DNA from: Streptomyces venezuelae ATCC 10712 | GTDB taxonomy: Bacteria; Actinomycetota; Actinomycetes; Streptomycetales; Streptomycetaceae | Length of the DNA: 64,000 nt | Assembly: GCF_008639165.1 (NCBI RefSeq) | Contig: NZ_CP029197.1 | Location: 434,001-498,000 of the forward strand | Direction of reading: 5' to 3' | Part shown: piece by piece, positions 1-64,000 of the stretch | How positions within the stretch are numbered: the first letter of the stretch is position 1 | Layout of the letters: the number at the start of each line of letters is the position of its first letter | Translations under genes and position numbers: made by a program | The notes under the pieces: model-generated | Seen by the model: the letters and a program-made list of their open reading frames with translations, nothing else | The model's database searches: none | Told to the model about the DNA's origin: nothing

Positions 1-1683
1 CACCCCGGCCTCGTCGCCCCCAGTGCCCTCAAGGCCCCCATCAGCCCCTTCGTACCGAACGAGCTGACCGACGCCGAGGTCGAGCAGACCGTCGAGGACT
101 ACGCCCGCTGTGCCGAACTCGCCAAGGAGGCCGGATACGACGGCGTCGAGGTGATGGGCTCCGAGGGATACCTCATCAACGAGTTCATCGCCGCCGCCAC
201 CAACCAGCGCACCGACCGCTGGGGCGGCACCTACGAGAACCGCGTCCGCTTCCCCCTGGAGATCGTCCGCCGCATCCGCGAGCGCGTCGGCGAGGACTTC
301 ATCCTCGTCTACCGGCTCTCCATGCTGGACCTGGTGCCCGGCGGCTCCACCCTGGAGGAGGTCGTCCAGCTCGCCAAGGAGATCGAGGCGGCCGGCGCCA
401 CCATCATCAACACCGGCATCGGCTGGCACGAGGCGCGGATCCCCACCATCGCCACCTCCGTGCCGCGCGGCGCCTACACCTGGGTGACGAAGAAGCTGAT
501 GGGCGCGGTGTCCGTGCCGCTCGTCACCAGCAACCGGATCAACACCCCCGACGTCGCCGAGGAGATCCTCGCCGACGGCCGCGCCGACCTGGTCTCGCTG
601 GCCCGCCCCTTCCTGGCCGACCCCGACTTCGTCGCCAAGGCCACCGCCGACCGCGCCGACACGATCAACACCTGCATCGGCTGCAACCAGGCCTGCCTGG
701 ACCACACCTTCAACCTGAAGATCACCTCCTGCCTGGTGAACCCGCGCGCCTGCCACGAGACCGAGCTGGTCCTCTCCCCCACCCGCCGCGCCAAGCGGAT
801 CGCCGTCGTCGGCGCGGGCCCGGCCGGCCTGTCCTGCGCGGTGTCGGCGGCCGAGCGGGGCCACTCCGTGACCCTCTTCGACGCGGCCTCCGAGATCGGC
901 GGCCAGCTGAACATCGCCAAGCGGGTCCCCGGCAAGGAGGAGTTCGACGAGACGCTGCGCTACTTCCGCGTGCAGCTCGCCGAGCGCGGCGTCGAGGTCC
1001 GCCTCGACACCCCCGTCTCCGCCGGCGACCTGGACGACTTCGACGAGGTCGTCGTCGCCACCGGCGTCTCCCCCCGCACCCCCGCCATCCCCGGCGCGGA
1101 CCACCCCAGCGTCGTCAGCTACCTCGACGTGCTGCGGGACGGCGCGCCGGTCGGCGAGCGGGTCGCGATCATCGGCGCGGGCGGCATCGGCTTCGACGTC
1201 GCGGAATTCCTCACGGACGGCGGGGAAGGCGCGAGCCAGGACCCCGAGACGTACTTCCGCCAGTGGGGCGTGGACACCGCGTACGAGAACCGCGGCGGAC
1301 TGCGCACCCCGGAGCGGACCGCGCCGCCGCGGCAGGTGCACCTGCTCCAGCGCAAGGAGACCAAGGTCGGCGCGGGGCTCGGCAAGACCACCGGATGGAT
1401 CCACCGCACCGAGCTCAAGCACCGGGGCGTCGCGATGGTCGCGGGCGTGTCGTACGACCGGATCGACGACGAGGGCCTGCACGTCACGATCGGCGGCGAG
1501 CAGCAGCTCCTGCCCGTCGACACCGTCGTGCTCTGCGCGGGCCAGGAGCCGCGGCGTGACCTGTACGAGGAGCTCGTCGCGGCGGGCCGGGTCGCGCACC
1601 TGATCGGCGGCGCGGACGTGGCCGCCGAGCTGGACGCCAAGCGGGCCATCGACCAGGGCACCCGGCTCGCGGCCACCCTGTGA
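1..1683 (+). CDS. fadH: 2,4-dienoyl-CoA reductase (NADPH), 5'-truncated by window edge
   Basis: This is an old-yellow-enzyme fused to an FAD/NAD(P) flavoprotein. It reduces 2,4-dienoyl-CoA intermediates during beta-oxidation of unsaturated fatty acids. The frame is open from base 1, so roughly 110 N-terminal residues lie upstream. Seen: the FMN-barrel catalytic tyrosine context SEGYLINEF, a histidine in GWHEARIP, the 4Fe-4S motif CIGCNQAC followed by a further cysteine in TSCLVNPRAC, an FAD dinucleotide fold VVGAGPAGLSCA, and a second nucleotide fold IIGAGGIGFDVAEF. These match E. coli FadH in order and spacing. A PadR regulator follows 32 bases downstream on the same strand. Other enoate reductases of this fusion class are possible, but the iron-sulfur block is closest to FadH. 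Confidence 0.9.
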   Translation, partial: HPGLVAPSALKAPISPFVPNELTDAEVEQTVEDYARCAELAKEAGYDGVEVMGSEGYLINEFIAAATNQRTDRWGGTYENRVRFPLEIVRRIRERVGEDFILVYRLSMLDLVPGGSTLEEVVQLAKEIEAAGATIINTGIGWHEARIPTIATSVPRGAYTWVTKKLMGAVSVPLVTSNRINTPDVAEEILADGRADLVSLARPFLADPDFVAKATADRADTINTCIGCNQACLDHTFNLKITSCLVNPRACHETELVLSPTRRAKRIAVVGAGPAGLSCAVSAAERGHSVTLFDAASEIGGQLNIAKRVPGKEEFDETLRYFRVQLAERGVEVRLDTPVSAGDLDDFDEVVVATGVSPRTPAIPGADHPSVVSYLDVLRDGAPVGERVAIIGAGGIGFDVAEFLTDGGEGASQDPETYFRQWGVDTAYENRGGLRTPERTAPPRQVHLLQRKETKVGAGLGKTTGWIHRTELKHRGVAMVAGVSYDRIDDEGLHVTIGGEQQLLPVDTVVLCAGQEPRRDLYEELVAAGRVAHLIGGADVAAELDAKRAIDQGTRLAATL

Positions 1684-1715
1684 TCACCGTGGCCGGCCCC
1701 TCCTAGGATGCGTGC

Positions 1716-2252
1716 ATGTCCCTCCCGCACGCGATCCTGACCGCGCTGCTCGAGAAGCCGTCCTCCGGCCTCGAACTGACGCGCCGCTTCGACAAGTCGA
1801 TCGGCTACTTCTGGTCGGCCACGCACCAGCAGATCTACCGCGAGCTGGGCAAACTGGAGCAGGCGGGGCACATCCGTGCCCTGCCCGCCCCGGTGCCCGT
1901 ACGGGGACAGCGCAAGGAGTACGAGGTGCTGCCCGCGGGCCGCGAGGAACTCGGCACCTGGGTCGCCAGGTCCGAGGACCCCAAGCCGATGCGGGCCGCG
2001 CTGCTGCTGCGGATGCGCGCGGCGGCGGTCGTCGGCGCGACGGGCCTCCGCGCGGAACTGACCCGCCACCTGGCCCTCCATCAGGAACAGCTGGACGAGT
2101 ACCTCACCATCGAGACCCGCGACTTCCCCCCACCCCGCCGCCACACGGAACCCGACCGCCTGCGCCACCTCGTCCTGCGCGGCGGCATCGACATGGAACG
2201 CTTCTGGGTCCAGTGGCTGACGGACGCCCTGACGGAACTCGGACCGGAGTGA
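1716..2252 (+). CDS. PadR-family transcriptional regulator
   Basis: A 178-residue protein with a winged-helix N-terminus (LPHAILTALLEKPSSGLELT, then a recognition-helix region with QQIYRELGKLEQ) and a C-terminal helical dimerisation domain, the standard two-part PadR (Vir-type) layout and length. PadR proteins are usually repressors responding to phenolics or drugs. The ATG lies 32 bases after the fadH-like stop, with AGGA upstream, so the two may be co-transcribed and the regulator may control the reductase. No ligand can be inferred. Confidence 0.9.
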   Translation: MSLPHAILTALLEKPSSGLELTRRFDKSIGYFWSATHQQIYRELGKLEQAGHIRALPAPVPVRGQRKEYEVLPAGREELGTWVARSEDPKPMRAALLLRMRAAAVVGATGLRAELTRHLALHQEQLDEYLTIETRDFPPPRRHTEPDRLRHLVLRGGIDMERFWVQWLTDALTELGPE

Positions 2253-2858
2253 CGTTCCGGGCCGGTTGCGTCAGGCGAGCCAGAGCGAGGAGTGACGGTG
2301 GTACGCCGGGGCGATGTCGGCCCCTTCGACGGCGTCCGCGTCGAGAGGCCCGTAGGGCGTGTTCACGACGCGCAGGAGGCGTCCCGCCTCCGTGCGCAGG
2401 CGCCCGCGCGCCCGGCGTTCCGCCCTCGCCGACCAACTCGCTACGCCAGAGTCCCCGTTGAATCGCGGCCAGGTGGAGAAGACCACGCTGCGGCGGATCG
2501 CGCGCGGCTGCGGGCGTCTCTCCTCGCGCGTCGCCTCGGCGAGGCAGGCGGCGCTGTAGCGGAGGTCACGCAGGACGAGAGAACGCCAAGGGGCCCCGGG
2601 GGGCTGCTCGGCCGCCGGTCGGCGGCGTGCGGCGGGGATGTGGTGTGCGGTGCGCGCCAAGGAGACTCCATCGGTGAGCACCGCCAGGGATCTCCTGGCG
2701 GGCTACCTGAAGCCCTTGGGGCCCGTCGCCCGTTCGTGTGTCACACGCGACACTGTAGGCGGAGCGTCGCGCGGCCGAAACAGTGCGGCCGGGCGCTCGG
2801 GTTGTGGGGCTGGGCTGGATACTGGGGTGTTGGAGTTCCACGACACGAAAGGGCGGGT
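2253..2858. other. Intergenic stretch with weak coding signal
   Basis: About 600 bases between the PadR gene and the FAD oxidoreductase. It holds one minus-strand open frame (listed separately) and a small perfect hairpin at 2682-2700 (arms CGCCAGG/CCTGGCG, 5-base loop) just upstream of that frame's first ATG. I see no RNA gene or mobile-element end. Confidence 0.5.
2271..2681 (-). CDS. Possible small hypothetical gene or decayed remnant
   Basis: A 136-codon minus-strand frame that I do not recognise. The C-terminal 40 or so codons (ending YHRHSSLWLA) and a middle block (around RYSAACLAEATREE) show the strong third-position GC bias of real Streptomyces genes, while the stretches between them do not. 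No convincing ribosome-binding site precedes the first ATG. This would fit either a small real gene with a later start or the remains of a larger gene whose N-terminus has been lost. It ends 19 bases from the convergent PadR stop. Confidence 0.3.
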   Translation of the reverse strand: MLTDGVSLARTAHHIPAARRRPAAEQPPGAPWRSLVLRDLRYSAACLAEATREERRPQPRAIRRSVVFSTWPRFNGDSGVASWSARAERRARGRLRTEAGRLLRVVNTPYGPLDADAVEGADIAPAYHRHSSLWLA

Positions 2859-4253
2859 ATGGCCGACGACTTGGGGCGCCGTGCGACACGTCACGCGGTG
2901 GTCATCGGGGGAAGTCTCGCTGGGCTGCTGGCCGCTCGGGTGCTGGCCGAGCACGCGGAGAAGGTGACGGTCGTCGAACGCGACCGGCTGCCCGAGGGGC
3001 CGGAGGCCCGGCCGGGGGTCCCGCAGGGCCGGCATCTGCACGTGCTGATCGCGGGCGGGCAGCGGGCGCTCGACGAGCTGCTCCCGGGGTTCATGGACGA
3101 GCTGACCGCGCTGGGCGCGCCCAAGGTGGGTGTGCCCGAGGACATGGTCCAGTGGCAGAACGGCGTGTGGTACCGCCGTACCCCCGCGACCGCGCACTTC
3201 TACACCGGGCCGCGCCCGCAGCTGGAATGGCTGGTGCGGCAGCGCGTCCTGGCCGATCCTCGGATCGAGCTGGTCGAGGGCGTCGAGACCGTCGGCCTGA
3301 CCGGCGATTCCTCGCGCGTGCGGGGCGTGCGGCTGCGCGAGCGCGGCGCCGGGGCCGACAAGGAGCCCCGGACCCTCGCGGCCGATCTGGTGGTGGACGC
3401 GTCCGGGCGGTCCACGAAGGCCGCCGACTGGCTGGCGGGCATCGGCGCGGAGGCCCCGCACGAGGAGACCCTGGACACCGGTCTCGCGTACGGCACCCGT
3501 TTCTACCGCTCCCCCGACGCCGACCCGGACGCCACCGACGCGCTCGGCTACTACATCGTGCCGAACCCCGGCCAGGTGTACGGCGGTGTCGCGCTCCCGC
3601 TGGGCGACGGCCGTCACCTGGTCACCCTCTCGGGGCTGCGCGGTGACGAACCGCCCACGGAGGAAGGCGCGTTCGAGGACTACGCCAAGCGGCTGCCGCA
3701 TCCGGTGCTCAGCGACTGGCTGGCGCGGGCCGAGCCGGTGTCCCCCGTCTACGGCTTCCGGAAGACCGCCAACATCCGGCGCCGGTACGACCGTCCGGGC
3801 CGCCGCCCGGCCGGCTTCCTCGCCACCGGTGACGCGCTGTGCGCCTTCAACCCCATCTACGGGCAGGGCATGGCCGTCGCCGCGCTGAGCGCGGTCGCGC
3901 TGCGCCGCGCGCTCGCCGATCCCCGGCGCACCCCGACGACCCGCACGGTGCAGCGGGCGCTGCTCGACGCCTCCCGGCAGGCCTGGGACATCTCGGCGGG
4001 CGCCGACAAGAAGATGCCCGGGGCGACGGGGGACGCGGCCCGGCCGGGGCCGATGGACAAGGTGCTCGGCTGGTACCTGAGCCGGGTGCAGGCGCGGGCC
4101 GCGGGCGATCCGGTGGTGGGGACGCCGTTCCGTGCGGCGCTGACGCTGACGGCCCCACTGTCGAGTCTCTTCGCGCCCGCGGTGGCGCGAGCGGTCCTCT
4201 TCGGCCCGCCGGCCGAGACCCCGTCCGGGCCGCCGCTGCGCCGGGACGCGTAG
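2859..4253 (+). CDS. FAD-dependent oxidoreductase/monooxygenase
   Basis: A 464-residue flavoprotein of the PHBH/geranylgeranyl-reductase-like class. The N-terminal FAD fold reads VVIGGSLAGLLAARVLAEH, followed by the acidic end of beta-2 (TVVERDRLPEG). The second FAD-contacting motif is GDALCAFNPIYGQGM near residue 330, and the conserved DG-type region is replaced by VVDASGRSTKAADWL. The ATG at 2859 was chosen because homologous sequence begins there; the frame is open far upstream but that part is not protein-like. No ferredoxin or partner reductase is adjacent. The substrate is unknown; many Streptomyces paralogues are uncharacterised hydroxylases or epoxidases. Confidence 0.85.
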   Translation: MADDLGRRATRHAVVIGGSLAGLLAARVLAEHAEKVTVVERDRLPEGPEARPGVPQGRHLHVLIAGGQRALDELLPGFMDELTALGAPKVGVPEDMVQWQNGVWYRRTPATAHFYTGPRPQLEWLVRQRVLADPRIELVEGVETVGLTGDSSRVRGVRLRERGAGADKEPRTLAADLVVDASGRSTKAADWLAGIGAEAPHEETLDTGLAYGTRFYRSPDADPDATDALGYYIVPNPGQVYGGVALPLGDGRHLVTLSGLRGDEPPTEEGAFEDYAKRLPHPVLSDWLARAEPVSPVYGFRKTANIRRRYDRPGRRPAGFLATGDALCAFNPIYGQGMAVAALSAVALRRALADPRRTPTTRTVQRALLDASRQAWDISAGADKKMPGATGDAARPGPMDKVLGWYLSRVQARAAGDPVVGTPFRAALTLTAPLSSLFAPAVARAVLFGPPAETPSGPPLRRDA

Positions 4254-4328
4254 CGGTTCGTCACACCGTGCCGACGGCCGCACGGACACGGGTGCCCGAA
4301 CGCGGCTGCCCGGACGCGGCGGGCGGCG

Positions 4329-4396
4329 CGAGCGCGGCGTCGGCCCGAGCGCCGCGTCCGCCCGAGCGCGGCGTCGGCCCGAGCGTCGCGGCTGCC
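4329..4396. repeat. Four tandem copies of a 17-bp repeat
   Basis: Four contiguous 17-bp units begin at 4329, 4346, 4363 and 4380. Each starts CGAGCG and ends in GCC; units 1 and 3 are identical (CGAGCGCGGCGTCGGCC), unit 2 differs at two bases, and unit 4 is more diverged. They sit between two convergent genes, directly before a terminator-like hairpin. Two further imperfect copies of a sequence spanning that hairpin (GGCTGCCCCGGGGCCGTTCACG-like) follow to 4470. Confidence 0.75.
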
Positions 4397-4398
4397 CT

Positions 4399-4417
4399 CG
4401 GGGCCGTAACGGCCCCG
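4399..4417. terminator. Candidate bidirectional terminator hairpin
   Basis: A perfect 8-bp stem (CGGGGCCG/CGGCCCCG) with a 3-base loop, placed between the convergent FAD oxidoreductase and DUF2252 genes. There is no T-tract, which is usual in Streptomyces. Confidence 0.5.
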
Positions 4418-4469
4418 GGGGCGCGGCTGCCCCGGGGCCGTTCACGGGGCGCGGCCGCCCCCGGGCCGT

Positions 4470-5810
4470 TCACGCTCCAGGGGCCGCCGCCACCGTCCCC
4501 GCGGCTATCGCCGCTCCGAGTGCCGCGTAGTCGTCGGCGTTCTGGCGTGCGTAGGCCAGGGCGAAGTCCGCGACAGCGCGGTCGAAGACGTCCGATCCGC
4601 CGAGGTAGCCCGCGATGGCGATTCGGTCGCCGGAGCGGGCGTGGGCGCGGGCCAGGGCTCGTCCGCACAGGCGCGCGTAGTCGCGCAGTAGGGTCGGCGT
4701 CATCGTCTCCACCTCGGCCGAGCCCTTCATGTCGCGCAGTTGGCGCCAGTAGAAGTGGCGTTGTTCGGGCCCGGTCATCCAGCCGAGGAAGATGTCGCTC
4801 GCGGCCTGGGTGAGGCGTTGGCCGCAGACGACCCTGCGCCCCTGGTGGCTGTACGCGCTGGGGGCCAGGTACGGCTCGAGGACGGAGGGGCCGGCCTCCT
4901 TGATCTGGAGGATCAGCGGGTCCCCGTCGTCGCGGCCTTCGAGCAGCAGGACGAAGCAGCGGGTGCCGACGCTGCCGACGCCGACGACCTTGCGGGCGGC
5001 GTCGAGGTAGCGGTAGCGGTCGAGGAGGACCCGTCGTTCCTCGGCGAGCGAGCTGCGGTAGTCGCTGAAGATCTTGCCGAAGGTGACCCGGTCGAGGTCG
5101 GTGGTCCGTTCGAGGAGCGGCGGGTCGTCGACGATGTGCCGGGCGCCGCTCGCGTCGGTCTCGGTGAGTTTGCCGAGGGCCTGGAGGCTGGTGCGGCGGC
5201 GGGCGCGGGAGAGCCGGTTCAGGAGGCGGGCACGGTCGTCGCGGTGGACCAGCGCGATGAGGTCGTCGGCGGAGATCCGCTCGTACCAGACGGCGAGCTC
5301 CCCGAGGCCCGCGAGGCGCCTGACGGTGCTGCGGTACGACTCGACGGCGACGAGGGCCGCCCGGTGGGCCTTGGCCTTGGTGCTGCCGTTCTGGAGGGCG
5401 GCGACGGCGACGCTCGCGGCGAGTCGCTTCACGTCCCATTCGAAGGGGCCGGGGTGGGTCTCGTCGAAGTCGTTCACGTCGAAGAGGAGCGCCCGTTCGG
5501 GTGAGGCGTACACCCCGAAGTTGAGCAGGTGGGCGTCTCCGCAGAGCTGGACGGTGAGGCCGGTGTGCCGCTGGGCGGCGAGGTCGGCGGCCATGACGGC
5601 CGCGGCGCCGCGCAGGAAGGCGAAGGGGGAGACGGCCATGCGGCCGTAGCGGAGCGGGACGAGGTCGGGCAGCCGGTCGACGGCCTGGCGTTCCAGCACG
5701 TCGACGGGGTCGGGGCGCTGGGAACTGGGTATCCAGCGGCCGTGGGAGGAGCGGGAGACCCGCTTGCGGGCGGCCTTGCCCCGTGCGGCACGCTCCGACG
5801 GTGTCGTCAT
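4470..5810 (-). CDS. DUF2252 family protein
   Basis: 446 residues, the usual length for DUF2252. The family has a kinase-like fold but no settled function. Seen: the signature GDAHLLNFGVY around residues 90-100 (resembling the catalytic loop of aminoglycoside-phosphotransferase-like kinases), FDVNDFDET shortly after, and a basic, low-complexity N-terminus. The ATG at 5810 gives the conserved start; a longer minus-strand frame overlaps in another phase and is a shadow. The gene is divergent from the GntR regulator at 5996, with a 185-base shared upstream region holding a DasR-type operator. Function is not assigned. Confidence 0.9.
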   Translation of the reverse strand: MTTPSERAARGKAARKRVSRSSHGRWIPSSQRPDPVDVLERQAVDRLPDLVPLRYGRMAVSPFAFLRGAAAVMAADLAAQRHTGLTVQLCGDAHLLNFGVYASPERALLFDVNDFDETHPGPFEWDVKRLAASVAVAALQNGSTKAKAHRAALVAVESYRSTVRRLAGLGELAVWYERISADDLIALVHRDDRARLLNRLSRARRRTSLQALGKLTETDASGARHIVDDPPLLERTTDLDRVTFGKIFSDYRSSLAEERRVLLDRYRYLDAARKVVGVGSVGTRCFVLLLEGRDDGDPLILQIKEAGPSVLEPYLAPSAYSHQGRRVVCGQRLTQAASDIFLGWMTGPEQRHFYWRQLRDMKGSAEVETMTPTLLRDYARLCGRALARAHARSGDRIAIAGYLGGSDVFDRAVADFALAYARQNADDYAALGAAIAAGTVAAAPGA

Positions 5811-5920
5811 CCGGCCTCACCCGACCTTTCCGCAGCCGTGGTCCCGCCCCCTGTCACCTGCTCCCTCATTACAAGGTGCCTCGCTCGTTTCGGCCACTCT
5901 GCCGGACCGCTCTAGCAAAA

Positions 5921-5932
5921 TGGTTTAGACCA
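5921..5932. promoter_or_regulatory. dre-like (HutC/DasR-type) operator
   Basis: TGGTTTAGACCA differs at one base from TGGTCTAGACCA, the core of the DasR-responsive element known from Streptomyces. It lies 63 bases upstream of a gene for a HutC-subfamily GntR regulator, so autoregulation is the simplest reading. DasR itself binding here is also possible. It also sits in the upstream region of the divergent DUF2252 gene. Confidence 0.55.
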
Positions 5933-5995
5933 ATGATAGGAATTGATCACCCACCCGGCCCAAGCGGTCACGCTGAGCGAAGAGAGGGTCTGATC

Positions 5996-6751
5996 ATGGC
6001 CGAGCCCGATTCCGAGGCGACGGCGGACGCGCCGCTCTATCTGCGGGTCGCCGCCGCGTTGCGCGAGGACCTCGCCCACCGGCGCATCTCCCCCGGCAGC
6101 CGGCTCCCTTCGGAACGATCCCTGTCCCAGCGGTACCACGTCAACCGTCAGACGGTCCGCAGCGCACTCCAACTCCTGCGGGACGAACGGCTCGTGGTCA
6201 CCGACCGGCGCGGCACCTTCGCCGCCGCCGAGACCGGGGGCGAGCCCGTGACACCGGCTCTGACGGCCCGTCGGCCCACCTTCCCCGGCGGCCCCCGCGC
6301 CGCCGAGGCGCTGGTACGGGCCTCGCTGACGTGGGAGCCGCCGCCGACACCGCTGGCGCCCCGGCTGCTGCTCGCGCCGGGCGAGCCGACCCTCGTGCAC
6401 CGGCACGTGGTGTTCGAGCCGAAGGGAGTGGCCCTGCAGCGGGCGGTGTCCTGGTTCTCCCGGCCCGCCGTCACCGAGATCCCTCAGCTGGCCCGCTACC
6501 GGCGGGGCCGGGACTGCCGTCAGCAGCCCGACCTCCGGCTGCTCTACCACTGGATGCACCAGGCGGGGCTGCGGGTCACGCACCGGGAGTCGGTCGGCGT
6601 CCCGCCCGACCCGACCACGACGACGGCCGGCGGTGCGGCCCGGCTGCTCGTCCACCGGGTGGTGAGCGATCAGCACGGGCACGCCCTGGAGATCACGGAC
6701 ATCGACTTCTCGGCCCGGTCCGCCGCCTGGACGTACGAGTTCAGCGTCTGA
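5996..6751 (+). CDS. GntR-family regulator, HutC/UTRA subfamily
   Basis: 251 residues: an N-terminal GntR winged helix (residues about 14-80, with the recognition segment LPSERSLSQRYHVNRQTVRS) and a C-terminal UTRA effector domain ending in DIDFSARSAAWTYEFSV. The ATG at 5996 follows AGAGAGG; the frame is open further upstream but without homology. HutC/UTRA regulators generally sense sugars, amino acids or their derivatives. The next gene, convergent, is an amino-acid permease, and a dre-like operator lies just upstream. The effector cannot be named. Confidence 0.9.
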   Translation: MAEPDSEATADAPLYLRVAAALREDLAHRRISPGSRLPSERSLSQRYHVNRQTVRSALQLLRDERLVVTDRRGTFAAAETGGEPVTPALTARRPTFPGGPRAAEALVRASLTWEPPPTPLAPRLLLAPGEPTLVHRHVVFEPKGVALQRAVSWFSRPAVTEIPQLARYRRGRDCRQQPDLRLLYHWMHQAGLRVTHRESVGVPPDPTTTTAGGAARLLVHRVVSDQHGHALEITDIDFSARSAAWTYEFSV

Positions 6752-6760
6752 GAAGGGCCG

Positions 6761-6801
6761 GGGCCCGGTTCCTGTCCGGTACGGGGACAGGAGCCGGGCC
6801 C
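6761..6801. terminator. Strong terminator hairpin between convergent genes
   Basis: A 17-bp stem (left arm GGGCCCGGTTCCTGTCC) with one G-U type mismatch and a 7-base loop, starting 10 bases after the GntR stop. It lies between that gene and the convergent permease gene and could serve both. Confidence 0.8.
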
Positions 6802-6860
6802 TCGGCGATCGCGGGTCGGGGCGGGGGGCTCTGCGCGGCCCCGCTGCGCCCCGGGCCGCG

Positions 6861-8393
6861 TCAGACGATGCCCTCGGCGATCTCCGCCTCCTCGCGGGCC
6901 GTGCCGTACGCCGTCGGCGTGCCGTACGAGCGGCGGGCGACGTACCACCAGACGCTGGCCAGGAGGAGCACCACGGCGAGCGCGATCACCGCGTAGTTCA
7001 TGGTGTCGACCGTCACAGGGGACTTCTGCGGCAGGCAGAACAGTACGGTCACGATCGCCACCCACACGACGGCGATCCAGCCGATCGGCTTGCTCCAGCG
7101 ACCGAGGCTCCACGGTCCGGGGGTGAAGCGGTTCCCGGCGCGCAGCCTCAGGTAGATCGGGATGGCGTAGGCGGGCGTGATGCCGATGACGTTGATCGCG
7201 GTGACCGCGCCGTACGCGGTGGCCGAGTAGAGCGAGGGCACGGCGAGCAGCGCGGCGACGGTCACGGCGAGCCAGACGGCCGGGACGGGGGTCTGGGTGC
7301 GGCCGCTGACCTTCCGCCAGATCGCGGAGCCGGGCAGGGCGTTGTCGCGGCTGAAGGCGAAGACCATGCGGCTGGCGGCGGCGACCTCGGCGTTGCCGCA
7401 GAAGAGCTGGGCGACGATGACGACGAGGAGCAGGGCGGTGGCGCCGCCGGAGCCGAGCGCGTCGAGGAGGATCTGGGCGGGCGGGACGCCGGTGGCGCTG
7501 TTCTGTGTGGCGGCGTAGTCCTGGATGGCGAAGCTCAGTCCGGCGAGCAGGGCGAAACCGGCGATCCAGGAGACCCAGATGGCCCGCACGATGCCCTTGG
7601 CGGCGGCGACGGAGGCGTTGGAGGTCTCTTCGGAGAGGTGGGCCGAGGCGTCGTAGCCGGAGAAGGTGTACTGGGCGAGGAGCAGGCCGATCGCGGCGAC
7701 GTAGAAGGGGTTGGCCCAGCCCGTGTCGTTGACGAACTCGGTGAAGACGAACTCGGCGGACTGGTGCCGGTCGGGTATGAACGCCAGGGCGCCGACGATG
7801 ACCGCCACGCCCGCGAGGTGCCACCAGACGCTGATCGAGTTGAGCACGCTGACCAGGCGGACGCCGAAGAGGTTGAGGACGGCGTGCAGCAGCAGGATCG
7901 CCAGGAAGATCAGGAAGGTGGAGCCCGCGGTGGGTTCGAAGCCCCACTGGAGGTTGAGGAAGGCACCGGTGAAGAGCGCGGCTCCGTAGTCGATGCCGGC
8001 GATCGCGCCGAGCAGTCCGAGCAGGTTGAGCCAGCCGGTGTACCAGCCCCAGCGGCGGCCGCCGAGCCGGTCGGCCATGTAGTAGAGGGCGCCGGAGGTC
8101 GGGTAGGCGCTGGTGACCTCGGCGAGGGCGAGGCCCACGCACAGGACGAAGAGGCCGACGCCGGCCCAGCCCCACAGCATGACGGCGGGGCCGCCGGTGC
8201 CCATGCCGAAGCCGTACAGGGTCATGCATCCGGAGAGGATGGAGATCACCGAGAAGCTGATGGCGAAGTTGCCGAAGCCGCCCATCCGGCGGGCGAGGAC
8301 GGGCTGGTAGCCCAGTTCTCTGAGCCGTGCCTCCTCGTCCTGGGCCGGGAGTGGTGTGCGTGGCGCGTCGGTGGGGGCGGCGGTGCGGGACAT
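6861..8393 (-). CDS. APC-superfamily amino-acid permease (ACT/GABA-permease type)
   Basis: 510 residues with about twelve hydrophobic segments. The first reads FGNFAISFSVISILSGCMTLYGFG, and the APC hallmark SAYPTSGALYYMADRLGG follows helix 2. The protein belongs to the amino acid/choline transporter branch that includes bacterial GABA permeases and yeast Uga4. The cytoplasmic tail is short. It should import an amino acid or amine by proton symport. The gene lies downstream of a hypothetical gene on the same strand (73-base gap), a likely operon, and is convergent with a UTRA-type regulator. Substrate is inferred only at family level. Confidence 0.9.
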   Translation of the reverse strand: MSRTAAPTDAPRTPLPAQDEEARLRELGYQPVLARRMGGFGNFAISFSVISILSGCMTLYGFGMGTGGPAVMLWGWAGVGLFVLCVGLALAEVTSAYPTSGALYYMADRLGGRRWGWYTGWLNLLGLLGAIAGIDYGAALFTGAFLNLQWGFEPTAGSTFLIFLAILLLHAVLNLFGVRLVSVLNSISVWWHLAGVAVIVGALAFIPDRHQSAEFVFTEFVNDTGWANPFYVAAIGLLLAQYTFSGYDASAHLSEETSNASVAAAKGIVRAIWVSWIAGFALLAGLSFAIQDYAATQNSATGVPPAQILLDALGSGGATALLLVVIVAQLFCGNAEVAAASRMVFAFSRDNALPGSAIWRKVSGRTQTPVPAVWLAVTVAALLAVPSLYSATAYGAVTAINVIGITPAYAIPIYLRLRAGNRFTPGPWSLGRWSKPIGWIAVVWVAIVTVLFCLPQKSPVTVDTMNYAVIALAVVLLLASVWWYVARRSYGTPTAYGTAREEAEIAEGIV

Positions 8394-8466
8394 GGGTTCC
8401 TCCGGGGGGACGGGGGGTGATCGGGACCGGGGGGCGAGCGGGGCCAGGGTGCGTGCGGGGGGGGGA

Positions 8467-9441
8467 TCAGCCGCTGAGGCAGCGGGCCCGGGCGCGGACG
8501 AAGACCTCTTCGGCGAGCACGCGGTCCTCCGGGTGCGGGGTCCGGTACGCCCACGGCAGGGTCGTGTAGTACGGCCCGAGGGCTTCGAAGACGCGGGCCG
8601 CGTCGGTGAAGCGGAGGGCCCCGAAGAGGGCGTGCGCCAGGTGGTTGAGGTCGAGCACCGAGGCCTCGTCGGTGGCGCAGAAGAGGAACCAGGTGTCGAG
8701 GGCCCGCTGGGCGTCGCGTACGGCGTCCTCGGCGACCCAGTGCAGGTCGAGGGCGCGCTCCTGGCCGCGCTCGCGCCGGTAGCGCTCGACGCGCACGTAG
8801 AGCGGGAGGGCGTGCAGGGCGGAGCCCACGGGGGCGGAAGAGGCGGCCCAGTGGGAGTAGTTGACGGCCTCGGAGAGCGGTCCGGGGCGTCGGGCGTACA
8901 CGAACTGCAGCATGCGGTGGTGCGCCTCGCGGTTGTGCGGGTCGCGCTTCTCGGCCTCGGCGAGCAGGCCCCAGGGGCCGGGCGGCAGCATGGGGGCGGG
9001 CGGGGCGAGCCGGTGCTCGGCCATGCGCTGGCGGCCGTCGAGGGCGGCGAGGGCGATCAGCCCCACCCAGGGCACGGGGTCGTCGGGGGCCAGGTCGGCG
9101 GCCTCCCGGCAGGCGGTCCAGGCCTCGTGCCACAGGTCCCGGGTGCGGGGGTGGCCGGCACGGTGGGCGCGTACGGCCCGCTCGACGGCGACCCTGCTGT
9201 GCATCACGGTCGCGGCGAGGCTCCCGGGCTGTTCGGTCCGCCAGATGTGGACGACGTCGGTGCCGGCGGCGACGGCGGCCAGGACCTGGGTGCGCCGGGT
9301 CCACCCGTCCCAGTCCGAGGTCTCGTCGAGGAGCCTGGCCATGGCGACCCAACGCCCCGTGCGCAGGTCCTGGACGGCGTTGCGCAGGGCGTGGTCGTGG
9401 CCCGCGGGATGGTAGACGGGGCGGAAGCCGTGTCCGGCCAT
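8467..9441 (-). CDS. Conserved hypothetical protein, helical
   Basis: 324 residues, no signal peptide or membrane segment. The sequence is rich in Trp, His and Ala and looks like a helical-repeat (TPR-like) scaffold: repeated amphipathic blocks such as AEHRL/PWGLLAEAEKRDPHNREAHHRMLQ and ALDTWFLFCATDEASVLDLNHLAHALF. I do not recognise a catalytic motif. It is encoded just upstream of the amino-acid permease and probably co-transcribed with it. A minus-strand TATAGT at 9537-9542, about 95 bases upstream of the ATG, is a plausible -10 box. Confidence 0.75.
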   Translation of the reverse strand: MAGHGFRPVYHPAGHDHALRNAVQDLRTGRWVAMARLLDETSDWDGWTRRTQVLAAVAAGTDVVHIWRTEQPGSLAATVMHSRVAVERAVRAHRAGHPRTRDLWHEAWTACREAADLAPDDPVPWVGLIALAALDGRQRMAEHRLAPPAPMLPPGPWGLLAEAEKRDPHNREAHHRMLQFVYARRPGPLSEAVNYSHWAASSAPVGSALHALPLYVRVERYRRERGQERALDLHWVAEDAVRDAQRALDTWFLFCATDEASVLDLNHLAHALFGALRFTDAARVFEALGPYYTTLPWAYRTPHPEDRVLAEEVFVRARARCLSG

Positions 9442-9536
9442 CAGGGGGTGGGGCGTGGTGTGGATGACATGGGTCCTCGGTGGATGGAGGGGGTGGTCAG
9501 TCCCCCGGCGGGCGTCCCGGCCGTTGATCGGCGATC

Positions 9537-9542
9537 ACTATA
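9537..9542 (-). promoter_or_regulatory. Candidate -10 box for the hypothetical/permease operon
   Basis: TATAGT on the minus strand, upstream of the gene starting at 9441. TGGACC lies 19 bases further upstream as a weak -35. The spacing is long, so this is tentative. Confidence 0.35.
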
Positions 9543-9574
9543 GAGGGCTCTGGATGTGACCGGTCCACTTTCTT

Positions 9575-9624
9575 TCCTGACAGTAACTATTCAGACAGCG
9601 ACTGAAATTGACTTACTGTCAGGA
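9575..9624. promoter_or_regulatory. Long inverted repeat, candidate operator of the glpK-like operon
   Basis: Perfect 12-bp arms TCCTGACAGTAA (9575-9586) and TTACTGTCAGGA (9613-9624) are separated by 26 bases. These contain a second, nested inverted repeat, TTCAG (9590-9594)/CTGAA (9602-9606). A -35-like TTGACT begins at 9608, inside the array. This unusually AT-rich block is in the divergent region between the permease operon and the kinase operon, so it may control either. The 303-base gap 9442-9744 holds nothing else I can identify. Confidence 0.6.
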
Positions 9625-9744
9625 TGTCCGGCGGAACCTGACGGGGTCCCCCGCCAGGGGTTGACGCGGGCCCGCGACGACGGCACCCTGACCCTTTTCG
9701 GTGATCGGATGATCACCGAGCGGTCCAGGGACAGGAGCGGCACG

Positions 9745-11214
9745 ATGACGGGCGGCCCGGTACTCGCCGTCGACCAGGGCACCTCGGGCACCAAAGCCCT
9801 CGTCCTCTGCCCGGACCGCGGGGTCATCGGCAGCGGTACGGCCCCGGTGCGGCCCCGCTACCTGCCCGGCGGCCTGGTCGAGGTCGACCCGCGTGAGCTG
9901 TACGACTCCGTGGTCGCCGCCGGGCGCGCGGCGCTCGCGGAGGCCGGCACCCCGGTCGTCGCCGTGGGGCTCGCCAACCAGGGCGAGACCGTCCTCGCCT
10001 GGGACCCCGCCACCGGCGACCCGCTCACCGACGCGCTGGTGTGGCAGGACCGCCGCTCGGCCCCCCTCTGCGCCGAACTCGACGCCCATGCCGAGCACTT
10101 GAGACGGCTCACCGGCCTCCCCCTCGACCCCTACTTCGCCGCTCCCAAGATGGCCTGGATCCGTCGCCACGCCACCGGCGCCGGCGTCGTCACCACGAGC
10201 GACGCCTGGCTCGTCCACCGGCTCACGGGCGCCTTCGTCACCGACACGGCCACCGCCGGCCGGACCGGGCTCCTCGACCTCGACACGCTCGCCTGGTCAC
10301 AGGAGGCGCTGGACCTGTACGGCCTGGGCGGCGAACGCCTCCCCCGGGTCGTCGACTGCGACACGCCCGTCGGCACCACGACCGCGTTCGGCCCGCCGCT
10401 GCCCCTCACCGGGCTCCTGGTGGACCAGCAGGCCGCCCTCCTCACCCAGAGCGCCGACGACCCGGCCGCCGCCAAATGCACCTACGGCACCGGGGCCTTC
10501 CTCCTCGCCCAGACCGGCCCCGAGCCCCGGCGCGCCACGTCGGGCCTGGTCAGCTGTGTCGCCTGGCGGCTCGGCGGACGGGCCGCCCATTGCCTCGACG
10601 GCCAGGTGTACACGGTCGCCTCGGCCGTGCGCTGGCTCACCGACCTCGGCGTCATCGCCGGGGCCCGGGAGATCGACCCGGTCGGCGGCGGCGTCCCGGA
10701 CGCCGGCGGGGTCACCTTCGTGCCCGCGCTCGCGGGACTCGCCGCGCCCTGGTGGCGGGGCGACGTCCGCGGCTCCCTCACCGGACTCGGCCTGGACACC
10801 ACCCCGGGCCATCTGGTCCGCGCCCTCTGCGAGGGCATCGCCGCCCAGGTCGTGGAGCTCGCCTCGGCCGTCGCGGCCGACCGGGGGGCGCCGCTGACCT
10901 CGCTGCGCACCGACGGCGGCCTCACCCGGTCGGCGCTGCTCATGCAGACCCAGGCGGACCTCCTGCAACTCCCCGTCGAAGTGGCCTCGTTGCCCGACGC
11001 GACGGCGCTCGGCGTGGGCGCGGTGGCCCGGCTCGGCCATGAACCCGGGCTCAGCCTCCGCGAGGCCGTGCCGGAGTGGAAGCCGTCGGCCGTGTACGAA
11101 CCGCGCGTCTCGGGCGAGGAGGCCGCGGCGCGGCTCGCCCGGTTCCGCGCGGAGGTGGCGGCGCTCGTCGACCGGTCGGGGACCGACGGCGGCTCCGCCA
11201 CCGGCGCGGCATGA
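9745..11214 (+). CDS. FGGY-family carbohydrate kinase, glycerol-kinase-like
   Basis: 489 residues. It has the FGGY two-domain ATPase fold: phosphate-1 loop AVDQGTSGTKALV, GLANQGETV and VWQDRRS (the glycerol kinase WQDRR block), LVDQQAALL, adenosine-site TYGTGAFLL and DGGLTRSALLMQTQADLL. The likely reaction is ATP-dependent phosphorylation of glycerol or a related polyol. The ATG at 9745 has GGAG 9-10 bases upstream; the GTG-initiated extension from 9556 is not kinase-like. It is the first gene of a three-gene coupled operon with GlpA- and GlpB-like flavoproteins, supporting a glycerol-3-phosphate route. Another polyol is possible. Confidence 0.85.
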   Translation: MTGGPVLAVDQGTSGTKALVLCPDRGVIGSGTAPVRPRYLPGGLVEVDPRELYDSVVAAGRAALAEAGTPVVAVGLANQGETVLAWDPATGDPLTDALVWQDRRSAPLCAELDAHAEHLRRLTGLPLDPYFAAPKMAWIRRHATGAGVVTTSDAWLVHRLTGAFVTDTATAGRTGLLDLDTLAWSQEALDLYGLGGERLPRVVDCDTPVGTTTAFGPPLPLTGLLVDQQAALLTQSADDPAAAKCTYGTGAFLLAQTGPEPRRATSGLVSCVAWRLGGRAAHCLDGQVYTVASAVRWLTDLGVIAGAREIDPVGGGVPDAGGVTFVPALAGLAAPWWRGDVRGSLTGLGLDTTPGHLVRALCEGIAAQVVELASAVAADRGAPLTSLRTDGGLTRSALLMQTQADLLQLPVEVASLPDATALGVGAVARLGHEPGLSLREAVPEWKPSAVYEPRVSGEEAAARLARFRAEVAALVDRSGTDGGSATGAA

Positions 11215-12761
11215 CCGTGCCGGGGACGCGCCTGCCCGGCGAGGGCGTGAACGGGACCGGCGCGCCTCGCGGGAACGGGCCCGGCGCGCCCCGCCTGAAC
11301 GGGACCGGCGTGCCCGGCGCGGGCGCGCCGCACGGGGACGTCACCCGCCGGGGTCCGCTCCCCACCGGACCGGACGCGGCGTACGACGTGGTGGTCGTCG
11401 GCGCCGGGGTGGTCGGCTCGGCGATCGCCCGCGCGCTCGCCCGCCACCCGCTCCGCGTGGCGCTCGTGGAGGCCGCGAACGACGTCGGGGACGGCACCTC
11501 CAAGGCCAACACCGCGATCCTGCACACCGGTTTCGACGCCGCGCCGGGGACGCTCGAAGCGCGGCTCGTCCGCGAGGGACACCGGCTGCTCGCCGGCTAC
11601 GCCCGCCGGACCGGCATCCCCGTCGAGCCGGTGGGCGCCCTCCTGGTGGCCTGGGACGAGCAGCAGCGCACCGCCCTCCCCCGCTTGGCGGAGAAGGCCG
11701 AACGCAACGGACACCGCACCACGCGCCTGCTCGACGCCGATGAACTCCGGGCGCGGGAACCCCACTTGGGCCCCGGCGCGCTCGCCGCCCTCCAGGTTCC
11801 CGGCGAATCGGTGATCTGCCCCTGGACGACGACCCTCGCGTACGCCACGCAGGCCGTCCGCTCCGGTGTCGACCTGCACCTCGGCTGCCGGGTGGAGAAG
11901 GTGCGCACGGGTGACCCGTACCACCGGATCGTCACCCGGCGCGGAGTGCTGCGCACCCGCCATCTCGTCAACGCCTGCGGGCTGTACGCCGACGCCGTCG
12001 ACGCGCTGGTCGGCCGCGAGGACTTCACCGTCACCCCGCGCCGGGGCCAGCTGCTCGTCTTCGACAAGTTCGCCCGCGACCTGGTCCGGCACATCCTGCT
12101 GCCCGTGCCGGGCCCGCTGGGCAAGGGGGTGCTCATCGCACCGACCGTGTACGGGAACGTGATGCTCGGCCCCACCGCCGAGGACCTCGACGACAAGACC
12201 GCCACCGGCACGACCGCCGAGGGGCTCGCCGGGCTCCGCGAGCAGGGCGGCCGGATCCTGCCCGCGCTGCTCGACGAGGAGGTCACGGCCGTGTACGCGG
12301 GGCTGCGGGCCGCCACTGGTCAGGAGGACTACCGGATCGCCGCGCACCCGGCGCTCCGGTACGTCACGGTGGGCGGCATCCGCTCCACCGGGCTCACCGC
12401 CTCCCTGGCCATCGCCGAGCACGTCCTGGGGCTGCTCGCCGACTGCGGCCTCGACCCCGGACCCGAACGCCCGCTCGCCGCCCTGCGGATGCCCAACCTC
12501 GGCGAGGCCTTCCCCCGTCCCTACCGGGACGCCCGGCTCATCGCGGGCGACGCCGAGTACGGGTCGGTCGTCTGCCACTGCGAGCGGGTCACCCGGGGCG
12601 AGATCCGCGCCGCCCTCACCTCGACGATCCCGCCCGGCGGCCTCGACGGCCTGCGGCGCAGGACCCGGGCCCGTGGCGGCCGCTGCCAGGGCCACTACTG
12701 CGGCGCGGAGGTACGGGCCCTGTTCGAGGAGTACCGGGAGTACGGGGAGGGCGCCCGGTGA
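11211..12761 (+). CDS. GlpA-like glycerol-3-phosphate dehydrogenase with BFD [2Fe-2S] domain
   Basis: 516 residues. A DAO-type FAD domain begins at about residue 58 (VVVVGAGVVGSAIARAL) after a Gly/Pro/Asn-rich N-terminal extension. The C-terminus carries a BFD-like [2Fe-2S] domain with C455, C457, C492 and C497 (CxC...CxxxxC). This is the GlpA/LhgO-like architecture that oxidises glycerol-3-phosphate or a 2-hydroxyacid and passes electrons to a partner flavoprotein. The ATG overlaps the kinase stop (ATGA), and the stop overlaps the next start (GTGA), so all three are translationally coupled. The first 55 residues contain GTGAPRG/GTGVPG-type repeats not expected in the family. Confidence 0.85.
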   Translation: MTVPGTRLPGEGVNGTGAPRGNGPGAPRLNGTGVPGAGAPHGDVTRRGPLPTGPDAAYDVVVVGAGVVGSAIARALARHPLRVALVEAANDVGDGTSKANTAILHTGFDAAPGTLEARLVREGHRLLAGYARRTGIPVEPVGALLVAWDEQQRTALPRLAEKAERNGHRTTRLLDADELRAREPHLGPGALAALQVPGESVICPWTTTLAYATQAVRSGVDLHLGCRVEKVRTGDPYHRIVTRRGVLRTRHLVNACGLYADAVDALVGREDFTVTPRRGQLLVFDKFARDLVRHILLPVPGPLGKGVLIAPTVYGNVMLGPTAEDLDDKTATGTTAEGLAGLREQGGRILPALLDEEVTAVYAGLRAATGQEDYRIAAHPALRYVTVGGIRSTGLTASLAIAEHVLGLLADCGLDPGPERPLAALRMPNLGEAFPRPYRDARLIAGDAEYGSVVCHCERVTRGEIRAALTSTIPPGGLDGLRRRTRARGGRCQGHYCGAEVRALFEEYREYGEGAR

Positions 12762-13966
12762 ACCGCACGGTCGACGTCCTCGTGGTGGGCGCCGGACCCG
12801 CCGGGCTCGCCGCGGCCGCCCGGCTCGCGGCGGGCGGCGCGGGCCGCGTCGAGGTCCTGGAACGGGAACGGACCGCGGGCGGAGTCCCCCGGCACTGCGC
12901 CCGGCCGGGTTTCGGGGCGGACAGCCGGGGCCGGCCCCTGGACGGCCCCGCCTTCGCGCGGCGCGCCGTTCGGGCGGCGCTGCGGGCCGGGGCCACCGTG
13001 CGGACCGGGGCGTCGGCGACCGGCTGGGCCGGGCCGCTGACCCTCGACGTCACCGCCCCGACCGGCCTCGAACGCGTCCGGGCCCGGGCGGTGGTCCTCG
13101 CGACCGGAGCCCGCGAACGGCCCCGCAGCGCCCGGCTCGTACCCGGTTCACGCCCGGCCGGAGTGCTCACCACGGGCGAACTCCAGCAGCTCGTCCTGCG
13201 GTTCGCCGCACCGGCGGAGCACCTCGGGCGCCGGGCGGTGGTCGTCGGCGGGGACCCCGTGGCCCTCGGCGCGGTGCGGACGCTGCGCGCGGCCGGGGTG
13301 GAGGTGGCGGCCGTCGTCGCCGAACTCCCGGCCAGGCGGGCCCCCTTCGGCTCCGTTCCGGTGCTCTCCGGCACGGTCGTGACGGAGCTGCTCGGGCGCG
13401 GCCGGCTGACCGGCGTCGCCGTGCGGGGCGAGGACCGCCGCACGGCCGTGCTCCGCTGCGACACGGTGGTCTTCACCGGCGACTGGATCCCGGACCACGA
13501 ACTGGCCCGGGCCGGCGGGCTGCCGCTCGCCCCGGGCACCCTGGGGCCGGTGACGGACGGCTCCTTCCGCACCGCCGAGCCGGGGGTCTTCGCGGTCGGC
13601 AACCTGCTGCACGGCGGGGAACCCGCGCCCGTGGCCGCCGGCGAGGGGCGCGCGGTGGTGGCCGCGGTGCTGGACCGGCTCGCCGGACGGCCCTGGCCGA
13701 GCGGTGGGGTGCCGGTGGTGACGGCGGGTCCGCTGCGGTGGGTGACGCCCGGGCTCCTCGGCCCGCAGGCCCCGGCCCTCCTCGTACGGGCGGAGCGCCG
13801 CCTGCACCGGCCGGTCCTGACGCTCACCCAGGACGGGGCCCCGCTGCGCCGGGAGCGGCTCGGCGCCACGCTCGTCCCCTGGCGTTCGGTACGGCTCCTC
13901 CCCCACTGGACGCGCGGAGCCGACCTCGGGGGCGGGCCGGTGGTGATCAGCGCCGCCGAGGAATGA
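12758..13966 (+). CDS. NAD(P)/FAD-dependent oxidoreductase, GlpB/COG0446-like partner
   Basis: 402 residues. An FAD fold (VLVVGAGPAGLAAAARLAAG) is followed by VVLATGAREPR-type context (ATGARERPRSARLV), a second nucleotide fold (RAVVVGGDPVALGAVRTL) and the terminal FAD-binding block GVFAVGNLLHGGEP. This is the pyridine-nucleotide-disulfide class that partners GlpA-like proteins in Firmicutes and Thermotogae. The GTG start overlaps the previous stop by four bases. The small DUF1667 protein that usually completes the cassette is absent here, although the C-terminal 80 residues extend beyond the usual fold. Confidence 0.8.
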   Translation: MNRTVDVLVVGAGPAGLAAAARLAAGGAGRVEVLERERTAGGVPRHCARPGFGADSRGRPLDGPAFARRAVRAALRAGATVRTGASATGWAGPLTLDVTAPTGLERVRARAVVLATGARERPRSARLVPGSRPAGVLTTGELQQLVLRFAAPAEHLGRRAVVVGGDPVALGAVRTLRAAGVEVAAVVAELPARRAPFGSVPVLSGTVVTELLGRGRLTGVAVRGEDRRTAVLRCDTVVFTGDWIPDHELARAGGLPLAPGTLGPVTDGSFRTAEPGVFAVGNLLHGGEPAPVAAGEGRAVVAAVLDRLAGRPWPSGGVPVVTAGPLRWVTPGLLGPQAPALLVRAERRLHRPVLTLTQDGAPLRRERLGATLVPWRSVRLLPHWTRGADLGGGPVVISAAEE

Positions 13967-14088
13967 CGCGCGGGGGCGCGGGCGTACGCGAAGCGGCGTA
14001 CGCGGCTCGGCGCGGCGTACGGGTGGGGCGTACGGAGGCGTGGCGTGCGCGGCTGCGGGGGCCGGGGCCTTCGGCCACACTGGTCGGC

Positions 14089-14565
14089 ATGCCGGACAAA
14101 CGCAGCGCGGGTCTTCTGGTCTTCCGCCGTACCACCGCGGGCGGCGTCGAGGTCCTCATCGGCCATATGGGCGGGCCCTTCTGGGCCTCCCGCGAACAGT
14201 CGGCCTGGTCGATCCCCAAGGGGGAGTACGAGCCGGACGAGACCCCGGAGGCCGCCGCGAGCCGCGAGTTCCAGGAGGAGCTGGGACTTCCGGCCCCCGA
14301 GGGCGAGTGGTGGGACCTCGGCGAGTCCCGGCAGCGCAACGGGAAGCTCGTCACCGTCTGGGCGGTCGAGGGCGACCTCGACCCCGACCGGATCGTGCCC
14401 GGCACCTTCACCATGGAGTGGCCGCCCCGGTCGGGCGTCCAGGGGGAGTTCCCCGAGATCGACCGGGTGGACTGGTTCAGCCCGGAGGCGGCCCGTCCGC
14501 TGCTCGTCGAGGGTCAGCGGGTCTTCCTCGAACGGCTGGAGGCGCGGCTCGACGGGCAGGGCTGA
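14089..14565 (+). CDS. Nudix hydrolase
   Basis: 158 residues with a complete Nudix box, G-x5-E-x7-REFQEELGL, so Mg-dependent hydrolysis of a nucleoside-diphosphate-linked compound is expected. The flanking blocks (SAGLLVFRR, SIPKGEYEPDE, EFPEIDRVDWFSPEAAR) place it in the NUDIX subfamily close to Ap4A/diadenosine hydrolases and YfcD-type proteins. The ATG at 14089 was chosen from homology; the frame is open upstream. The 120-base gap before it contains several GGCGTACG repeats. Substrate unknown. Confidence 0.9.
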   Translation: MPDKRSAGLLVFRRTTAGGVEVLIGHMGGPFWASREQSAWSIPKGEYEPDETPEAAASREFQEELGLPAPEGEWWDLGESRQRNGKLVTVWAVEGDLDPDRIVPGTFTMEWPPRSGVQGEFPEIDRVDWFSPEAARPLLVEGQRVFLERLEARLDGQG

Positions 14566-14627
14566 GGGCGATTGTCAGACCCGTGCGAGAGGGTGGTGAG
14601 CGCCGAACTGTCGAGAGGGAGCCCGAC

Positions 14628-14873
14628 ATGACCACGATCACCGCCCGAGAGCGCGCGGCCGCCCAGGCGTACCTGCGATTGCTCGAGTCCACCCAGGCCG
14701 TGCTGACCGATCCACAGCTCGCCCCGTACGCCGGGGTGATGCTCACGCACCCGATGGCCGAGGCCGACGAGGCGCTCCGCGCCGCCGGCCTCGCGGGGAA
14801 CGAGGACCGGCTGCTGCGGCTCGTCTCCTCCCTGCGCGCCTCCCCGGCGACCGCGTGGGGGCGCACCGGCTGA
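14628..14873 (+). CDS. Small hypothetical protein, 81 aa
   Basis: An 81-residue protein that I do not recognise, with a predicted all-helical composition (ERAAAQAYLRLLESTQAVL, then DEALRAAGLAGNEDRLLRLV) and no cysteine, signal or membrane segment. The start is supported by GAGAGGGAG seven bases before the ATG, and codon usage is typical of the genome. It lies 62 bases after the Nudix gene and may be co-transcribed with it. Confidence 0.65.
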   Translation: MTTITARERAAAQAYLRLLESTQAVLTDPQLAPYAGVMLTHPMAEADEALRAAGLAGNEDRLLRLVSSLRASPATAWGRTG

Positions 14874-14901
14874 GGCGGCGCGGCCACGAGGGGAGGGGCC
14901 G

Positions 14902-16155
14902 TCAGCCGCCGGGCCGGACCGGGAGCGTCCGGACGCTGTTGCCGACGAACCCGGAGTGCCGGGGCAACTCGGACTCCGGGACGGCCAGGTCCAGGCCGGG
15001 GAAGCGGGTGAACAGCGTCTCCAGGGCGACGGCCGCCTCCATCCGGGCGAGCGGGGCGCCCAGGCAGTAGTGCGGGCCGTGGCCGAGTGACAGGTGCTTC
15101 ACCGTCGCCGTACGCGTGAGGTCGAAGCGGTCGGCGTCCGGGCCGTGGGCCTTGGTGTCCCGGCCCGCCGCCGCATAGCCGGCGAGGACGGGGGTGCCCC
15201 GGGGGATGAGGGTGCCGTCGACGGTGAGGTCCCGGGTGGGATAGCGGAACGGGAAGTAGCTGACCGGGCTGTCCCAGCGGAGCGTCTCCTCCACCACGTC
15301 CGACCAGCTCGCCCGGCCGTCGAGGACCAGGGCGAGTTGGTCGCGGTGGGAGCAGAGCGCCCGCACGGCGTTGGTCACCAGGTTCAGGGTGGTCTCGTGG
15401 CCGGCGACGATCAGCAGGAGCAGGGTGCCGATCAGCTCGTGCGGGCCGAGCCGGTCGCCGTCCTCGTCGCGGGCCGCGATGAGCGCGCTGGTGAGGTCGT
15501 CGCGCGGATCGGCGGCCTTGGCGGCGGCGATGGCGGTGAGGAGTTCGAGGAGCTCGCGGTTGACGGCGACGGCGCGGTCGGGCCCGATGTCGGTCGCGAC
15601 GACCAGCGCGGAGAGCTCGTGCAGCCGGTCCTGGTGGGCCCGGTCGACGCCGAGGAGTTCGCAGATGACGCCGAGCGGCAGCGGGAGGGCGTAGTGGCGG
15701 CGGAGGTCCGCGACGCCGTCGCCCCGTTCGGCGGCCTCGGCGAGTCCGTCGAGGAGTCCGGCGGCGACCGTCGCGACGCGGGGGCGCAGTTCCTCCACCC
15801 GGCGGGCGGTGAAGGCGCTGCTCACCAGGGCGCGCAGACGGCGGTGGTCGGCGCCGTCGGCGGTCATCATGCCCGGGAGGGTGGCGAAGGTGCGCAGGGG
15901 CCAGCCGTCGGGTATTCGGCCCTCGGAGAGGGCGGTGAAGTGCTGGGGGCCCTTGGCGACGTCGGGGTGGGAGAGGAAGTCACGGAGGGCGTCGTGGCCG
16001 AGGACGGCCATGCCGTCGATGTCGCCGGGGAGGAGTACGGGGGTGACGGCGCCCTCCGCGAGGAGGCGGGCGTTGACGGCGTGCGGGCAGGGGCCGGTGG
16101 GGTCGAGGCGGTGGGGCGCGCGGCGGCCGGGGGCGGTGCTCTTCGGTGCGTTCAC
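14902..16155 (-). CDS. Cytochrome P450
   Basis: 417 residues, the usual length of a soluble bacterial class I P450. Seen: I-helix oxygen-activation motif AGHETT (251-256), K-helix ExxR (E290, R293), and the heme-ligand loop GHGPHYCLGAPLAR with Cys364. The residue normally Phe at the start of that loop is Leu (LSLGHG). I chose the GTG at 16155 because AGGAG lies nine bases upstream; the frame continues 29 codons further without homology. No ferredoxin gene is adjacent, so electron partners are elsewhere. Substrate unknown. Confidence 0.9.
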   Translation of the reverse strand: MNAPKSTAPGRRAPHRLDPTGPCPHAVNARLLAEGAVTPVLLPGDIDGMAVLGHDALRDFLSHPDVAKGPQHFTALSEGRIPDGWPLRTFATLPGMMTADGADHRRLRALVSSAFTARRVEELRPRVATVAAGLLDGLAEAAERGDGVADLRRHYALPLPLGVICELLGVDRAHQDRLHELSALVVATDIGPDRAVAVNRELLELLTAIAAAKAADPRDDLTSALIAARDEDGDRLGPHELIGTLLLLIVAGHETTLNLVTNAVRALCSHRDQLALVLDGRASWSDVVEETLRWDSPVSYFPFRYPTRDLTVDGTLIPRGTPVLAGYAAAGRDTKAHGPDADRFDLTRTATVKHLSLGHGPHYCLGAPLARMEAAVALETLFTRFPGLDLAVPESELPRHSGFVGNSVRTLPVRPGG

Positions 16156-16246
16156 TGAGGGCTCCTGACGACAGGACGAGCCGGTGGCGAGGTCCGGGCG
16201 GTACGACTCCCCCACAGTGCGGGGCGCGAGGGGACGGGGCAAGGCT

Positions 16247-16300
16247 GTGCCCGGAAAGTAGCGCCGTCTGCCCGCGGGCCAGGCGGGACTTTCCGGGCAC
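16247..16300. terminator. Long inverted repeat, probable terminator of the RCK-channel gene
   Basis: Perfect 13-bp arms GTGCCCGGAAAGT and ACTTTCCGGGCAC with a 28-base GC-rich loop that can extend the stem (GCGCC/GGCGG). It lies between the stop of the minus-strand channel gene and the start of the P450 gene. A regulatory role for the P450 is an alternative. Confidence 0.55.
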
Positions 16301-16339
16301 GGTCAAGGGTCGGACGCGCGCCGGGCGGTGGGGTGTTGG

Positions 16340-18454
16340 TCAGTCGCCGTCGGCCGTGGGTGTCCGGGCTCCGCGGCCCAGGAGTTCGGCCAGGCCGCGG
16401 CGGGTGGCGGCCACCACCACGCGGTCGCTCGGTTTCAGGGTGCGGTCCGGGTCCAGGCGCCAGCCTTCGCGGCCCGTCGTGCCGGCGCTGCCGTCCAGGG
16501 CGATCACCCGCCACTTCCCCGCGTGGAACGCCTCCCTGACGGTCCGGCCGTCCAGGAGCGGATGGTCCGCGACGTCCACGGCGGCGAAGAGCAGCACCCG
16601 GCGCTCGACCGGGACGGCGCCGAGGACCTGACGGCCGAGCATCGCGCCCGCGAAGGCGGGCGCGGCGAGGTAGGAGACGCTGCGGCTGCGGGTGAGGGCC
16701 GCGGGGTGGGCGGTGCGCAGGGTGCGGAACACGGCGGTGGCGAAGTCGTCGTCGAACAGGCGCAGCACGACCCGCAGATCGGGGGAGACCGCGCGGGCGG
16801 AGAGCGCCGCCTCCAGGTTGGTGATGTCGACGCTGGTGAGGGCGAGGAGGGCGTGGGCTCGGTGGATCCGGGCGGCTTCCAGGACGCCTTCCTCGGTGAC
16901 GTCGCCGATGACGGTGGGGACCCGCAGCCGGCGGGCGACGGCGACCCCCCGGGCCTCGGGGTCGGACTCGACGCACACCACGGGGATGTTCAGCCGGCGG
17001 AGCCGGGCGAGGACGCGGGTGCCGACCTTGCCGAGGCCGAGGAGGACGACGTGTCCGGAGAGGCCGCGCGGCGGGCGGCGCAGGGTGGTGGCGGTGCGGA
17101 AGGTGCCGAGGCCTTCGATGACGGCGGCGACGATCACCGGCAGGAGCAGCAGTCCCACGAAGCCGGCGAGGATCTGGATGACCTGGCGGCTGGTCGACTC
17201 GCCGAGTGCCGGGTCGCCGATGGCGAAGATGTCGAGGAGCGTCAGATAGGCGGCGTGCAGCGGGTGGTCGCCGGTGGTGAGGGTGGAGGCGAGGGCGAGC
17301 GCGAGGACGGCGGCGGCCGCGCCGGTGAGGGACCAGCGCAGTCGGCGGGAGAAGAGCGAGGCGACGGGCAGCGCGGAGGCGGCGAGGCGGGCCGGGGACT
17401 GGGCGGGCCCCGCGGCGGTGACCGCTTCGAGGGTGAGGGCGGCACGACCGGTGGCGGCGGCCACCGTCCGGTCGTCGGGCAGCAGTTGGGGGCCGGCCTC
17501 GCCGCTGCTCTCGGAGCCCTCGCAGCCCGCCGGGTCGCCGGCGGTGGCGGAGAGCAGGGCGAGGGTGCACCGGCGGGGGTCGGGGGCCTCGCCCGCGGCG
17601 GGCAGCCGCTCCACGGCGTGCAGGAGCAGGCCGCCCGCCTGGACCACCTTGCTGGTGCCGGCGACGGCGGCCGCGGCGAGGCCGGGGGCCGCGGTGTCGA
17701 TGTCGGAGAGGACGGTGGTGGCGGCGTCGAGCTTCTCGGGGTCGAGGCCGGGTTCGGCGACGGCGGCGGCCTGGTCGAGGAGGGTTTCGAGGTGCTGGCC
17801 GAGCTTGCGGTTGTAGAGCCGGATGACCAGGCGGAGCCGGGGGTTGAGGCGGCGGGCGGTGAGCGCGGCCCGGATGTTGGTCTCGTCGTCCTCGTGGACG
17901 AGGGCGAGCGCGGCGGCCCGCTCCACGCCGGCGTCGCCGAGCGCCCGGTCGTCTGCTTCGGCGGTGTGGACGACGCGCAGGGTGCCGGTGGTCTCGCCGC
18001 CGTCCGGGTCGGCCCCCGTGGGGGCGGCCGGTGCGGGGCTCGTGCGGGTGACGGCGGCCGTGACCCGGCCGAAGAGGGCGAGCGCGCGGCCCGTGCGGGC
18101 GGTGGGGGTGCTCGGGGCGTCGGGCGGTACCGGTACGAGCAGGGTGACCCGCTCCCCGTAGACCTCGTGCAGTTCGCTCGCGAGGCGGTGGGCGAGGGCG
18201 TCGTCCCCGCAGACGATCATGTGCCCGGCGGGTGCCTGGCGCGACTGCCGGTCGGTCCGGAAGGCGGGCGCGCCGAAGGGGCCGCCGGCGGCGGTCCCCG
18301 GGGGCCTCGCTGGGCCGGGCAGGGGCCGGGCGGTCGGCTCGGCGGGACGCGCGCCGGTGGTCTCGGCCGGAACGGCGTTGCTCTGGTACGGGTGTGAGGG
18401 CACGTCACCAGCATGCCCTGCGCCACCGACAGCGGGCCCGGGAGGCCCGTACAC
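16340..18454 (-). CDS. Potassium-channel/TrkA-like protein with two RCK (NAD-binding) domains
   Basis: Up to 704 residues in an unusual order: RCK domain 1 (about 77-345, starting GHMIVCGDDALAHRL), a two-helix pore unit (helices about 373-393 and 424-447), then RCK domain 2 (from 467, HVVLLGLGKVGTRVLARL, the canonical nucleotide-binding GxGxxG) and a TrkA-C-like tail. Cation conductance gated by a nucleotide is expected. The pore loop reads DIFAIGDPALG instead of the potassium filter TVGYGD, so selectivity is uncertain. Start is uncertain: GTG at 18454 or at 18403; the first 75 residues are Pro/Ala-rich and probably disordered. Confidence 0.8.
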   Translation of the reverse strand: MYGPPGPAVGGAGHAGDVPSHPYQSNAVPAETTGARPAEPTARPLPGPARPPGTAAGGPFGAPAFRTDRQSRQAPAGHMIVCGDDALAHRLASELHEVYGERVTLLVPVPPDAPSTPTARTGRALALFGRVTAAVTRTSPAPAAPTGADPDGGETTGTLRVVHTAEADDRALGDAGVERAAALALVHEDDETNIRAALTARRLNPRLRLVIRLYNRKLGQHLETLLDQAAAVAEPGLDPEKLDAATTVLSDIDTAAPGLAAAAVAGTSKVVQAGGLLLHAVERLPAAGEAPDPRRCTLALLSATAGDPAGCEGSESSGEAGPQLLPDDRTVAAATGRAALTLEAVTAAGPAQSPARLAASALPVASLFSRRLRWSLTGAAAAVLALALASTLTTGDHPLHAAYLTLLDIFAIGDPALGESTSRQVIQILAGFVGLLLLPVIVAAVIEGLGTFRTATTLRRPPRGLSGHVVLLGLGKVGTRVLARLRRLNIPVVCVESDPEARGVAVARRLRVPTVIGDVTEEGVLEAARIHRAHALLALTSVDITNLEAALSARAVSPDLRVVLRLFDDDFATAVFRTLRTAHPAALTRSRSVSYLAAPAFAGAMLGRQVLGAVPVERRVLLFAAVDVADHPLLDGRTVREAFHAGKWRVIALDGSAGTTGREGWRLDPDRTLKPSDRVVVAATRRGLAELLGRGARTPTADGD

Positions 18455-18552
18455 CCGGGCGGGCTCACGACGCGCCGCCGTACGCCACGTCCGCTACGCC
18501 GGTCGGCGCACTCCGATCTGCGCGTGCCCCGCCTCCTTCCTACGGTGGCTGA

Positions 18553-19818
18553 ATGATCGTCACGTCAGCTGTTCGTCATGCCGCCGCCGGTAGCGCGGCG
18601 GTGCTGTTCGTGCTGCCCGTTCCGGCGGCCACGGCGTCTCCTGTCACCTCCGCCCCGACGGTCGCCTCGGCCGCGGCGTTCCGGGAGCCCACGCCGCCCG
18701 TCCGGCAGTACGTCGACCCGGCCCGGCTGAACCGGAAGGGGACCCAGGTGCAGCCGCTGCCGGGCGCGCCCGGCGTGCCCGAGGTCTCCGCGCTCTCCTG
18801 GGTGGTGGCGGACGCCTCATCGGGAGAGGTGCTCGCCGCGCGGAACGCGCACCGGAAGCTGCCGCCGGCCAGCACCCTCAAGGCGCTGTTCGCCCTCACC
18901 GCGCTCCCCTACCAGGAGCCGTCCGCCCAGCACACCGTGGCCGATTCCGAGCTGACCGGGATCGGCGACGGCAGCAGCCTGGTCGGGGTCAAGGAGGGGT
19001 ACACGTACAAGGTCTCCGACCTGTGGAACGGGGTGTTCCTGAGCTCGGGGAACGACGCGGTGCACGTCCTGGCGGCCATGAACGGCGGCTGGGAGTCGAT
19101 GTCCCGGCGGATGCAGGAGAAGGCGCGGTCGCTCGGGGCCATGGACACGCACGTGGTGTCGCCCGACGGGTACGACGCGCCGGGACAGGTGTCCTCGGCG
19201 TACGACCTGGCGGTGTTCGGCAGGGCCGGCCTCCAGGACCCGGCGTTCACCAAGTACTGCTCGACGGCGTACGCGGACTTCCCCGCGGGCTCCTGGTCGT
19301 ACGGCATCGCCAACACCAACCGGCTGCTCACCGGTGCGGACGGCGTGGCCCGCTACCCCGGGCTGATCGGCATCAAGAACGGCTACACGAGCAACGCGGG
19401 CAACACGCTGATCTCCGCGGCCCGGCGCGGGGACCGGACCCTGGTCGTGTCGGTGATGAACCCGCAGGGCGGCGGCGGGCTCGCGGTGTACGAGGAGGCC
19501 CGGGACCTCCTCGACTGGGGCTTCGCGGCGGCGGGGCGGGTCCAGCCGGTGGGCTCGCTGCTGCCGGTACGGACGAAGGCGGCCGGTTCGGCGGCGCGGG
19601 CCGTGTCGGTGACCCGTGAAGGGCCCGCCGGGCGGGACGGCCGGGCAGCGGGTGCCGCGCCGCGTGCCGGGTCGGAGCCGGCGGCGGGCGGGGACGCGCG
19701 CGTGGCGGCGCCCTCGGGTGCCTCGGCGGGGCTTCCGCTGGCCCTGGTGGGCTCGGCCTGCGCGGCGGCGCTCGCGCTCTGGGCCCTGCGGCGCAGGGCC
19801 GCCCGCCGGGCGGGCTGA
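18553..19818 (+). CDS. D-alanyl-D-alanine carboxypeptidase (DacC/PBP5-type, S11)
   Basis: 421 residues. An N-terminal signal peptide (AVLFVLPVPAATASP) is followed by a peptidase S11 domain with S107-T-L-K110 (SxxK), S165-G-N (SxN) and K275-N-G (the KTG box as KNG, common in actinobacterial members). After a Gly/Ala/Pro-rich linker there is a C-terminal membrane helix (LPLALVGSACAAALALWAL) and a basic tail, so the enzyme is anchored outside the membrane. It should trim D-Ala from peptidoglycan stem peptides. The gene is divergent from the channel gene, with under 100 bases between them. Confidence 0.92.
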   Translation: MIVTSAVRHAAAGSAAVLFVLPVPAATASPVTSAPTVASAAAFREPTPPVRQYVDPARLNRKGTQVQPLPGAPGVPEVSALSWVVADASSGEVLAARNAHRKLPPASTLKALFALTALPYQEPSAQHTVADSELTGIGDGSSLVGVKEGYTYKVSDLWNGVFLSSGNDAVHVLAAMNGGWESMSRRMQEKARSLGAMDTHVVSPDGYDAPGQVSSAYDLAVFGRAGLQDPAFTKYCSTAYADFPAGSWSYGIANTNRLLTGADGVARYPGLIGIKNGYTSNAGNTLISAARRGDRTLVVSVMNPQGGGGLAVYEEARDLLDWGFAAAGRVQPVGSLLPVRTKAAGSAARAVSVTREGPAGRDGRAAGAAPRAGSEPAAGGDARVAAPSGASAGLPLALVGSACAAALALWALRRRAARRAG

Positions 19819-19824
19819 GCGCCC

Positions 19825-19844
19825 GGGCGGGGGCGTGCCCGCCC
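19825..19844 (+). terminator. Candidate terminator of the carboxypeptidase gene
   Basis: A 7-bp stem GGGCGGG/CCCGCCC with a 6-base loop, seven bases after the stop codon and followed by CTTGG. Confidence 0.5.
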
Positions 19845-19991
19845 CTTGGACCGCCGGTCGTGCGGCGCCACTGGAGACGCCGGACCGGGTCGTGCCGGCG
19901 ACGGTTCGGCGGGCGCCGCACGGTCCGGCTCCTAGCCTGCGGGAACACCGTGCGGGAGAGTCCCGGACGGTCTTTCCGAGGGAGTCGTGCG

Positions 19992-20678
19992 ATGACGGAG
20001 CGGACGCTTGCGGGGCGGATCGCCGAGCGGTTCCGGGAGGTGAACGGCGACCATCCGATGACCGCGGCCGACGACGCGTACGTCACCGCCCAGTTCGTCC
20101 CCCTGGAGGAGCTGTGCGCCGCGCTGGGGCGGGACGCCGACGGGGCCCGGCGGCTGATGCTGGAGGGGCTGCTCCCGCTGCCGGGCTATCTGCGCTCGGA
20201 CGGCGCCGAGATGGTGCCGCGCGATCTGTTCTCGCTGACGGGGGCCGCGGGAGGATCCGAGCGGCTGCGCGCGTGGTTCACGGGGCACTGGGAGGACCGG
20301 GCGCGGGGCGAGGCGGAGTGGGTGGCGTATCTGAGCGGCCGGTACGTCTGTCTCCACACGGTGACGCCAGCGCACATCCGGCGGAAGGACGAGCTGACGG
20401 CGGAGATCGCCGAACTGCTGGCGGGGGTTTCCGGCGGGCCCACGGGGACCGGGGAGGGTCCGGCCGTGGCCGACCCCTCCCCCGAGTGGCGTAAGGCGCT
20501 GCACGCGCGCGTGGACGAGCTCGACGCCCTGGAGCCCGCGTTCACGGCGTACGACCGGCTGCGCTTCGGCGGCCCCACTTCGCGGGACCTGTGCGTGGAC
20601 GCGCCCCGCGCCCTGTTCCCCCTGGCCGACGTGGGCGTCGTGGACGGCGTGGGCGGCGGGGGCGGCCCGGCGGTGTGA
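19992..20678 (+). CDS. DUF6058-type conserved protein
   Basis: 228 residues resembling the DUF6058 family named for natural-product loci. The N-terminal half has YVTAQFVPLEELCAALG and LMLEGLLPLPGYLRSDGAEM, a small helical, possibly MerR-like, domain. The C-terminal half is helical and acidic and ends in a Gly-rich tail. The ATG at 19992 is preceded by GAGGGAG at about 10 bases. Function is unknown and there is no biosynthetic cluster beside it here. It is convergent with the UvrA-like gene. Confidence 0.75.
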   Translation: MTERTLAGRIAERFREVNGDHPMTAADDAYVTAQFVPLEELCAALGRDADGARRLMLEGLLPLPGYLRSDGAEMVPRDLFSLTGAAGGSERLRAWFTGHWEDRARGEAEWVAYLSGRYVCLHTVTPAHIRRKDELTAEIAELLAGVSGGPTGTGEGPAVADPSPEWRKALHARVDELDALEPAFTAYDRLRFGGPTSRDLCVDAPRALFPLADVGVVDGVGGGGGPAV

Positions 20679-20682
20679 GGAC

Positions 20683-20733
20683 ACGGACCGCCGGGCCGCC
20701 GCCACCGGGTGTCCGGCGGCGTCCGGCGGGCCG

Positions 20734-20734
<1 letters not shown>
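20683..20734. terminator. Bidirectional terminator hairpin
   Basis: Arms ACGGACCGCCGG (20683-20694) and CCGGCGGGCCGT (20723-20734), 11 of 12 paired, with a further internal CCGCCG/CGGCGG pairing. It lies between two convergent genes and touches the stop of the UvrA-like gene. Confidence 0.65.
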
Positions 20735-23115
<2,381 letters not shown>

Positions 23116-23241
23116 CGTCTCTCCAGCTGTCGCACGGGGCCGAAAACCGGACCGGGGCGACCCGTCGTGCCCGACGGCGGACAGGTCGCGGGGTCCATGG
23201 CTGCCACGCTATCGGCGGCCGGATCGCGACGCTTCTCAAAT

Positions 23242-23266
23242 CCTGATCGTCTCCGTACGGATCAGG
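23242..23266. terminator. Small hairpin overlapping the DUF5133 stop codon
   Basis: Arms CCTGATC (23242-23248) and GATCAGG (23260-23266), 11-base loop. The right arm includes the minus-strand stop of the DUF5133 gene. Confidence 0.4.
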
Positions 23267-23504
23267 CCCGCGGGAGGCCTTCCAGGGCCGGCGGGGAGAC
23301 GGGGCGGGTTCCGGCCACGTACCGCTCGGCGGCGAGGACGGCCTCCCGGGCGGTCCGCTCTCCCATCAGGACGCACAGGGTGTAGGCCGTGTCCTCGAAG
23401 CGCCGGCGCGCCGACAGGTCGCACGGCCTGGCAAGCACGGTCCGCTCCTGCGCACGGTAGTGCCGGAGCAGCCGGTCGACCGTGTTCCTGTCGGGCAGCA
23501 GCAT
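23262..23504 (-). CDS. DUF5133 family small protein
   Basis: 80 residues matching the short Streptomyces DUF5133 family: MLLPDRNTVDRLLRHY, then RRFEDTAYTLCVLMGERTAR, then a helix ending in a disordered tail. The start is secure because GGAGG lies seven bases upstream of this ATG; the frame's 51-codon upstream extension is not protein-like. The function of the family is unknown. The gene is divergent from the epimerase, with 139 bases between the starts. Confidence 0.8.
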   Translation of the reverse strand: MLLPDRNTVDRLLRHYRAQERTVLARPCDLSARRRFEDTAYTLCVLMGERTAREAVLAAERYVAGTRPVSPPALEGLPRA

Positions 23505-23643
23505 GGTGTCCTCCTTCGTGAGTCGCTCCATACTCCCGGTCGACGGCCACGCCCGCGACCGACACGGACACGCTGCGTGACGGCTCCGGGCAGAGGTGGG
23601 CCCCGGAATGCGGTTCCGCCGCTGATGGCGGAGGGTCGAGAGC

Positions 23644-24681
23644 ATGAACCCGAGCACGATTCAGCGGGTGGTCGTCACCGGCGCCACCGGCAATGTGGGC
23701 ACGAGTCTGGTGAGGGCCCTGGCGGCCGATCCGGGCGTCGGCTCGGTGCTGGGCCTCGCCCGGCGCCGGCCGGGGCTCGAACTCCCGGGAGTGGAGTGGG
23801 CCGAGCTCGACCTCTCCCTGGACCAGGACGCTCCCCGCCTCGCGCGGTACGTCGCCGACGCGGACGCCGTGGTGCACCTGGCCTGGCGGTTCGGACCGAC
23901 CCGAGACCCGGTGACGACCTGGGAGACCAACGTCCTGGGGGCGGTACGGGTCTTCGACGCGGTCGCGGCGGCCCGGGTGCCGGCGCTGGTGTACGCCTCC
24001 TCGGTCGGGGCCTACTCCCCCGGCCCGAAGGGCGGCGCGCCGGTCTCGGAGGCCTGGCCGACGCACGGCTGGCCGGGGGCCGCGTACACCCGGGAGAAGG
24101 CCTATCTGGAACGGGTCCTCGACACCTTCGAGCGGGACCATCCGCTGATCCGGGTGGTCCGGATGCGTCCGGTGTTCCTGTTCAAGGAGGAGTCGGCGAG
24201 CGAGCAGCGCCGGATCTTCGCGGCGCGCTTCTTCCCCGGGCAGCTGATGCGGCCCGAACTGCTGCCGGTGCTCCCGGAGTTCGACGGGCTGCGCTTCCAG
24301 GTGCTGCACACGGAGGACGCGGCCGACGCGTATCGGCGGGCGGTGGTGCGGGACGTCCGGGGCGCGTTCAACCTGGCCGCCGAGCCGGTGCTCGACGGGG
24401 CGGCGCTGGGCGAACTGTTCCACGCCCATCCGGTCCGGGTTCCGGCGGGCGCGGTGCGGGGGGCGCTGGCGGCGGCCTGGCGGCTCCGGCTGGTCTCCGC
24501 CTCCCCCGGTCTCTTCGACGCCGTGCGGCACATCCCGCTGCTCGCGACCGAGCGGGCCCGCCGGGAGTTGGGGTGGGAACCCTCGCACACCTCCCTGGAG
24601 GCCCTGGAGGCCTTCCTGCGCGGCGTCCGCGCGGGCGCGGGCGACGACACGGCTCCCCTGACGGGCCACCGCGTCGGCTGA
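23644..24681 (+). CDS. NAD-dependent epimerase/dehydratase (extended SDR)
   Basis: 345 residues. The Rossmann dinucleotide motif is VVTGATGNVGTSLVRAL at residues 8-24, with SSVGAYSP and the catalytic Y-x3-K pair in AYTREKAYLE. These place it in the extended short-chain dehydrogenases that act on nucleotide sugars or similar substrates. GGAGGGT precedes the ATG by ten bases. The C-terminus ends in the substrate-binding helical part (ELGWEPSHTSLEALEAFLRG). It is not in an obvious sugar cluster, so the substrate is open. Confidence 0.85.
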   Translation: MNPSTIQRVVVTGATGNVGTSLVRALAADPGVGSVLGLARRRPGLELPGVEWAELDLSLDQDAPRLARYVADADAVVHLAWRFGPTRDPVTTWETNVLGAVRVFDAVAAARVPALVYASSVGAYSPGPKGGAPVSEAWPTHGWPGAAYTREKAYLERVLDTFERDHPLIRVVRMRPVFLFKEESASEQRRIFAARFFPGQLMRPELLPVLPEFDGLRFQVLHTEDAADAYRRAVVRDVRGAFNLAAEPVLDGAALGELFHAHPVRVPAGAVRGALAAAWRLRLVSASPGLFDAVRHIPLLATERARRELGWEPSHTSLEALEAFLRGVRAGAGDDTAPLTGHRVG

Positions 24682-24714
24682 CGCGGGGCGCCGCCGGGTG
24701 TCCTCGGTGGGCGC

Positions 24715-25575
24715 TCAGACCCGCGTGCCGGGCCAGTCGACCAGGCGGATCGCCGCGCCCGCCGCCTCGCGGCCGCGGCAGTGGGCGCGGTGGTGGCGCA
24801 TGACCGCCTCGATGTCGAGCCGGTGGGCGAACTCGGGGCGCGCGGCGAGGCGTCGGGCGTACTCCCACAGGGCCGGGTATCCGGCGACCCGGTCCATCGC
24901 CGCCGCGTCCAGATGCCAGCGGTGGACGGTGTCGAGCTGGACGAGGGTGACCCAGACCTGGACGTCGGCGGCGGTCGGGGCCGTACCGAGCACATAGGGG
25001 TGGCGGGCGAGGCGGCGGTCCAGGGAGCCGAGGGCGGCGAAGAGGACGGTGAGCGGGTCGCGGTGGGCGGCCTCGCCGTCGAGACCGAGCTCCCCGGCCC
25101 GCTGGGCGGCCCGGTTGACGCTCCGCTCGCACAGGTCGGTGACCGCCTCGATCTCGCCGCGGAGCTCCTCGGGCAGGAGGTCGGGGCCTTCGCCGCGGAA
25201 GCGGAGCGCGAGGTCCCGGAGGATGTCGGGGACATGGGTGCTGACGATCCGTCCGGTCCAGCCGTCGCTGAGGACGGGTGCGGCGGCCGGTCCGTCGTAC
25301 AGGTGCGCGCTCGCCTCGTAGAGCGGGCGGAGGGCGGCGTATCCGCCGTCGGGCCTGTCGGGGGTCTCGGGCAGCACGGTGAGCGGGAGCGTGTCGTCGA
25401 GCCCGAGCAGGCTGTGGGTGACGGCGATGCCCAGACAGCCGGGGTCGTACGGGGCGATGTGGAGGCGGTAGCGGTGGGGCACGGCGTAGTGGCCGCTGTG
25501 CACGTCGCGGCCGATCCGGCCCCGGAAGGCGGGCGCGGCGGAGGCGGGCAGCAGCGAGGACGGGACGACGGACAT
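24715..25575 (-). CDS. Glutathione S-transferase superfamily protein, glutathionyl-hydroquinone-reductase-like
   Basis: 286 residues with the omega/xi-class GST layout of YqjG/ECM4 glutathionyl-hydroquinone reductases: a thioredoxin-like N-terminal part and a helical C-terminal part (VLFAALGSLDRRLARHPYVL, then ADVQVWVTLVQLDTVHRWHL). The usual catalytic CPWA motif is missing; the aligned stretch reads PGCLGIAV, so only the cysteine is kept. Streptomyces makes mycothiol instead of glutathione, so the thiol partner may differ. The ATG at 25575 follows AAGGGAGAAGC. A cysteine-type leader ORF and two hairpins lie upstream in its transcript. Confidence 0.75.
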   Translation of the reverse strand: MSVVPSSLLPASAAPAFRGRIGRDVHSGHYAVPHRYRLHIAPYDPGCLGIAVTHSLLGLDDTLPLTVLPETPDRPDGGYAALRPLYEASAHLYDGPAAAPVLSDGWTGRIVSTHVPDILRDLALRFRGEGPDLLPEELRGEIEAVTDLCERSVNRAAQRAGELGLDGEAAHRDPLTVLFAALGSLDRRLARHPYVLGTAPTAADVQVWVTLVQLDTVHRWHLDAAAMDRVAGYPALWEYARRLAARPEFAHRLDIEAVMRHHRAHCRGREAAGAAIRLVDWPGTRV

Positions 25576-25618
25576 GCTTCTCCCTTGGGGGTGCTCGGTG
25601 CTGGGTCGGGCGGGCGGC

Positions 25619-25690
25619 GTCCGCGGCGCGGCGGACGTCGGTGAAGGGGAGGACGACGGTGGGCCGTCGACCCCGGCCGCGGCCGGCGAC
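25619..25690 (-). promoter_or_regulatory. Two hairpins between leader ORF and GST-like gene (candidate attenuator)
   Basis: Reading the minus strand after the leader stop, the first hairpin is at 25666-25690 (CCGGCC/GGCCGG core flanked by GTCG/CGAC). The second is at 25619-25636 (GTCCGC/GCGGAC, 6-base loop), 44 bases before the GST-like ATG. Together with the leader peptide they form a plausible transcription or translation attenuator; this is inference from layout. Confidence 0.45.
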
Positions 25691-25730
25691 GGCGATCGGA
25701 CGGCGACGGCGGTCGGACGGACGCGGTGTC

Positions 25731-25889
25731 TCAGCCGGTGGACACGAGGGCGGGCGGACCGCTTCGGCGGGGCCCTCGACTCGCCGCGCTGCAGACCCGC
25801 AGCAGGTCGATGTGGCGGCGTGAGGTGAGGGACAGGCGGCGCGGGAGGGGTGCGGCGAGTGTGCTGTCCCGCCGACCGCTGCGTCCCAT
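25731..25889 (-). CDS. Putative cysteine-type leader peptide, 52 aa
   Basis: A short frame: ATG at 25889 with AGGGA six bases upstream, stop at 25731. Its core, LTSRRHIDLLRVCSAASR, matches the recurrent actinobacterial 'putative leader peptide' pattern (R-x-H-I-D-L-x-R-V-x-S/A-x) found upstream of cysteine and sulfur-assimilation genes. A single Cys codon sits in the middle of the core. It ends 155 bases before the GST-like gene, which it probably controls by ribosome stalling when cysteine is scarce. A promoter-like pair lies just upstream. Confidence 0.65.
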   Translation of the reverse strand: MGRSGRRDSTLAAPLPRRLSLTSRRHIDLLRVCSAASRGPRRSGPPALVSTG

Positions 25890-25925
25890 GGTTCCCTACC
25901 TGTTCGCTCGGTTTGCCCGCCACCG

Positions 25926-25954
25926 AGTGTCGGGCCGGTCCCGGACGCCGTCAA
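25926..25954 (-). promoter_or_regulatory. Promoter of the leader/GST-like transcript
   Basis: Minus-strand TTGACG (25949-25954), a 17-base spacer, and GACACT (25926-25931) as a -10 form a housekeeping-type promoter about 35-40 bases upstream of the leader ATG. Confidence 0.5.
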
Positions 25955-25992
25955 GGGTGCGGTACGGGCCGCCTCCGAGAAGCGTGCGGAAT

Positions 25993-26010
25993 AATGCGCG
26001 CATGCGCATT
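25993..26010. promoter_or_regulatory. Palindrome over the Rrf2 start codon
   Basis: Perfect 7-bp arms AATGCGC (25993-25999) and GCGCATT (26004-26010) are separated by GCAT. The ATG of the Rrf2 gene (26002) is in the centre. Likely an autoregulatory operator. Confidence 0.5.
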
Positions 26011-26457
26011 TCAGCCAGGGCCGACTACGCGGTGCGTGCCGCCCTCCAGCTCGCCGCCGCCCAGGACGCCGGGCCGCTGAAGGCCGAGGCCATCGCCGAG
26101 GATCAGGGCATCTCGCACAAGTTCCTCGAGGGCATCCTCGGCGACATGCGCAAGGGCGGCCTGGTGCAGAGCCAGCGCGGCGGCAACGGCGGCTACTGGC
26201 TGGCCAGGCCCGCGGAGTCGATCTCGGTGGCCGAGGTGATCCGCTGCGTGGACGGCCCGCTGGTCTCGGTGCGCGGGGAACGGCCGCCGGACCTCTCGTA
26301 CACGGGTCCGGCCGAGTCGCTGCTCACGCTGTGGATCGCCCTGCGGGCCGGCGTCCGTGAGGTGCTCGGCGTGTCGCTCGCGGAGGTGGCGGCGGCGCGG
26401 CTGCCGGACGGGATCGTCGCGCTCGCGGACGATCCGGAGGCCTGGACCAACCCCTGA
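26002..26457 (+). CDS. Rrf2-family transcriptional regulator
   Basis: 151 residues: a winged-helix N-terminus (MRISARADYAVRAALQLAAA), wing (GGLVQSQRGGNGGYWLARP) and the family's SVAEVIRCVDGPL block. Only one cysteine is visible (IRCVDG), so it lacks the three-Cys cluster of IscR/NsrR-type members and fits the CymR-like, cluster-free group, some of which sense cysteine status. The start is within a palindrome and has no clear Shine-Dalgarno, so it may be translated from a very short leader. The neighbours are a cysteine-leader-controlled gene and an SfnB-like gene, consistent with a sulfur role. Confidence 0.85.
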   Translation: MRISARADYAVRAALQLAAAQDAGPLKAEAIAEDQGISHKFLEGILGDMRKGGLVQSQRGGNGGYWLARPAESISVAEVIRCVDGPLVSVRGERPPDLSYTGPAESLLTLWIALRAGVREVLGVSLAEVAAARLPDGIVALADDPEAWTNP

Positions 26458-26596
26458 CGGAAGGGGCCCCGCCGGCCCCGGCAAGAGGAGGGGCAACCGC
26501 CCCCGGCCTGCGCCGACTTGACTTCGTCTCATAAAGCAAGACGAGCCTGTCCAACCTGCGGACGCCCCTTGGGGCCTGGCCACCCCCTCTGCCACT

Positions 26597-26628
26597 ATCC
26601 CTAGTATTCCAGTGGGGATACTAGGGAT
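26597..26628. promoter_or_regulatory. 32-bp palindromic operator upstream of the SfnB-like gene
   Basis: Perfect 11-bp arms ATCCCTAGTAT (26597-26607) and ATACTAGGGAT (26618-26628) with a 10-base centre that pairs further (CC/GG). It ends 13 bases before the GTG start and contains TAGTAT as a possible -10. The AT-rich arms stand out against the GC-rich background. Confidence 0.65.
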
Positions 26629-26641
26629 CATGTGAGGTGAC

Positions 26642-27949
26642 GTGAGTACGCCGAGGAAACCGCCCGCGCACCGGACCGCCGACGACGAGATCTGGCCCCG
26701 TGTCACCCGCGAACTCGCCGACGACCTCGCCGTCGACGCCCTCGTCAGGGACCGGGCCGGCAAGGCGCCGTTCGACGAGGTCGCCCGGCTCCAGGAAGCC
26801 GGGCTCCCCGCCCTGCTCACCGCGCCCGGCCCGGACGGGCGCGGCGCCGACTGGCGGGCCGCCTGCGCCGTCATACGGGAGATATCCGCCGCCGACAGCT
26901 CCGTGGGCGAACTCCTCGCCCACCACTACGCGCTGTCCTGGAGCAGTCGCTTCTTCGGCCCCGCGCGGGAGCCCGGCGGCGGCCGGCCCGGGCCGGCTCC
27001 GGGCACGGTCGGCACCCCCCTCCACGTCCGCGCCGCCGAGGAGCGCTGGCTGCTCGCCGGGGGCATCGAGGCCTCGCGCGCCGAGAGCGGCTCGGGCCTC
27101 ACGCTCACCCCCGCCGGCTCCGGCGGATGGGTCCTCGACGGCACCCGCGCCTTCACCTCCGCGGTCTCCGTCGCGGACCGGCTCGTCGTCGGCGCCCGCC
27201 CCGGCGGCAGCGGCGACCTGCTCGTCGTCCTCGTGGACCCGGCGGGGCCGGGGGTGTTCACGGACAGCGGGCCGGAGCGGGTCGGGCAGCGCCTCGCGGG
27301 CGCCGGCACCGTCACCTTCGAGGGGGTCCCGGTGGCTCCCGAGGACGTGCTCGGCGCGCTCCCCCACGACGAGCACGCCGCCGCCCCCTTCACCACCCTC
27401 GCCCCGCTCGCGCTGCGGCTGCTCCTGACCGAGGTCGGGCTCGGCATCGCCGAGGGGGCGCTCGCCGAGGCCCGGGACATCAGCCGCGCGGGCCACGCCG
27501 GTCCGGCGCGGGCGGCCCGTCCCGCGGGCGCCCCGGACGGCTCCGTACAGTTCGCCACCGGGGACGATCCGTACCTGCTGCTCGCCTACGGGGAGCTGGC
27601 GACCACCGCGCACGCCGCCGCCGCCGTGGTGGAACGGGCGACGGACGCCCTGCACCACGGCCTGCTCACGTCCTGGCGGCTCGGCGCGGAGGAACGGGCC
27701 GACATCGCCGTCCTGGTCGCGGCGGCCGAGACCGTCACGGGCCACGCGGCCGTGCAGATCACGACCCGCGTCCTGGAACTCGTCGACGGCGAGGCGGGCG
27801 CGGACGCCCGGGACGGCGGGCCGGGCTTCGACCGCTTCTGGCGCAACGCCCGGGCGCTCACGGCCCCCACGCAGCCCGCCCACCGGCTCCGCGACATCGG
27901 CGACCACTACCTCAACGGCACCCACGCCCGGCTCACCCTGCAGGCCTGA
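26642..27949 (+). CDS. Acyl-CoA-dehydrogenase-fold flavin monooxygenase, SfnB/DszC-like
   Basis: 435 residues with the acyl-CoA dehydrogenase fold: an N-terminal helical domain, a beta-barrel region around FTSAVSVADRLVVGARP, and a C-terminal helical domain ending FWRNARALTAPTQPAHRLRDIGDHYLNG. That last block is characteristic of DszC/SfnB-type FMNH2-dependent monooxygenases that desulfurise dibenzothiophene or dimethyl sulfone, rather than true dehydrogenases. The GTG at 26642 is preceded by GAGGTGA. Two-component members need a flavin reductase, which is not adjacent. A long palindrome controls it, and the Rrf2 gene lies just upstream. Confidence 0.8.
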   Translation: MSTPRKPPAHRTADDEIWPRVTRELADDLAVDALVRDRAGKAPFDEVARLQEAGLPALLTAPGPDGRGADWRAACAVIREISAADSSVGELLAHHYALSWSSRFFGPAREPGGGRPGPAPGTVGTPLHVRAAEERWLLAGGIEASRAESGSGLTLTPAGSGGWVLDGTRAFTSAVSVADRLVVGARPGGSGDLLVVLVDPAGPGVFTDSGPERVGQRLAGAGTVTFEGVPVAPEDVLGALPHDEHAAAPFTTLAPLALRLLLTEVGLGIAEGALAEARDISRAGHAGPARAARPAGAPDGSVQFATGDDPYLLLAYGELATTAHAAAAVVERATDALHHGLLTSWRLGAEERADIAVLVAAAETVTGHAAVQITTRVLELVDGEAGADARDGGPGFDRFWRNARALTAPTQPAHRLRDIGDHYLNGTHARLTLQA

Positions 27950-27993
27950 CCCCGGCCCGCACCGCACGGCGGGCGGCCGACAGCGGGCCGGAA

Positions 27994-28027
27994 GGCCGGA
28001 CGGACCGGCATGTCGGGACGTCCGGCC
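27994..28027. terminator. Terminator hairpin after the SfnB-like gene
   Basis: 9-bp perfect stem GGCCGGACG/CGTCCGGCC with a 16-base loop, 45 bases after the stop. The right arm overlaps a DosR-like box. Confidence 0.45.
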
Positions 28028-28028
28028 C
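28015..28028. promoter_or_regulatory. DosR/DevR/OsdR-like box upstream of the universal stress gene
   Basis: GGGACGTCCGGCCC fits the GGGAC-N4-GTCCC pattern of DosR-family operators with one changed base. It lies about 90 bases upstream of a two-domain USP gene, a typical member of DosR/OsdR regulons. Inference; the GC-rich setting makes chance matches possible. Confidence 0.35.
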
Positions 28029-28115
28029 TCCTGTTCGGCGGCCGTCGGGCCCAAGCTGGGAGGAGAAGGGCCCGGCGTCCGGCGGGCCCGACACCGCACC
28101 CATGGAGGCAGCCTG

Positions 28116-28988
28116 ATGAGTCGTGAGATCGTCGCAGGAGTGGACGGCTCGCCCGAGAGTCTCGCCGCGGCCGACTGGGCCGCCCGCGAGGCCCTGCACC
28201 GGGGGCTCCCGCTACGGCTCGCGCACGCCTGGCGCTGGGAGCCGATCGATCTCCCCCTGGTCCAGGACCGCGCGACCCAGGAGCGCGTCGCGGACGAGGT
28301 GCTCCGGGAGGCCGAGGCGACGGTCGCCGCCCGGTACCCGGCGCTGACGGTCCGGGCCGAGGTCCTCCGGGATACGCCGGTCGCCGCGCTGCTCGGCACC
28401 GAGGAGCGGGCGGAGATGCTCGTCATCGGCTCGCGCGGCCACGGGGCGGTGGCGGGGTTCCTGCTCGGTTCGTACGGTCAGCAGATCATCGCCGGGGCCA
28501 CCCGCCCCGTGGTGGCCGTCCGCTCCCGCGACGGCGAGCCGGCCGAACCACCCGCGGGACACGTGCTGGTCGGGCAGCTCGGCGGCCCGGAGGACAGCGC
28601 CGCCGCCCTGGGTTTCGCCTTCGCGACGGCCGCCGCGCGAGGGGCCGCGCTGCGCGCCGTGCGCGCCTGGAGCCTGCCGGCGCTCTACACCTACAGCCCG
28701 GCCTCGATGCGGCTCGCCGACGAGGCCGGCGGGCTCGTCCCGTACGAGGAGAAGGCGCTGCGCGAGGCCCTCGCGCCGTGGCGCGAGCGCTACCCGGAGG
28801 TGCCGGTGAGCGAGCACGTCGAACTGGGCAGTGCCGGCCAGGTGCTGCTCTCGGCGTCGGGGCCGGCCCAGCTCCTGGTGGTCGGACGGCGGGCCAAGCG
28901 GGGCGCCGTGGGTCCGCGGATCGGCTCCGTGGCGCACGCGGCGCTGCACCTCGCGCCCTGTCCGGTGGCGGTCGTCCCACAGGACTGA
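28116..28988 (+). CDS. Universal stress protein, tandem UspA domains
   Basis: 290 residues, two UspA domains (about 1-145 and 150-290). The first carries the ATP-binding signature G-x2-G-x9-GS as GSRGHGAVAGFLLGS, and the second a variant, GRRAKRGAVGPRIGS, so nucleotide binding is likely for the first and uncertain for the second. Such proteins are cytosolic stress-survival factors, induced by hypoxia or stationary phase in many actinobacteria. GGAGGCAG precedes the ATG. A DosR-like box is upstream. It is a single-gene unit. Confidence 0.92.
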   Translation: MSREIVAGVDGSPESLAAADWAAREALHRGLPLRLAHAWRWEPIDLPLVQDRATQERVADEVLREAEATVAARYPALTVRAEVLRDTPVAALLGTEERAEMLVIGSRGHGAVAGFLLGSYGQQIIAGATRPVVAVRSRDGEPAEPPAGHVLVGQLGGPEDSAAALGFAFATAAARGAALRAVRAWSLPALYTYSPASMRLADEAGGLVPYEEKALREALAPWRERYPEVPVSEHVELGSAGQVLLSASGPAQLLVVGRRAKRGAVGPRIGSVAHAALHLAPCPVAVVPQD

Positions 28989-29004
28989 AAGGGTTCAGTA
29001 CGGG

Positions 29005-29036
29005 TTGACGCGTCAGGTTGACGCGTCGCGTTGACG
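29005..29036 (+). repeat. Three 13-bp-spaced TTGACG repeats
   Basis: TTGACG occurs at 29005, 29018 and 29031, exactly 13 bp apart, the first two as GTTGACGCGTC. They lie upstream of the CAP-domain gene, about 104 to 135 bases before its ATG. Spacing is close to 1.25 helical turns, so they do not present the same DNA face. Confidence 0.6.
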
Positions 29037-29064
29037 AGGAGTGTCGGGGTGGCCGGGGCCGGAC

Positions 29065-29073
29065 AGTGTTATC
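29065..29073 (+). promoter_or_regulatory. AGTGTTATC element shared with the ECF-CAP gene
   Basis: The 9-mer AGTGTTATC lies 66 bases upstream of the ATG at 29140. An identical copy lies at the matching position upstream of the ECF sigma-CAP gene. It is a candidate promoter element for that sigma factor. Confidence 0.45.
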
Positions 29074-29139
29074 GCCGTCGCCCCGGTGGCTCTCCCAGCG
29101 CCGGACCGTCCGGCGACCACGGCGAGAGAGCGGAGCTCC

Positions 29140-30015
29140 ATGCGGCACCACGACCGGCCCGGCCGTCCCGAAGACCCTGAACCCGGCGCGCACCCCGGCG
29201 GTTTCGCGCCGGACGCGGCGCCGGAGCCCGCACCGGAGGCGGGCCCGGCGGCGCGGACCGGCGGCCGGCACCGCAAGGGCGGCGTCCTCCGCCCGCGCCG
29301 GCCCTCGTTCCGTACCGCCGTCACCCTGGCCGGGGCCGCGGCCGCCCTCCTCACGGTCACCACGGGGATGTACGTGGCCACCGTCAGCGGGAGTGTCACG
29401 GCGGCCGCGCCCGGGGCCGTACGGGGAACGGCGCCCGGCCTCCCGACGGCACCCCCGTCCGCGCCCACGCCCTCCCCGCTCCGCAAGACCCCGGCGACGC
29501 CGGCGGTGGACCGCGAACAGGCGCCCGCGCAGCCCCGGGAGCAGCTGGCGGGATACGAGCGGCACGGCGTGGCCCCCGGCGCCGCCCCGCCCGCGGGGAC
29601 GAAGGCCGCCGTGACGCCCGCGGGGAAGGCCGCGCGGTACGTCCAGGACGTCGTGGCCCTCGCCAACGCCGAGCGGGAGAAGGCCGGTTGCGCACCGCTG
29701 CGCTCCGAGAGCCATCTGCGGACCGCCGCGCAGGGCCACGCCGACGACATGTCCGCGCGGGACTACTACCAGCACGACAATCCGGAGGGCCGTGACGCGG
29801 GCGACCGGATCACCGGCGCCGGGTACACGTGGTCGACCTGGGGGGAGAACATCCACCGGGGGCCGAAGACCCCGGCCCGGGCGATGGAGGACTGGATGGA
29901 CAGCCCCGGCCACCGGGCGAACATCCTCAACTGCGCCTTCAAGGACATCGGCGTCGGCGTGAACCTCACCGCCAACGGCCCCTGGTGGGTGCAGGACTTC
30001 GGCGCGAGACGCTGA
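29140..30015 (+). CDS. Membrane-anchored CAP (SCP/PR-1) domain protein
   Basis: 291 residues: a charged cytoplasmic N-terminus (1-55), one membrane helix (about 57-80, FRTAVTLAGAAAALLTVTTGMYVA), a Pro/Ala/Thr-rich stalk and an extracellular CAP domain (about 168-290). CAP hallmarks are present: YYQHDNPEG, WGENIHRG, GHRANILNC and a C-terminal WWVQDFG. Bacterial CAP proteins act on or bind envelope material, and most have no proven activity. GGAG precedes the ATG. It is convergent, 23 bases stop to stop, with an ECF sigma factor that carries its own CAP domain. Confidence 0.88.
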   Translation: MRHHDRPGRPEDPEPGAHPGGFAPDAAPEPAPEAGPAARTGGRHRKGGVLRPRRPSFRTAVTLAGAAAALLTVTTGMYVATVSGSVTAAAPGAVRGTAPGLPTAPPSAPTPSPLRKTPATPAVDREQAPAQPREQLAGYERHGVAPGAAPPAGTKAAVTPAGKAARYVQDVVALANAEREKAGCAPLRSESHLRTAAQGHADDMSARDYYQHDNPEGRDAGDRITGAGYTWSTWGENIHRGPKTPARAMEDWMDSPGHRANILNCAFKDIGVGVNLTANGPWWVQDFGARR

Positions 30016-30038
30016 GCCGCTGCCCGAAGAGCCCGCCG

Positions 30039-31496
30039 TCAGGAGGCGGGCGCGGCCAGCTTCTGCACCCAGACGCGGCCGCCGGGGCCGGGCGCCGAGG
30101 CGACTCCGGTGTCCCGGTAGCGGCAGTCGAGCATGTTCCGCTCGTGCATCGACCCGTCGGTCCAGTCGTCGACGACCCCCGCCGGGTCGGCCGTACCCCG
30201 GTCGAGGTTCTCCGCCCAGGCGCTCCACGCGTAGCCCGCGGCCGTGATCCGCGCGTCCGCGTACTCGCCCTCGGGGCTCGCGTGCCCGAAGTAGCCGCGG
30301 GCGACCATGTCGCGGGCGTAGCCGCGGGCCGCCTCGGTGAGGCGGGGGTCGATCCGCAGCGGGGCGCAACCCGCCTTCGCCCGCAGCTGGTTGACGAGTC
30401 CGGTGACCCGTTCCTCGGCGGCCGGGGTGGGCGTGGGCGCCGGGCGGGTGGTGCGCCGGGGCGTCGGGGACGCCGTCGCGGGGGTGGGAGAGGCGGTGGT
30501 GACCGCCGGGGCCGGGGTGGCGGTCGTCGGGGCGGGTGCGGCCGCCGGCCTGTCCGGCGCCACGCGCGCGTGCGGCTGCTCCTGGGGTACGAGGAGGGCG
30601 ACCGCGCCGAGGACCGCGACGGCGGCGGCCCCGGCGACCCCGACGCGCCGGAGCGGTGTCCAGCGGGAGACGGTCCCGTAGCCGACGGACTCGGTGGTGT
30701 GACCGTGCGCGGCGGTGATCGCGAGCGGCGGTACGAGGCCGATGCCGACGAGGAGGCCCTCAACGGGGGCGAGGCCGCTGCGGCCGTTGACGCGGGCGGT
30801 GCAGGTGTCGCAGCCGCGCAGATGGCGGGCGACGCGCTTGCGCCAGAGCGGGGAGGGGCGGCCGTCCCAGGTGGTGACGGTCTCCGCGAGGTCCTGGCAG
30901 CGGGGGACGGCGTCCAGGGCGCGGACGACGGCCCGGCCGGTCTCCAGGCGTTCCTTCATCCGCTGGACGCGGACGGCGGCGTGCTGCGGGGAGAGCCCGC
31001 CCAGGCCCTCGGCGAGTTCGGCGCGGGTGAGTTCCCCCGCGGCCTCCAGCCACCACAGGGCGAGCAGTTCGCGGTCGTCCTCGTCGAGCCAGCGGGTGGC
31101 GCGGGCCACGTCGCGGCGCTGTCCGGAGAGGCCGAGCCTGAGGATGGTGACCTCGGTGAAGTCGCCGGCGGCCGGGTCGGCGAGGTCGGCGGCCCGGTCG
31201 AGGCCGGGCACGGGTGCCTGCTGGCGTTCGCGCCAGCGGCGCCGTATGCCGTTCATGGCGATGGCGACGAGCCAGGACCGGAAGCGGTCCGGGTCGCGGA
31301 GGCCGGTCAGGCCGTCGAGGGCGCGGACCATCGTCTCCTGGACGATGTCGTCGGTGTCGGCGTGGCCGTCGAGGGCCCGGCCGACGATGTTGTGGACGAG
31401 GGGCAGGTAGGCGCGTACCAGTGCGTCCCTGGCCTCCGCGTCACCGGCCCTGGCCGCCTCCACCAGCGCGGTGGTGCGGCGCTCGTCGCTGTGCAT
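30039..31496 (-). CDS. ECF sigma factor fused to zinc-finger, membrane helix and CAP domain
   Basis: A 485-residue single frame. Sigma region 2 lies at about 25-95 (DTDDIVQETMVRALDGL, RFRSWLVAIAMNGIRRRW) and region 4 at about 135-190 (HAAVRVQRMKERL). Next come an anti-sigma-like zinc motif H225-x3-C229-x2-C232, a membrane helix (about 285-303), a Pro/Thr linker (305-358) and an extracellular CAP domain (362-482; GYFGHASPEG, WAENLDRG, HERNMLDC). It resembles ECF groups with membrane-tethered C-terminal extensions (the ECF52/53 idea) and has no separate anti-sigma gene. GGGAG precedes the ATG. It probably senses the envelope directly. Confidence 0.88.
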   Translation of the reverse strand: MHSDERRTTALVEAARAGDAEARDALVRAYLPLVHNIVGRALDGHADTDDIVQETMVRALDGLTGLRDPDRFRSWLVAIAMNGIRRRWRERQQAPVPGLDRAADLADPAAGDFTEVTILRLGLSGQRRDVARATRWLDEDDRELLALWWLEAAGELTRAELAEGLGGLSPQHAAVRVQRMKERLETGRAVVRALDAVPRCQDLAETVTTWDGRPSPLWRKRVARHLRGCDTCTARVNGRSGLAPVEGLLVGIGLVPPLAITAAHGHTTESVGYGTVSRWTPLRRVGVAGAAAVAVLGAVALLVPQEQPHARVAPDRPAAAPAPTTATPAPAVTTASPTPATASPTPRRTTRPAPTPTPAAEERVTGLVNQLRAKAGCAPLRIDPRLTEAARGYARDMVARGYFGHASPEGEYADARITAAGYAWSAWAENLDRGTADPAGVVDDWTDGSMHERNMLDCRYRDTGVASAPGPGGRVWVQKLAAPAS

Positions 31497-31559
31497 GGAT
31501 CTGCTCCCTCATCCCTGGTCCGGGTCACCCGTCGTTCGGAGACCCGTGGGCGCGGGAGG

Positions 31560-31568
31560 GATAACACT
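31560..31568 (-). promoter_or_regulatory. AGTGTTATC element upstream of the ECF-CAP gene
   Basis: Minus-strand AGTGTTATC, 63 bases upstream of the ATG at 31496, identical to the copy before the separate CAP gene (66 bases). Suggests common control, perhaps autoregulation by this sigma factor. Confidence 0.45.
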
Positions 31569-31625
31569 TTATCCGGGTGATCGACGATCGGCGCCGGTCA
31601 CGGTCACGGTCGGGGTCCGGCTCAC

Positions 31626-31698
31626 GGTTCCGGTTCCGGTTCCGGTCCGGGTCCGGGTCCGAGTCCGGGTCCGGTCAGTTCCGGTTTCCGGTTCCGGT
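31626..31698. repeat. Hexanucleotide microsatellite (GGTTCC/GGGTCC)
   Basis: Three GGTTCC units, one 5-base GGTCC, then GGGTCC, GGGTCC, GAGTCC, GGGTCC, followed by degenerate copies. It fills most of the gap between the ECF-CAP gene and the small hypothetical gene. Length variation by slippage is likely. Confidence 0.7.
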
Positions 31699-31749
31699 CA
31701 CACGCCGGCGACCCGGTCCGGCCACACGGTAGCGGTCCGGCGGTGGTGG

Positions 31750-32046
31750 TCAGACCGGTGGTACGGGCAGGGACGGGACCGTGGCCCTGTTCCCCTCCCG
31801 GACGGCTGCCACGACGGCGTCGTGCAGATCGCGGCTCTCCTCCTCCGACTCGCACGGAACGGGACTGCCCGACATGGTGAACCAGTCGGACGCGCCGCTG
31901 TACTGCACGGCCACACGTGCTTCCCGCTCCACCCGGGTCCAGGTCGTGTGCACGGTCAGATCGCCCGTCACGACCCCGCCCTCGACGGTCAGCACCCCAC
32001 CTCGCCCGGTGTAGACACCGGCGGTCGTCCAAGATGCCCAGCTCAT
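31750..32046 (-). CDS. Small conserved hypothetical protein, 98 aa
   Basis: 98 residues beginning MSWASWTTAGVYTGRGGV. The composition suggests a compact beta-rich N-terminal half (TVEGGVVTGDLTVHTTWTRV, EARVAVQYSGASDWFTMSG) and a C-terminal helix (RDLHDAVVAAVREG). I do not recognise a family with certainty. The ATG at 32046 was preferred over one 12 codons upstream because conserved-looking sequence begins there; the ribosome-binding site is weak. It lies downstream of icd on the same strand, after a terminator. Confidence 0.65.
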   Translation of the reverse strand: MSWASWTTAGVYTGRGGVLTVEGGVVTGDLTVHTTWTRVEREARVAVQYSGASDWFTMSGSPVPCESEEESRDLHDAVVAAVREGNRATVPSLPVPPV

Positions 32047-32089
32047 CCATCCAGGTTCACACCCGGACGGCGGATGCGCCACCGACGGG

Positions 32090-32124
32090 ACCGCCCCGGT
32101 CGGAAGAGTTCCGTCCGGGGCGGT
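32090..32124 (-). terminator. Terminator of icd
   Basis: A 10-bp stem (ACCGCCCCGG/CCGGGGCGGT), one T-T mismatch, then a 5-bp stem (CGGAA/TTCCG) closing a 3-base loop, placed 18 bases beyond the icd stop. Confidence 0.8.
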
Positions 32125-32142
32125 ACGCGCGGGGCGACCGGG

Positions 32143-35482
<3,340 letters not shown>

Positions 35483-35563
35483 GCCCCGATTCGAACCCAC
35501 GCGCGGCAGCGGCGCCCGCTGGACTCACCCGAACGACATGCGGCGGGGTCCGGGGGTGGCCGC

Positions 35564-35854
35564 TCAGCGGTTCTCGCGCGAGAGCTGGGCGGCGACGGCG
35601 AGGATCAGCCCGCAGAGCAGGGCGAGCAGGGTGACGATCCCCGCGGCGTGGCGCGCTTCGCGGTCCCCGAGGAGGTATCCGGCGGTCTGGGCCGCGAAGG
35701 CCGCGGCCAGTACGAGCTGCGCCCAGCCGAAGAGCCGGGGGCGCTGGACGCGCCGCCGCTGGAACGGCGGGATCCAGCCGGTCCGGAGCGCCGCCGTCCC
35801 GCCGGCCGCGAACAGGACCGCGAGCGCGCTCGGCACGATCAGATACCACTGCAT
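35564..35854 (-). CDS. Small membrane protein, 96 aa
   Basis: 96 residues, unrecognised, with three hydrophobic segments: residues about 3-22 (WYLIVPSALAVLFAAGGTAA), 44-61 and 70-90, separated by a basic loop (FQRRRVQRPRL). Probably an integral inner-membrane protein of unknown role. The GGGGGTGG block precedes the ATG. It sits between the GH15 gene and the PAP2-like gene on the same strand and may form one transcript with them. Confidence 0.7.
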   Translation of the reverse strand: MQWYLIVPSALAVLFAAGGTAALRTGWIPPFQRRRVQRPRLFGWAQLVLAAAFAAQTAGYLLGDREARHAAGIVTLLALLCGLILAVAAQLSRENR

Positions 35855-35899
35855 GGGCCACCCCCGGGGCTTCCCGCACGGTGCCGGAAGTCGGCGCGA

Positions 35900-37741
35900 T
35901 CATGCCACAGTGAGGGGGCGGGGCGGTGTGCGGTCGCGGCGCCGGGTCCCGTACAGCGTGAACGCCGTGTTCACCAGGGCGACGTGGCTGAGCGCCTGCG
36001 GCATGTTGCCGAGCTGGCGGCCGGCCACCGGGTCCCACTCCTCGGCGAGCAGGCCGACGTCGTTGCGGATGTCGAGGACCCGCTCGAAGACGGTCCGGGC
36101 CTCGTCGGGGCGCCCAGTGACGGCCAGCGCGTCGGCGTACCAGAACGTGCAGGCGACGAAGGCCCCTTCGGCGCCGCCGAGGTCGTCCAGCTGGTGCGTC
36201 CCGCCGTCGCGCGCGTCGCCGTAGCGGCGCAGGAAGCCGTGGTCGTCGAGCCGTTCCATCGCCCGTACGGTGCCGAGGACGCGGGGGTCGTGGGGCGGCA
36301 GGAAGCCGAGGCGGGGGATCAACAGGGCGGTGGCGTCGATCTGATGGCTGCCGTAGGACTGGGTGAAGGACCGCTGCTCGTCGCTCCAGCCGCGCGCGCA
36401 GACCTCCGCGCGCACCTCCTGGCGCAGGGCCTGCCACTGGCGGAGGGAGCCGCGGAGTCCGGCGACGCGGGCGAGGCGGACGGCCCGGTCGGCGGCGACC
36501 CAGGCCATGACCTTGGAGTGGACGAAGTGGCGGCGTGGGCCCCGGACTTCCCAGATCCCCTCGTCCGGTTCCCGCCAGCGTTTGGCGAGGTACTCCAGGA
36601 GCGAGGCGACCAGGGCCCACGCGGACGCGTCGAGGGCGACTCCGGCCCGGACGGCCGAGTACACCGTGTTGAGGACCTCGCCGTAGATGTCGAGCTGGAA
36701 CTGGTCGACGGCGGCGTTGCCGAATCTGACGGGCCGTGAGTTCTCGTAGCCGGGCAGCCAGTCGGCCAGGGTCTCGGGGAGCCGGCGCTGGCCCTCGACC
36801 CCGTACAGCGGCTGGAGGTCGGCGGGATCGCCGGCGATCGCGCGGACCAGCCAGTCGTTCCAGGCGAGTGCCTCCCGGCGGTAGCCGCCGCGGAGCAGGC
36901 AGGAGAGGGTGAAGGTGGAGTCGCGGAGCCAGCAGAAGCGGTAGTCCCAGTTGCGCTGCCCCCCGACGGTCTCGGGGAGGGAGGCGGTGGCCGCGGCGAC
37001 GACGCCGCCGGTGGGGGCGTGGGTGAGCGCCTTGAGGGTGAGCAGGGAGCGCATCACGGCTTCGCGGGCGGGGCCCTCGTAGCGGAGCGCGGCGGCCCAG
37101 TCGGTCCAGAAGGCGAGGGTACGGGTGAGGGCGGCGTCGATGCCGGCGGGCGAGGCGGCGGGGGGCGCGGGGGCGTGCGAGGGGCGCCAGCCGAGGACGA
37201 AGGCGAGCCGCCGGCCGGCGGTGACGGTGAACTCGACGGTGGCGCGGTCCGGGGTGACGCGGGGTTCGACGCCCGGCGGGCTGGCGAGGTAGGCGGCGTC
37301 GGGTCCGGCGACCCAGGCGACGGTGCGGCGGTCCAGCGAGCGGGTCCAGGGCACGATGCTGCCGTGGTGGAAGCGGACCCTCAACTCGCCGCGCATGTCG
37401 ACGCGTCCGGCGATGCCCTCGACCACGCGGACGATCCGCGGGGCTTCTTCGCGCGGCGAGCGCGGCGGCATGAAGTCGGTGATCCGCACGGTGCCGCCGA
37501 GGGACTCCCAGACGGTGTCGAGGACGAGCGTGTCGCCCCGGTAACTCCGGCGGGTGCAGCGGGTTTCGCCGGCGGGGGCGAGGAGCCAGCGGCCGTGCTC
37601 CGGGTCGCCGAGGAGGGCGGCGAGGCAGGCGGGCGAGTCGAAGCGGGGGGCGCACCACCAGTCGACGGACCCGTCGGTCCCGACGAGCGCCGCCGTCTCC
37701 AGGTCACCGACGAGGGCGTAGTCCTCAATTCGCCCTGCCAT
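35900..37741 (-). CDS. Glycoside hydrolase family 15 (trehalase/glucoamylase-type)
   Basis: 613 residues. An N-terminal beta-sandwich (MAGRIEDYALVGDLETAALV, SVDWWCAPRFDSPA) is followed by an (alpha/alpha)6 catalytic domain (RNWDYRFCWLRDSTFTL). The likely catalytic acids are in DEGIWEVRG and LLAEEWDP. The start motif and length match the actinobacterial GH15 enzymes shown to hydrolyse trehalose in Mycobacterium and Streptomyces. It lacks a signal peptide, so it acts in the cytoplasm, probably on trehalose. The ATG at 37741 fits the family start, though the ribosome-binding site is weak. Divergent from the glycan locus. Confidence 0.88.
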   Translation of the reverse strand: MAGRIEDYALVGDLETAALVGTDGSVDWWCAPRFDSPACLAALLGDPEHGRWLLAPAGETRCTRRSYRGDTLVLDTVWESLGGTVRITDFMPPRSPREEAPRIVRVVEGIAGRVDMRGELRVRFHHGSIVPWTRSLDRRTVAWVAGPDAAYLASPPGVEPRVTPDRATVEFTVTAGRRLAFVLGWRPSHAPAPPAASPAGIDAALTRTLAFWTDWAAALRYEGPAREAVMRSLLTLKALTHAPTGGVVAAATASLPETVGGQRNWDYRFCWLRDSTFTLSCLLRGGYRREALAWNDWLVRAIAGDPADLQPLYGVEGQRRLPETLADWLPGYENSRPVRFGNAAVDQFQLDIYGEVLNTVYSAVRAGVALDASAWALVASLLEYLAKRWREPDEGIWEVRGPRRHFVHSKVMAWVAADRAVRLARVAGLRGSLRQWQALRQEVRAEVCARGWSDEQRSFTQSYGSHQIDATALLIPRLGFLPPHDPRVLGTVRAMERLDDHGFLRRYGDARDGGTHQLDDLGGAEGAFVACTFWYADALAVTGRPDEARTVFERVLDIRNDVGLLAEEWDPVAGRQLGNMPQALSHVALVNTAFTLYGTRRRDRTPPRPLTVA

Positions 37742-37828
37742 GACGGGATTGTATGCCCGTTGGAATGCGGCCGCAGAAGGGGCGGCCGGGCATGACTTCT
37801 TGGTCCCGCGCATATCTTTTCGGATTTC

Positions 37829-37858
37829 TTGACGGCATCGCCTCCGGCGCAGGATTCT
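37829..37858 (+). promoter_or_regulatory. Candidate promoter for the first glycosyltransferase
   Basis: TTGACG (37829-37834), an 18-base spacer and GATTCT (37853-37858), 37 bases upstream of the ATG at 37895. Confidence 0.4.
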
Positions 37859-37894
37859 GAGGAACGCGGGATTTCCGCGCGGAAGGCCGAACCG

Positions 37895-38704
37895 ATGAGT
37901 AGCGATTCGCATCCCCGGCGCCGTTCGACCGACCGCGCACCGGGTTCCGGCACACGGTCGGTGAGTCTGGTGCTCACGGTCCGCCCCGGCGACGGGGACC
38001 CGCGACCGGTGCTCGACCGGCTCCTCGACCAAGTGCCGTCCGGCGTGGGCGATGTGGTCCTGGTCGGCGGCACGACCGGGAGCGGCCGTTCGCGTGCGGG
38101 GCTCGGCGCGGGGCCCGCGGTGCGCGAGATCGGGACCTGGGACGCCTCCCGGGGTGACGTGCCGCATGCCGGGCTGCTCGCAGCGACCGGGGATCTGGTC
38201 GTCCTGATGAATGCCGACGGCAGCATGTCGCCGCACGAGATCCCGCACTATCTGCACTATCTCGACAGCGGTTTCGACTTCGTCAAGGGATCACGCTTCA
38301 TCGCGGGCGGGGATTTCGCCGACTATCCGCTCTCGCGGCGGCTCGGGCACCGGGCGCTGCTGCGGGTCGCGCGCCAGGTGTACGGCCAGCACCTCACCGA
38401 TCTCTGGTACGGGTTCTGCGCGTTCCGGCGTTCTTTCGTGGACCTGCTCGACCTGCGCGAGGACGGGGTGGAGCTGGGCGCCGAACTGGTCACGCACGCG
38501 CTGCACTACGGGCTGCGGGTGGCCGAGGTGCCCAGTCTCGAACTGCCGCGTCCGCACGGACCGTCGCATCCGCGCACGGTCCGCGACGGTGCGCGGATCC
38601 TCGGCACGCTGCTCGACGAGCGGCCGCACAACGCCCTGTCGCGGCTGGCGCACCGGCGGCGCGGGCGCGGCGCGCGTCGGTCCTTCCACCGGGCTTCCGG
38701 TTGA
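37895..38704 (+). CDS. GT2-family glycosyltransferase (polyprenol-phosphate type)
   Basis: 269 residues with a GT-A fold. The DxD-type metal site is in VVLMNADGSMSPHE, and FDFVKGSRFIAGGDFADYP plus DLWYGFCAFRR resemble dolichol/polyprenol-phosphate glycosyltransferases. No membrane helices are visible, so the product is a loaded lipid carrier made on the cytoplasmic side. The C-terminal tail is very basic. I used the ATG at 37895, after the open N-terminal extension. It opens the glycan locus but is separated from the next coupled block by about 500 bases. Confidence 0.85.
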   Translation: MSSDSHPRRRSTDRAPGSGTRSVSLVLTVRPGDGDPRPVLDRLLDQVPSGVGDVVLVGGTTGSGRSRAGLGAGPAVREIGTWDASRGDVPHAGLLAATGDLVVLMNADGSMSPHEIPHYLHYLDSGFDFVKGSRFIAGGDFADYPLSRRLGHRALLRVARQVYGQHLTDLWYGFCAFRRSFVDLLDLREDGVELGAELVTHALHYGLRVAEVPSLELPRPHGPSHPRTVRDGARILGTLLDERPHNALSRLAHRRRGRGARRSFHRASG

Positions 38705-38730
38705 CGAACCACCCGAAAAGATGCTAACGC
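38701..38730 (+). promoter_or_regulatory. Candidate promoter of the glycan operon
   Basis: TTGACG (38701-38706) with an 18-base spacer and TAACGC (38725-38730), overlapping the previous stop codon. A GATGCT (38720)/AGCATC (38738) inverted repeat brackets the -10. Confidence 0.4.
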
Positions 38731-39207
38731 TGAGGAAAGCATCATTTCAGGACAGAACAGACCCTGAGTGCACACCCTCGGCAGGGTCGGTTGCCGGAAG
38801 AGGCTCGTCGTGACCTCCACTGCCCACAGCCGAACGCCGGCGGCGTCCGTGGCGCACCCGCTGCGCCGGACGACCGACTGGCCCCTCGCCGACGCCCGGC
38901 GCCACACGCCGCGCCGCCCGGCCCACCGCCCCACCGCCCACCCGGCGCGCCGGGCGTCCGACCGGCTCACCGCCGCCGCCCCGCCGCCCCGGAGCCGGGC
39001 CTGCCGGCCTCGTGGCGCGGCCCGCAGGCGACGCGCCCGTACGGCACACCGCCGCACCGCCCGGCCGGGCCGCCGCTCCGACGGACCAGCCGGTCCGGCC
39101 GGACCACCGCCCGCCGGAGCCGCTGAGCAGCGACCGACCCCCGCACCGATCCGCCGCGCGCCCGTGCGCCCCGCGCCCCGCGCCTTCCCCCGAGGAGGCG
39201 AGGCGTG
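38731..39207 (+). other. Long, low-complexity leader region of the glycan operon
   Basis: About 480 bases without a secure gene. One forward frame runs open to a stop at 39208 that touches the next start. Its first plausible start is GTG at 38810 behind GAAGAGG. It would encode 132 residues rich in Arg, Pro, Ala and His. Third-position GC bias is good in its first half and shifts to another frame in the second half, so it may be a frameshifted remnant or simply a GC-rich untranslated leader. Confidence 0.4.
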
Positions 39208-39957
39208 ATGACCACCGCACGCGCGCACGCACCGCTCCCCCGCCGGCTCGTCCGCCCGCCGGTGGAACTGGAACTCCTGATCCCCGCCTACAACGAGCAG
39301 CGCCGGCTCCCGTCGACGGTGGCCGCCACCGTCGCCTTCCTCACCGAGCGCCCCTGGTCGTCCGCGGTCGTCGTGGTCGACAACAACAGCGCCGACGGCA
39401 CCCTCGACGTCCTGGAACGCTTCGCCGACTCCCCCGTCCCGGTGCACGCCATCGGCTGCAGCGACCAGGGCAAGGGCGCCGCGGTCCGGCGCGGGATCGA
39501 GACCTCGTCGGCCCGGTACATCGGCTTCGCCGACGCCGACAACGCCACCCCCGTCGAGACCCTCGACCGGGTGATGGCCCTGCTGCGGGCGGGCCACGGC
39601 GCCGTCATCGCCTCGCGCCACGCCCCCGGGGCGCGCCTCGCCGTGGAGCAGTCGGCGCTGCGGCGCGGCGGCGGGCTGCTGTTCCGCACGCTCGCGCACC
39701 TGTCGCTGCCCGGGGTGGCGGACACCCAGTGCGGGTTCAAGTTCTTCGACGGTCCCCTGGCCCACGCGATCGTGCGGGACTGCCGCGTCGACGGCTTCGC
39801 CTTCGACGTGGAGCTGCTCGCCCATGTGGTGCGGGCCGGGCGGGACGTCGTGGAGGTGCCGGTGGTCTGGCACGACGTCCCCGGTTCGACCTTCTCGGCC
39901 CGGCGCGACGGACTGCGCTCGATGGCCGACCTCCTGCGGATCTCCCTGGCCAGGTGA
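39208..39957 (+). CDS. GT2-family glycosyltransferase (dolichyl-phosphate-glucose/mannose synthase-like)
   Basis: 249 residues with a GT-A fold: ELLIPAYNEQRRLPSTV at the nucleotide-binding start, VVVDNNSADGTL, the DxD in IGFADADNATP, ASRHAPGAR, and the DTQCGFKFFDG acceptor block typical of Alg5/DPM1-like enzymes. It should transfer a sugar from a nucleotide donor to a polyprenyl phosphate. GAGGAGG precedes the ATG at 39208 (a GTG at 39205 is also possible). Its stop overlaps the next start (TGATG), beginning a tightly coupled gene series. Confidence 0.88.
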   Translation: MTTARAHAPLPRRLVRPPVELELLIPAYNEQRRLPSTVAATVAFLTERPWSSAVVVVDNNSADGTLDVLERFADSPVPVHAIGCSDQGKGAAVRRGIETSSARYIGFADADNATPVETLDRVMALLRAGHGAVIASRHAPGARLAVEQSALRRGGGLLFRTLAHLSLPGVADTQCGFKFFDGPLAHAIVRDCRVDGFAFDVELLAHVVRAGRDVVEVPVVWHDVPGSTFSARRDGLRSMADLLRISLAR

Positions 39958-41414
39958 TGACCATGACGGCGCTCGACCGGCTCGCCCGTACCGACCTCGC
40001 CTTCCTCAACTGGCGCGACCCCGGCCACCCCGAGGCGGGCGGAGCGGAGGCGTACTGCTGGGAGATCGCCCGGCGGTTCGTGGCGGCCGGAGCGCACGTC
40101 ACCCTCGTCTCGTCGCGGTACCCCGGATCACGCGCACGGGAGTACCGCGACGGGATCCGCGTCGTGCGCGGCGGCGGCACGTTCGGCGTGTACGCCGCCG
40201 CCGCGGCGCACCTGCTGCGCCACCGTCACGCGTACGACGCCGTGGTCGACTTCCAGAACGGGATCCCGTTCTTCTCGCCGCTGTTCACCCCCCGCTGGAC
40301 CGCGGACATCTGCGTCATCCACCACGTCCACCAGCACCAGTTCGACACCCGCTTCGACTGGCCGATGAACGCCGTGGGGCGGGTCCTGGAGAAGCAGGTC
40401 AGCCGCCGGGTCTACCGGGGGCGGCCGGTGGTCGTCGTGTCGCCGTCCACCCGCGAGGGCACCCGGCGCGAACTCGGCTTCGGCAACCCGATCCACATCG
40501 TGCCCAACGGCCGCCCCCTCCCGGAGCGCGCGGCGCCCACCGGACAGCGGTCGCGGACCCCGGCCCTCACCGTGGTCAGCCGGCTGGTGCCGCAGAAGCG
40601 GGTCGACCTGATCCTCCGGGCCGTGCCCGCGCTGCTCGCCCGGTGGCCCGAGCTGCGCGTCGACCTCTGCGGCGACGGCCCGGAAGGCGCGTCGCTGCGG
40701 AAACTCGCCGCCGGCCTGGGCATCGGCTCCGCCGTCGTGTTCCACGGGTACGTCTCCGAGGAGCGCCGCCAAGAGCTGTTCCACCGGGCGTGGCTGACGG
40801 TCGTGCCGTCCGTCGCCGAAGGGTGGGGGCTCGCCGTCATCGAGGCGAACAGCGTCGGCACCCCGGCCCTCGCCTTCGACGTCCCCGGGCTGCGGGACGC
40901 GATCAGGACCGGCGTCAACGGCTGGCTGCTCGACCGGGAAGCGGACCTCGCGGCCGGCGTCGCCTCGGCCCTGGACGCGCTGTCCGCCCCCGAGGCCCGG
41001 TCGCTGGCCGCGGCCCGCTGCCGTGCCTGGGCCGCCGCCTTCTCCTGGGACGCCAGCGCCGAACGGCTCGCGCAGGTCGTCCTGGAGGACCTCCAGCGCA
41101 TCCACCGGCACCGGCGCTCCCGCCGCTCGGCCAGCGACCTGTCCGTGATCACGCGGTTCACCGCCGCCGACCCCGACTCCACCGAGCGGGCGGTGCGCAC
41201 CGCCCTGCGGCAGACCGACGCCTGGCAGCGGGACGGGGACTCCTTCCGGGTCCTGCTCCACGGCTGCGACGAGGTGCGGGCGCTCAGCGCGCTGCGCCGA
41301 CTCGCCGTCACGGACGCGGACATCGTCCTCGCCAGCGGCCACGACGTCCTGCTCGGTGCCGCGGAAGCGGACGAGCGGCCCCCGTCGGGCCGGGGCCCCG
41401 GGCGGCGGCCATGA
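39957..41414 (+). CDS. GT4-family glycosyltransferase
   Basis: 485 residues with a GT-B fold. The N-terminal acceptor half begins LAFLNWRDPGHPEAGGAEAYCWEIARRF (read at residues about 13-40). The C-terminal donor half has VVSRLVPQKRVDLIL, LCGDGPEGASL and the E-x7-E motif in PSVAEGWGLAVIEANSVG. Retaining transfer from an NDP-sugar is expected. The last 80 or so residues (after the helix near HRHRRSRRSASDL) form an extra small domain not usual in GT4 proteins. The ATG overlaps the preceding stop, and the stop overlaps the next ATG (ATGA). Confidence 0.9.
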   Translation: MTMTALDRLARTDLAFLNWRDPGHPEAGGAEAYCWEIARRFVAAGAHVTLVSSRYPGSRAREYRDGIRVVRGGGTFGVYAAAAAHLLRHRHAYDAVVDFQNGIPFFSPLFTPRWTADICVIHHVHQHQFDTRFDWPMNAVGRVLEKQVSRRVYRGRPVVVVSPSTREGTRRELGFGNPIHIVPNGRPLPERAAPTGQRSRTPALTVVSRLVPQKRVDLILRAVPALLARWPELRVDLCGDGPEGASLRKLAAGLGIGSAVVFHGYVSEERRQELFHRAWLTVVPSVAEGWGLAVIEANSVGTPALAFDVPGLRDAIRTGVNGWLLDREADLAAGVASALDALSAPEARSLAAARCRAWAAAFSWDASAERLAQVVLEDLQRIHRHRRSRRSASDLSVITRFTAADPDSTERAVRTALRQTDAWQRDGDSFRVLLHGCDEVRALSALRRLAVTDADIVLASGHDVLLGAAEADERPPSGRGPGRRP

Positions 41415-43948
41415 GCCCCGCCGGACGGGTCGCGGAGCGGCCGCCGCTCCACCAGGACGAGGCCACGGCGGTGCACGGCGCCCGCTGGATCGCGACCGCC
41501 GTGGTCCTGGTCGGCGCGCTGAACTACGCCTACACCCTGGTCCTCACCCGGATGCTCGACGTCTCCCAGTACGCCAGCTTCGCCGCCGGTCAGGGGCTCG
41601 TGGTGTGCACCGCCGCGGTCGCCGTGGTCACCGTGCCCTGGATGCTGGCGCAGGCGCTGGCCCGGGCCCGCTCCGACGCCGAGCGCGGCGAGGCGGTCCG
41701 CTTCGCCGTGGTCACCGCCGTCCTGGGCGGCGTCGTCGCGGCGGCCGCGGTCGGCTGTGTCGCCATGGGGTTCGCGAGCACGCCGACGGCGCTGGTCGTC
41801 GCGGGCTCGACGCTCGCCATCTACGTCACCCGGGTCAGCGCGGGCTGGCTCCAGGGCACCGAGCGGCTCCGGACCCTCGCGGTGCTCACCGCCGTGGAGG
41901 CCGCCCTCAAGTTCGGCGTCGGGCTGTTCTTCGTCTCGGCGCTCGGCCTCGGCGAGGCGGGGGCGCTCGCGGCCTTCGGGGTCGCCGTCCTGCCGTACGT
42001 GTTCTTCCGGCCGCGCGGGCTCCGCGACGGGACCCGCCGCGCGTGGCGCTCCGTGAGTGTCGACCGGCAGCTGTGGCGGCGGGCGGGCGGCGTCGCCTCG
42101 CTGCAGGGCGTGGTGGCGCTGCTCGCGGCCGTGGACATCGTCCTCGTCGCGATGCTGCCCACCGACCGCGCGGCGGCGGCGAGTTACCAGGCGGCGGTGA
42201 TGCTCGGCCGGGTCCCGCTGTTCCTGGCCGGGGCGGTGTCGATCGCCTTCCTGCCCGCGCTCTCGCGGCGCCGGGCCGGTGATCCGCTGACGGCGAGCGC
42301 GTTGCGGATGTACCTGACGGTGGCGCTGCCGCTGACGGTGGTGGCCGCGACGGTGCCCGGGGCGGTGCTCACGAAGGTCTTCCCCGCCGGGTACGCGACG
42401 GTGTCCACCCTGATGGCCTGCACGGCGACGGCGGGGCTCGCGCTCGGCGCGCTGGCCCTGCTCGTGACGTTCGCCCAGGCGGTCAACGACTACGCCTGTC
42501 TGCGGACGCTGCTCGGGGGCCTCGCCCTGTACGTGGCCGCGCTGGTGTCCGGCTGGGTCACCGGGGACGTGCTCGGGATGGCGATCGGCGGGCTCTGCGG
42601 GACGGTCGCGGCCCTCCTCCTGCTGGCCGTACGGCACGCCCGGCGGCAGGGGTTCGGGGTCGCGGAGCGGCCGTTCGGCCGGGTCGTGCTGCCGCTGCTC
42701 GCGCTCGCCGCGGGGCTCGCCCTGCTCCGCCCGTACCCCGTCGTCTGGTTCGTGGCCGCGCTCGCGGTCACGGTGGTCGCCCTGTGGCGCTTCTTCGGGC
42801 GGCGCCGCGCAGCTCCCGTCCCCGCGCCGGGTCCGGGCCAGGACGTCCCGGCCGACGGGGCCGGCGGCGGCCGGGACACGGAGCCGCGGACGCCGGCGGC
42901 CGGGGCGCCGGGCCCCGTGGCCGCGGCGGGAAGGACCCGGGCCGTGGTCCACGACGAGCGGTCCGTGCCGCTCCTCGTCGACGCCGTGTGGCGGGGCCGG
43001 GTCCGGCCCGCCGGCGACGAGGAGCTGCTCGGGGCGCTGGCCGCGGCCCGGCGCAACCAGGTCGAGGGCCGGCTGGCCCGGGCGTACCCCCGTCAGCTCG
43101 CGCGGACGCTCTCCGAGGTGGAGCGCGCGACCGGGCTGTTCCGGCGGAACCTCGTCGAGTCCACGGACCGGCTGCGGGCGGCGGGCATCCCGACCGTCCT
43201 CATCAAGGCCGATCTGGCGGGGGACTACGTGTACGGGAACTTCGACCTGGTGGTGCCGCCGGGGCGGCTGCGGGCCGCGCAGGCCGCGCTCGACGGCTGG
43301 TACGCGCACCGCACCACGTACTGGCTGGAGCGCTCCTCGAAGGTGCTCCTGGAACCGCCGAGCGGACCGGCCGCGCATCTGCACGGCTCCGTCTCGTGGT
43401 TCGGGGTGCCGGTGGTGCCCACCGAGCGGCTCTTCGCCCGGGCTCAGCGGCCCGGCCTGGTGAACGGCTCCGTGAACGGCCCGGCGCACGGCCTTGTGAA
43501 CGGCCCGGCGCACGGCTCCGTGAACGGCTCCCCCGTCGACCGCGCCCCCGACCACGCCTGGCTGACCCCCTGCCCCTCCGACCGGCTGCGGATCTGGCTC
43601 GCGCACGCCCTCTTCCAGAACCTGACCCTCGACCTGTCCGAACTCCTCGCCCTGCGCGCCCTCCTCCACCCCGACGTGGTCGAGGAGGCCCGGCGCGAAG
43701 CCGCCCGCGAGGGCTGGTCCGCGGGCGGCCGGCGGGCCCTCGCCGCCGCCGTGGCGGCGATGGAGCGGCTCGACCGGGGCGAACCCGTCCCGCTGCCGCT
43801 GCCGCTCCCGGTGCGGACCTCGCTCCGGGTGGGGGCCGAACACTCCGGCCACCTCCTCGTCGAGGGCCGGGTCCGTGCCGCGACCCGCGAGGCGTCCCTG
43901 CGGGTGCCGCTCGTGGTGACCAAGAGACTTCGGAGGCGGGTGCCATGA
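41411..43948 (+). CDS. Polysaccharide flippase fused to a nucleotidyltransferase-like domain
   Basis: 845 residues. Residues about 1-475 form a MATE/Wzx-like lipid-linked-oligosaccharide flippase with 12-14 membrane helices (start RWIATAVVLVGALNYAYTLV). After a Pro/Gly-rich linker (about 475-520), the cytoplasmic C-terminal domain resembles PF14907 nucleotidyltransferases: LRAAGIPTVLIKADLAGDYV followed by a YGNFDLVVP block, where only one of the usual metal-binding acidic residues is clear. A VNGPAHG repeat interrupts this domain. The two domains are normally separate. Coupled at both ends by overlapping stop/start codons. Confidence 0.8.
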   Translation: MSPAGRVAERPPLHQDEATAVHGARWIATAVVLVGALNYAYTLVLTRMLDVSQYASFAAGQGLVVCTAAVAVVTVPWMLAQALARARSDAERGEAVRFAVVTAVLGGVVAAAAVGCVAMGFASTPTALVVAGSTLAIYVTRVSAGWLQGTERLRTLAVLTAVEAALKFGVGLFFVSALGLGEAGALAAFGVAVLPYVFFRPRGLRDGTRRAWRSVSVDRQLWRRAGGVASLQGVVALLAAVDIVLVAMLPTDRAAAASYQAAVMLGRVPLFLAGAVSIAFLPALSRRRAGDPLTASALRMYLTVALPLTVVAATVPGAVLTKVFPAGYATVSTLMACTATAGLALGALALLVTFAQAVNDYACLRTLLGGLALYVAALVSGWVTGDVLGMAIGGLCGTVAALLLLAVRHARRQGFGVAERPFGRVVLPLLALAAGLALLRPYPVVWFVAALAVTVVALWRFFGRRRAAPVPAPGPGQDVPADGAGGGRDTEPRTPAAGAPGPVAAAGRTRAVVHDERSVPLLVDAVWRGRVRPAGDEELLGALAAARRNQVEGRLARAYPRQLARTLSEVERATGLFRRNLVESTDRLRAAGIPTVLIKADLAGDYVYGNFDLVVPPGRLRAAQAALDGWYAHRTTYWLERSSKVLLEPPSGPAAHLHGSVSWFGVPVVPTERLFARAQRPGLVNGSVNGPAHGLVNGPAHGSVNGSPVDRAPDHAWLTPCPSDRLRIWLAHALFQNLTLDLSELLALRALLHPDVVEEARREAAREGWSAGGRRALAAAVAAMERLDRGEPVPLPLPLPVRTSLRVGAEHSGHLLVEGRVRAATREASLRVPLVVTKRLRRRVP
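43457..43531 (+). repeat. In-frame repeats encoding VNG(S/P)xxG units
   Basis: GTGAACGGC recurs four times, two of them within GTGAACGGCCCGGCGCACGG, encoding alternating VNGS and VNGPAHG peptides inside the nucleotidyltransferase-like domain. Such in-frame repeats can expand or contract without frameshift. Confidence 0.7.
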
Positions 43949-45828
43949 CGCGCTCACGAGGCCCGCTGCTCGTCGCCGTTTCCGGACCGGACGGCGCCGG
44001 GAAGTCCTCGCTGGTCGGCCGGCTCTCGGCGCTGCTCGCCGAGCGCGGTCTGACGGTCGTCGCCCTCCACTGCTACGGCTGCTTCCTGTGCCGGAGGTTC
44101 CCGGTTCCGCCCCGCGTGAGCGAGCCGGAGGAACCGGGCGGGGGCGAGTGGGCACGGCGCGCCGGTGATCCCGAGCGCCGGGGATCCGGGCTGCGCCGTG
44201 CCCACGCGTTCCTGGACGCGGGCGAGCTGTCGGCCCGGATCGCGCTGGCCCGGCTGCGGGCCCGGCGGCGGGCGCGGGGCGGGGACGCCGTGGTGCTCAC
44301 GGACCGGGGGCCGCTGGACGGACTGGTGAAGTTCGACCTGCCGGCCGGCGCGCCGGCGGCGTCGGCGTTCCGCCGGGTCGCCGACCGCTACGGGCTGACC
44401 CTGCTCGTGGAGACCGGGCCCGAGACCCTGCGGGGCCGGGGCTGGGAGGAGGTCGCCGGTCCCCCGACCGTCTGGTGGGCCCGCTACCGCAGCTGGTCAC
44501 GGCGGCTGCCGCGGATCACGCGGCTGGACGGCGAACGGCCCGCGTCGCGGGTGGCGGCCGAGGCCCTCGACCGGATCCTGGAAGCGGTACGGGAACGGGA
44601 GTCGGAGCGGCGGCGGGAGGCCGGTCCCGGGCAGGCGCCGGGGCTCGGCTTGGAGCCGGCCGGCGGCGGCGACCGGCGGCGGCGCCATGTCGTCGTCTCC
44701 ATCTACGACGACGCGAAGAACCCCGCCTACCGGGGCGGCGGCGCCCTGGTCGTCGACAAGGTGGCGCGGCGGCTCGCCGAGGAGTACCGGGTGACCGTCG
44801 TGACGGCGGGCCGCGGTGGTGGCGGCGAGGAGCGCGACGGCATCCGGTACGTCCGGCTGCCGGTGTGCCGGGCGGGGCCGCGCGCCGGGCAGCTGCTGTT
44901 CCTGACGCTGCTGCCGTTCGTGGCCCGGCGCATCCGGCACGACCTGTGGCTGGAGAGCTTCACTCCGCCGTTCTCGACCAGTTTCCTGCCGCTGACGACG
45001 GGCGCGCCCGTCGTGGGCATCGACCAGGGCCGCAGCGCCGAGGCCCTGTGGCGGCGCTACCACGTGCCCTTCTTCCTGGTCGAGCGGCTGGGGCTGCGCT
45101 GCTACCGGCACATCGTGGTGATGAACGCGGCGGACGGCTCGGTCGTCCGGCGGCTCAGCCCGCGTGCCGACGTGCAGGTGATCGCCAACGGCGTCGACCG
45201 GCGCGACCTCGACGAGAACCGGCTGGGCAGCGGGCGGTTCATCCTGTTCCTGGGGCGGATCGACACCTGGGTCAAGGGCCTCGACCTGCTGCTCGACGCG
45301 TACGACCGGGCCGGGCCGCCGCTCGAACTGCTCCTCGCGGGCAGCGGCACCCCGGCCGAGGAGCGCCGGCTCGCGGCGCTCGTCGCCGCCCACGCCTCCG
45401 GGCCGGAGCCCCGGATCCACTGGGTGGGGTACGCGGAGGAGGAGCGCAAGCGACAGCTCCTGCGGGACTGCGCCTTCCTGGTGATGCCGTCCCGGCACGA
45501 GACCTTCGGCCTGGTGGCCCTCGAAGGCATGTCGTACGGCAAGCCCGTGCTGCACTTCGACCTGCCGGCGCTGCGCTGGATGCGCGACGGCGGCGACGTG
45601 GCCGTACCGCCGTTCGACGTGGCGGCCTTCGGACGGCGGATGAACGAGCTGGCCGCCGACCCCGCGCTCCGGCGCCGGCTCGGGCGGCGCTCCGGCCTCG
45701 CCGCGCAGCGGTACACGTGGGACGAGATGACGGGCCGCTATCTGGCCCTGGCCCACCGGCTTCTGGACACTCCCGCCCCCGCACGGCGGCCGAGGAAGAG
45801 GGGTGCGTCATGGCAGACGACCCGCTGA
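43945..45828 (+). CDS. Thymidylate-kinase-like P-loop domain fused to GT4 glycosyltransferase
   Basis: 627 residues. Residues about 7-215 are a P-loop kinase of the thymidylate-kinase-like type: Walker A GPDGAGKSS (14-22), LTDRGPLDGLVKFD in place of the DRY/LID region, and WSRRLPRITRLDG. Residues about 248-612 are a GT4 enzyme: YRGGGALVVDKVARRL, NGVDRRDLDENRL, FLGRIDTWVKGLDLLL, AGSGTPAEERRL and E-x7-E in SRHETFGLVALEGMS. The join is a charged linker (216-247). A sugar, lipid-carrier or nucleotide kinase coupled to glycosyl transfer is inferred. The start overlaps the previous stop; the gene overlaps the next by 19 bases. Confidence 0.85.
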   Translation: MTRSRGPLLVAVSGPDGAGKSSLVGRLSALLAERGLTVVALHCYGCFLCRRFPVPPRVSEPEEPGGGEWARRAGDPERRGSGLRRAHAFLDAGELSARIALARLRARRRARGGDAVVLTDRGPLDGLVKFDLPAGAPAASAFRRVADRYGLTLLVETGPETLRGRGWEEVAGPPTVWWARYRSWSRRLPRITRLDGERPASRVAAEALDRILEAVRERESERRREAGPGQAPGLGLEPAGGGDRRRRHVVVSIYDDAKNPAYRGGGALVVDKVARRLAEEYRVTVVTAGRGGGGEERDGIRYVRLPVCRAGPRAGQLLFLTLLPFVARRIRHDLWLESFTPPFSTSFLPLTTGAPVVGIDQGRSAEALWRRYHVPFFLVERLGLRCYRHIVVMNAADGSVVRRLSPRADVQVIANGVDRRDLDENRLGSGRFILFLGRIDTWVKGLDLLLDAYDRAGPPLELLLAGSGTPAEERRLAALVAAHASGPEPRIHWVGYAEEERKRQLLRDCAFLVMPSRHETFGLVALEGMSYGKPVLHFDLPALRWMRDGGDVAVPPFDVAAFGRRMNELAADPALRRRLGRRSGLAAQRYTWDEMTGRYLALAHRLLDTPAPARRPRKRGASWQTTR

Positions 45829-46697
45829 CCGGATTCGTCCGCACCGTCGTCGGATCGGACGTGCCGATCCTGGTGCTCTCGCCGCACCTGGACGACGCCG
45901 TCCTGTCCTGCGGCGGGCTGCTCGGCTGGGCCGGGCGGCGGGCGCCGGTGACGGTCGCCACGCTGTTCACGGAGGCCGCGCCGCCGCCGTACACCCTCTC
46001 GGCCCGCCAGTACCTGAAGCAGACCGGCGCCGGGGACGCCGAGGAGCTGTTCGCCGAGCGGCGGGCGGAGGACCGGCGGGTCCTGGAACGGCTCGACGTC
46101 GCGATCCGCCATGTGGGCCTGGTCGACGGCCTGTTCCGGCGGCTCCCCCGGCCCCGGCCCGGCACGGGGCGGCTGGCCCGGCTGCTGCCCGAGGTGGCCC
46201 AGGTGTACCCGACGTACCGGCTGCACCTGTCCCGGGGCCGGGTCTCCCCGCACGACGCCGAGACCCTGCGCCTGGTCGCCGGCACGGTCGACGAGCTGCT
46301 CCCCGGCCGCTCCGGCGGACTGCTGCTCGCCCCGCTGGGCGTGGGCGGGCACGCCGACCACGTCCTCGTCCGCACCGCGGCCGAGCGGAGCGGCCGCCCG
46401 GTCGTGTACTACAGCGACTTCCCGTACGACCAGCACGCCGGCCCCGACGCCCGCTTCACCGCGCGGAACGGTCTCGTGGCCCGGGCCTGGGAGCGGGGAC
46501 TCGACCGCAAGGCCGAGCTGATCCGGGGGTACGGGACCCAGGTCGACGCCCTGTTCCCGGACGGCCGCGTGCCGCGCGCACCCGAGGTGTACCTGCTGCC
46601 CGGGGCGACGGCGACCGACCCGCCCGGACCGGCCGGGAAACCGGCACCCGCGCGCGGGTCCGCCCGCGGGGTGCGTACCGCTGGAGGTGTGCCGTGA
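45810..46697 (+). CDS. PIG-L/LmbE-family zinc deacetylase
   Basis: 295 residues with the family zinc motif HxDD in LSPHLDDAVLSCGG and the second metal site GGHADHVLV. Members remove acetyl groups from GlcNAc-linked substrates (MshB, PIG-L). In this locus the target is likely an N-acetylated sugar of the glycan under assembly. The ATG lies inside the 3' end of the preceding gene (19-base overlap). The stop overlaps the next GTG (GTGA). The Pro/Ala-rich C-terminal 40 residues look disordered. Confidence 0.88.
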   Translation: MADDPLTGFVRTVVGSDVPILVLSPHLDDAVLSCGGLLGWAGRRAPVTVATLFTEAAPPPYTLSARQYLKQTGAGDAEELFAERRAEDRRVLERLDVAIRHVGLVDGLFRRLPRPRPGTGRLARLLPEVAQVYPTYRLHLSRGRVSPHDAETLRLVAGTVDELLPGRSGGLLLAPLGVGGHADHVLVRTAAERSGRPVVYYSDFPYDQHAGPDARFTARNGLVARAWERGLDRKAELIRGYGTQVDALFPDGRVPRAPEVYLLPGATATDPPGPAGKPAPARGSARGVRTAGGVP

Positions 46698-48352
46698 CCG
46701 TTCCCCGTACCGCTCCCGTGTCCGCGGGGACCGGACCGGCGCCGCCGGTCGCCTCCCCCGCCGGTCCGCACGGCCGTCGCGGTCCTGTGCCCACCGTCGT
46801 GTACGCGGCGGGCGCCGCCCTGCTCACGGTGGTCCTGCGGCTGATCCAGATCAGCCGCGCGGGCGACCTGTTCGTCGACGAGCCGATCTACCGGCGGCTC
46901 GGGGACAGCGCGGCGGCGGGCGGCTTCCCCCGGACCGACGAGGGCCTGTTCTTCCTGCACCCGCCCGGCTACTTCTACCTGGAGGCGGGCTGGACGAAGG
47001 TGGTCGGAGAGCACTCCGACATCATCGCCGGCGTGCACTCCTCCCGGGTGCTCAACGCCCTGCTCGCCGGGGTCACCGCGGCCCTGATCGTCTTCCTCGT
47101 CGCCCGGGTGCGCTCGCGCGGCGCGGGCGCCGTCGCCGGTCTCGTCTTCGCCCTCGACCAGTTCTGCGTCCGGCAGAATGACCGGGTCCTGCTGGAGACC
47201 GCGACGATGGTCTGGATCCTCGCCGGCTATCTGGTCCTCGTCGGGCTCGCCGGGGCCGATCCGCCCGCCCGGCCACGGGCCAGGGCGGCGCTCGCCGGAC
47301 TGTTCCTGGGGCTCGCGGTCCTGACGAAGGACCACGCGGTGCTGATCACCGTGCTGCCCCTGCTCGCCGCCCTGGCGCTCGGCTGGGGCCCGCCCCGGCG
47401 GCTCGTCGCCCTGACCACCGCCGTGACCGTCGCCTCGTACGCCGTGTACGTGGCGCTGCTGTCCGGATTCGGGCACTTCGACGAGTTCTGGGCGGCGAAG
47501 ACGTCCGGCGTGCGGCGGCTGCTCGGGATCGTGCAGGAGACCGGCTTCAACGCGGCGGGCACCCCCTCGCTCGCCGGCCGGCTCCTCGACGAACTCCCCG
47601 GGTACGCGGCCACGTACCTGCTCCTCGCCCTCACCCCGGTGGCGCTCTTCCTGCTGCTGCGGCGCAAGGAGCCGGTGTACCGGCTGCTCGCCCTGCTCCA
47701 CGCCTCGGCGATCGTCACCCTGGCGTACGCGGTCGCGGTCGGCACCCTGGAGGAGCAGGCGCTGTACCTGCTGTTCGTGCCCAATCTGGTGGCGCTCGCG
47801 GTCACCCTGCCGGTGCCGTCCCGGCGGCGGCCCCGGCTGCGCGTCCTGGCCTGCGGCGTCCTCGTCGCGGTCCTCGCCACCCCCGCCGTCGTGTACGCCA
47901 GGGACCGCTGGACTCCCGACGACGGATTCGACCGCCTCCGCGCCTATCTGCTCACCCATCTGCCCGCGGGCAGCGGGATCGTGACCGTCGACGGTCAGCG
48001 GACCCGGGGCGTGACGAACTGGGCGCTCAACGACACCTACCGGCTGGGTCACTGGGTGACGCCCGCGGAGCAGGCGGCCAACGACGCCCGGTACGTGATC
48101 GTGCCGTGGCGGGTCATCGAGCAGGGCTACGGCCGCTCGCCGCTCACGGAGGTGGAGCGGATGACGGACGGGCTGCGGCCGGTGTTCGCCTTCGACGGGC
48201 CCACGTACGGCACGCTCGCCCTGTACCGGCTGCCGTCGCCGCTGCCCGGTCCGGACCTGACGGAACTCGCCGTGCCCGGCTCGGCGGTGACGGGGCCGCT
48301 GCTCCCGGCGCCCGGTCCGCCCGTGACGGAGGCCGGCGATGCGCCGCGGTGA
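46694..48352 (+). CDS. ArnT/PMT-type membrane glycosyltransferase (GT-C)
   Basis: 552 residues with about ten to twelve membrane helices. The GT-C catalytic acidic pair is in the first loop (DLFVDEPIYRRLGD), followed by FFLHPPGYFYLEAGW, the topology of ArnT/PMT (GT39/GT83-like) enzymes. They use polyprenyl-phosphate sugars made by GT2 enzymes such as those encoded upstream and act on the outer face of the membrane. The C-terminal 130 residues are soluble. GTG start overlapping the deacetylase stop; the last 14 bases overlap the next gene. Confidence 0.85.
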   Translation: MTVPRTAPVSAGTGPAPPVASPAGPHGRRGPVPTVVYAAGAALLTVVLRLIQISRAGDLFVDEPIYRRLGDSAAAGGFPRTDEGLFFLHPPGYFYLEAGWTKVVGEHSDIIAGVHSSRVLNALLAGVTAALIVFLVARVRSRGAGAVAGLVFALDQFCVRQNDRVLLETATMVWILAGYLVLVGLAGADPPARPRARAALAGLFLGLAVLTKDHAVLITVLPLLAALALGWGPPRRLVALTTAVTVASYAVYVALLSGFGHFDEFWAAKTSGVRRLLGIVQETGFNAAGTPSLAGRLLDELPGYAATYLLLALTPVALFLLLRRKEPVYRLLALLHASAIVTLAYAVAVGTLEEQALYLLFVPNLVALAVTLPVPSRRRPRLRVLACGVLVAVLATPAVVYARDRWTPDDGFDRLRAYLLTHLPAGSGIVTVDGQRTRGVTNWALNDTYRLGHWVTPAEQAANDARYVIVPWRVIEQGYGRSPLTEVERMTDGLRPVFAFDGPTYGTLALYRLPSPLPGPDLTELAVPGSAVTGPLLPAPGPPVTEAGDAPR

Positions 48353-49430
48353 GCGGCCCCGCGTCCTCCTCCTGACCAGCAGTCCGCTGGACGGGGCGGA
48401 GGGCTGTGACGTGCGGCTGGCGGCCGACGTCCTCGGGTCCCTGCCCGAGGTGGACTTCGTCTGGTTCTCGCAGTGGCCCGGCCGCCGTCAGGCCCGTCCC
48501 TCGCGCGGGCGTCCCGTCCGCGTCCTCTCCAGGGACGGGATGCCGCACGTCTCCGAGCGGCTGCAGTCCGCGGTCGCCGGGGCCGTCCTCGCGCGCCGGG
48601 TCGACCTGGTGCACGCCTTCCTCACCGTGGGCCGCGCCTTCCCCGCCTTCTCGTGGCTGCGGCCGCTGCTGCTCGGCGGGCGGCCGGTCGTCCACACCGT
48701 GCCCGGCGTGATGGACACCCGCTTCCTGCGGCGCGTCCGCCCGCTGGGGACCACGGTCGCCCTGTCCGAGTCGATGGCCCGAAGGCTGCGGGCCGCGGAC
48801 TTCGGTGACGTCCGGGTCGTCCCGCCCATGATCGGCCTGGACGCGTGGCCGTACCTGCCGCGCCCCAAGGGGCTCCCGGTGGTCCTGTTCGCCGGGCACC
48901 ACGATCCGCACGGCGGGGCGGAGACCTCGATCGACGCGGCGGCGGAGGCCGTACGGGCCGGGGCCTCGTTCCGGCTGGTGCTCGCGATGCGCGCCCGGCC
49001 CGGCCAGAACGCCGCCGCGCTCGACGAGGCACTGCGGGAGCGGGCCGGTCTGGCCGGGCTCAGGGACGTCGAGGTACGCGGCTACGTCGACGACATGCAC
49101 CAGCTGCTCTCCACGACCCATGTCCTGCTGTTCCCGCCGGCGGTGCTCGGCGGGAAGGCGGACATCCCGCTGACCGTGCTCCAGGCGCTGGCCTCGGGGC
49201 GGCCGGCGATCCTCAGCGACCTGCCGCAGTTCTCCGACTTCGGCCACGCCGTGCTGCGGGCCCCGGCGGGCGACGCGCGCCGCACCGGGCAGCAGTTGGC
49301 CTGGCTGCTGGACCAGCCGCGGTCCTGGGACGTGCTCGCGGAGCGGGGCCGTGCGCTGGTCGAGGACCACTTCGGCCCCGAGCGGTTCGCGGCCCGGTAC
49401 GCGGCCCTCTACCGGGAGCTGCTGTCATGA
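48339..49430 (+). CDS. GT4-like glycosyltransferase
   Basis: 363 residues of GT-B fold: N-terminal RVLLLTSSPLDGAEGCDVRL, VDLVHAFLTVGRAFPAFSWL and VHTVPGVMDTRFL; C-terminal VVLFAGHHDPHGGAETSIDA, VEVRGYVDDMHQLLSTTHV and KADIPLTVLQALASGRPAI in the donor-binding position. The E-x7-E motif is not canonical (P-P-A-V-L-G-G-K-A-D-I-P-L replaces it), so activity is likely but less sure. Overlaps its neighbours on both sides (14 and 4 bases). Confidence 0.8.
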   Translation: MRRGERPRVLLLTSSPLDGAEGCDVRLAADVLGSLPEVDFVWFSQWPGRRQARPSRGRPVRVLSRDGMPHVSERLQSAVAGAVLARRVDLVHAFLTVGRAFPAFSWLRPLLLGGRPVVHTVPGVMDTRFLRRVRPLGTTVALSESMARRLRAADFGDVRVVPPMIGLDAWPYLPRPKGLPVVLFAGHHDPHGGAETSIDAAAEAVRAGASFRLVLAMRARPGQNAAALDEALRERAGLAGLRDVEVRGYVDDMHQLLSTTHVLLFPPAVLGGKADIPLTVLQALASGRPAILSDLPQFSDFGHAVLRAPAGDARRTGQQLAWLLDQPRSWDVLAERGRALVEDHFGPERFAARYAALYRELLS

Positions 49431-50701
49431 CGGCGCGGTGGCGGGCGGGCCCCCGGGGCGTCCCGGGCGTGCTGGTCGTGTGCGCGGTGGTCCTGCTGCT
49501 CGTGGGGGCGTTCGGCGTGCTGCGGCACGAGGACCCGGAGCGGGAGCCGTACTGGTACGGCACCCTGCAGACCGATCCCGACCGGGCCCGCACCGAGTAC
49601 GAGCACGGCATCCGGGTGGCCCACCTCCAGATCGACTGGGGCAGCTTCGAACCCGAACAGGGCGTGTACGACGAGGAGTACGCGCGCGAGGTACGGGACC
49701 GGCTGGACGAGTTCGCCGCGGCGGGGCTGCGGGTGGAGGCGGGGCTCGGCCTCAACCATCCGCCGTCCTGGCTGCCGGACGCCTTTCCCGAGTCCGTCTA
49801 CGTGAACCAGTTCGGCGAGCGGTCCACCAGCACGCCGAACATCGTGTTCAGCGAGCCCGTGCGGGAGCACATCGCCGAGTACGCGCGCGCGGTGGACCGG
49901 TTGATCGGTCTCGACCGGTTCTGGGCGGTCAGGGTCGGTGTCAACGAGAACGGGGAGTTCTCCTATCCGACGCCGCTGTCGGAGAGCGGCGGGCCCGGTG
50001 AGTTCTGGGCGTACGACAGCCACGCCCAGGAGAGCAGCCCGTATCCGGGCTGGCGCCCGGGGGAACGGACCTACCACGGCAGGCCGTTCACCCGGGAGGA
50101 GGTGCGGCGCTGGTACGAGTGGTACGCGGGAGCGCTCGCGGGGGCGGTGAACTGGCAGCTGGGCCTGTACGACTCGCTCGGCTACGAGGGAGCCCTGAAG
50201 ATCCTGGTTCCGGGGGCGGGCTTCTACCCCTCGGACCTGGCGGCGGCCGTGGACGACCGGCTGGTCGACACGCCGTCGATCCGGCTCGTCGCGCGCGGCG
50301 TCGGGTTCTTCCTGACCCTTCCCCTGGTCGAGCACCGGGACACGGTCCGCATCGTCACCACCGCCCTGGTGGACGGCACGGGCGACCCCACGGACAACGG
50401 CTGCTCGGCGACCGACGCGCGGACGGACCCCGCCGCCCCGGACGACGCGACCGTACGCGACTGGTCCTCGGCGCGCTGGGTGGTGGCGGTGGCCCGGAGC
50501 GCGGGCTTCGACCGGCTGACCGGGGAGAGCGCGGGACCGCAGGTCTCCCCGTACCGGCCGGGGGTGACGGAGACGGCGTACCGGCAGATGGCGTCCTGCG
50601 GCCTCGAAGGCCTCATGTGGGCCTTCGACGAGCAGCTGTACGACGGGACGCCCGGTTCCTCCCTGGAGGAGTACGCGGAGACGATCCGGCGTCACCCCTG
50701 A
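49427..50701 (+). CDS. Membrane-anchored GH-A (TIM-barrel) glycosidase-like protein
   Basis: 424 residues: an N-terminal membrane anchor (VPGVLVVCAVVLLLVGAFGVL, about 12-32), then a beta-galactosidase/GH42-like barrel. It begins GIRVAHLQIDWGSFEPEQGVYDEEY and has AGLGLNHPPSWLPD and VNENGEFSYPTP, the last holding the expected acid/base NE pair (N-E-N-G-E). The second catalytic Glu is not obvious. Lying outside the membrane, it could trim or remodel the locus's glycan. Last gene of the coupled series; its 3' end overlaps the convergent methyltransferase by 10 bases. Confidence 0.7.
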   Translation: MTARWRAGPRGVPGVLVVCAVVLLLVGAFGVLRHEDPEREPYWYGTLQTDPDRARTEYEHGIRVAHLQIDWGSFEPEQGVYDEEYAREVRDRLDEFAAAGLRVEAGLGLNHPPSWLPDAFPESVYVNQFGERSTSTPNIVFSEPVREHIAEYARAVDRLIGLDRFWAVRVGVNENGEFSYPTPLSESGGPGEFWAYDSHAQESSPYPGWRPGERTYHGRPFTREEVRRWYEWYAGALAGAVNWQLGLYDSLGYEGALKILVPGAGFYPSDLAAAVDDRLVDTPSIRLVARGVGFFLTLPLVEHRDTVRIVTTALVDGTGDPTDNGCSATDARTDPAAPDDATVRDWSSARWVVAVARSAGFDRLTGESAGPQVSPYRPGVTETAYRQMASCGLEGLMWAFDEQLYDGTPGSSLEEYAETIRRHP

Positions 50702-51513
50702 GGCGCCGGCGGGGAGTCCGGCGAGCCGGGCCGCTCGGCGGTGAGGAGGAGGAAGCCGGTGTCCCCGTACTCGGGCAGGGTCGGGTCCTTGGCGAGCCGG
50801 ACGATCCGCAGGCCGGTGGTGCGGGGCGCGAAGACGGCCCGCAGATCGGCCTCGTCGACCGGGCAGGCGGGCCAGACCGGTCCGGCGCCGATGCGGTAGC
50901 TCGGCATGCCCGCCATGAACGCGGCGAGGAGCCGGCCGCCGGGGCGGACCGCGCGGACGAACGCCTCGCACAGGGCGGTGAACTCGCCGGGGTCCTCGGT
51001 GACGCTCTCGGCGACGAAGTTCATCGAGGCCAGGTCGTAGCGGCCGGGGACCAGGTCGGCGGCGGTCCCGCGCACGACGTGGACCGGCCGGAGCGCCTCC
51101 GCGCAGTCGGCCGGAAGGGCCGGGTCGAGGGACCGGCACAGCTGGTAGAAGGGCTCCCAGCTGGCGTCCGGGCCGTGGTCCAGCTGGCGGCGCAGGTAGC
51201 GGACGTTGGCGGCGCCGGGTTCGAGGGCGTCGATCCGGCGGCTCGCGGCGCCCGCGAGCATCAGCGGATAGAGGTTGGGGCCCGCGCCGAGTTCCAGGGT
51301 CCGGGCCAGGCTGCCGGGGGCGTACCGGCGGTAGACGGCGGCGTGGTGGCGGATGACGCCGATGTCGCAGGGGTGGAGCCTGCGGTAGTTCTCGGCGAGG
51401 TAGTCGGCGACGGGCCAGAGGTTCCAGTCGGCGTCCCGGTTGCGGCGCACAGGCGAGGCCGGCGGTCGGCTCGGGGGCGGCGCCGGCGGGCGCGGCCCGG
51501 TCCCGTGCGTCAC
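50692..51513 (-). CDS. SAM-dependent methyltransferase
   Basis: 273 residues with a class I Rossmann methyltransferase core: motif I LELGAGPNLYPLML, the acidic end of beta-2 in IDALEPGAANVRYL, and motif IV/post-I DLASMNFVAESV. A Pro-rich N-terminal 20 residues precede DADWNLWPVADYLAENYRRL, a region also seen in small-molecule N- or O-methyltransferases. The GTG start (51513) overlaps the stop of the GGDEF-EAL-acyltransferase gene (GTGA), so the two are coupled and probably act on one product. The substrate is unknown. Confidence 0.85.
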   Translation of the reverse strand: MTHGTGPRPPAPPPSRPPASPVRRNRDADWNLWPVADYLAENYRRLHPCDIGVIRHHAAVYRRYAPGSLARTLELGAGPNLYPLMLAGAASRRIDALEPGAANVRYLRRQLDHGPDASWEPFYQLCRSLDPALPADCAEALRPVHVVRGTAADLVPGRYDLASMNFVAESVTEDPGEFTALCEAFVRAVRPGGRLLAAFMAGMPSYRIGAGPVWPACPVDEADLRAVFAPRTTGLRIVRLAKDPTLPEYGDTGFLLLTAERPGSPDSPPAPQG

Positions 51514-54500
51514 GGCTCCGGCGTCCGGCCGGCCGTGACGGCACCGGGGCTCGCGGCCCGGGCGTCGGCGGTCTGCAGGGCGAACCGTCCGGCGAGTGCC
51601 GTGAGCGCCCCGCACAGCTCCTCGATCTCCTCGTCGGTGTTGGCGGCCGTGATCTGGATGCGGAAGCCGACCCGGTCGCGCGGGACCAGCGGGTAGGAGG
51701 CGAGCGTCACGTAGATGCCGTGCTCCCAGAGGAAGGAGGCGACGTCGTCGAGGTCGTCGGCGTCGGCGAGCGGGATCTCGACGATGGGCAGTCCGTCGGT
51801 GTTCGGCGTGGCGATGCCCAGGGCGCGTACATGGGCGAGGACGCGGGCCGTCCTGCGGTACAGGACGGCCCGGATCTCGTCCCCGCGCGCGTCGTTGACG
51901 TCGAGCCCGGCGAGGGCGGTGGCCAGCGAGGCCGTCGGTGAGGGACCGGAGTACAGGTACGGGGCCGCCGCCACCTTCAGATGGTCCTTGAGCCACTTGG
52001 GGACGGCGAGGAAGGCGAGGAGCGAGGAGAACGCCTTGGAGAAGCCGCCGACCAGGACCAGGTCGTCGTAGGTCTCGCCGAGGTGGCGGACGATGCTGTT
52101 GCCGCGCGAGCCGTAGGGGCTGGTCTCGCCGGGGCGGCGCTCCCCGATCACACCGAAGCCGTGGGCGTCGTCGACGTACAGCAGGCCGCCGTTCTCGCGG
52201 CAGACCCGGGCCAGGGTGGGCAGGTCGGGGAAGTTGCCGGTCATGCTGTTGACGCCGTCCATGCAGACGAGCCGGGTCGCGTCGGCGGGCGCGCCGCGCA
52301 GCAGCGCCTCGAGCTCGTCGGGCCGTTCGGCGTGGAAGCGGTGGATCTCGGCGCCCTGGCCCCGGGCGACGACACAGCCGTCGTACACGGTCCGGTGGGC
52401 CCGCGCCTCGACGAAGACCTGGCCGGTGCCCGCGAGGAGCGGGATCACCGACTGGTGGATGAGGGTGATGGTGGGCAGCAGCAGGGTGTCGGGGGCGCCG
52501 AGGAGTTCGGTGAGCCGCTCCTCGATCCGGGGGTAGAGCCGGGGGCTGCCGATGAGCCGGGACCAGCTGGGATGGGTGCCCCACCGTCTGACCTCGGGTT
52601 CGATGGCGTCGATGACCGTCGGGTCGAGGTCGAGGCCGAGGTAGTTGCAGGAGGCGAAGTCGATGAGCCAGTCCTCGCCGACCCGGATGCGGCGGCCGTC
52701 GACCTCGTCGATCACGGCGTCGCACATGCGGCTGGTCCGGTGGAGGTGTTCGAGGTCGCGCCAGCGGGAGGCGCGCGGGGGGTGGTGGGCCGCCCGCGCG
52801 GCCGGCCGGACGGCCGGGCGGAGCGGTGGCCGTTCCCCGGCCGGCGCGGACCGGTGCAGATAGGACTCGGCCTGGTGGGCGGTCATGGGCCGGGCGAAGA
52901 GGTAGCCCTGTCCGTACCGGCAGCCCATCTCGGCGAGCAGCGCCCGCTGTTCCTCGTGCTCGATGCCCTCGGCGACGACCTGGAGGCCGAGGACGTCGGC
53001 GATGCGCACGATGCCTTCGACGAGGGCGACCTGCTGGGGGTCGGTGGTGATGTTGTCGATGAACGACTTGTCGACCTTGAGGACGTCGATGGGGAACTCG
53101 CGGAGGTAGCTGAGCGAGGAGAACCCGGTGCCGAAGTCGTCGATGGCGATGGAGACGCCCAGCTCCTTCAGGGCCGCCATGGTGGTCCTGATCTGGGCGT
53201 CGCGGCGCATCAGGACGGTCTCGGTGAGTTCCAGGACCAGCGAGCCGGGGGCGAGCCCGGAGGAGCGCAGGGCGCGCCGTACGCCTTCGAGGAAGCCGGG
53301 GTCGCGGAACTGGCGGGCGGAGACGTTGACGCTGGCGTAGAGCGGGGCGCGCTGGGGGCGGGCGCGCTGCCAGCGGGCGATGTCCAGGGCGGCGTGTTCG
53401 AGGACCCAGGCGCCGAGCGGCATGATGTGCCCGCTCTCCTCGGCCAGCGCGATGAACTGGTCCGGCGGCACCATGCCGCGGCGGGCGTGCGGCCAGCGGA
53501 TCAGTGCTTCTAGCCCGGCCGGGGCCCCGTCGCGGACCTCCACGATCGGCTGGTAGCGGAGGGCGAAGGCGTGGTCGGCGATGGCCGTGTCCATGCCGGC
53601 CTGGAGTTCGTGGCGGGCGACGAGCTTGGAGTGGAACTCGGGGTGGAAGAGCCGCCAGCGCTTCTTTCCGGCCGCCTTGGCCGCGTACAGGGCGAGGTCG
53701 GCGTGGCCGAGGAGCTCCTCGGCGTGGGCGCTGTCGAGGACGGTGGCGACGCCGACGCTGGTCGACACCGAGACGGCTCCGTCGGTGAGGTGGAAGGGCT
53801 GGCTCAGGGTGTGCACGATCTCGGCGGCGAGGGCCTCGGCGTCGCGGGTTTCGCGGGCGCCCTCGATGAGGACGGCGAACTCGTCGCCGCCGAGCCGGGC
53901 GGCGGTGTCGGTGAGTCGCAGGACGGAGGTGAGGCGGCGGGCGACGGCGACGAGGAGTTCGTCGCCGACGGAGTGCCCCATGGTGTCGTTGACGACCTTG
54001 AAGTCGTCGAGGTCGACGAAGAGCATGCAGGTCAGGGTGGATTCGCGGCGGCCCCTGAGCAGGGCGCGTTCGACCCGTTCGAGGAGCAGGACGCGGTTGG
54101 GGAGCCCGGTGAGCGAGTCGTGGAACGCCCGGTGGGTCAGCTCCCGTTCCAGTTTCCGCTGTTCGGTCACGTCGCGGAGGGTGAGGACGAGGCCGTGCAC
54201 GGTGTTCTCGTCGCGGAGGTTGCTGCAGCGGACCTCGACCTCCAGGTCGGCCGAGCCGCCGTGCAGCAGCTTCCAGTCGTCGCGGGCGTCGACGGAGGCA
54301 CGGGTGCGCGCGTCGGACAGGACGCGCAGGGCGGCGGCCGTGTCGGCGGGGGCGACGAGGTCGGTGAGCGGGGTCCCGGGGAGCAGGGAGCGGCCGAACA
54401 TGGTCTCGGCGGAGGGGCTCGCGTACCGGACGGTGTCGTCGTCGTCGACGATGAGGATCACGTCCGAGGTGTTGTGCACGAGGGTACGGAAGTAGGCCTC

Positions 54501-56165
54501 GCTGGTACGGCGGTTGACCTCCTCGCTGAGGGCGAAGCGTTCGAGGGCCAGGGCCGCCTGGGAGGCGAGGGACTGGGCGGAGCCGGAGATCTCGGCGAGC
54601 TTCTTCTCGGGGCCGGCCAGGAGCAGGACGCCGAGCAGGGGTTCGGGTCCGGCCGGGGCCTGGAGTTTCAGGGGGCACATCAGCACGAAGAGCTCGGGGG
54701 CGAGTTCCGCGGCGACGGCGGGGTCCAGGCGGTGCACGGGCAGGAGCCGGGTCCCCTCGGCGACGGAGTCGGGCCAGGCGGTGCCGTGGGGTTCGGGCGG
54801 GGCCGTGCCGGTGGCCCGCGGGCCGGCGGGGCCGTGGGGGCCGGTCGTCTCGTCGTGGTCCGGTGCCGGGTCCTGGCCGGGGTCCCGGTCCTGGCCGGGC
54901 GGGCGTACGGGCTCCGGCGCGGCCGGCCGGGCGGACTCCGGGCCGGTGGCGGGCCGTACGGAGGCGGGCCGGGTCAGCTCGTCGGTGTGGCAGCTCCAGG
55001 GGTGGCCGGCGGTGGCGACGGCGTTGAGGCCGCCCTTGCGGTCCCGGGTGAGCAGGAGGACCCGGTGAGCGGTACCGGGACCGAAGAGGGTGGCGGACGC
55101 CGTCTCCACCGCGCCGGCGACCTCGCGCGGGCTCAGGGCGGCGACCAGCGACGCGGCGGCGATCCGGAGGCTGCGTTCACGCGCCTCGGACTTGCCGTGG
55201 TCGTTCATCATGCCCCAGAGCCGGGCGAGGACCAGCAGGAACATCAGGGCCGAGAAGATCGCGATGACGGCGATGTCCTGGTCGCGGTCGTGCCGCAGCG
55301 ACTGGAAGAGGAGCAGGGCGGGCGCGACGAGCGAGGCGCAGGCGAGCAGGACGAGCCGCCGCTCGGCCACGTGCGGTGCCGGTTCGGGGGCGCGTTCGGT
55401 CAGGCCCGTCATGGAGGGGTGCAGGGCGGCGAGTCCCCAGGCGGTGAAGAAGACGACCCAGCCCAGGTCCCAGGGGGTGCCGACCTGCCAGGTGCCGCGG
55501 AGCTGGAGGAAGCCGTAGATGACGTCGGAGGCGAGGATGCCGCAGGTGCCGAGGGTGAGGAGCTGTACGGATCGGGATCTGAGGCCGCCGGGGACGAGGA
55601 GCCGGGCCAGCATCGCGAGCATCAGGACGTCGCCGAGGGGGTAGGCGATCGAGATGGCCTTCTCGATCCAGCTCATGTCCTCGCTCCTGGCGAGCGGGGT
55701 GATGAGGTTGACCCAGGAGAGCAGCGCGAGGCCCGAGGTGAGGATGAGCGCGTCGAGGACGACCCCGAGGTCACGGCCGACGGCCCGGTAGCGGATGAAG
55801 CCGAACAGGCCGACGGCGAACAGCGGGTAGGTCACCAGGTAGAGGGCGTCCGCCACGGACGGGAAGGGCCTGATCTGCCCGAAGAAGGCCTCCAGGGCGT
55901 TGTACGCGGTGTCGCCGCCGACGAAGGCGAGGTTGGCGGCGGCGAGCACCAGCCAGGGCCAGCGGCGTGAGGGCTTGTGCAGATGGACCCCGACGAGGAT
56001 GGCGCCGACGCCGCCGAGCCCGATGAGCGCCCACAGGACGGTGTGCCGGGCGGGGACCTGCAGATAGGCGACCGTCAGCCCGGCCACGACGAGGAGGTAC
56101 ACGAGGGTCCAGCGGCGCAGTGTCCCGGTCGCGGCGAGCGGCCGGTTCGGCTGGCGCAGCGACAT
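51510..56165 (-). CDS. Membrane GAF-PAS-GGDEF-EAL protein fused to a PLP-dependent AONS/KBL-type domain
   Basis: A 1551-residue uninterrupted frame. Residues 15-320: nine or so membrane helices. About 335-545: GAF-like domain with a Pro-rich insert (393-465). About 553-668: PAS. About 678-840: GGDEF with intact GGDEF (759-763) and an I-site R750-x-x-D753. About 850-1105: EAL with EAL (886-888), IDDFGTGFSSL and VVAEGIE, all catalytic blocks present. After a Pro/Arg/His linker (1106-1135), 1136-1530 is a complete fold-type I PLP enzyme (VDDAHGFGV, lysine K1377 in GGFSKAFSS) of the AONS/KBL/CqsA family. ATG 56165 follows AAGGGGGCGG. Upstream codons to 56267 lack homology. Confidence 0.9.
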   Translation of the reverse strand: MSLRQPNRPLAATGTLRRWTLVYLLVVAGLTVAYLQVPARHTVLWALIGLGGVGAILVGVHLHKPSRRWPWLVLAAANLAFVGGDTAYNALEAFFGQIRPFPSVADALYLVTYPLFAVGLFGFIRYRAVGRDLGVVLDALILTSGLALLSWVNLITPLARSEDMSWIEKAISIAYPLGDVLMLAMLARLLVPGGLRSRSVQLLTLGTCGILASDVIYGFLQLRGTWQVGTPWDLGWVVFFTAWGLAALHPSMTGLTERAPEPAPHVAERRLVLLACASLVAPALLLFQSLRHDRDQDIAVIAIFSALMFLLVLARLWGMMNDHGKSEARERSLRIAAASLVAALSPREVAGAVETASATLFGPGTAHRVLLLTRDRKGGLNAVATAGHPWSCHTDELTRPASVRPATGPESARPAAPEPVRPPGQDRDPGQDPAPDHDETTGPHGPAGPRATGTAPPEPHGTAWPDSVAEGTRLLPVHRLDPAVAAELAPELFVLMCPLKLQAPAGPEPLLGVLLLAGPEKKLAEISGSAQSLASQAALALERFALSEEVNRRTSEAYFRTLVHNTSDVILIVDDDDTVRYASPSAETMFGRSLLPGTPLTDLVAPADTAAALRVLSDARTRASVDARDDWKLLHGGSADLEVEVRCSNLRDENTVHGLVLTLRDVTEQRKLERELTHRAFHDSLTGLPNRVLLLERVERALLRGRRESTLTCMLFVDLDDFKVVNDTMGHSVGDELLVAVARRLTSVLRLTDTAARLGGDEFAVLIEGARETRDAEALAAEIVHTLSQPFHLTDGAVSVSTSVGVATVLDSAHAEELLGHADLALYAAKAAGKKRWRLFHPEFHSKLVARHELQAGMDTAIADHAFALRYQPIVEVRDGAPAGLEALIRWPHARRGMVPPDQFIALAEESGHIMPLGAWVLEHAALDIARWQRARPQRAPLYASVNVSARQFRDPGFLEGVRRALRSSGLAPGSLVLELTETVLMRRDAQIRTTMAALKELGVSIAIDDFGTGFSSLSYLREFPIDVLKVDKSFIDNITTDPQQVALVEGIVRIADVLGLQVVAEGIEHEEQRALLAEMGCRYGQGYLFARPMTAHQAESYLHRSAPAGERPPLRPAVRPAARAAHHPPRASRWRDLEHLHRTSRMCDAVIDEVDGRRIRVGEDWLIDFASCNYLGLDLDPTVIDAIEPEVRRWGTHPSWSRLIGSPRLYPRIEERLTELLGAPDTLLLPTITLIHQSVIPLLAGTGQVFVEARAHRTVYDGCVVARGQGAEIHRFHAERPDELEALLRGAPADATRLVCMDGVNSMTGNFPDLPTLARVCRENGGLLYVDDAHGFGVIGERRPGETSPYGSRGNSIVRHLGETYDDLVLVGGFSKAFSSLLAFLAVPKWLKDHLKVAAAPYLYSGPSPTASLATALAGLDVNDARGDEIRAVLYRRTARVLAHVRALGIATPNTDGLPIVEIPLADADDLDDVASFLWEHGIYVTLASYPLVPRDRVGFRIQITAANTDEEIEELCGALTALAGRFALQTADARAASPGAVTAGRTPEP

Positions 56166-56313
56166 CGTCGACCGCCCCCTTGCCGGGTCGGACGCCGTCG
56201 GAGCGCCCTGTCGCGGATACGGACCCCGTACGGTGTCCATTCTCCGGGGCGCCAGGGGCGGCTGCATCTCGGAGCCGTCCGGGCACCGAAGGGCCCCGTC
56301 GGGGCGGGGCGCG

Positions 56314-57348
56314 TCAGGACGAGGCGCGGACCACGAGTTCCGTCGGGAGCATCTGCCGGGGCTGCTCGTCGGGTCCGCTCGGTTCGGCGATCTCCTGGAG
56401 CAGCAGCCGGGCCATGGTGCGGCCCATCTCCTCGATGGGCTGGCGGACGCTGGTCAGCGGCGGGTCCATGTGCCGGGCGACGGCCGAGTCGTCGACGCCG
56501 ACGAGGGCGACGTCCTCGGGGACCCGGCGGCCGGCCTCGCGCAGGACGCCGCGCGCGCCCGCGGCCATGACGTCCGAGGCGGCGAAGACGGCGTCCAGGT
56601 CGGGCCTGCGGTCGAGGAGTTCGCGCATGGCGCGCCGGCCGCCCTCCTCGGTGAAGTCGCCGTTCGCGACGAGCGTCTCGTCGGGGGCGAGTCCGGCGTC
56701 GGTCAGGCCCTCGCGGTAGCCGTCGAGGCGGCAGCGGGCCACGTACATGTCGAGCGGGCCGGTGATGGTGGCGACGGCGCGGCGGCCGCGGGCGGCGAGG
56801 TGGGCGACGGCGGTGCGGCCCGCGCCGGTGTTGTCGGAGTCGACGAAGGCGACGCGCTCGTCCTCGGTGCGGCGGCCGTTGAGGACGGCGGGCAGGCCGA
56901 GCGCGCGGACCTGGTCGGGCAGCGGATCGGAGCCGTGCACGGAGACGAGGAGGACGCCGTCGACGCGCTGGGCGGCGAGGTACTGCTCGAAGCGCTGCCG
57001 TTCCTGTTCGCTGCGGATCAGGGTGAGGAGCAGTTGTTTGTCGGCGTCGGCGAGTTCGCCGCTGACGCCGCGGATGATGTCGAGGAAGTACGGCTCGGCG
57101 AAGAGCCGGGACTCGGTCTCGGGGATGACCAGGGCGACGGCGTCGGTCCTGCTGCCGGCCAGGGCACGCGCGGCTCGGTTGGGGACGTAGCCGAGTTCGG
57201 CGACGGCCCGCTCGACGGCGGCCTTGGCCTGTTCGCTGACCCGGGGCGAGCCGTTGATGACCCGGGAGACCGTGCCGCGGCCGACTCCGGCCCTGGCCGC
57301 GACCTCTTCCAGGGTGGGCCTGCCGGTCTGCCGTCCGCTCGCCGCCAT
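56314..57348 (-). CDS. LacI-family transcriptional regulator
   Basis: 344 residues: a LacI helix-turn-helix (LEEVAARAGVGRGTVSRVIN, about residues 13-32), hinge helix (YVPNRAARALAGSRT) and a periplasmic-binding-protein-like sugar-sensing domain (DAVALVIPE to LPTELVVRASS). It is close in layout to BxlR/CebR-type sugar repressors of Streptomyces. Its target is unclear: no sugar transporter lies in the window. A palindrome at 57383-57394 just upstream could be an autoregulatory site. Confidence 0.92.
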   Translation of the reverse strand: MAASGRQTGRPTLEEVAARAGVGRGTVSRVINGSPRVSEQAKAAVERAVAELGYVPNRAARALAGSRTDAVALVIPETESRLFAEPYFLDIIRGVSGELADADKQLLLTLIRSEQERQRFEQYLAAQRVDGVLLVSVHGSDPLPDQVRALGLPAVLNGRRTEDERVAFVDSDNTGAGRTAVAHLAARGRRAVATITGPLDMYVARCRLDGYREGLTDAGLAPDETLVANGDFTEEGGRRAMRELLDRRPDLDAVFAASDVMAAGARGVLREAGRRVPEDVALVGVDDSAVARHMDPPLTSVRQPIEEMGRTMARLLLQEIAEPSGPDEQPRQMLPTELVVRASS

Positions 57349-57370
57349 GTGCCGCCTCTCCCCTCGGGCC

Positions 57371-57415
57371 GCCGCCCCGCCTGCGTGTGCACGCGAACCT
57401 ATCAGGCGGGGCGGC
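57371..57415. terminator. Hairpin with nested palindrome (terminator/operator)
   Basis: Perfect 13-bp arms GCCGCCCCGCCTG (57371-57383) and CAGGCGGGGCGGC (57403-57415). The 19-base loop region carries a palindrome GCGTG-TG-CACGC (57383-57394). It lies 28 bases after the stop of the minus-strand ABM gene and 23 bases before the LacI gene start, so it can end one transcript and control the next. Confidence 0.6.
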
Positions 57416-57442
57416 GGCGTCCCGGGGACGCCGGGGAGGGGC

Positions 57443-57772
57443 TCAGGCGCCGGTCGGGGCGAGCTCGGCCATGGCGCCCCAGCCCTGCTGCGGGACCTCG
57501 ACGTTGATGATCTCGGGGGTGGTGGCGATGGCTCCGGCCATCGTGGCCAGGCTGGCCGTGAAGTGGGCGGAGGCGACGTGGGCGGCGCCCGCCTCGGCGT
57601 CGGCGAAGGCCTCGAGGAGGACGAAGACGTTCGGGTCGTCGACGCTGCGGGACCAGTCGAAGAAGAGGTTGCCCGGCTCCTCGCGGGTGGCGCGGGTGAA
57701 GTCGTCGACGAGGTCGAGCCAGCGGTCGGCGTGGTCGGGGCGGGCGGTGAAGCGGACGGCGATGAAGATCAT
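57443..57772 (-). CDS. ABM-domain quinol monooxygenase-like protein
   Basis: 109 residues, a single antibiotic-biosynthesis-monooxygenase (ferredoxin-like dimeric beta-barrel) domain: MIFIAVRFTARPDHADRWLD, TREEPGNLFFDWSRSVDDPN and AHFTASLATMA, with the histidine typical of YgiN-type quinol monooxygenases. It is a cofactor-free small enzyme, probably acting in quinone redox balance. It lies between an IclR regulator and a LacI regulator on the same strand; the 46-base gap suggests co-transcription with the IclR gene. Confidence 0.85.
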   Translation of the reverse strand: MIFIAVRFTARPDHADRWLDLVDDFTRATREEPGNLFFDWSRSVDDPNVFVLLEAFADAEAGAAHVASAHFTASLATMAGAIATTPEIINVEVPQQGWGAMAELAPTGA

Positions 57773-57818
57773 GCGTCCAGCGTGCGGCGCCCCGGCGGGG
57801 TGCGGCCAGCGGGTCCGC

Positions 57819-58580
57819 TCAGGATTCCGGCAGGGCCGGAAACTCCGGTACGGCCCGGGCGAGCGCGGCCATGATCCCGCCCTGCCGCCGCCCGAAGCCC
57901 TCGGTGGGCAGCGAGACGGAGAGGGCGTGCACGATGCCGTCGCCGCGCTCGGGCAGCGCCACGGCGAGGCAGGTGTACGCGAGGTCCGCCTCGCCCACCG
58001 ACACGGCGAAGCCCTGTCCGCGTACCCGGTCGACCTCGGCCTCGAAGCGTTCGGCGCTGGTGATGGTCCGCTCGGTGAAGCGGGCCATCCCGTGCTCCGC
58101 GAGGTAGCGGCGACGCAGCGGCCGGGGCAGCGCGGCGAGCAGCGCCTTGCCGTGGGCGGTCGCGTGGGCGCGGTCCTCGGGGCCGGGGACGAAGGGGTGG
58201 GCCGGGTCGGTGACCGGGGCGGTGGTGTCGACGACGGTGATCAGGCCGTCGCGGTAGGCGGTGTGGTACGCCTCCGCGCCGGTCGCCCGGCGCAGCAGGC
58301 CGAGGAGCTCGCCGGTGCCGGCACCGAGCCCGTGGTGCCGCTGGTGGGACCGCTGCAGGGCCGGTACGCGGGGCCCGGGGGCGTACCCCTCGGAGGTGCG
58401 GACGAGGTAGCCGCGCGCGAGGAGGGGCCCGGTGAGGTGGTAGACGGTCGAGAGGGCGCAGCCGAGCTGTCGGGCCAGCGCCTTGGCCCCGACGGGCCGG
58501 TCGGCGTCGGCGACGGCGTCGAGGACGGCGAGGGCCCGGTCGACGGACTGGGGCCCGGGGCTCGGGGGCGGGGCAGGCAT
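57819..58580 (-). CDS. IclR-family transcriptional regulator
   Basis: 253 residues: an N-terminal winged helix (ALAVLDAVADADRPVGAKAL, then LGCALSTVYHLTGPLLARGYL) and a C-terminal IclR effector domain (AYHTAYRDGLITVVDTT, AHGKALLAALP, YTCLAVALPE). IclR proteins respond to aromatic acids, glyoxylate or small acids. Upstream of the ABM gene on the same strand, it may regulate that gene. Divergent from the VanW gene with 165 bases between. Confidence 0.9.
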   Translation of the reverse strand: MPAPPPSPGPQSVDRALAVLDAVADADRPVGAKALARQLGCALSTVYHLTGPLLARGYLVRTSEGYAPGPRVPALQRSHQRHHGLGAGTGELLGLLRRATGAEAYHTAYRDGLITVVDTTAPVTDPAHPFVPGPEDRAHATAHGKALLAALPRPLRRRYLAEHGMARFTERTITSAERFEAEVDRVRGQGFAVSVGEADLAYTCLAVALPERGDGIVHALSVSLPTEGFGRRQGGIMAALARAVPEFPALPES

Positions 58581-58670
58581 CGGTCCAGCTTAGGCGGGGT
58601 GCTTCCGGGCGAGTCCCCGATCACTCTCCGTGACCTCGTCGCTCCCCTTCGTATCTCCGCAGGTCAGAAC

Positions 58671-58689
58671 GTCTTTATGTGCATAAGAC
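58671..58689. promoter_or_regulatory. Imperfect palindrome upstream of the VanW gene
   Basis: GTCTTTATG (58671-58679) and CATAAGAC (58682-58689) pair with one bulged T. It is an AT-rich patch in the IclR/VanW divergent region, 57 bases before the VanW GTG, so it could be an operator for either gene. Confidence 0.4.
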
Positions 58690-58745
58690 ACACTTTCGGC
58701 GTACCGTCGGGTGTTCCCCCCGACCTCGAAGCCACGGGAGAGCGT

Positions 58746-60482
58746 GTGCCTCGCTCCACGACCCACCATGCCCGGACGCCCCGCGAGGGGCGCCGTCCGC
58801 GTCTCCGGACGGCCGCGATCGCCACCGGTGTGGTCGCCGTCGCCGCGGGCGGCCTGTACGTGGCGGGGCTGTTCGCGACCGGCGACGACATATCCGCCGG
58901 CACCCGGGTCGGCGGCGTGGACATCGGCGGCATGAGCCGTGCCGAGGCCCGGGCCAAGCTGGCCGCCGAGGCCCCGGCCGCGTGGAGCGCGCCCATACCC
59001 GTGCGGGTCGGCGACCGCGCGTCGACCGTGGAGCCGGCGTCCGCCGGACTGACGGTCGACCTCGCGAAGACCGTCGACCTCGCGGCCGACCCCTCCCGCG
59101 ACCCGGTCACCGTCATCGGGCGGCTCTTCTCGTCCGGCGAGCGCGAGATCCGGCCGGTCCTCGCCTACGACGCCGGCAAGGCACGGGCGTTCGTGGACGG
59201 CCTGGCCGAGAAGAACGACCGCGCGGTGCGCGAGGGCTCCGTCGCCTTCCGCGCCGGCAAGGCCGTCGCGACCCGGCCGGTGACCGGCCAGAAGCTGGAC
59301 ACCGGAAAGGCCGTCGACACCCTGCGCGCGGCCTACCCCGCCGCCACCGGCGCCGCTCCCGTCGTCCTGCCCGTCACCGTGACCGAGCCGAAGCTGCCGG
59401 CCGCCGAGGTCACCCGCTTCCTCGACACGTACGCCGAACCCGCCGTCTCCGGCCCCGTGACGCTCACGGCCGGCAAGGACCGGCTGCGGATCTCCGCGGC
59501 CACCCTCGGCGACCACCTCACCGTGAAGAACGACGCCGGCCGGCTCACCGCCGACCTGGACGCCGAGGCGCTGCTGCGCGACCCGGACGTGGCGCGGCCG
59601 GTCGCCGCCCTGACCGGCGCGCCGGTCGAGGCCACCCTCGGGGTGCGGGACGGCAAGGTCGTCGTGGAGTCGGAGGGCCGGCCGGGCCACGAGGTGACGG
59701 CGAAGGCCCTCGGCGACGCCGTCCGCCCGCTGCTCACCAAGTCGGGCGCCGCGCGCACGGCGCCGGTGGCCACCACGGTCACCCAGCCGGAACTGACCGC
59801 CGGCTCCCTCGCCCGGCTCGGCATCACGGAGCAGATGTCGACGTTCACGGTGAACTTCCCGACCGCGCCCTACCGGACGACGAACATCGGCCGGGCGGCC
59901 GAGCTCATCAACGGCTCGGTCGTGCAGCCCGGTGCCGTGTGGAGCTTCAACAAGACCGTCGGCGAGCGCACCCCGGACAACGGCTTCGTCGACGGCACGA
60001 TGATCCTCGACGGCCAGTACCGCTCGGCGCCCGGCGGCGGCGTGTCCGCCATGGCCACCACCGTCTTCAACGCCATGTTCTTCGCCGGGGTGAAGCCCGT
60101 CGAGTACGGCGCCCACTCCTTCTACATCGAGCGCTACCCGGCCGGCCGCGAGGCGACCGTCGCCTGGGGCTCGCTCGACCTGAAGTTCCGCAACGACACC
60201 GGGAAGCCGATCTACATCAAGGCCGGCGCGACGGACTCCTCCGTCACCGTGAGCTTCCTCGGCACCAAGAAGTACGACTCCGTGGAGGCGGTGGCCGGAC
60301 CGCGCACCAACCTCACGGAGCCCAAGAAGGCCGAGGGCACCGGCAAGGCCTGTGTGCCCCAGCCTCCCCTGGAGGGCTTCGACATCGCCGTGGACCGGGT
60401 GTTCAAGAACGGCGGCGCCGAGGTCAAGCGCGAGACCTTCAAGACCCACTACACCCCGCGCGACGAGGTCACCTGCACGTGA
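58746..60482 (+). CDS. VanW-family protein with YoaR-like peptidoglycan-binding domain
   Basis: 578 residues: a basic N-terminus, one membrane helix (about 21-43, TAAIATGVVAVAAGGLYVAGL), extracellular YoaR-type domains (DISAGTRVGGVDIGGMSRAEA, with two related segments), and a C-terminal VanW domain (GSVVQPGAVWSFNKTVGERT, GGGVSAMATTVFNAMFFAG, HSFYIERYPAGREATV). Members are envelope proteins of unknown activity; the name comes from a vancomycin-resistance cluster. The GTG at 58746 follows GGGAGAG; the open frame upstream is not conserved. Confidence 0.9.
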   Translation: MPRSTTHHARTPREGRRPRLRTAAIATGVVAVAAGGLYVAGLFATGDDISAGTRVGGVDIGGMSRAEARAKLAAEAPAAWSAPIPVRVGDRASTVEPASAGLTVDLAKTVDLAADPSRDPVTVIGRLFSSGEREIRPVLAYDAGKARAFVDGLAEKNDRAVREGSVAFRAGKAVATRPVTGQKLDTGKAVDTLRAAYPAATGAAPVVLPVTVTEPKLPAAEVTRFLDTYAEPAVSGPVTLTAGKDRLRISAATLGDHLTVKNDAGRLTADLDAEALLRDPDVARPVAALTGAPVEATLGVRDGKVVVESEGRPGHEVTAKALGDAVRPLLTKSGAARTAPVATTVTQPELTAGSLARLGITEQMSTFTVNFPTAPYRTTNIGRAAELINGSVVQPGAVWSFNKTVGERTPDNGFVDGTMILDGQYRSAPGGGVSAMATTVFNAMFFAGVKPVEYGAHSFYIERYPAGREATVAWGSLDLKFRNDTGKPIYIKAGATDSSVTVSFLGTKKYDSVEAVAGPRTNLTEPKKAEGTGKACVPQPPLEGFDIAVDRVFKNGGAEVKRETFKTHYTPRDEVTCT

Positions 60483-60599
60483 CCCGGGGGTGAACGACGG
60501 GCAAGGGGACCGGCGGAAGGGTGTCTTCCCGTGGCGCCGGGGCATGACTCCGGAGCACGGCCCACCAGGCCAGGGCCCCCAACCCGCCGGAGGCACGCC

Positions 60600-61631
60600 T
60601 TGGTACCGCGCCGCGACCCCTTCGAGCGACTCCTCTCCGACACCGTGCGCGCGGGCGTCTGCCCCGGCCTCGTCTGGGCCGTGGGCGACGCCCGTACGAC
60701 CCTCTCGCGGGGCGCGGTGGGGGTGCTCGACCCGGCCCGCCCCGCCGGGCCCGTGCGTCACGACACCCTCTTCGACGTCGCCAGCCTCACCAAGATCCTC
60801 GCGGTCTGGGCCGTCACCGGCACCCTCGTGGACGCCGGGAAGCTCGATCTCGCGGCCCCGCTGGGCAGTTACTGGCCCGAGGCGGCGGGGCGGCCCGTCG
60901 CCGGGGTCACCGCGCACCACCTGCTGACCCACACGGCGGGCATGCCGCTGCGGGCCAACCTCCGGCCGTTGTACGGCTCCGATCCGCAGGACATCCGCGA
61001 CGGCGTCCTCGCCGAGCCGCTCCGCCACCGGCCCGGGGAGGCCGTCGCGTACACCGACCGGGCGGCACTGATCCTCGGCTACCTCACCGAGTACCTCACC
61101 CGGCGGCCGCTCGCCCGGCTCGCCGAGGAGCGGGTCTGGACCCCGCTCGGCATGACGGAGACGCGGTACGGCCCGCTCCCGGCCGCGGCAAGGGAGCGCT
61201 GCGCGCCCACCGAGTACGACGAGGAGAGCGGCCGCCATCTCCAGGGCACCGTCCACGACTTCTCGGCCCGGGCGCTCGGTGGCGCCTGCGGGATCGCGGG
61301 GGTCTTCACGACCGCCCCCGACATCGGGCGTTTCCTCCGTCATCTCCTCGACCCGGTGCCCGGCACGTTCTCCGCCGCGTGGACGGCCGCCTCGCTGCGC
61401 GTCCACACCGGCGCACTGGTGCCCCCGCGCGGCCTGTTCTGGCATCCGGCGCCGTACACCGACCCGGCGGACGGCGTCTGGGCGCACTTCGGGTTCACCG
61501 GGACGGGCCTGTGGGTGTCCCCGGCCCGGGACCGCTGGGCGGTCCTCCTCACCAACCGCCTCTACCTCACCCGCGACCCCGGCCCGCTGTCCCGCGTCAG
61601 GGACGTCTTCCGCCGCCTCGTCTTCTCCTGA
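60600..61631 (+). CDS. Serine beta-lactamase-like protein (class C/DD-peptidase fold)
   Basis: 343 residues of PF00144: active-site S62-L-T-K65 (DVASLTKILAVW), a Y-x-N-position block YTDRAALILGYL (Tyr-Thr-Asp), LLTHTAGMP, and HFGFTGTGLWVSP in the third-motif position. No signal peptide is visible, so it is probably a cytoplasmic esterase or peptidase-like hydrolase rather than a resistance enzyme. The start is inferred to be TTG at 60600, because GGAGG lies six bases before it and the family N-terminus begins there; an upstream ATG at 60531 lacks homology. Confidence 0.85.
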   Translation: MVPRRDPFERLLSDTVRAGVCPGLVWAVGDARTTLSRGAVGVLDPARPAGPVRHDTLFDVASLTKILAVWAVTGTLVDAGKLDLAAPLGSYWPEAAGRPVAGVTAHHLLTHTAGMPLRANLRPLYGSDPQDIRDGVLAEPLRHRPGEAVAYTDRAALILGYLTEYLTRRPLARLAEERVWTPLGMTETRYGPLPAAARERCAPTEYDEESGRHLQGTVHDFSARALGGACGIAGVFTTAPDIGRFLRHLLDPVPGTFSAAWTAASLRVHTGALVPPRGLFWHPAPYTDPADGVWAHFGFTGTGLWVSPARDRWAVLLTNRLYLTRDPGPLSRVRDVFRRLVFS

Positions 61632-61667
61632 CGCGCGTGGGGGCGCGTGAGCGGGGGCGGGCGGCCT

Positions 61668-64000
61668 CTAGGCGGGGACGGAGAGGGCGGCGAGGCCCTT
61701 GAGGCATTCGTCTATCCGTGTGGTCAGGTTGTGGGTGCGGGCCAGTTCCAGGCAGGTCCGCCAGGTCTCCCGGGCCGCCTCCCCTTCGCCGAAGTGGTGG
61801 TGGGCGCGGGCGGTGAAGGCCAGGCAGTCGGCCGTGCCGCCGGCGTCCTCCATGCGGTGTCTGATGGCAAGCGCCTCCGTGAGGGCCGCGAAGGCCTCGT
61901 CCCGGCGGCCTAGGGCGCGCAGGATGTCGCCGTACTTGGTGAGCCCCGTGGCGAGGAACAGCCGGTGACCGTCCGTCCGCAGCAGTTCGATCACCCGGCG
62001 GATCGCCGTCGCCGCCTGGTCGAGGTCGCCGAGCAGCTGCCGGGCGTCCGCGATCCGGATGAGCACGAGCGCCTCGCCCCGGGTGTTGCCGGCCTCCCGG
62101 TACAGGTCGCGCGAGAGCTCCGCGTACACCAGCGCCTGTTCGGCGTCCTCGATCTGGGAGTACAGCGACGACATGTTGCCCAGGATGGACGCCTGGGCCA
62201 GGACGTCGCCGCGCGCGGTGAACAGGTCGAGGGCGATCCGGAGATGGGCGAGGCAGGCCTCGTTGCGGAAGGCCATGCCGTGCGCCACGGCCATCCGCCG
62301 GTGCAGCCACGCCTGGCCCAGCGTGTCGTCGTGGGCGCGGGCGATGTCCATCGCCTGCCCGAGGCAGGTGTCCCACTCCGTCGTCCACCAGTGCGTTCCG
62401 GCGTACCCGAAGAGTCCCACCGCGAGCCGCCAGGCCATGTCGGACCGGCCCAGCTCCCCGGCGCGGGTCAGCGCGGCCCGGATCGCGGGGAGTTCGCCGG
62501 CGGTCCAGCGGATCGCCGCGTCGTCGTCGGCGAACACGGGAAGCGACAGCGGCACGCCCGTCTCCGGTGCCAGCGGCGGCGGGGACTGCGACTCGCGGGT
62601 CGCGACGAGCGAGGCCGTCGCGAGGGCGGTGACGTACCAGGAGAGCAGCCGCAGGGTGGCGGCGGTGAGGTCCGCCTCCGTGTCCTCCTCCTCGCCCCTC
62701 CCCCACGCGTACTCGCCGAGCAGGTCGTGCAGGACGTACCGGTCGGGCTCCGGGTTGAGGACGAGGTGGGCGTCGGCCAGGACGTCGAGCACGGCCGCGG
62801 CGCGGGTCTCCGTGACGTCGAGGAGCGCGGCGGCGGACTGCGGGGTCACCCCGTGGCCAGGCCACGCCCGGCCGAGCAGCCGGAAGGCGCGCGCGGCCTC
62901 GCGTTCCAGCGGCTGGTCGCCGTCCCGCATGGCCACGTAGCTCATCGCGAAGGTCTGCCGGACGTCGAAGGTGCCCATGGTGAGCGTTTCGAGGCGGCCC
63001 TGGTGCGGGGTGAGTCGTTTCGCCAGCAGCGCCAGCGGCCAGGAGGGGCGGGAGGCGAGCCGTCCGCCGACGATCCGCAGGGCCAGCGGCAGCCCGCCGC
63101 AGGCCGCCATGATGTCGGCCAGCGCCTCGGGCTCCCGCCGTACGCGATCGGCCCCGGCCAGGGCGGCGAGCAGCGCGTGCTGGTCCGGCTCGGGCAGCGG
63201 GGCGAGCGGGACGGTGACGGCGCCCGGCAGGTCGGCGAGCAGCTGCCGGCTGGTGATCAGTACGGCGCTGGGTCCGCCGGCCGGCAGCAGCGGCGCCACG
63301 TGCGCGGCGTTGCGCGCGTTGTCGAGGACGAGCAGGACGCGGCGCTCGGCGAGCGCGGCGCGGAAGAGCAGGGCCCGGTCGTCGGTGTCGTCGGGCAGCG
63401 TGTCGTGGTGCACGCCGAGGTCCGAGAGGAAACGCGCGAGCAGTTCGTTCGCGGTGCGCGCGCCGTGGACGCAGTAGCCGCGCAGGTCCGCGTAGAGGGC
63501 CCCGTCCGGGAACGCCTCGCTCACCCGGTGCGCCACGTGGACGGCGAGGGCCGTCTTGCCGACTCCGCCCATGCCGGAGATGACGACGGGTCGGGTACGG
63601 GGGGTCGCGCCGGCCGGTCCGGCCGCGTGGTCGTCGGTGTCCCCGGCTCCCTCCGGTCCGGCCAGCCCCAGCGCCGTCCGGATCGCCGCCGTCTCCGCCG
63701 CCCGGCCCGTGAAGGCGTCCCCGTCGTACGGCAGCTGGAACGGCGGCCGGGGCGCGGTCCGCGCCGCGGGGGCGGGCGGGCGGGGGGCCGGTTCGCCGGT
63801 GAGGAGTTCCTGGTGGGCGCGCTGGACGGCGTCGCCGGGTTCCGTGCCGAGTTCGTCCACCAGGCTGCGGCGGAGCCGGTGGTAGACGGCGAAGGCGTCG
63901 GCCTGCCGGCCGGACCGGTGCAGGGCCAGCATGAGGCGCCGGTGGAAGCCCTCCCGCAGAGGGTGCTCTGCCGCGAGCGTGCTGAGCGCGGCGACGGCCT
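61668..64000 (-). CDS. SARP/AfsR-type regulator (BTAD, NB-ARC, TPR), 5'-truncated by window edge
   Basis: The visible 776 codons start inside the BTAD domain (REGFHRRLMLALHRSGRQAD, VYHRLRRSLVDELGTEPG). An NB-ARC ATPase follows (P-loop SGMGGVGKTALAVHVAHRV, RRVLLVLDNARNAAHVAPLL, GGLPLALRIVGGRLA, LHDLLGEYAW), then C-terminal TPR repeats (QASILGNMSSLYSQIEDAEQ, GEALVLIRIADARQLLGDLD). The N-terminal OmpR-like DNA-binding domain lies outside the window. AfsR/DnrI-type regulators activate secondary metabolism in response to ATP/phosphorylation or ligand. The gene stands alone here and is convergent with the beta-lactamase-like gene. Confidence 0.9.
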   Translation of the reverse strand, partial: AVAALSTLAAEHPLREGFHRRLMLALHRSGRQADAFAVYHRLRRSLVDELGTEPGDAVQRAHQELLTGEPAPRPPAPAARTAPRPPFQLPYDGDAFTGRAAETAAIRTALGLAGPEGAGDTDDHAAGPAGATPRTRPVVISGMGGVGKTALAVHVAHRVSEAFPDGALYADLRGYCVHGARTANELLARFLSDLGVHHDTLPDDTDDRALLFRAALAERRVLLVLDNARNAAHVAPLLPAGGPSAVLITSRQLLADLPGAVTVPLAPLPEPDQHALLAALAGADRVRREPEALADIMAACGGLPLALRIVGGRLASRPSWPLALLAKRLTPHQGRLETLTMGTFDVRQTFAMSYVAMRDGDQPLEREAARAFRLLGRAWPGHGVTPQSAAALLDVTETRAAAVLDVLADAHLVLNPEPDRYVLHDLLGEYAWGRGEEEDTEADLTAATLRLLSWYVTALATASLVATRESQSPPPLAPETGVPLSLPVFADDDAAIRWTAGELPAIRAALTRAGELGRSDMAWRLAVGLFGYAGTHWWTTEWDTCLGQAMDIARAHDDTLGQAWLHRRMAVAHGMAFRNEACLAHLRIALDLFTARGDVLAQASILGNMSSLYSQIEDAEQALVYAELSRDLYREAGNTRGEALVLIRIADARQLLGDLDQAATAIRRVIELLRTDGHRLFLATGLTKYGDILRALGRRDEAFAALTEALAIRHRMEDAGGTADCLAFTARAHHHFGEGEAARETWRTCLELARTHNLTTRIDECLKGLAALSVPA

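Follow-up and report, generated by a model that had tools for sequence, protein, structure and literature searches.

An apparent leader peptide ORF with a conserved core and a shifted cysteine upstream of a Xi-class GST-like gene in Streptomyces

Genomic setting of the leader ORF

The source genome, that of Streptomyces venezuelae ATCC 10712, is a single contig of 8.22 Mb, and the window (the whole 64,000-nt stretch of DNA that was analyzed) comprises its positions 434001-498000. On the minus strand of the window a promoter motif, a dyad-like box, a 52-aa ORF, a 155-nt spacer and a GST-like gene follow one another in that order, and genes for an Rrf2-family regulator and an acyl-CoA-dehydrogenase-like protein lie beyond the promoter on the plus strand. 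The features, in window coordinates, are:

24715..25575, minus strand: Xi-class GST-like gene, 286 aa (profile and model matches)
25576..25730, minus strand: C-rich, G-poor untranslated spacer, candidate Rho-loading region (C minus G +0.22)
25731..25889, minus strand: leader ORF, 52 aa plus stop, ATG start, with the codon-position pattern of peptide-level selection
25782..25829, minus strand: conserved core LTSRRHIDLLRVCSAA (142 loci, parsimony counts)
25791..25793, minus strand: single Cys codon TGC, at position 8 counted from the core His (Cys in 134/142 loci)
25892..25918, minus strand: dyad-like box, candidate operator, between the -10 element and the leader ATG and overlapping the presumed leader ribosome-binding site
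25926..25931, minus strand: predicted -10 element GACACT (same motif matches as the -35 element)
25949..25954, minus strand: -35 element TTGACG (motif recurrence)
26002..26457, plus strand: divergently oriented regulator of the Rrf2 family, with a single Cys (the CymR and IscR models fit it about equally well, and neither reaches its cut-off)
26642..27949, plus strand: acyl-CoA-dehydrogenase-like protein related to SfnB/DszC (its matches fall short of the NCBIfam cut-offs)

The 52-codon leader frame proposed in the initial annotation is confirmed on the minus strand, with its ATG start and a core that is invariant among relatives. Residues 24-37 of the ORF are RRHIDLLRVCSAAS, and 19 sense codons follow the Cys in this copy; among the relatives' leaders the stop codon varies in place, from codon 12 to tens of codons further along. 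The good ribosome-binding site that had been assigned to the frame stands in part: GGTAGGGAACC precedes the ATG (25890-25900), but its GGTAGGGAA doubles as the right half of the conserved dyad-like box and therefore may not be only a ribosome-binding site.

Selection on the leader peptide

Conservation of the core among close relatives had been named beforehand as one of the points on which the proposed leader could fall. We scanned for the core, without a fixed motif, in 149 loci (all of the 150 listed relatives except G119, which starts at a contig end and was left out of both the reading and the scan), and it is conserved in 142 of them. These 142 have 12-15 of the 15 core residues identical and the other seven have at most 6, with none between; among the seven low scorers is L029, whose leader lies outside the scanned stretch. 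L-T-x-R-x-H-x-D-L-x-R is unchanged in all 142 cores, the invariant positions being L-4, T-3, R-1, H1, D3, L4 and R6. Pairwise differences in the core are 0.033, 0.036 and 0.305 at the first, second and third codon positions (142 loci), and those in the 18 codons before it are 0.50, 0.60 and 0.57 (94 loci) in an ungapped comparison that indels inflate. Parsimony on a tree built from a GST fragment of 66 residues, a short basis, gives no change at the seven invariant positions, 8 changes at position 8, 23 at position 5 and 50 at position 12 (142 loci).

As 136 of the 142 cores were chosen through a leader-profile match, a strongly diverged core could appear only among the 13 listed places that had no such match; none was found in the 12 of these that were read. 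GC-rich DNA contains many open frames, and a chance ORF would be nothing unusual there; that explanation is refuted by the codon-position pattern and the conservation, and we give it practically no weight. The same pattern shows that the 52-aa frame is a leader ORF selected as a peptide.

Linkage of the leader to the GST-like gene

The GST protein has matches in 341 of 392 genomes of the genus (E 1e-20), some of which are weaker paralogs. The GST and leader match lists each hold the best 150 matches, and the linkage figures apply among the matches listed: a leader match on the same strand lies within 3 kb of 137 of the 150 GST places and within 600 bp of 136, and reading of 12 of the 13 remaining places uncovered the core in six more, so that 143 of the 150 listed relatives have the leader upstream of the GST gene. 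The linkage is thus genus-wide. Among the other seven places, four (L152, L156, L157 and L158) have the promoter and box with the core absent, one (L154) has a different upstream gene, in one (G040) the assembly breaks and the leader sits on a different contig, and the seventh is G119. In G187 (locus L029) the leader lies 1.6 kb from the GST gene because of a stretch inserted between them; by eye this insert (about 2400-3800 of L029) reads like an IS200/IS605-type TnpB gene. By eye, too, the leader start of L157 is seemingly fused in frame to the GST start. L033 and L092 are one and the same locus.

A set of 57 loci comes from named genomes, all Streptomyces. The core is present in 51 of the 57, including L224 (S-2 to V), a count limited by L202 (272 nt of upstream sequence only) and L219 (a run of N). 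Among the named loci without the core, L214 and L222 retain promoter and box, L211 retains the promoter motif, and in L213 only a promoter-like sequence remains by eye; L214 is apparently the same strain as L152. In other genera, five genomes have a leader match at E up to 1e-6 (those listed score 33.8 to 35.7 bits), the sample being composed largely of Streptomyces.

Promoter, dyad-like box and divergent genes

A promoter had been proposed upstream of the leader, and its motif does recur: the window has TTGACG-17-GACACT, and the pattern TTGAC[GC]-17/18-[GC]A[GC]ACT occurs in 93 of 94 loci; a somewhat relaxed version of it is present in 44 of 48 additional loci. This recurrence argues for the promoter assignment; a generic sigma-70 scan did not report TTGACG-17-GACACT. 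The commonest bases of the dyad-like box in relatives are GGGAATCCTAGTGAACnGGTAGGGAA, where the right half served as anchor in 84 of 92 loci and the left half was free to vary. Since the box is still present in four loci that have no leader core, it is not only a ribosome-binding site.

Of 102 loci (one of which is counted twice, and most of which include 0.8 kb upstream), 37 contain an Rrf2 homolog, which lies on the leader strand in six; among the 57 named loci it is found in 40. By its position only, the Rrf2 protein is a candidate binder of the box. It is conceivable, then, that the leader is a fossil and that the gene is controlled at its promoter by the Rrf2 regulator through the dyad-like box; the frequent adjacency of the regulator agrees with this, as does the persistence of box and promoter in the four coreless loci and, among the named loci, in L214 and L222 for example. 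An invariant peptide with free third positions in 142 loci is, however, not what a fossil would retain, and in S. clavuligerus the core is kept though the box looks degraded by eye. We regard this explanation as very unlikely.

Directly before the acyl-CoA-dehydrogenase-like gene lies a palindrome, CCTAGTATTCCAGTGGGGATACTAGG (26600-26625), which occurred in 0 of 100 shuffles. Palindromes of this kind are seen in 21 of 94 locus records (the source genome included and some genomes represented twice), and CCTAGTATTCCAGTGGGGATACTAGG is possibly the operator of a sulfur regulator.

The downstream GST-like gene

The gene was searched as 24724-25575, that is, without its last two residues. Its profile matches are the Xi-class structures 4pts, 3r3e, 4fqu and 4uss, and the best Foldseek matches of its predicted model (residues 1-28 of which are unreliable) are likewise Xi-class, with TM-scores of 0.62 to 0.70 by query length. 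It had been described as glutathionyl-hydroquinone-reductase-like. The Xi-class fold bears this out, but the catalytic Cys is not conserved. The window protein has D-P-G-C (D44-P-G-C47) at what we take to be the site of the catalytic Cys in GS-hydroquinone reductases; within the genus residues 44-47 drift among C-P-x-C, D-P-x-C and C-P-x-G/A, and in 27 GST sequences neither active-site Cys column reaches invariance or the 90% level.

The GST gene is on the same strand as the leader and linked to it, and its presumed sulfur role is read from its neighbors in other lineages. There, SsuE scores over its family cut-off, SsuD and cystine-ABC proteins score below theirs, and of three NtaA/DmoA-type neighbors one is over and two are below (five loci were fetched for this search, which took in ten proteins from three of them and had L167 and L168 outside it). 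In S. clavuligerus the order is ssuE, an annotated "putative leader peptide", GST, and LLM/NtaA monooxygenases. These SsuE, SsuD-like, cystine-ABC-like and NtaA/DmoA-type neighbors favor sulfur scavenging, and together with the unconserved Cys columns they leave the thiol-dependent redox repair first proposed for the gene without support. They suggest that a role in sulfur scavenging is the better guess.

Relation to known leader peptides

The leader is of a kind already known to NCBI, and the leader-GST pair is annotated in at least one record, that of S. clavuligerus (WP_009999368.1, "putative leader peptide"). In NCBIfam the window leader matches NF042934 and NF042936 only, both below cut-off. 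It resembles NF042934 (cis_reg_atten, "putative leader peptide") in its R-x-H-x-D-L-x-R core and in being a short ORF before a presumed sulfur gene, and scores 25.1 bits against a curated cut-off of 27 (24.9 bits in a six-frame search of the genome); with NF042936 (Ms4527A Cys-rich leader) it scores 28.5 bits against 45. Thirteen of 28 orthologous leaders tried, from hand-chosen relatives, reach the NF042934 cut-off when this is taken as E 2.5e-6, our own conversion of 27 bits.

The source genome contains 21 NF042934 matches, of which we read ten (L034-L043, E up to 0.005) and left out the 11 weaker ones. Six of the ten are over the cut-off and four are below, the GST leader included. By eye, the genes behind the sister leaders are a MoaD/ThiS-like gene with cysteine synthase, cysteine dioxygenase with rhodanese, sulfite reductase, sulfatase, an ABC permease, rhodanese, a DctA/TcyP-like symporter, a flavin reductase and a 2OG oxygenase; one of the ten leaders precedes an isopenicillin-N-synthase-like dioxygenase and one a flavin-reductase-like gene. 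The likeness to leaders of actinobacterial sulfur genes, which had been put forward for this ORF, is therefore borne out by the two family matches and by nine sisters, most of which precede sulfur-like genes.

In the open literature we found no paper on the GST leader, nor on a Cys that has changed position and been lost several times next to a peptide that does not vary. Mycobacterial cysteine leaders are reportedly the subject of Canestrari et al. 2020 (Mol Microbiol 114:93), which PMC13236596 and PMC9094748 cite. These leaders share with the GST leader a Cys-containing short ORF, placed before sulfur genes in mycobacteria and before a presumed one here. They differ in that the GST leader has one Cys where they have a run, has a presumed ribosome-binding stretch where they have a leaderless start, and has a C-rich spacer with no consistent partner for the ribosome-binding site. 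For S. lividans, the available part of PMC8079986 lists eight leaders, none of the GST-leader type.

The cysteine is shifted and repeatedly lost

In all nine other leaders read in the source genome, position 12, counted from the core His or the residue equivalent to it, is a Cys (9/9, found with a model that may itself reward C12). This C12, which is our reading and not a curator's rule, is absent from the GST leaders (0/142), which have Cys8 instead (134/142). C12 is also present in 30 of 30 sister leaders before sulfite reductase and 30 of 30 before rhodanese. These sets were grouped by downstream gene with a strict motif (first eight positions fixed, C12 free) and are the best 30 of 62 and 60 matches, hence nearest relatives; their third-position differences are 0.087 and 0.094, against 0.305 in the GST leaders, so the C12 contrast is partly due to divergence and 60/60 is weaker than it looks. 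The low third-position variation of these sister cores (L259-L318) may also mean RNA-level constraint there.

Eight GST leaders lack Cys8 and keep the remaining core, with Ser (6), Ala (1) or Arg (1) in its place, and by parsimony these losses are eight changes. The S. clavuligerus leader (L226:3701-3826), counted apart from these, also has Ser for Cys8, with the core otherwise kept and a Cys near the N-terminus. The Cys of the GST leaders is thus shifted and less constrained than the surrounding peptide, which weakens the case for cysteine-codon counting, and control of the GST gene by cysteine via the Cys8 codon is uncertain.

A different sensor could be at work, in which the nascent core rather than the Cys codon responds, through arrest or slowing in the exit tunnel by a sulfur metabolite or the translation state, with the Cys as a dispensable aid. 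Seven core positions unchanged in 142 loci, set against 8 changes at Cys8 and 50 at position 12, are what such an arrest peptide would leave, and a simple codon counter would not need the conserved neighbors. The increase in Cys8 losses from 5/94 in the first set of loci to 8/142 in the enlarged one favors the peptide as well, and two sister leaders have nearly constant cores, but since third positions of those sister sets also vary little, this constancy is weaker evidence. Nevertheless, 134 of 142 loci still have Cys8, the copies without it may be in decay, and peptide conservation could instead serve pausing at the Cys. On balance we hold arrest by the nascent core to be possible but rather unlikely here. 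Its wider form is a tentative and doubtful suggestion: that the R-x-H-x-D-L-x-R core is an arrest-type sulfur sensor across the leader family, the Cys having moved four codons and been repeatedly lost in the GST leaders.

Spacer composition, RNA structure and Rho

The spacers of relatives are C-rich and G-poor, with C minus G positive in 91 of 91 and a mean of 0.216 (3 of 94 loci were left out, two for overlap of leader and gene and one for its 502-nt spacer, and the spacer and box counts precede the 48 later loci). Control gaps, 41 annotated upstream gaps of S. clavuligerus, average 0.017, and six of the 41 reach 0.15; the Mann-Whitney p of 7e-16 for this comparison is indicative only, as related sequences are not independent. 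The 23 predicted genes of the window have 0.045. Sister leaders share the property: the mean spacer value is 0.24 for the ten source-genome leaders (the GST one included), and it is positive in 30 of 30 of each of the two sister sets. Rho prefers C-rich, G-poor RNA, which makes it the favored reader of the spacer, and the C-richness suggests Rho-dependent attenuation.

TnaC of E. coli offers a parallel in its conserved peptide residues, its C-rich untranslated spacer and the failure to find a terminator-like site; unlike TnaC, the GST leaders have no conserved stop codon position. We know of no sequence relation between TnaC and the GST leader. TnaC is Rho-dependent and acts by nascent-peptide arrest, according to the available parts of PMC1262725 and PMC10941005, respectively. 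The former, as far as available, also reports that cysteine leaders of mycobacteria, P. acnes and B. longum have no obvious terminators, and suggests Rho for them. Because the stop codon of the GST leaders moves freely, a ribosome paused at the Cys would have no fixed distance to the spacer, and the 19 sense codons after the Cys in the window copy weaken the idea of a TnaC-like occlusion of the Rho site and leave the sign of the response open.

The two hairpins that the initial annotation had placed downstream of the leader are not established. No terminator-like site was found downstream of the leader, the fold of 25576-25809 (core to gene) is no better than shuffles (z -0.36), and an Rfam search of 24000-27000 gave no match at E up to 1; a classical hairpin attenuator was rejected on the first two of these results. 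All six subgroup alignments fold at lower energy than their column shuffles, four of them by >2 SD, but this is a weak control: column shuffling destroys stacking, so these folds count neither for nor against structure, and lineage-specific RNA structure is possible. Separately, L097, L126, L132, L138, L150 and others have in common a stretch resembling GACGACGCTTCCGCCGCGCGTACGTC ahead of the GST start; it could fold into a hairpin and was partly recovered in one subgroup fold (clade2a).

RNA structure would also matter for translational attenuation, in which the GST ribosome-binding site would be masked by the leader transcript until a paused ribosome made it accessible. With a predicted mean unpaired fraction of 0.22 (90 loci, this gene only), the GST Shine-Dalgarno region is compatible with this, some subgroup alignments fold better than column shuffles, and the mycobacterial cysteine leaders are a precedent in the available part of PMC13236596. 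Across the same 90 loci, however, we found no consistent pairing partner for that site in leader or spacer, the single-sequence fold does not beat its shuffles, and the spacer runs from 56 to 502 nt, with leader and gene overlapping in two loci by start call. We consider this mechanism doubtful.

Proposed mechanism

The explanation that we prefer, as probable though held with no great assurance, is that a translated, cis-acting leader of the actinobacterial cysteine kind puts a Xi-class organosulfur-scavenging GST gene under sulfur/cysteine-starvation control. Transcription would begin at the conserved promoter, and the leader would then be translated. A shortage of Cys-tRNA would cause the ribosome to pause at the core Cys codon, and the invariant nascent peptide L-T-x-R-x-H-x-D-L-x-R would help the pause. 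The pause would in turn alter the fate of the C-rich spacer, most likely by deciding whether Rho terminates transcription ahead of the GST gene. From the sequences we infer leader translation, pausing, the cysteine signal, the part of Rho and the sign of the response.

Significance

If this proposal is correct, Streptomyces would have a sulfur response that parallels the mycobacterial one and is driven by some ten short leader ORFs, and the GST gene would shift from redox repair towards sulfur scavenging. The GST leaders would be natural experiments, with their shifted Cys, eight Cys losses, and loci that have promoter and box and are coreless. They let one ask whether cysteine codons are counted or a peptide signal is used; should the core prove to be of the arrest type, a single peptide sensed by the ribosome would govern an entire group of sulfur genes.
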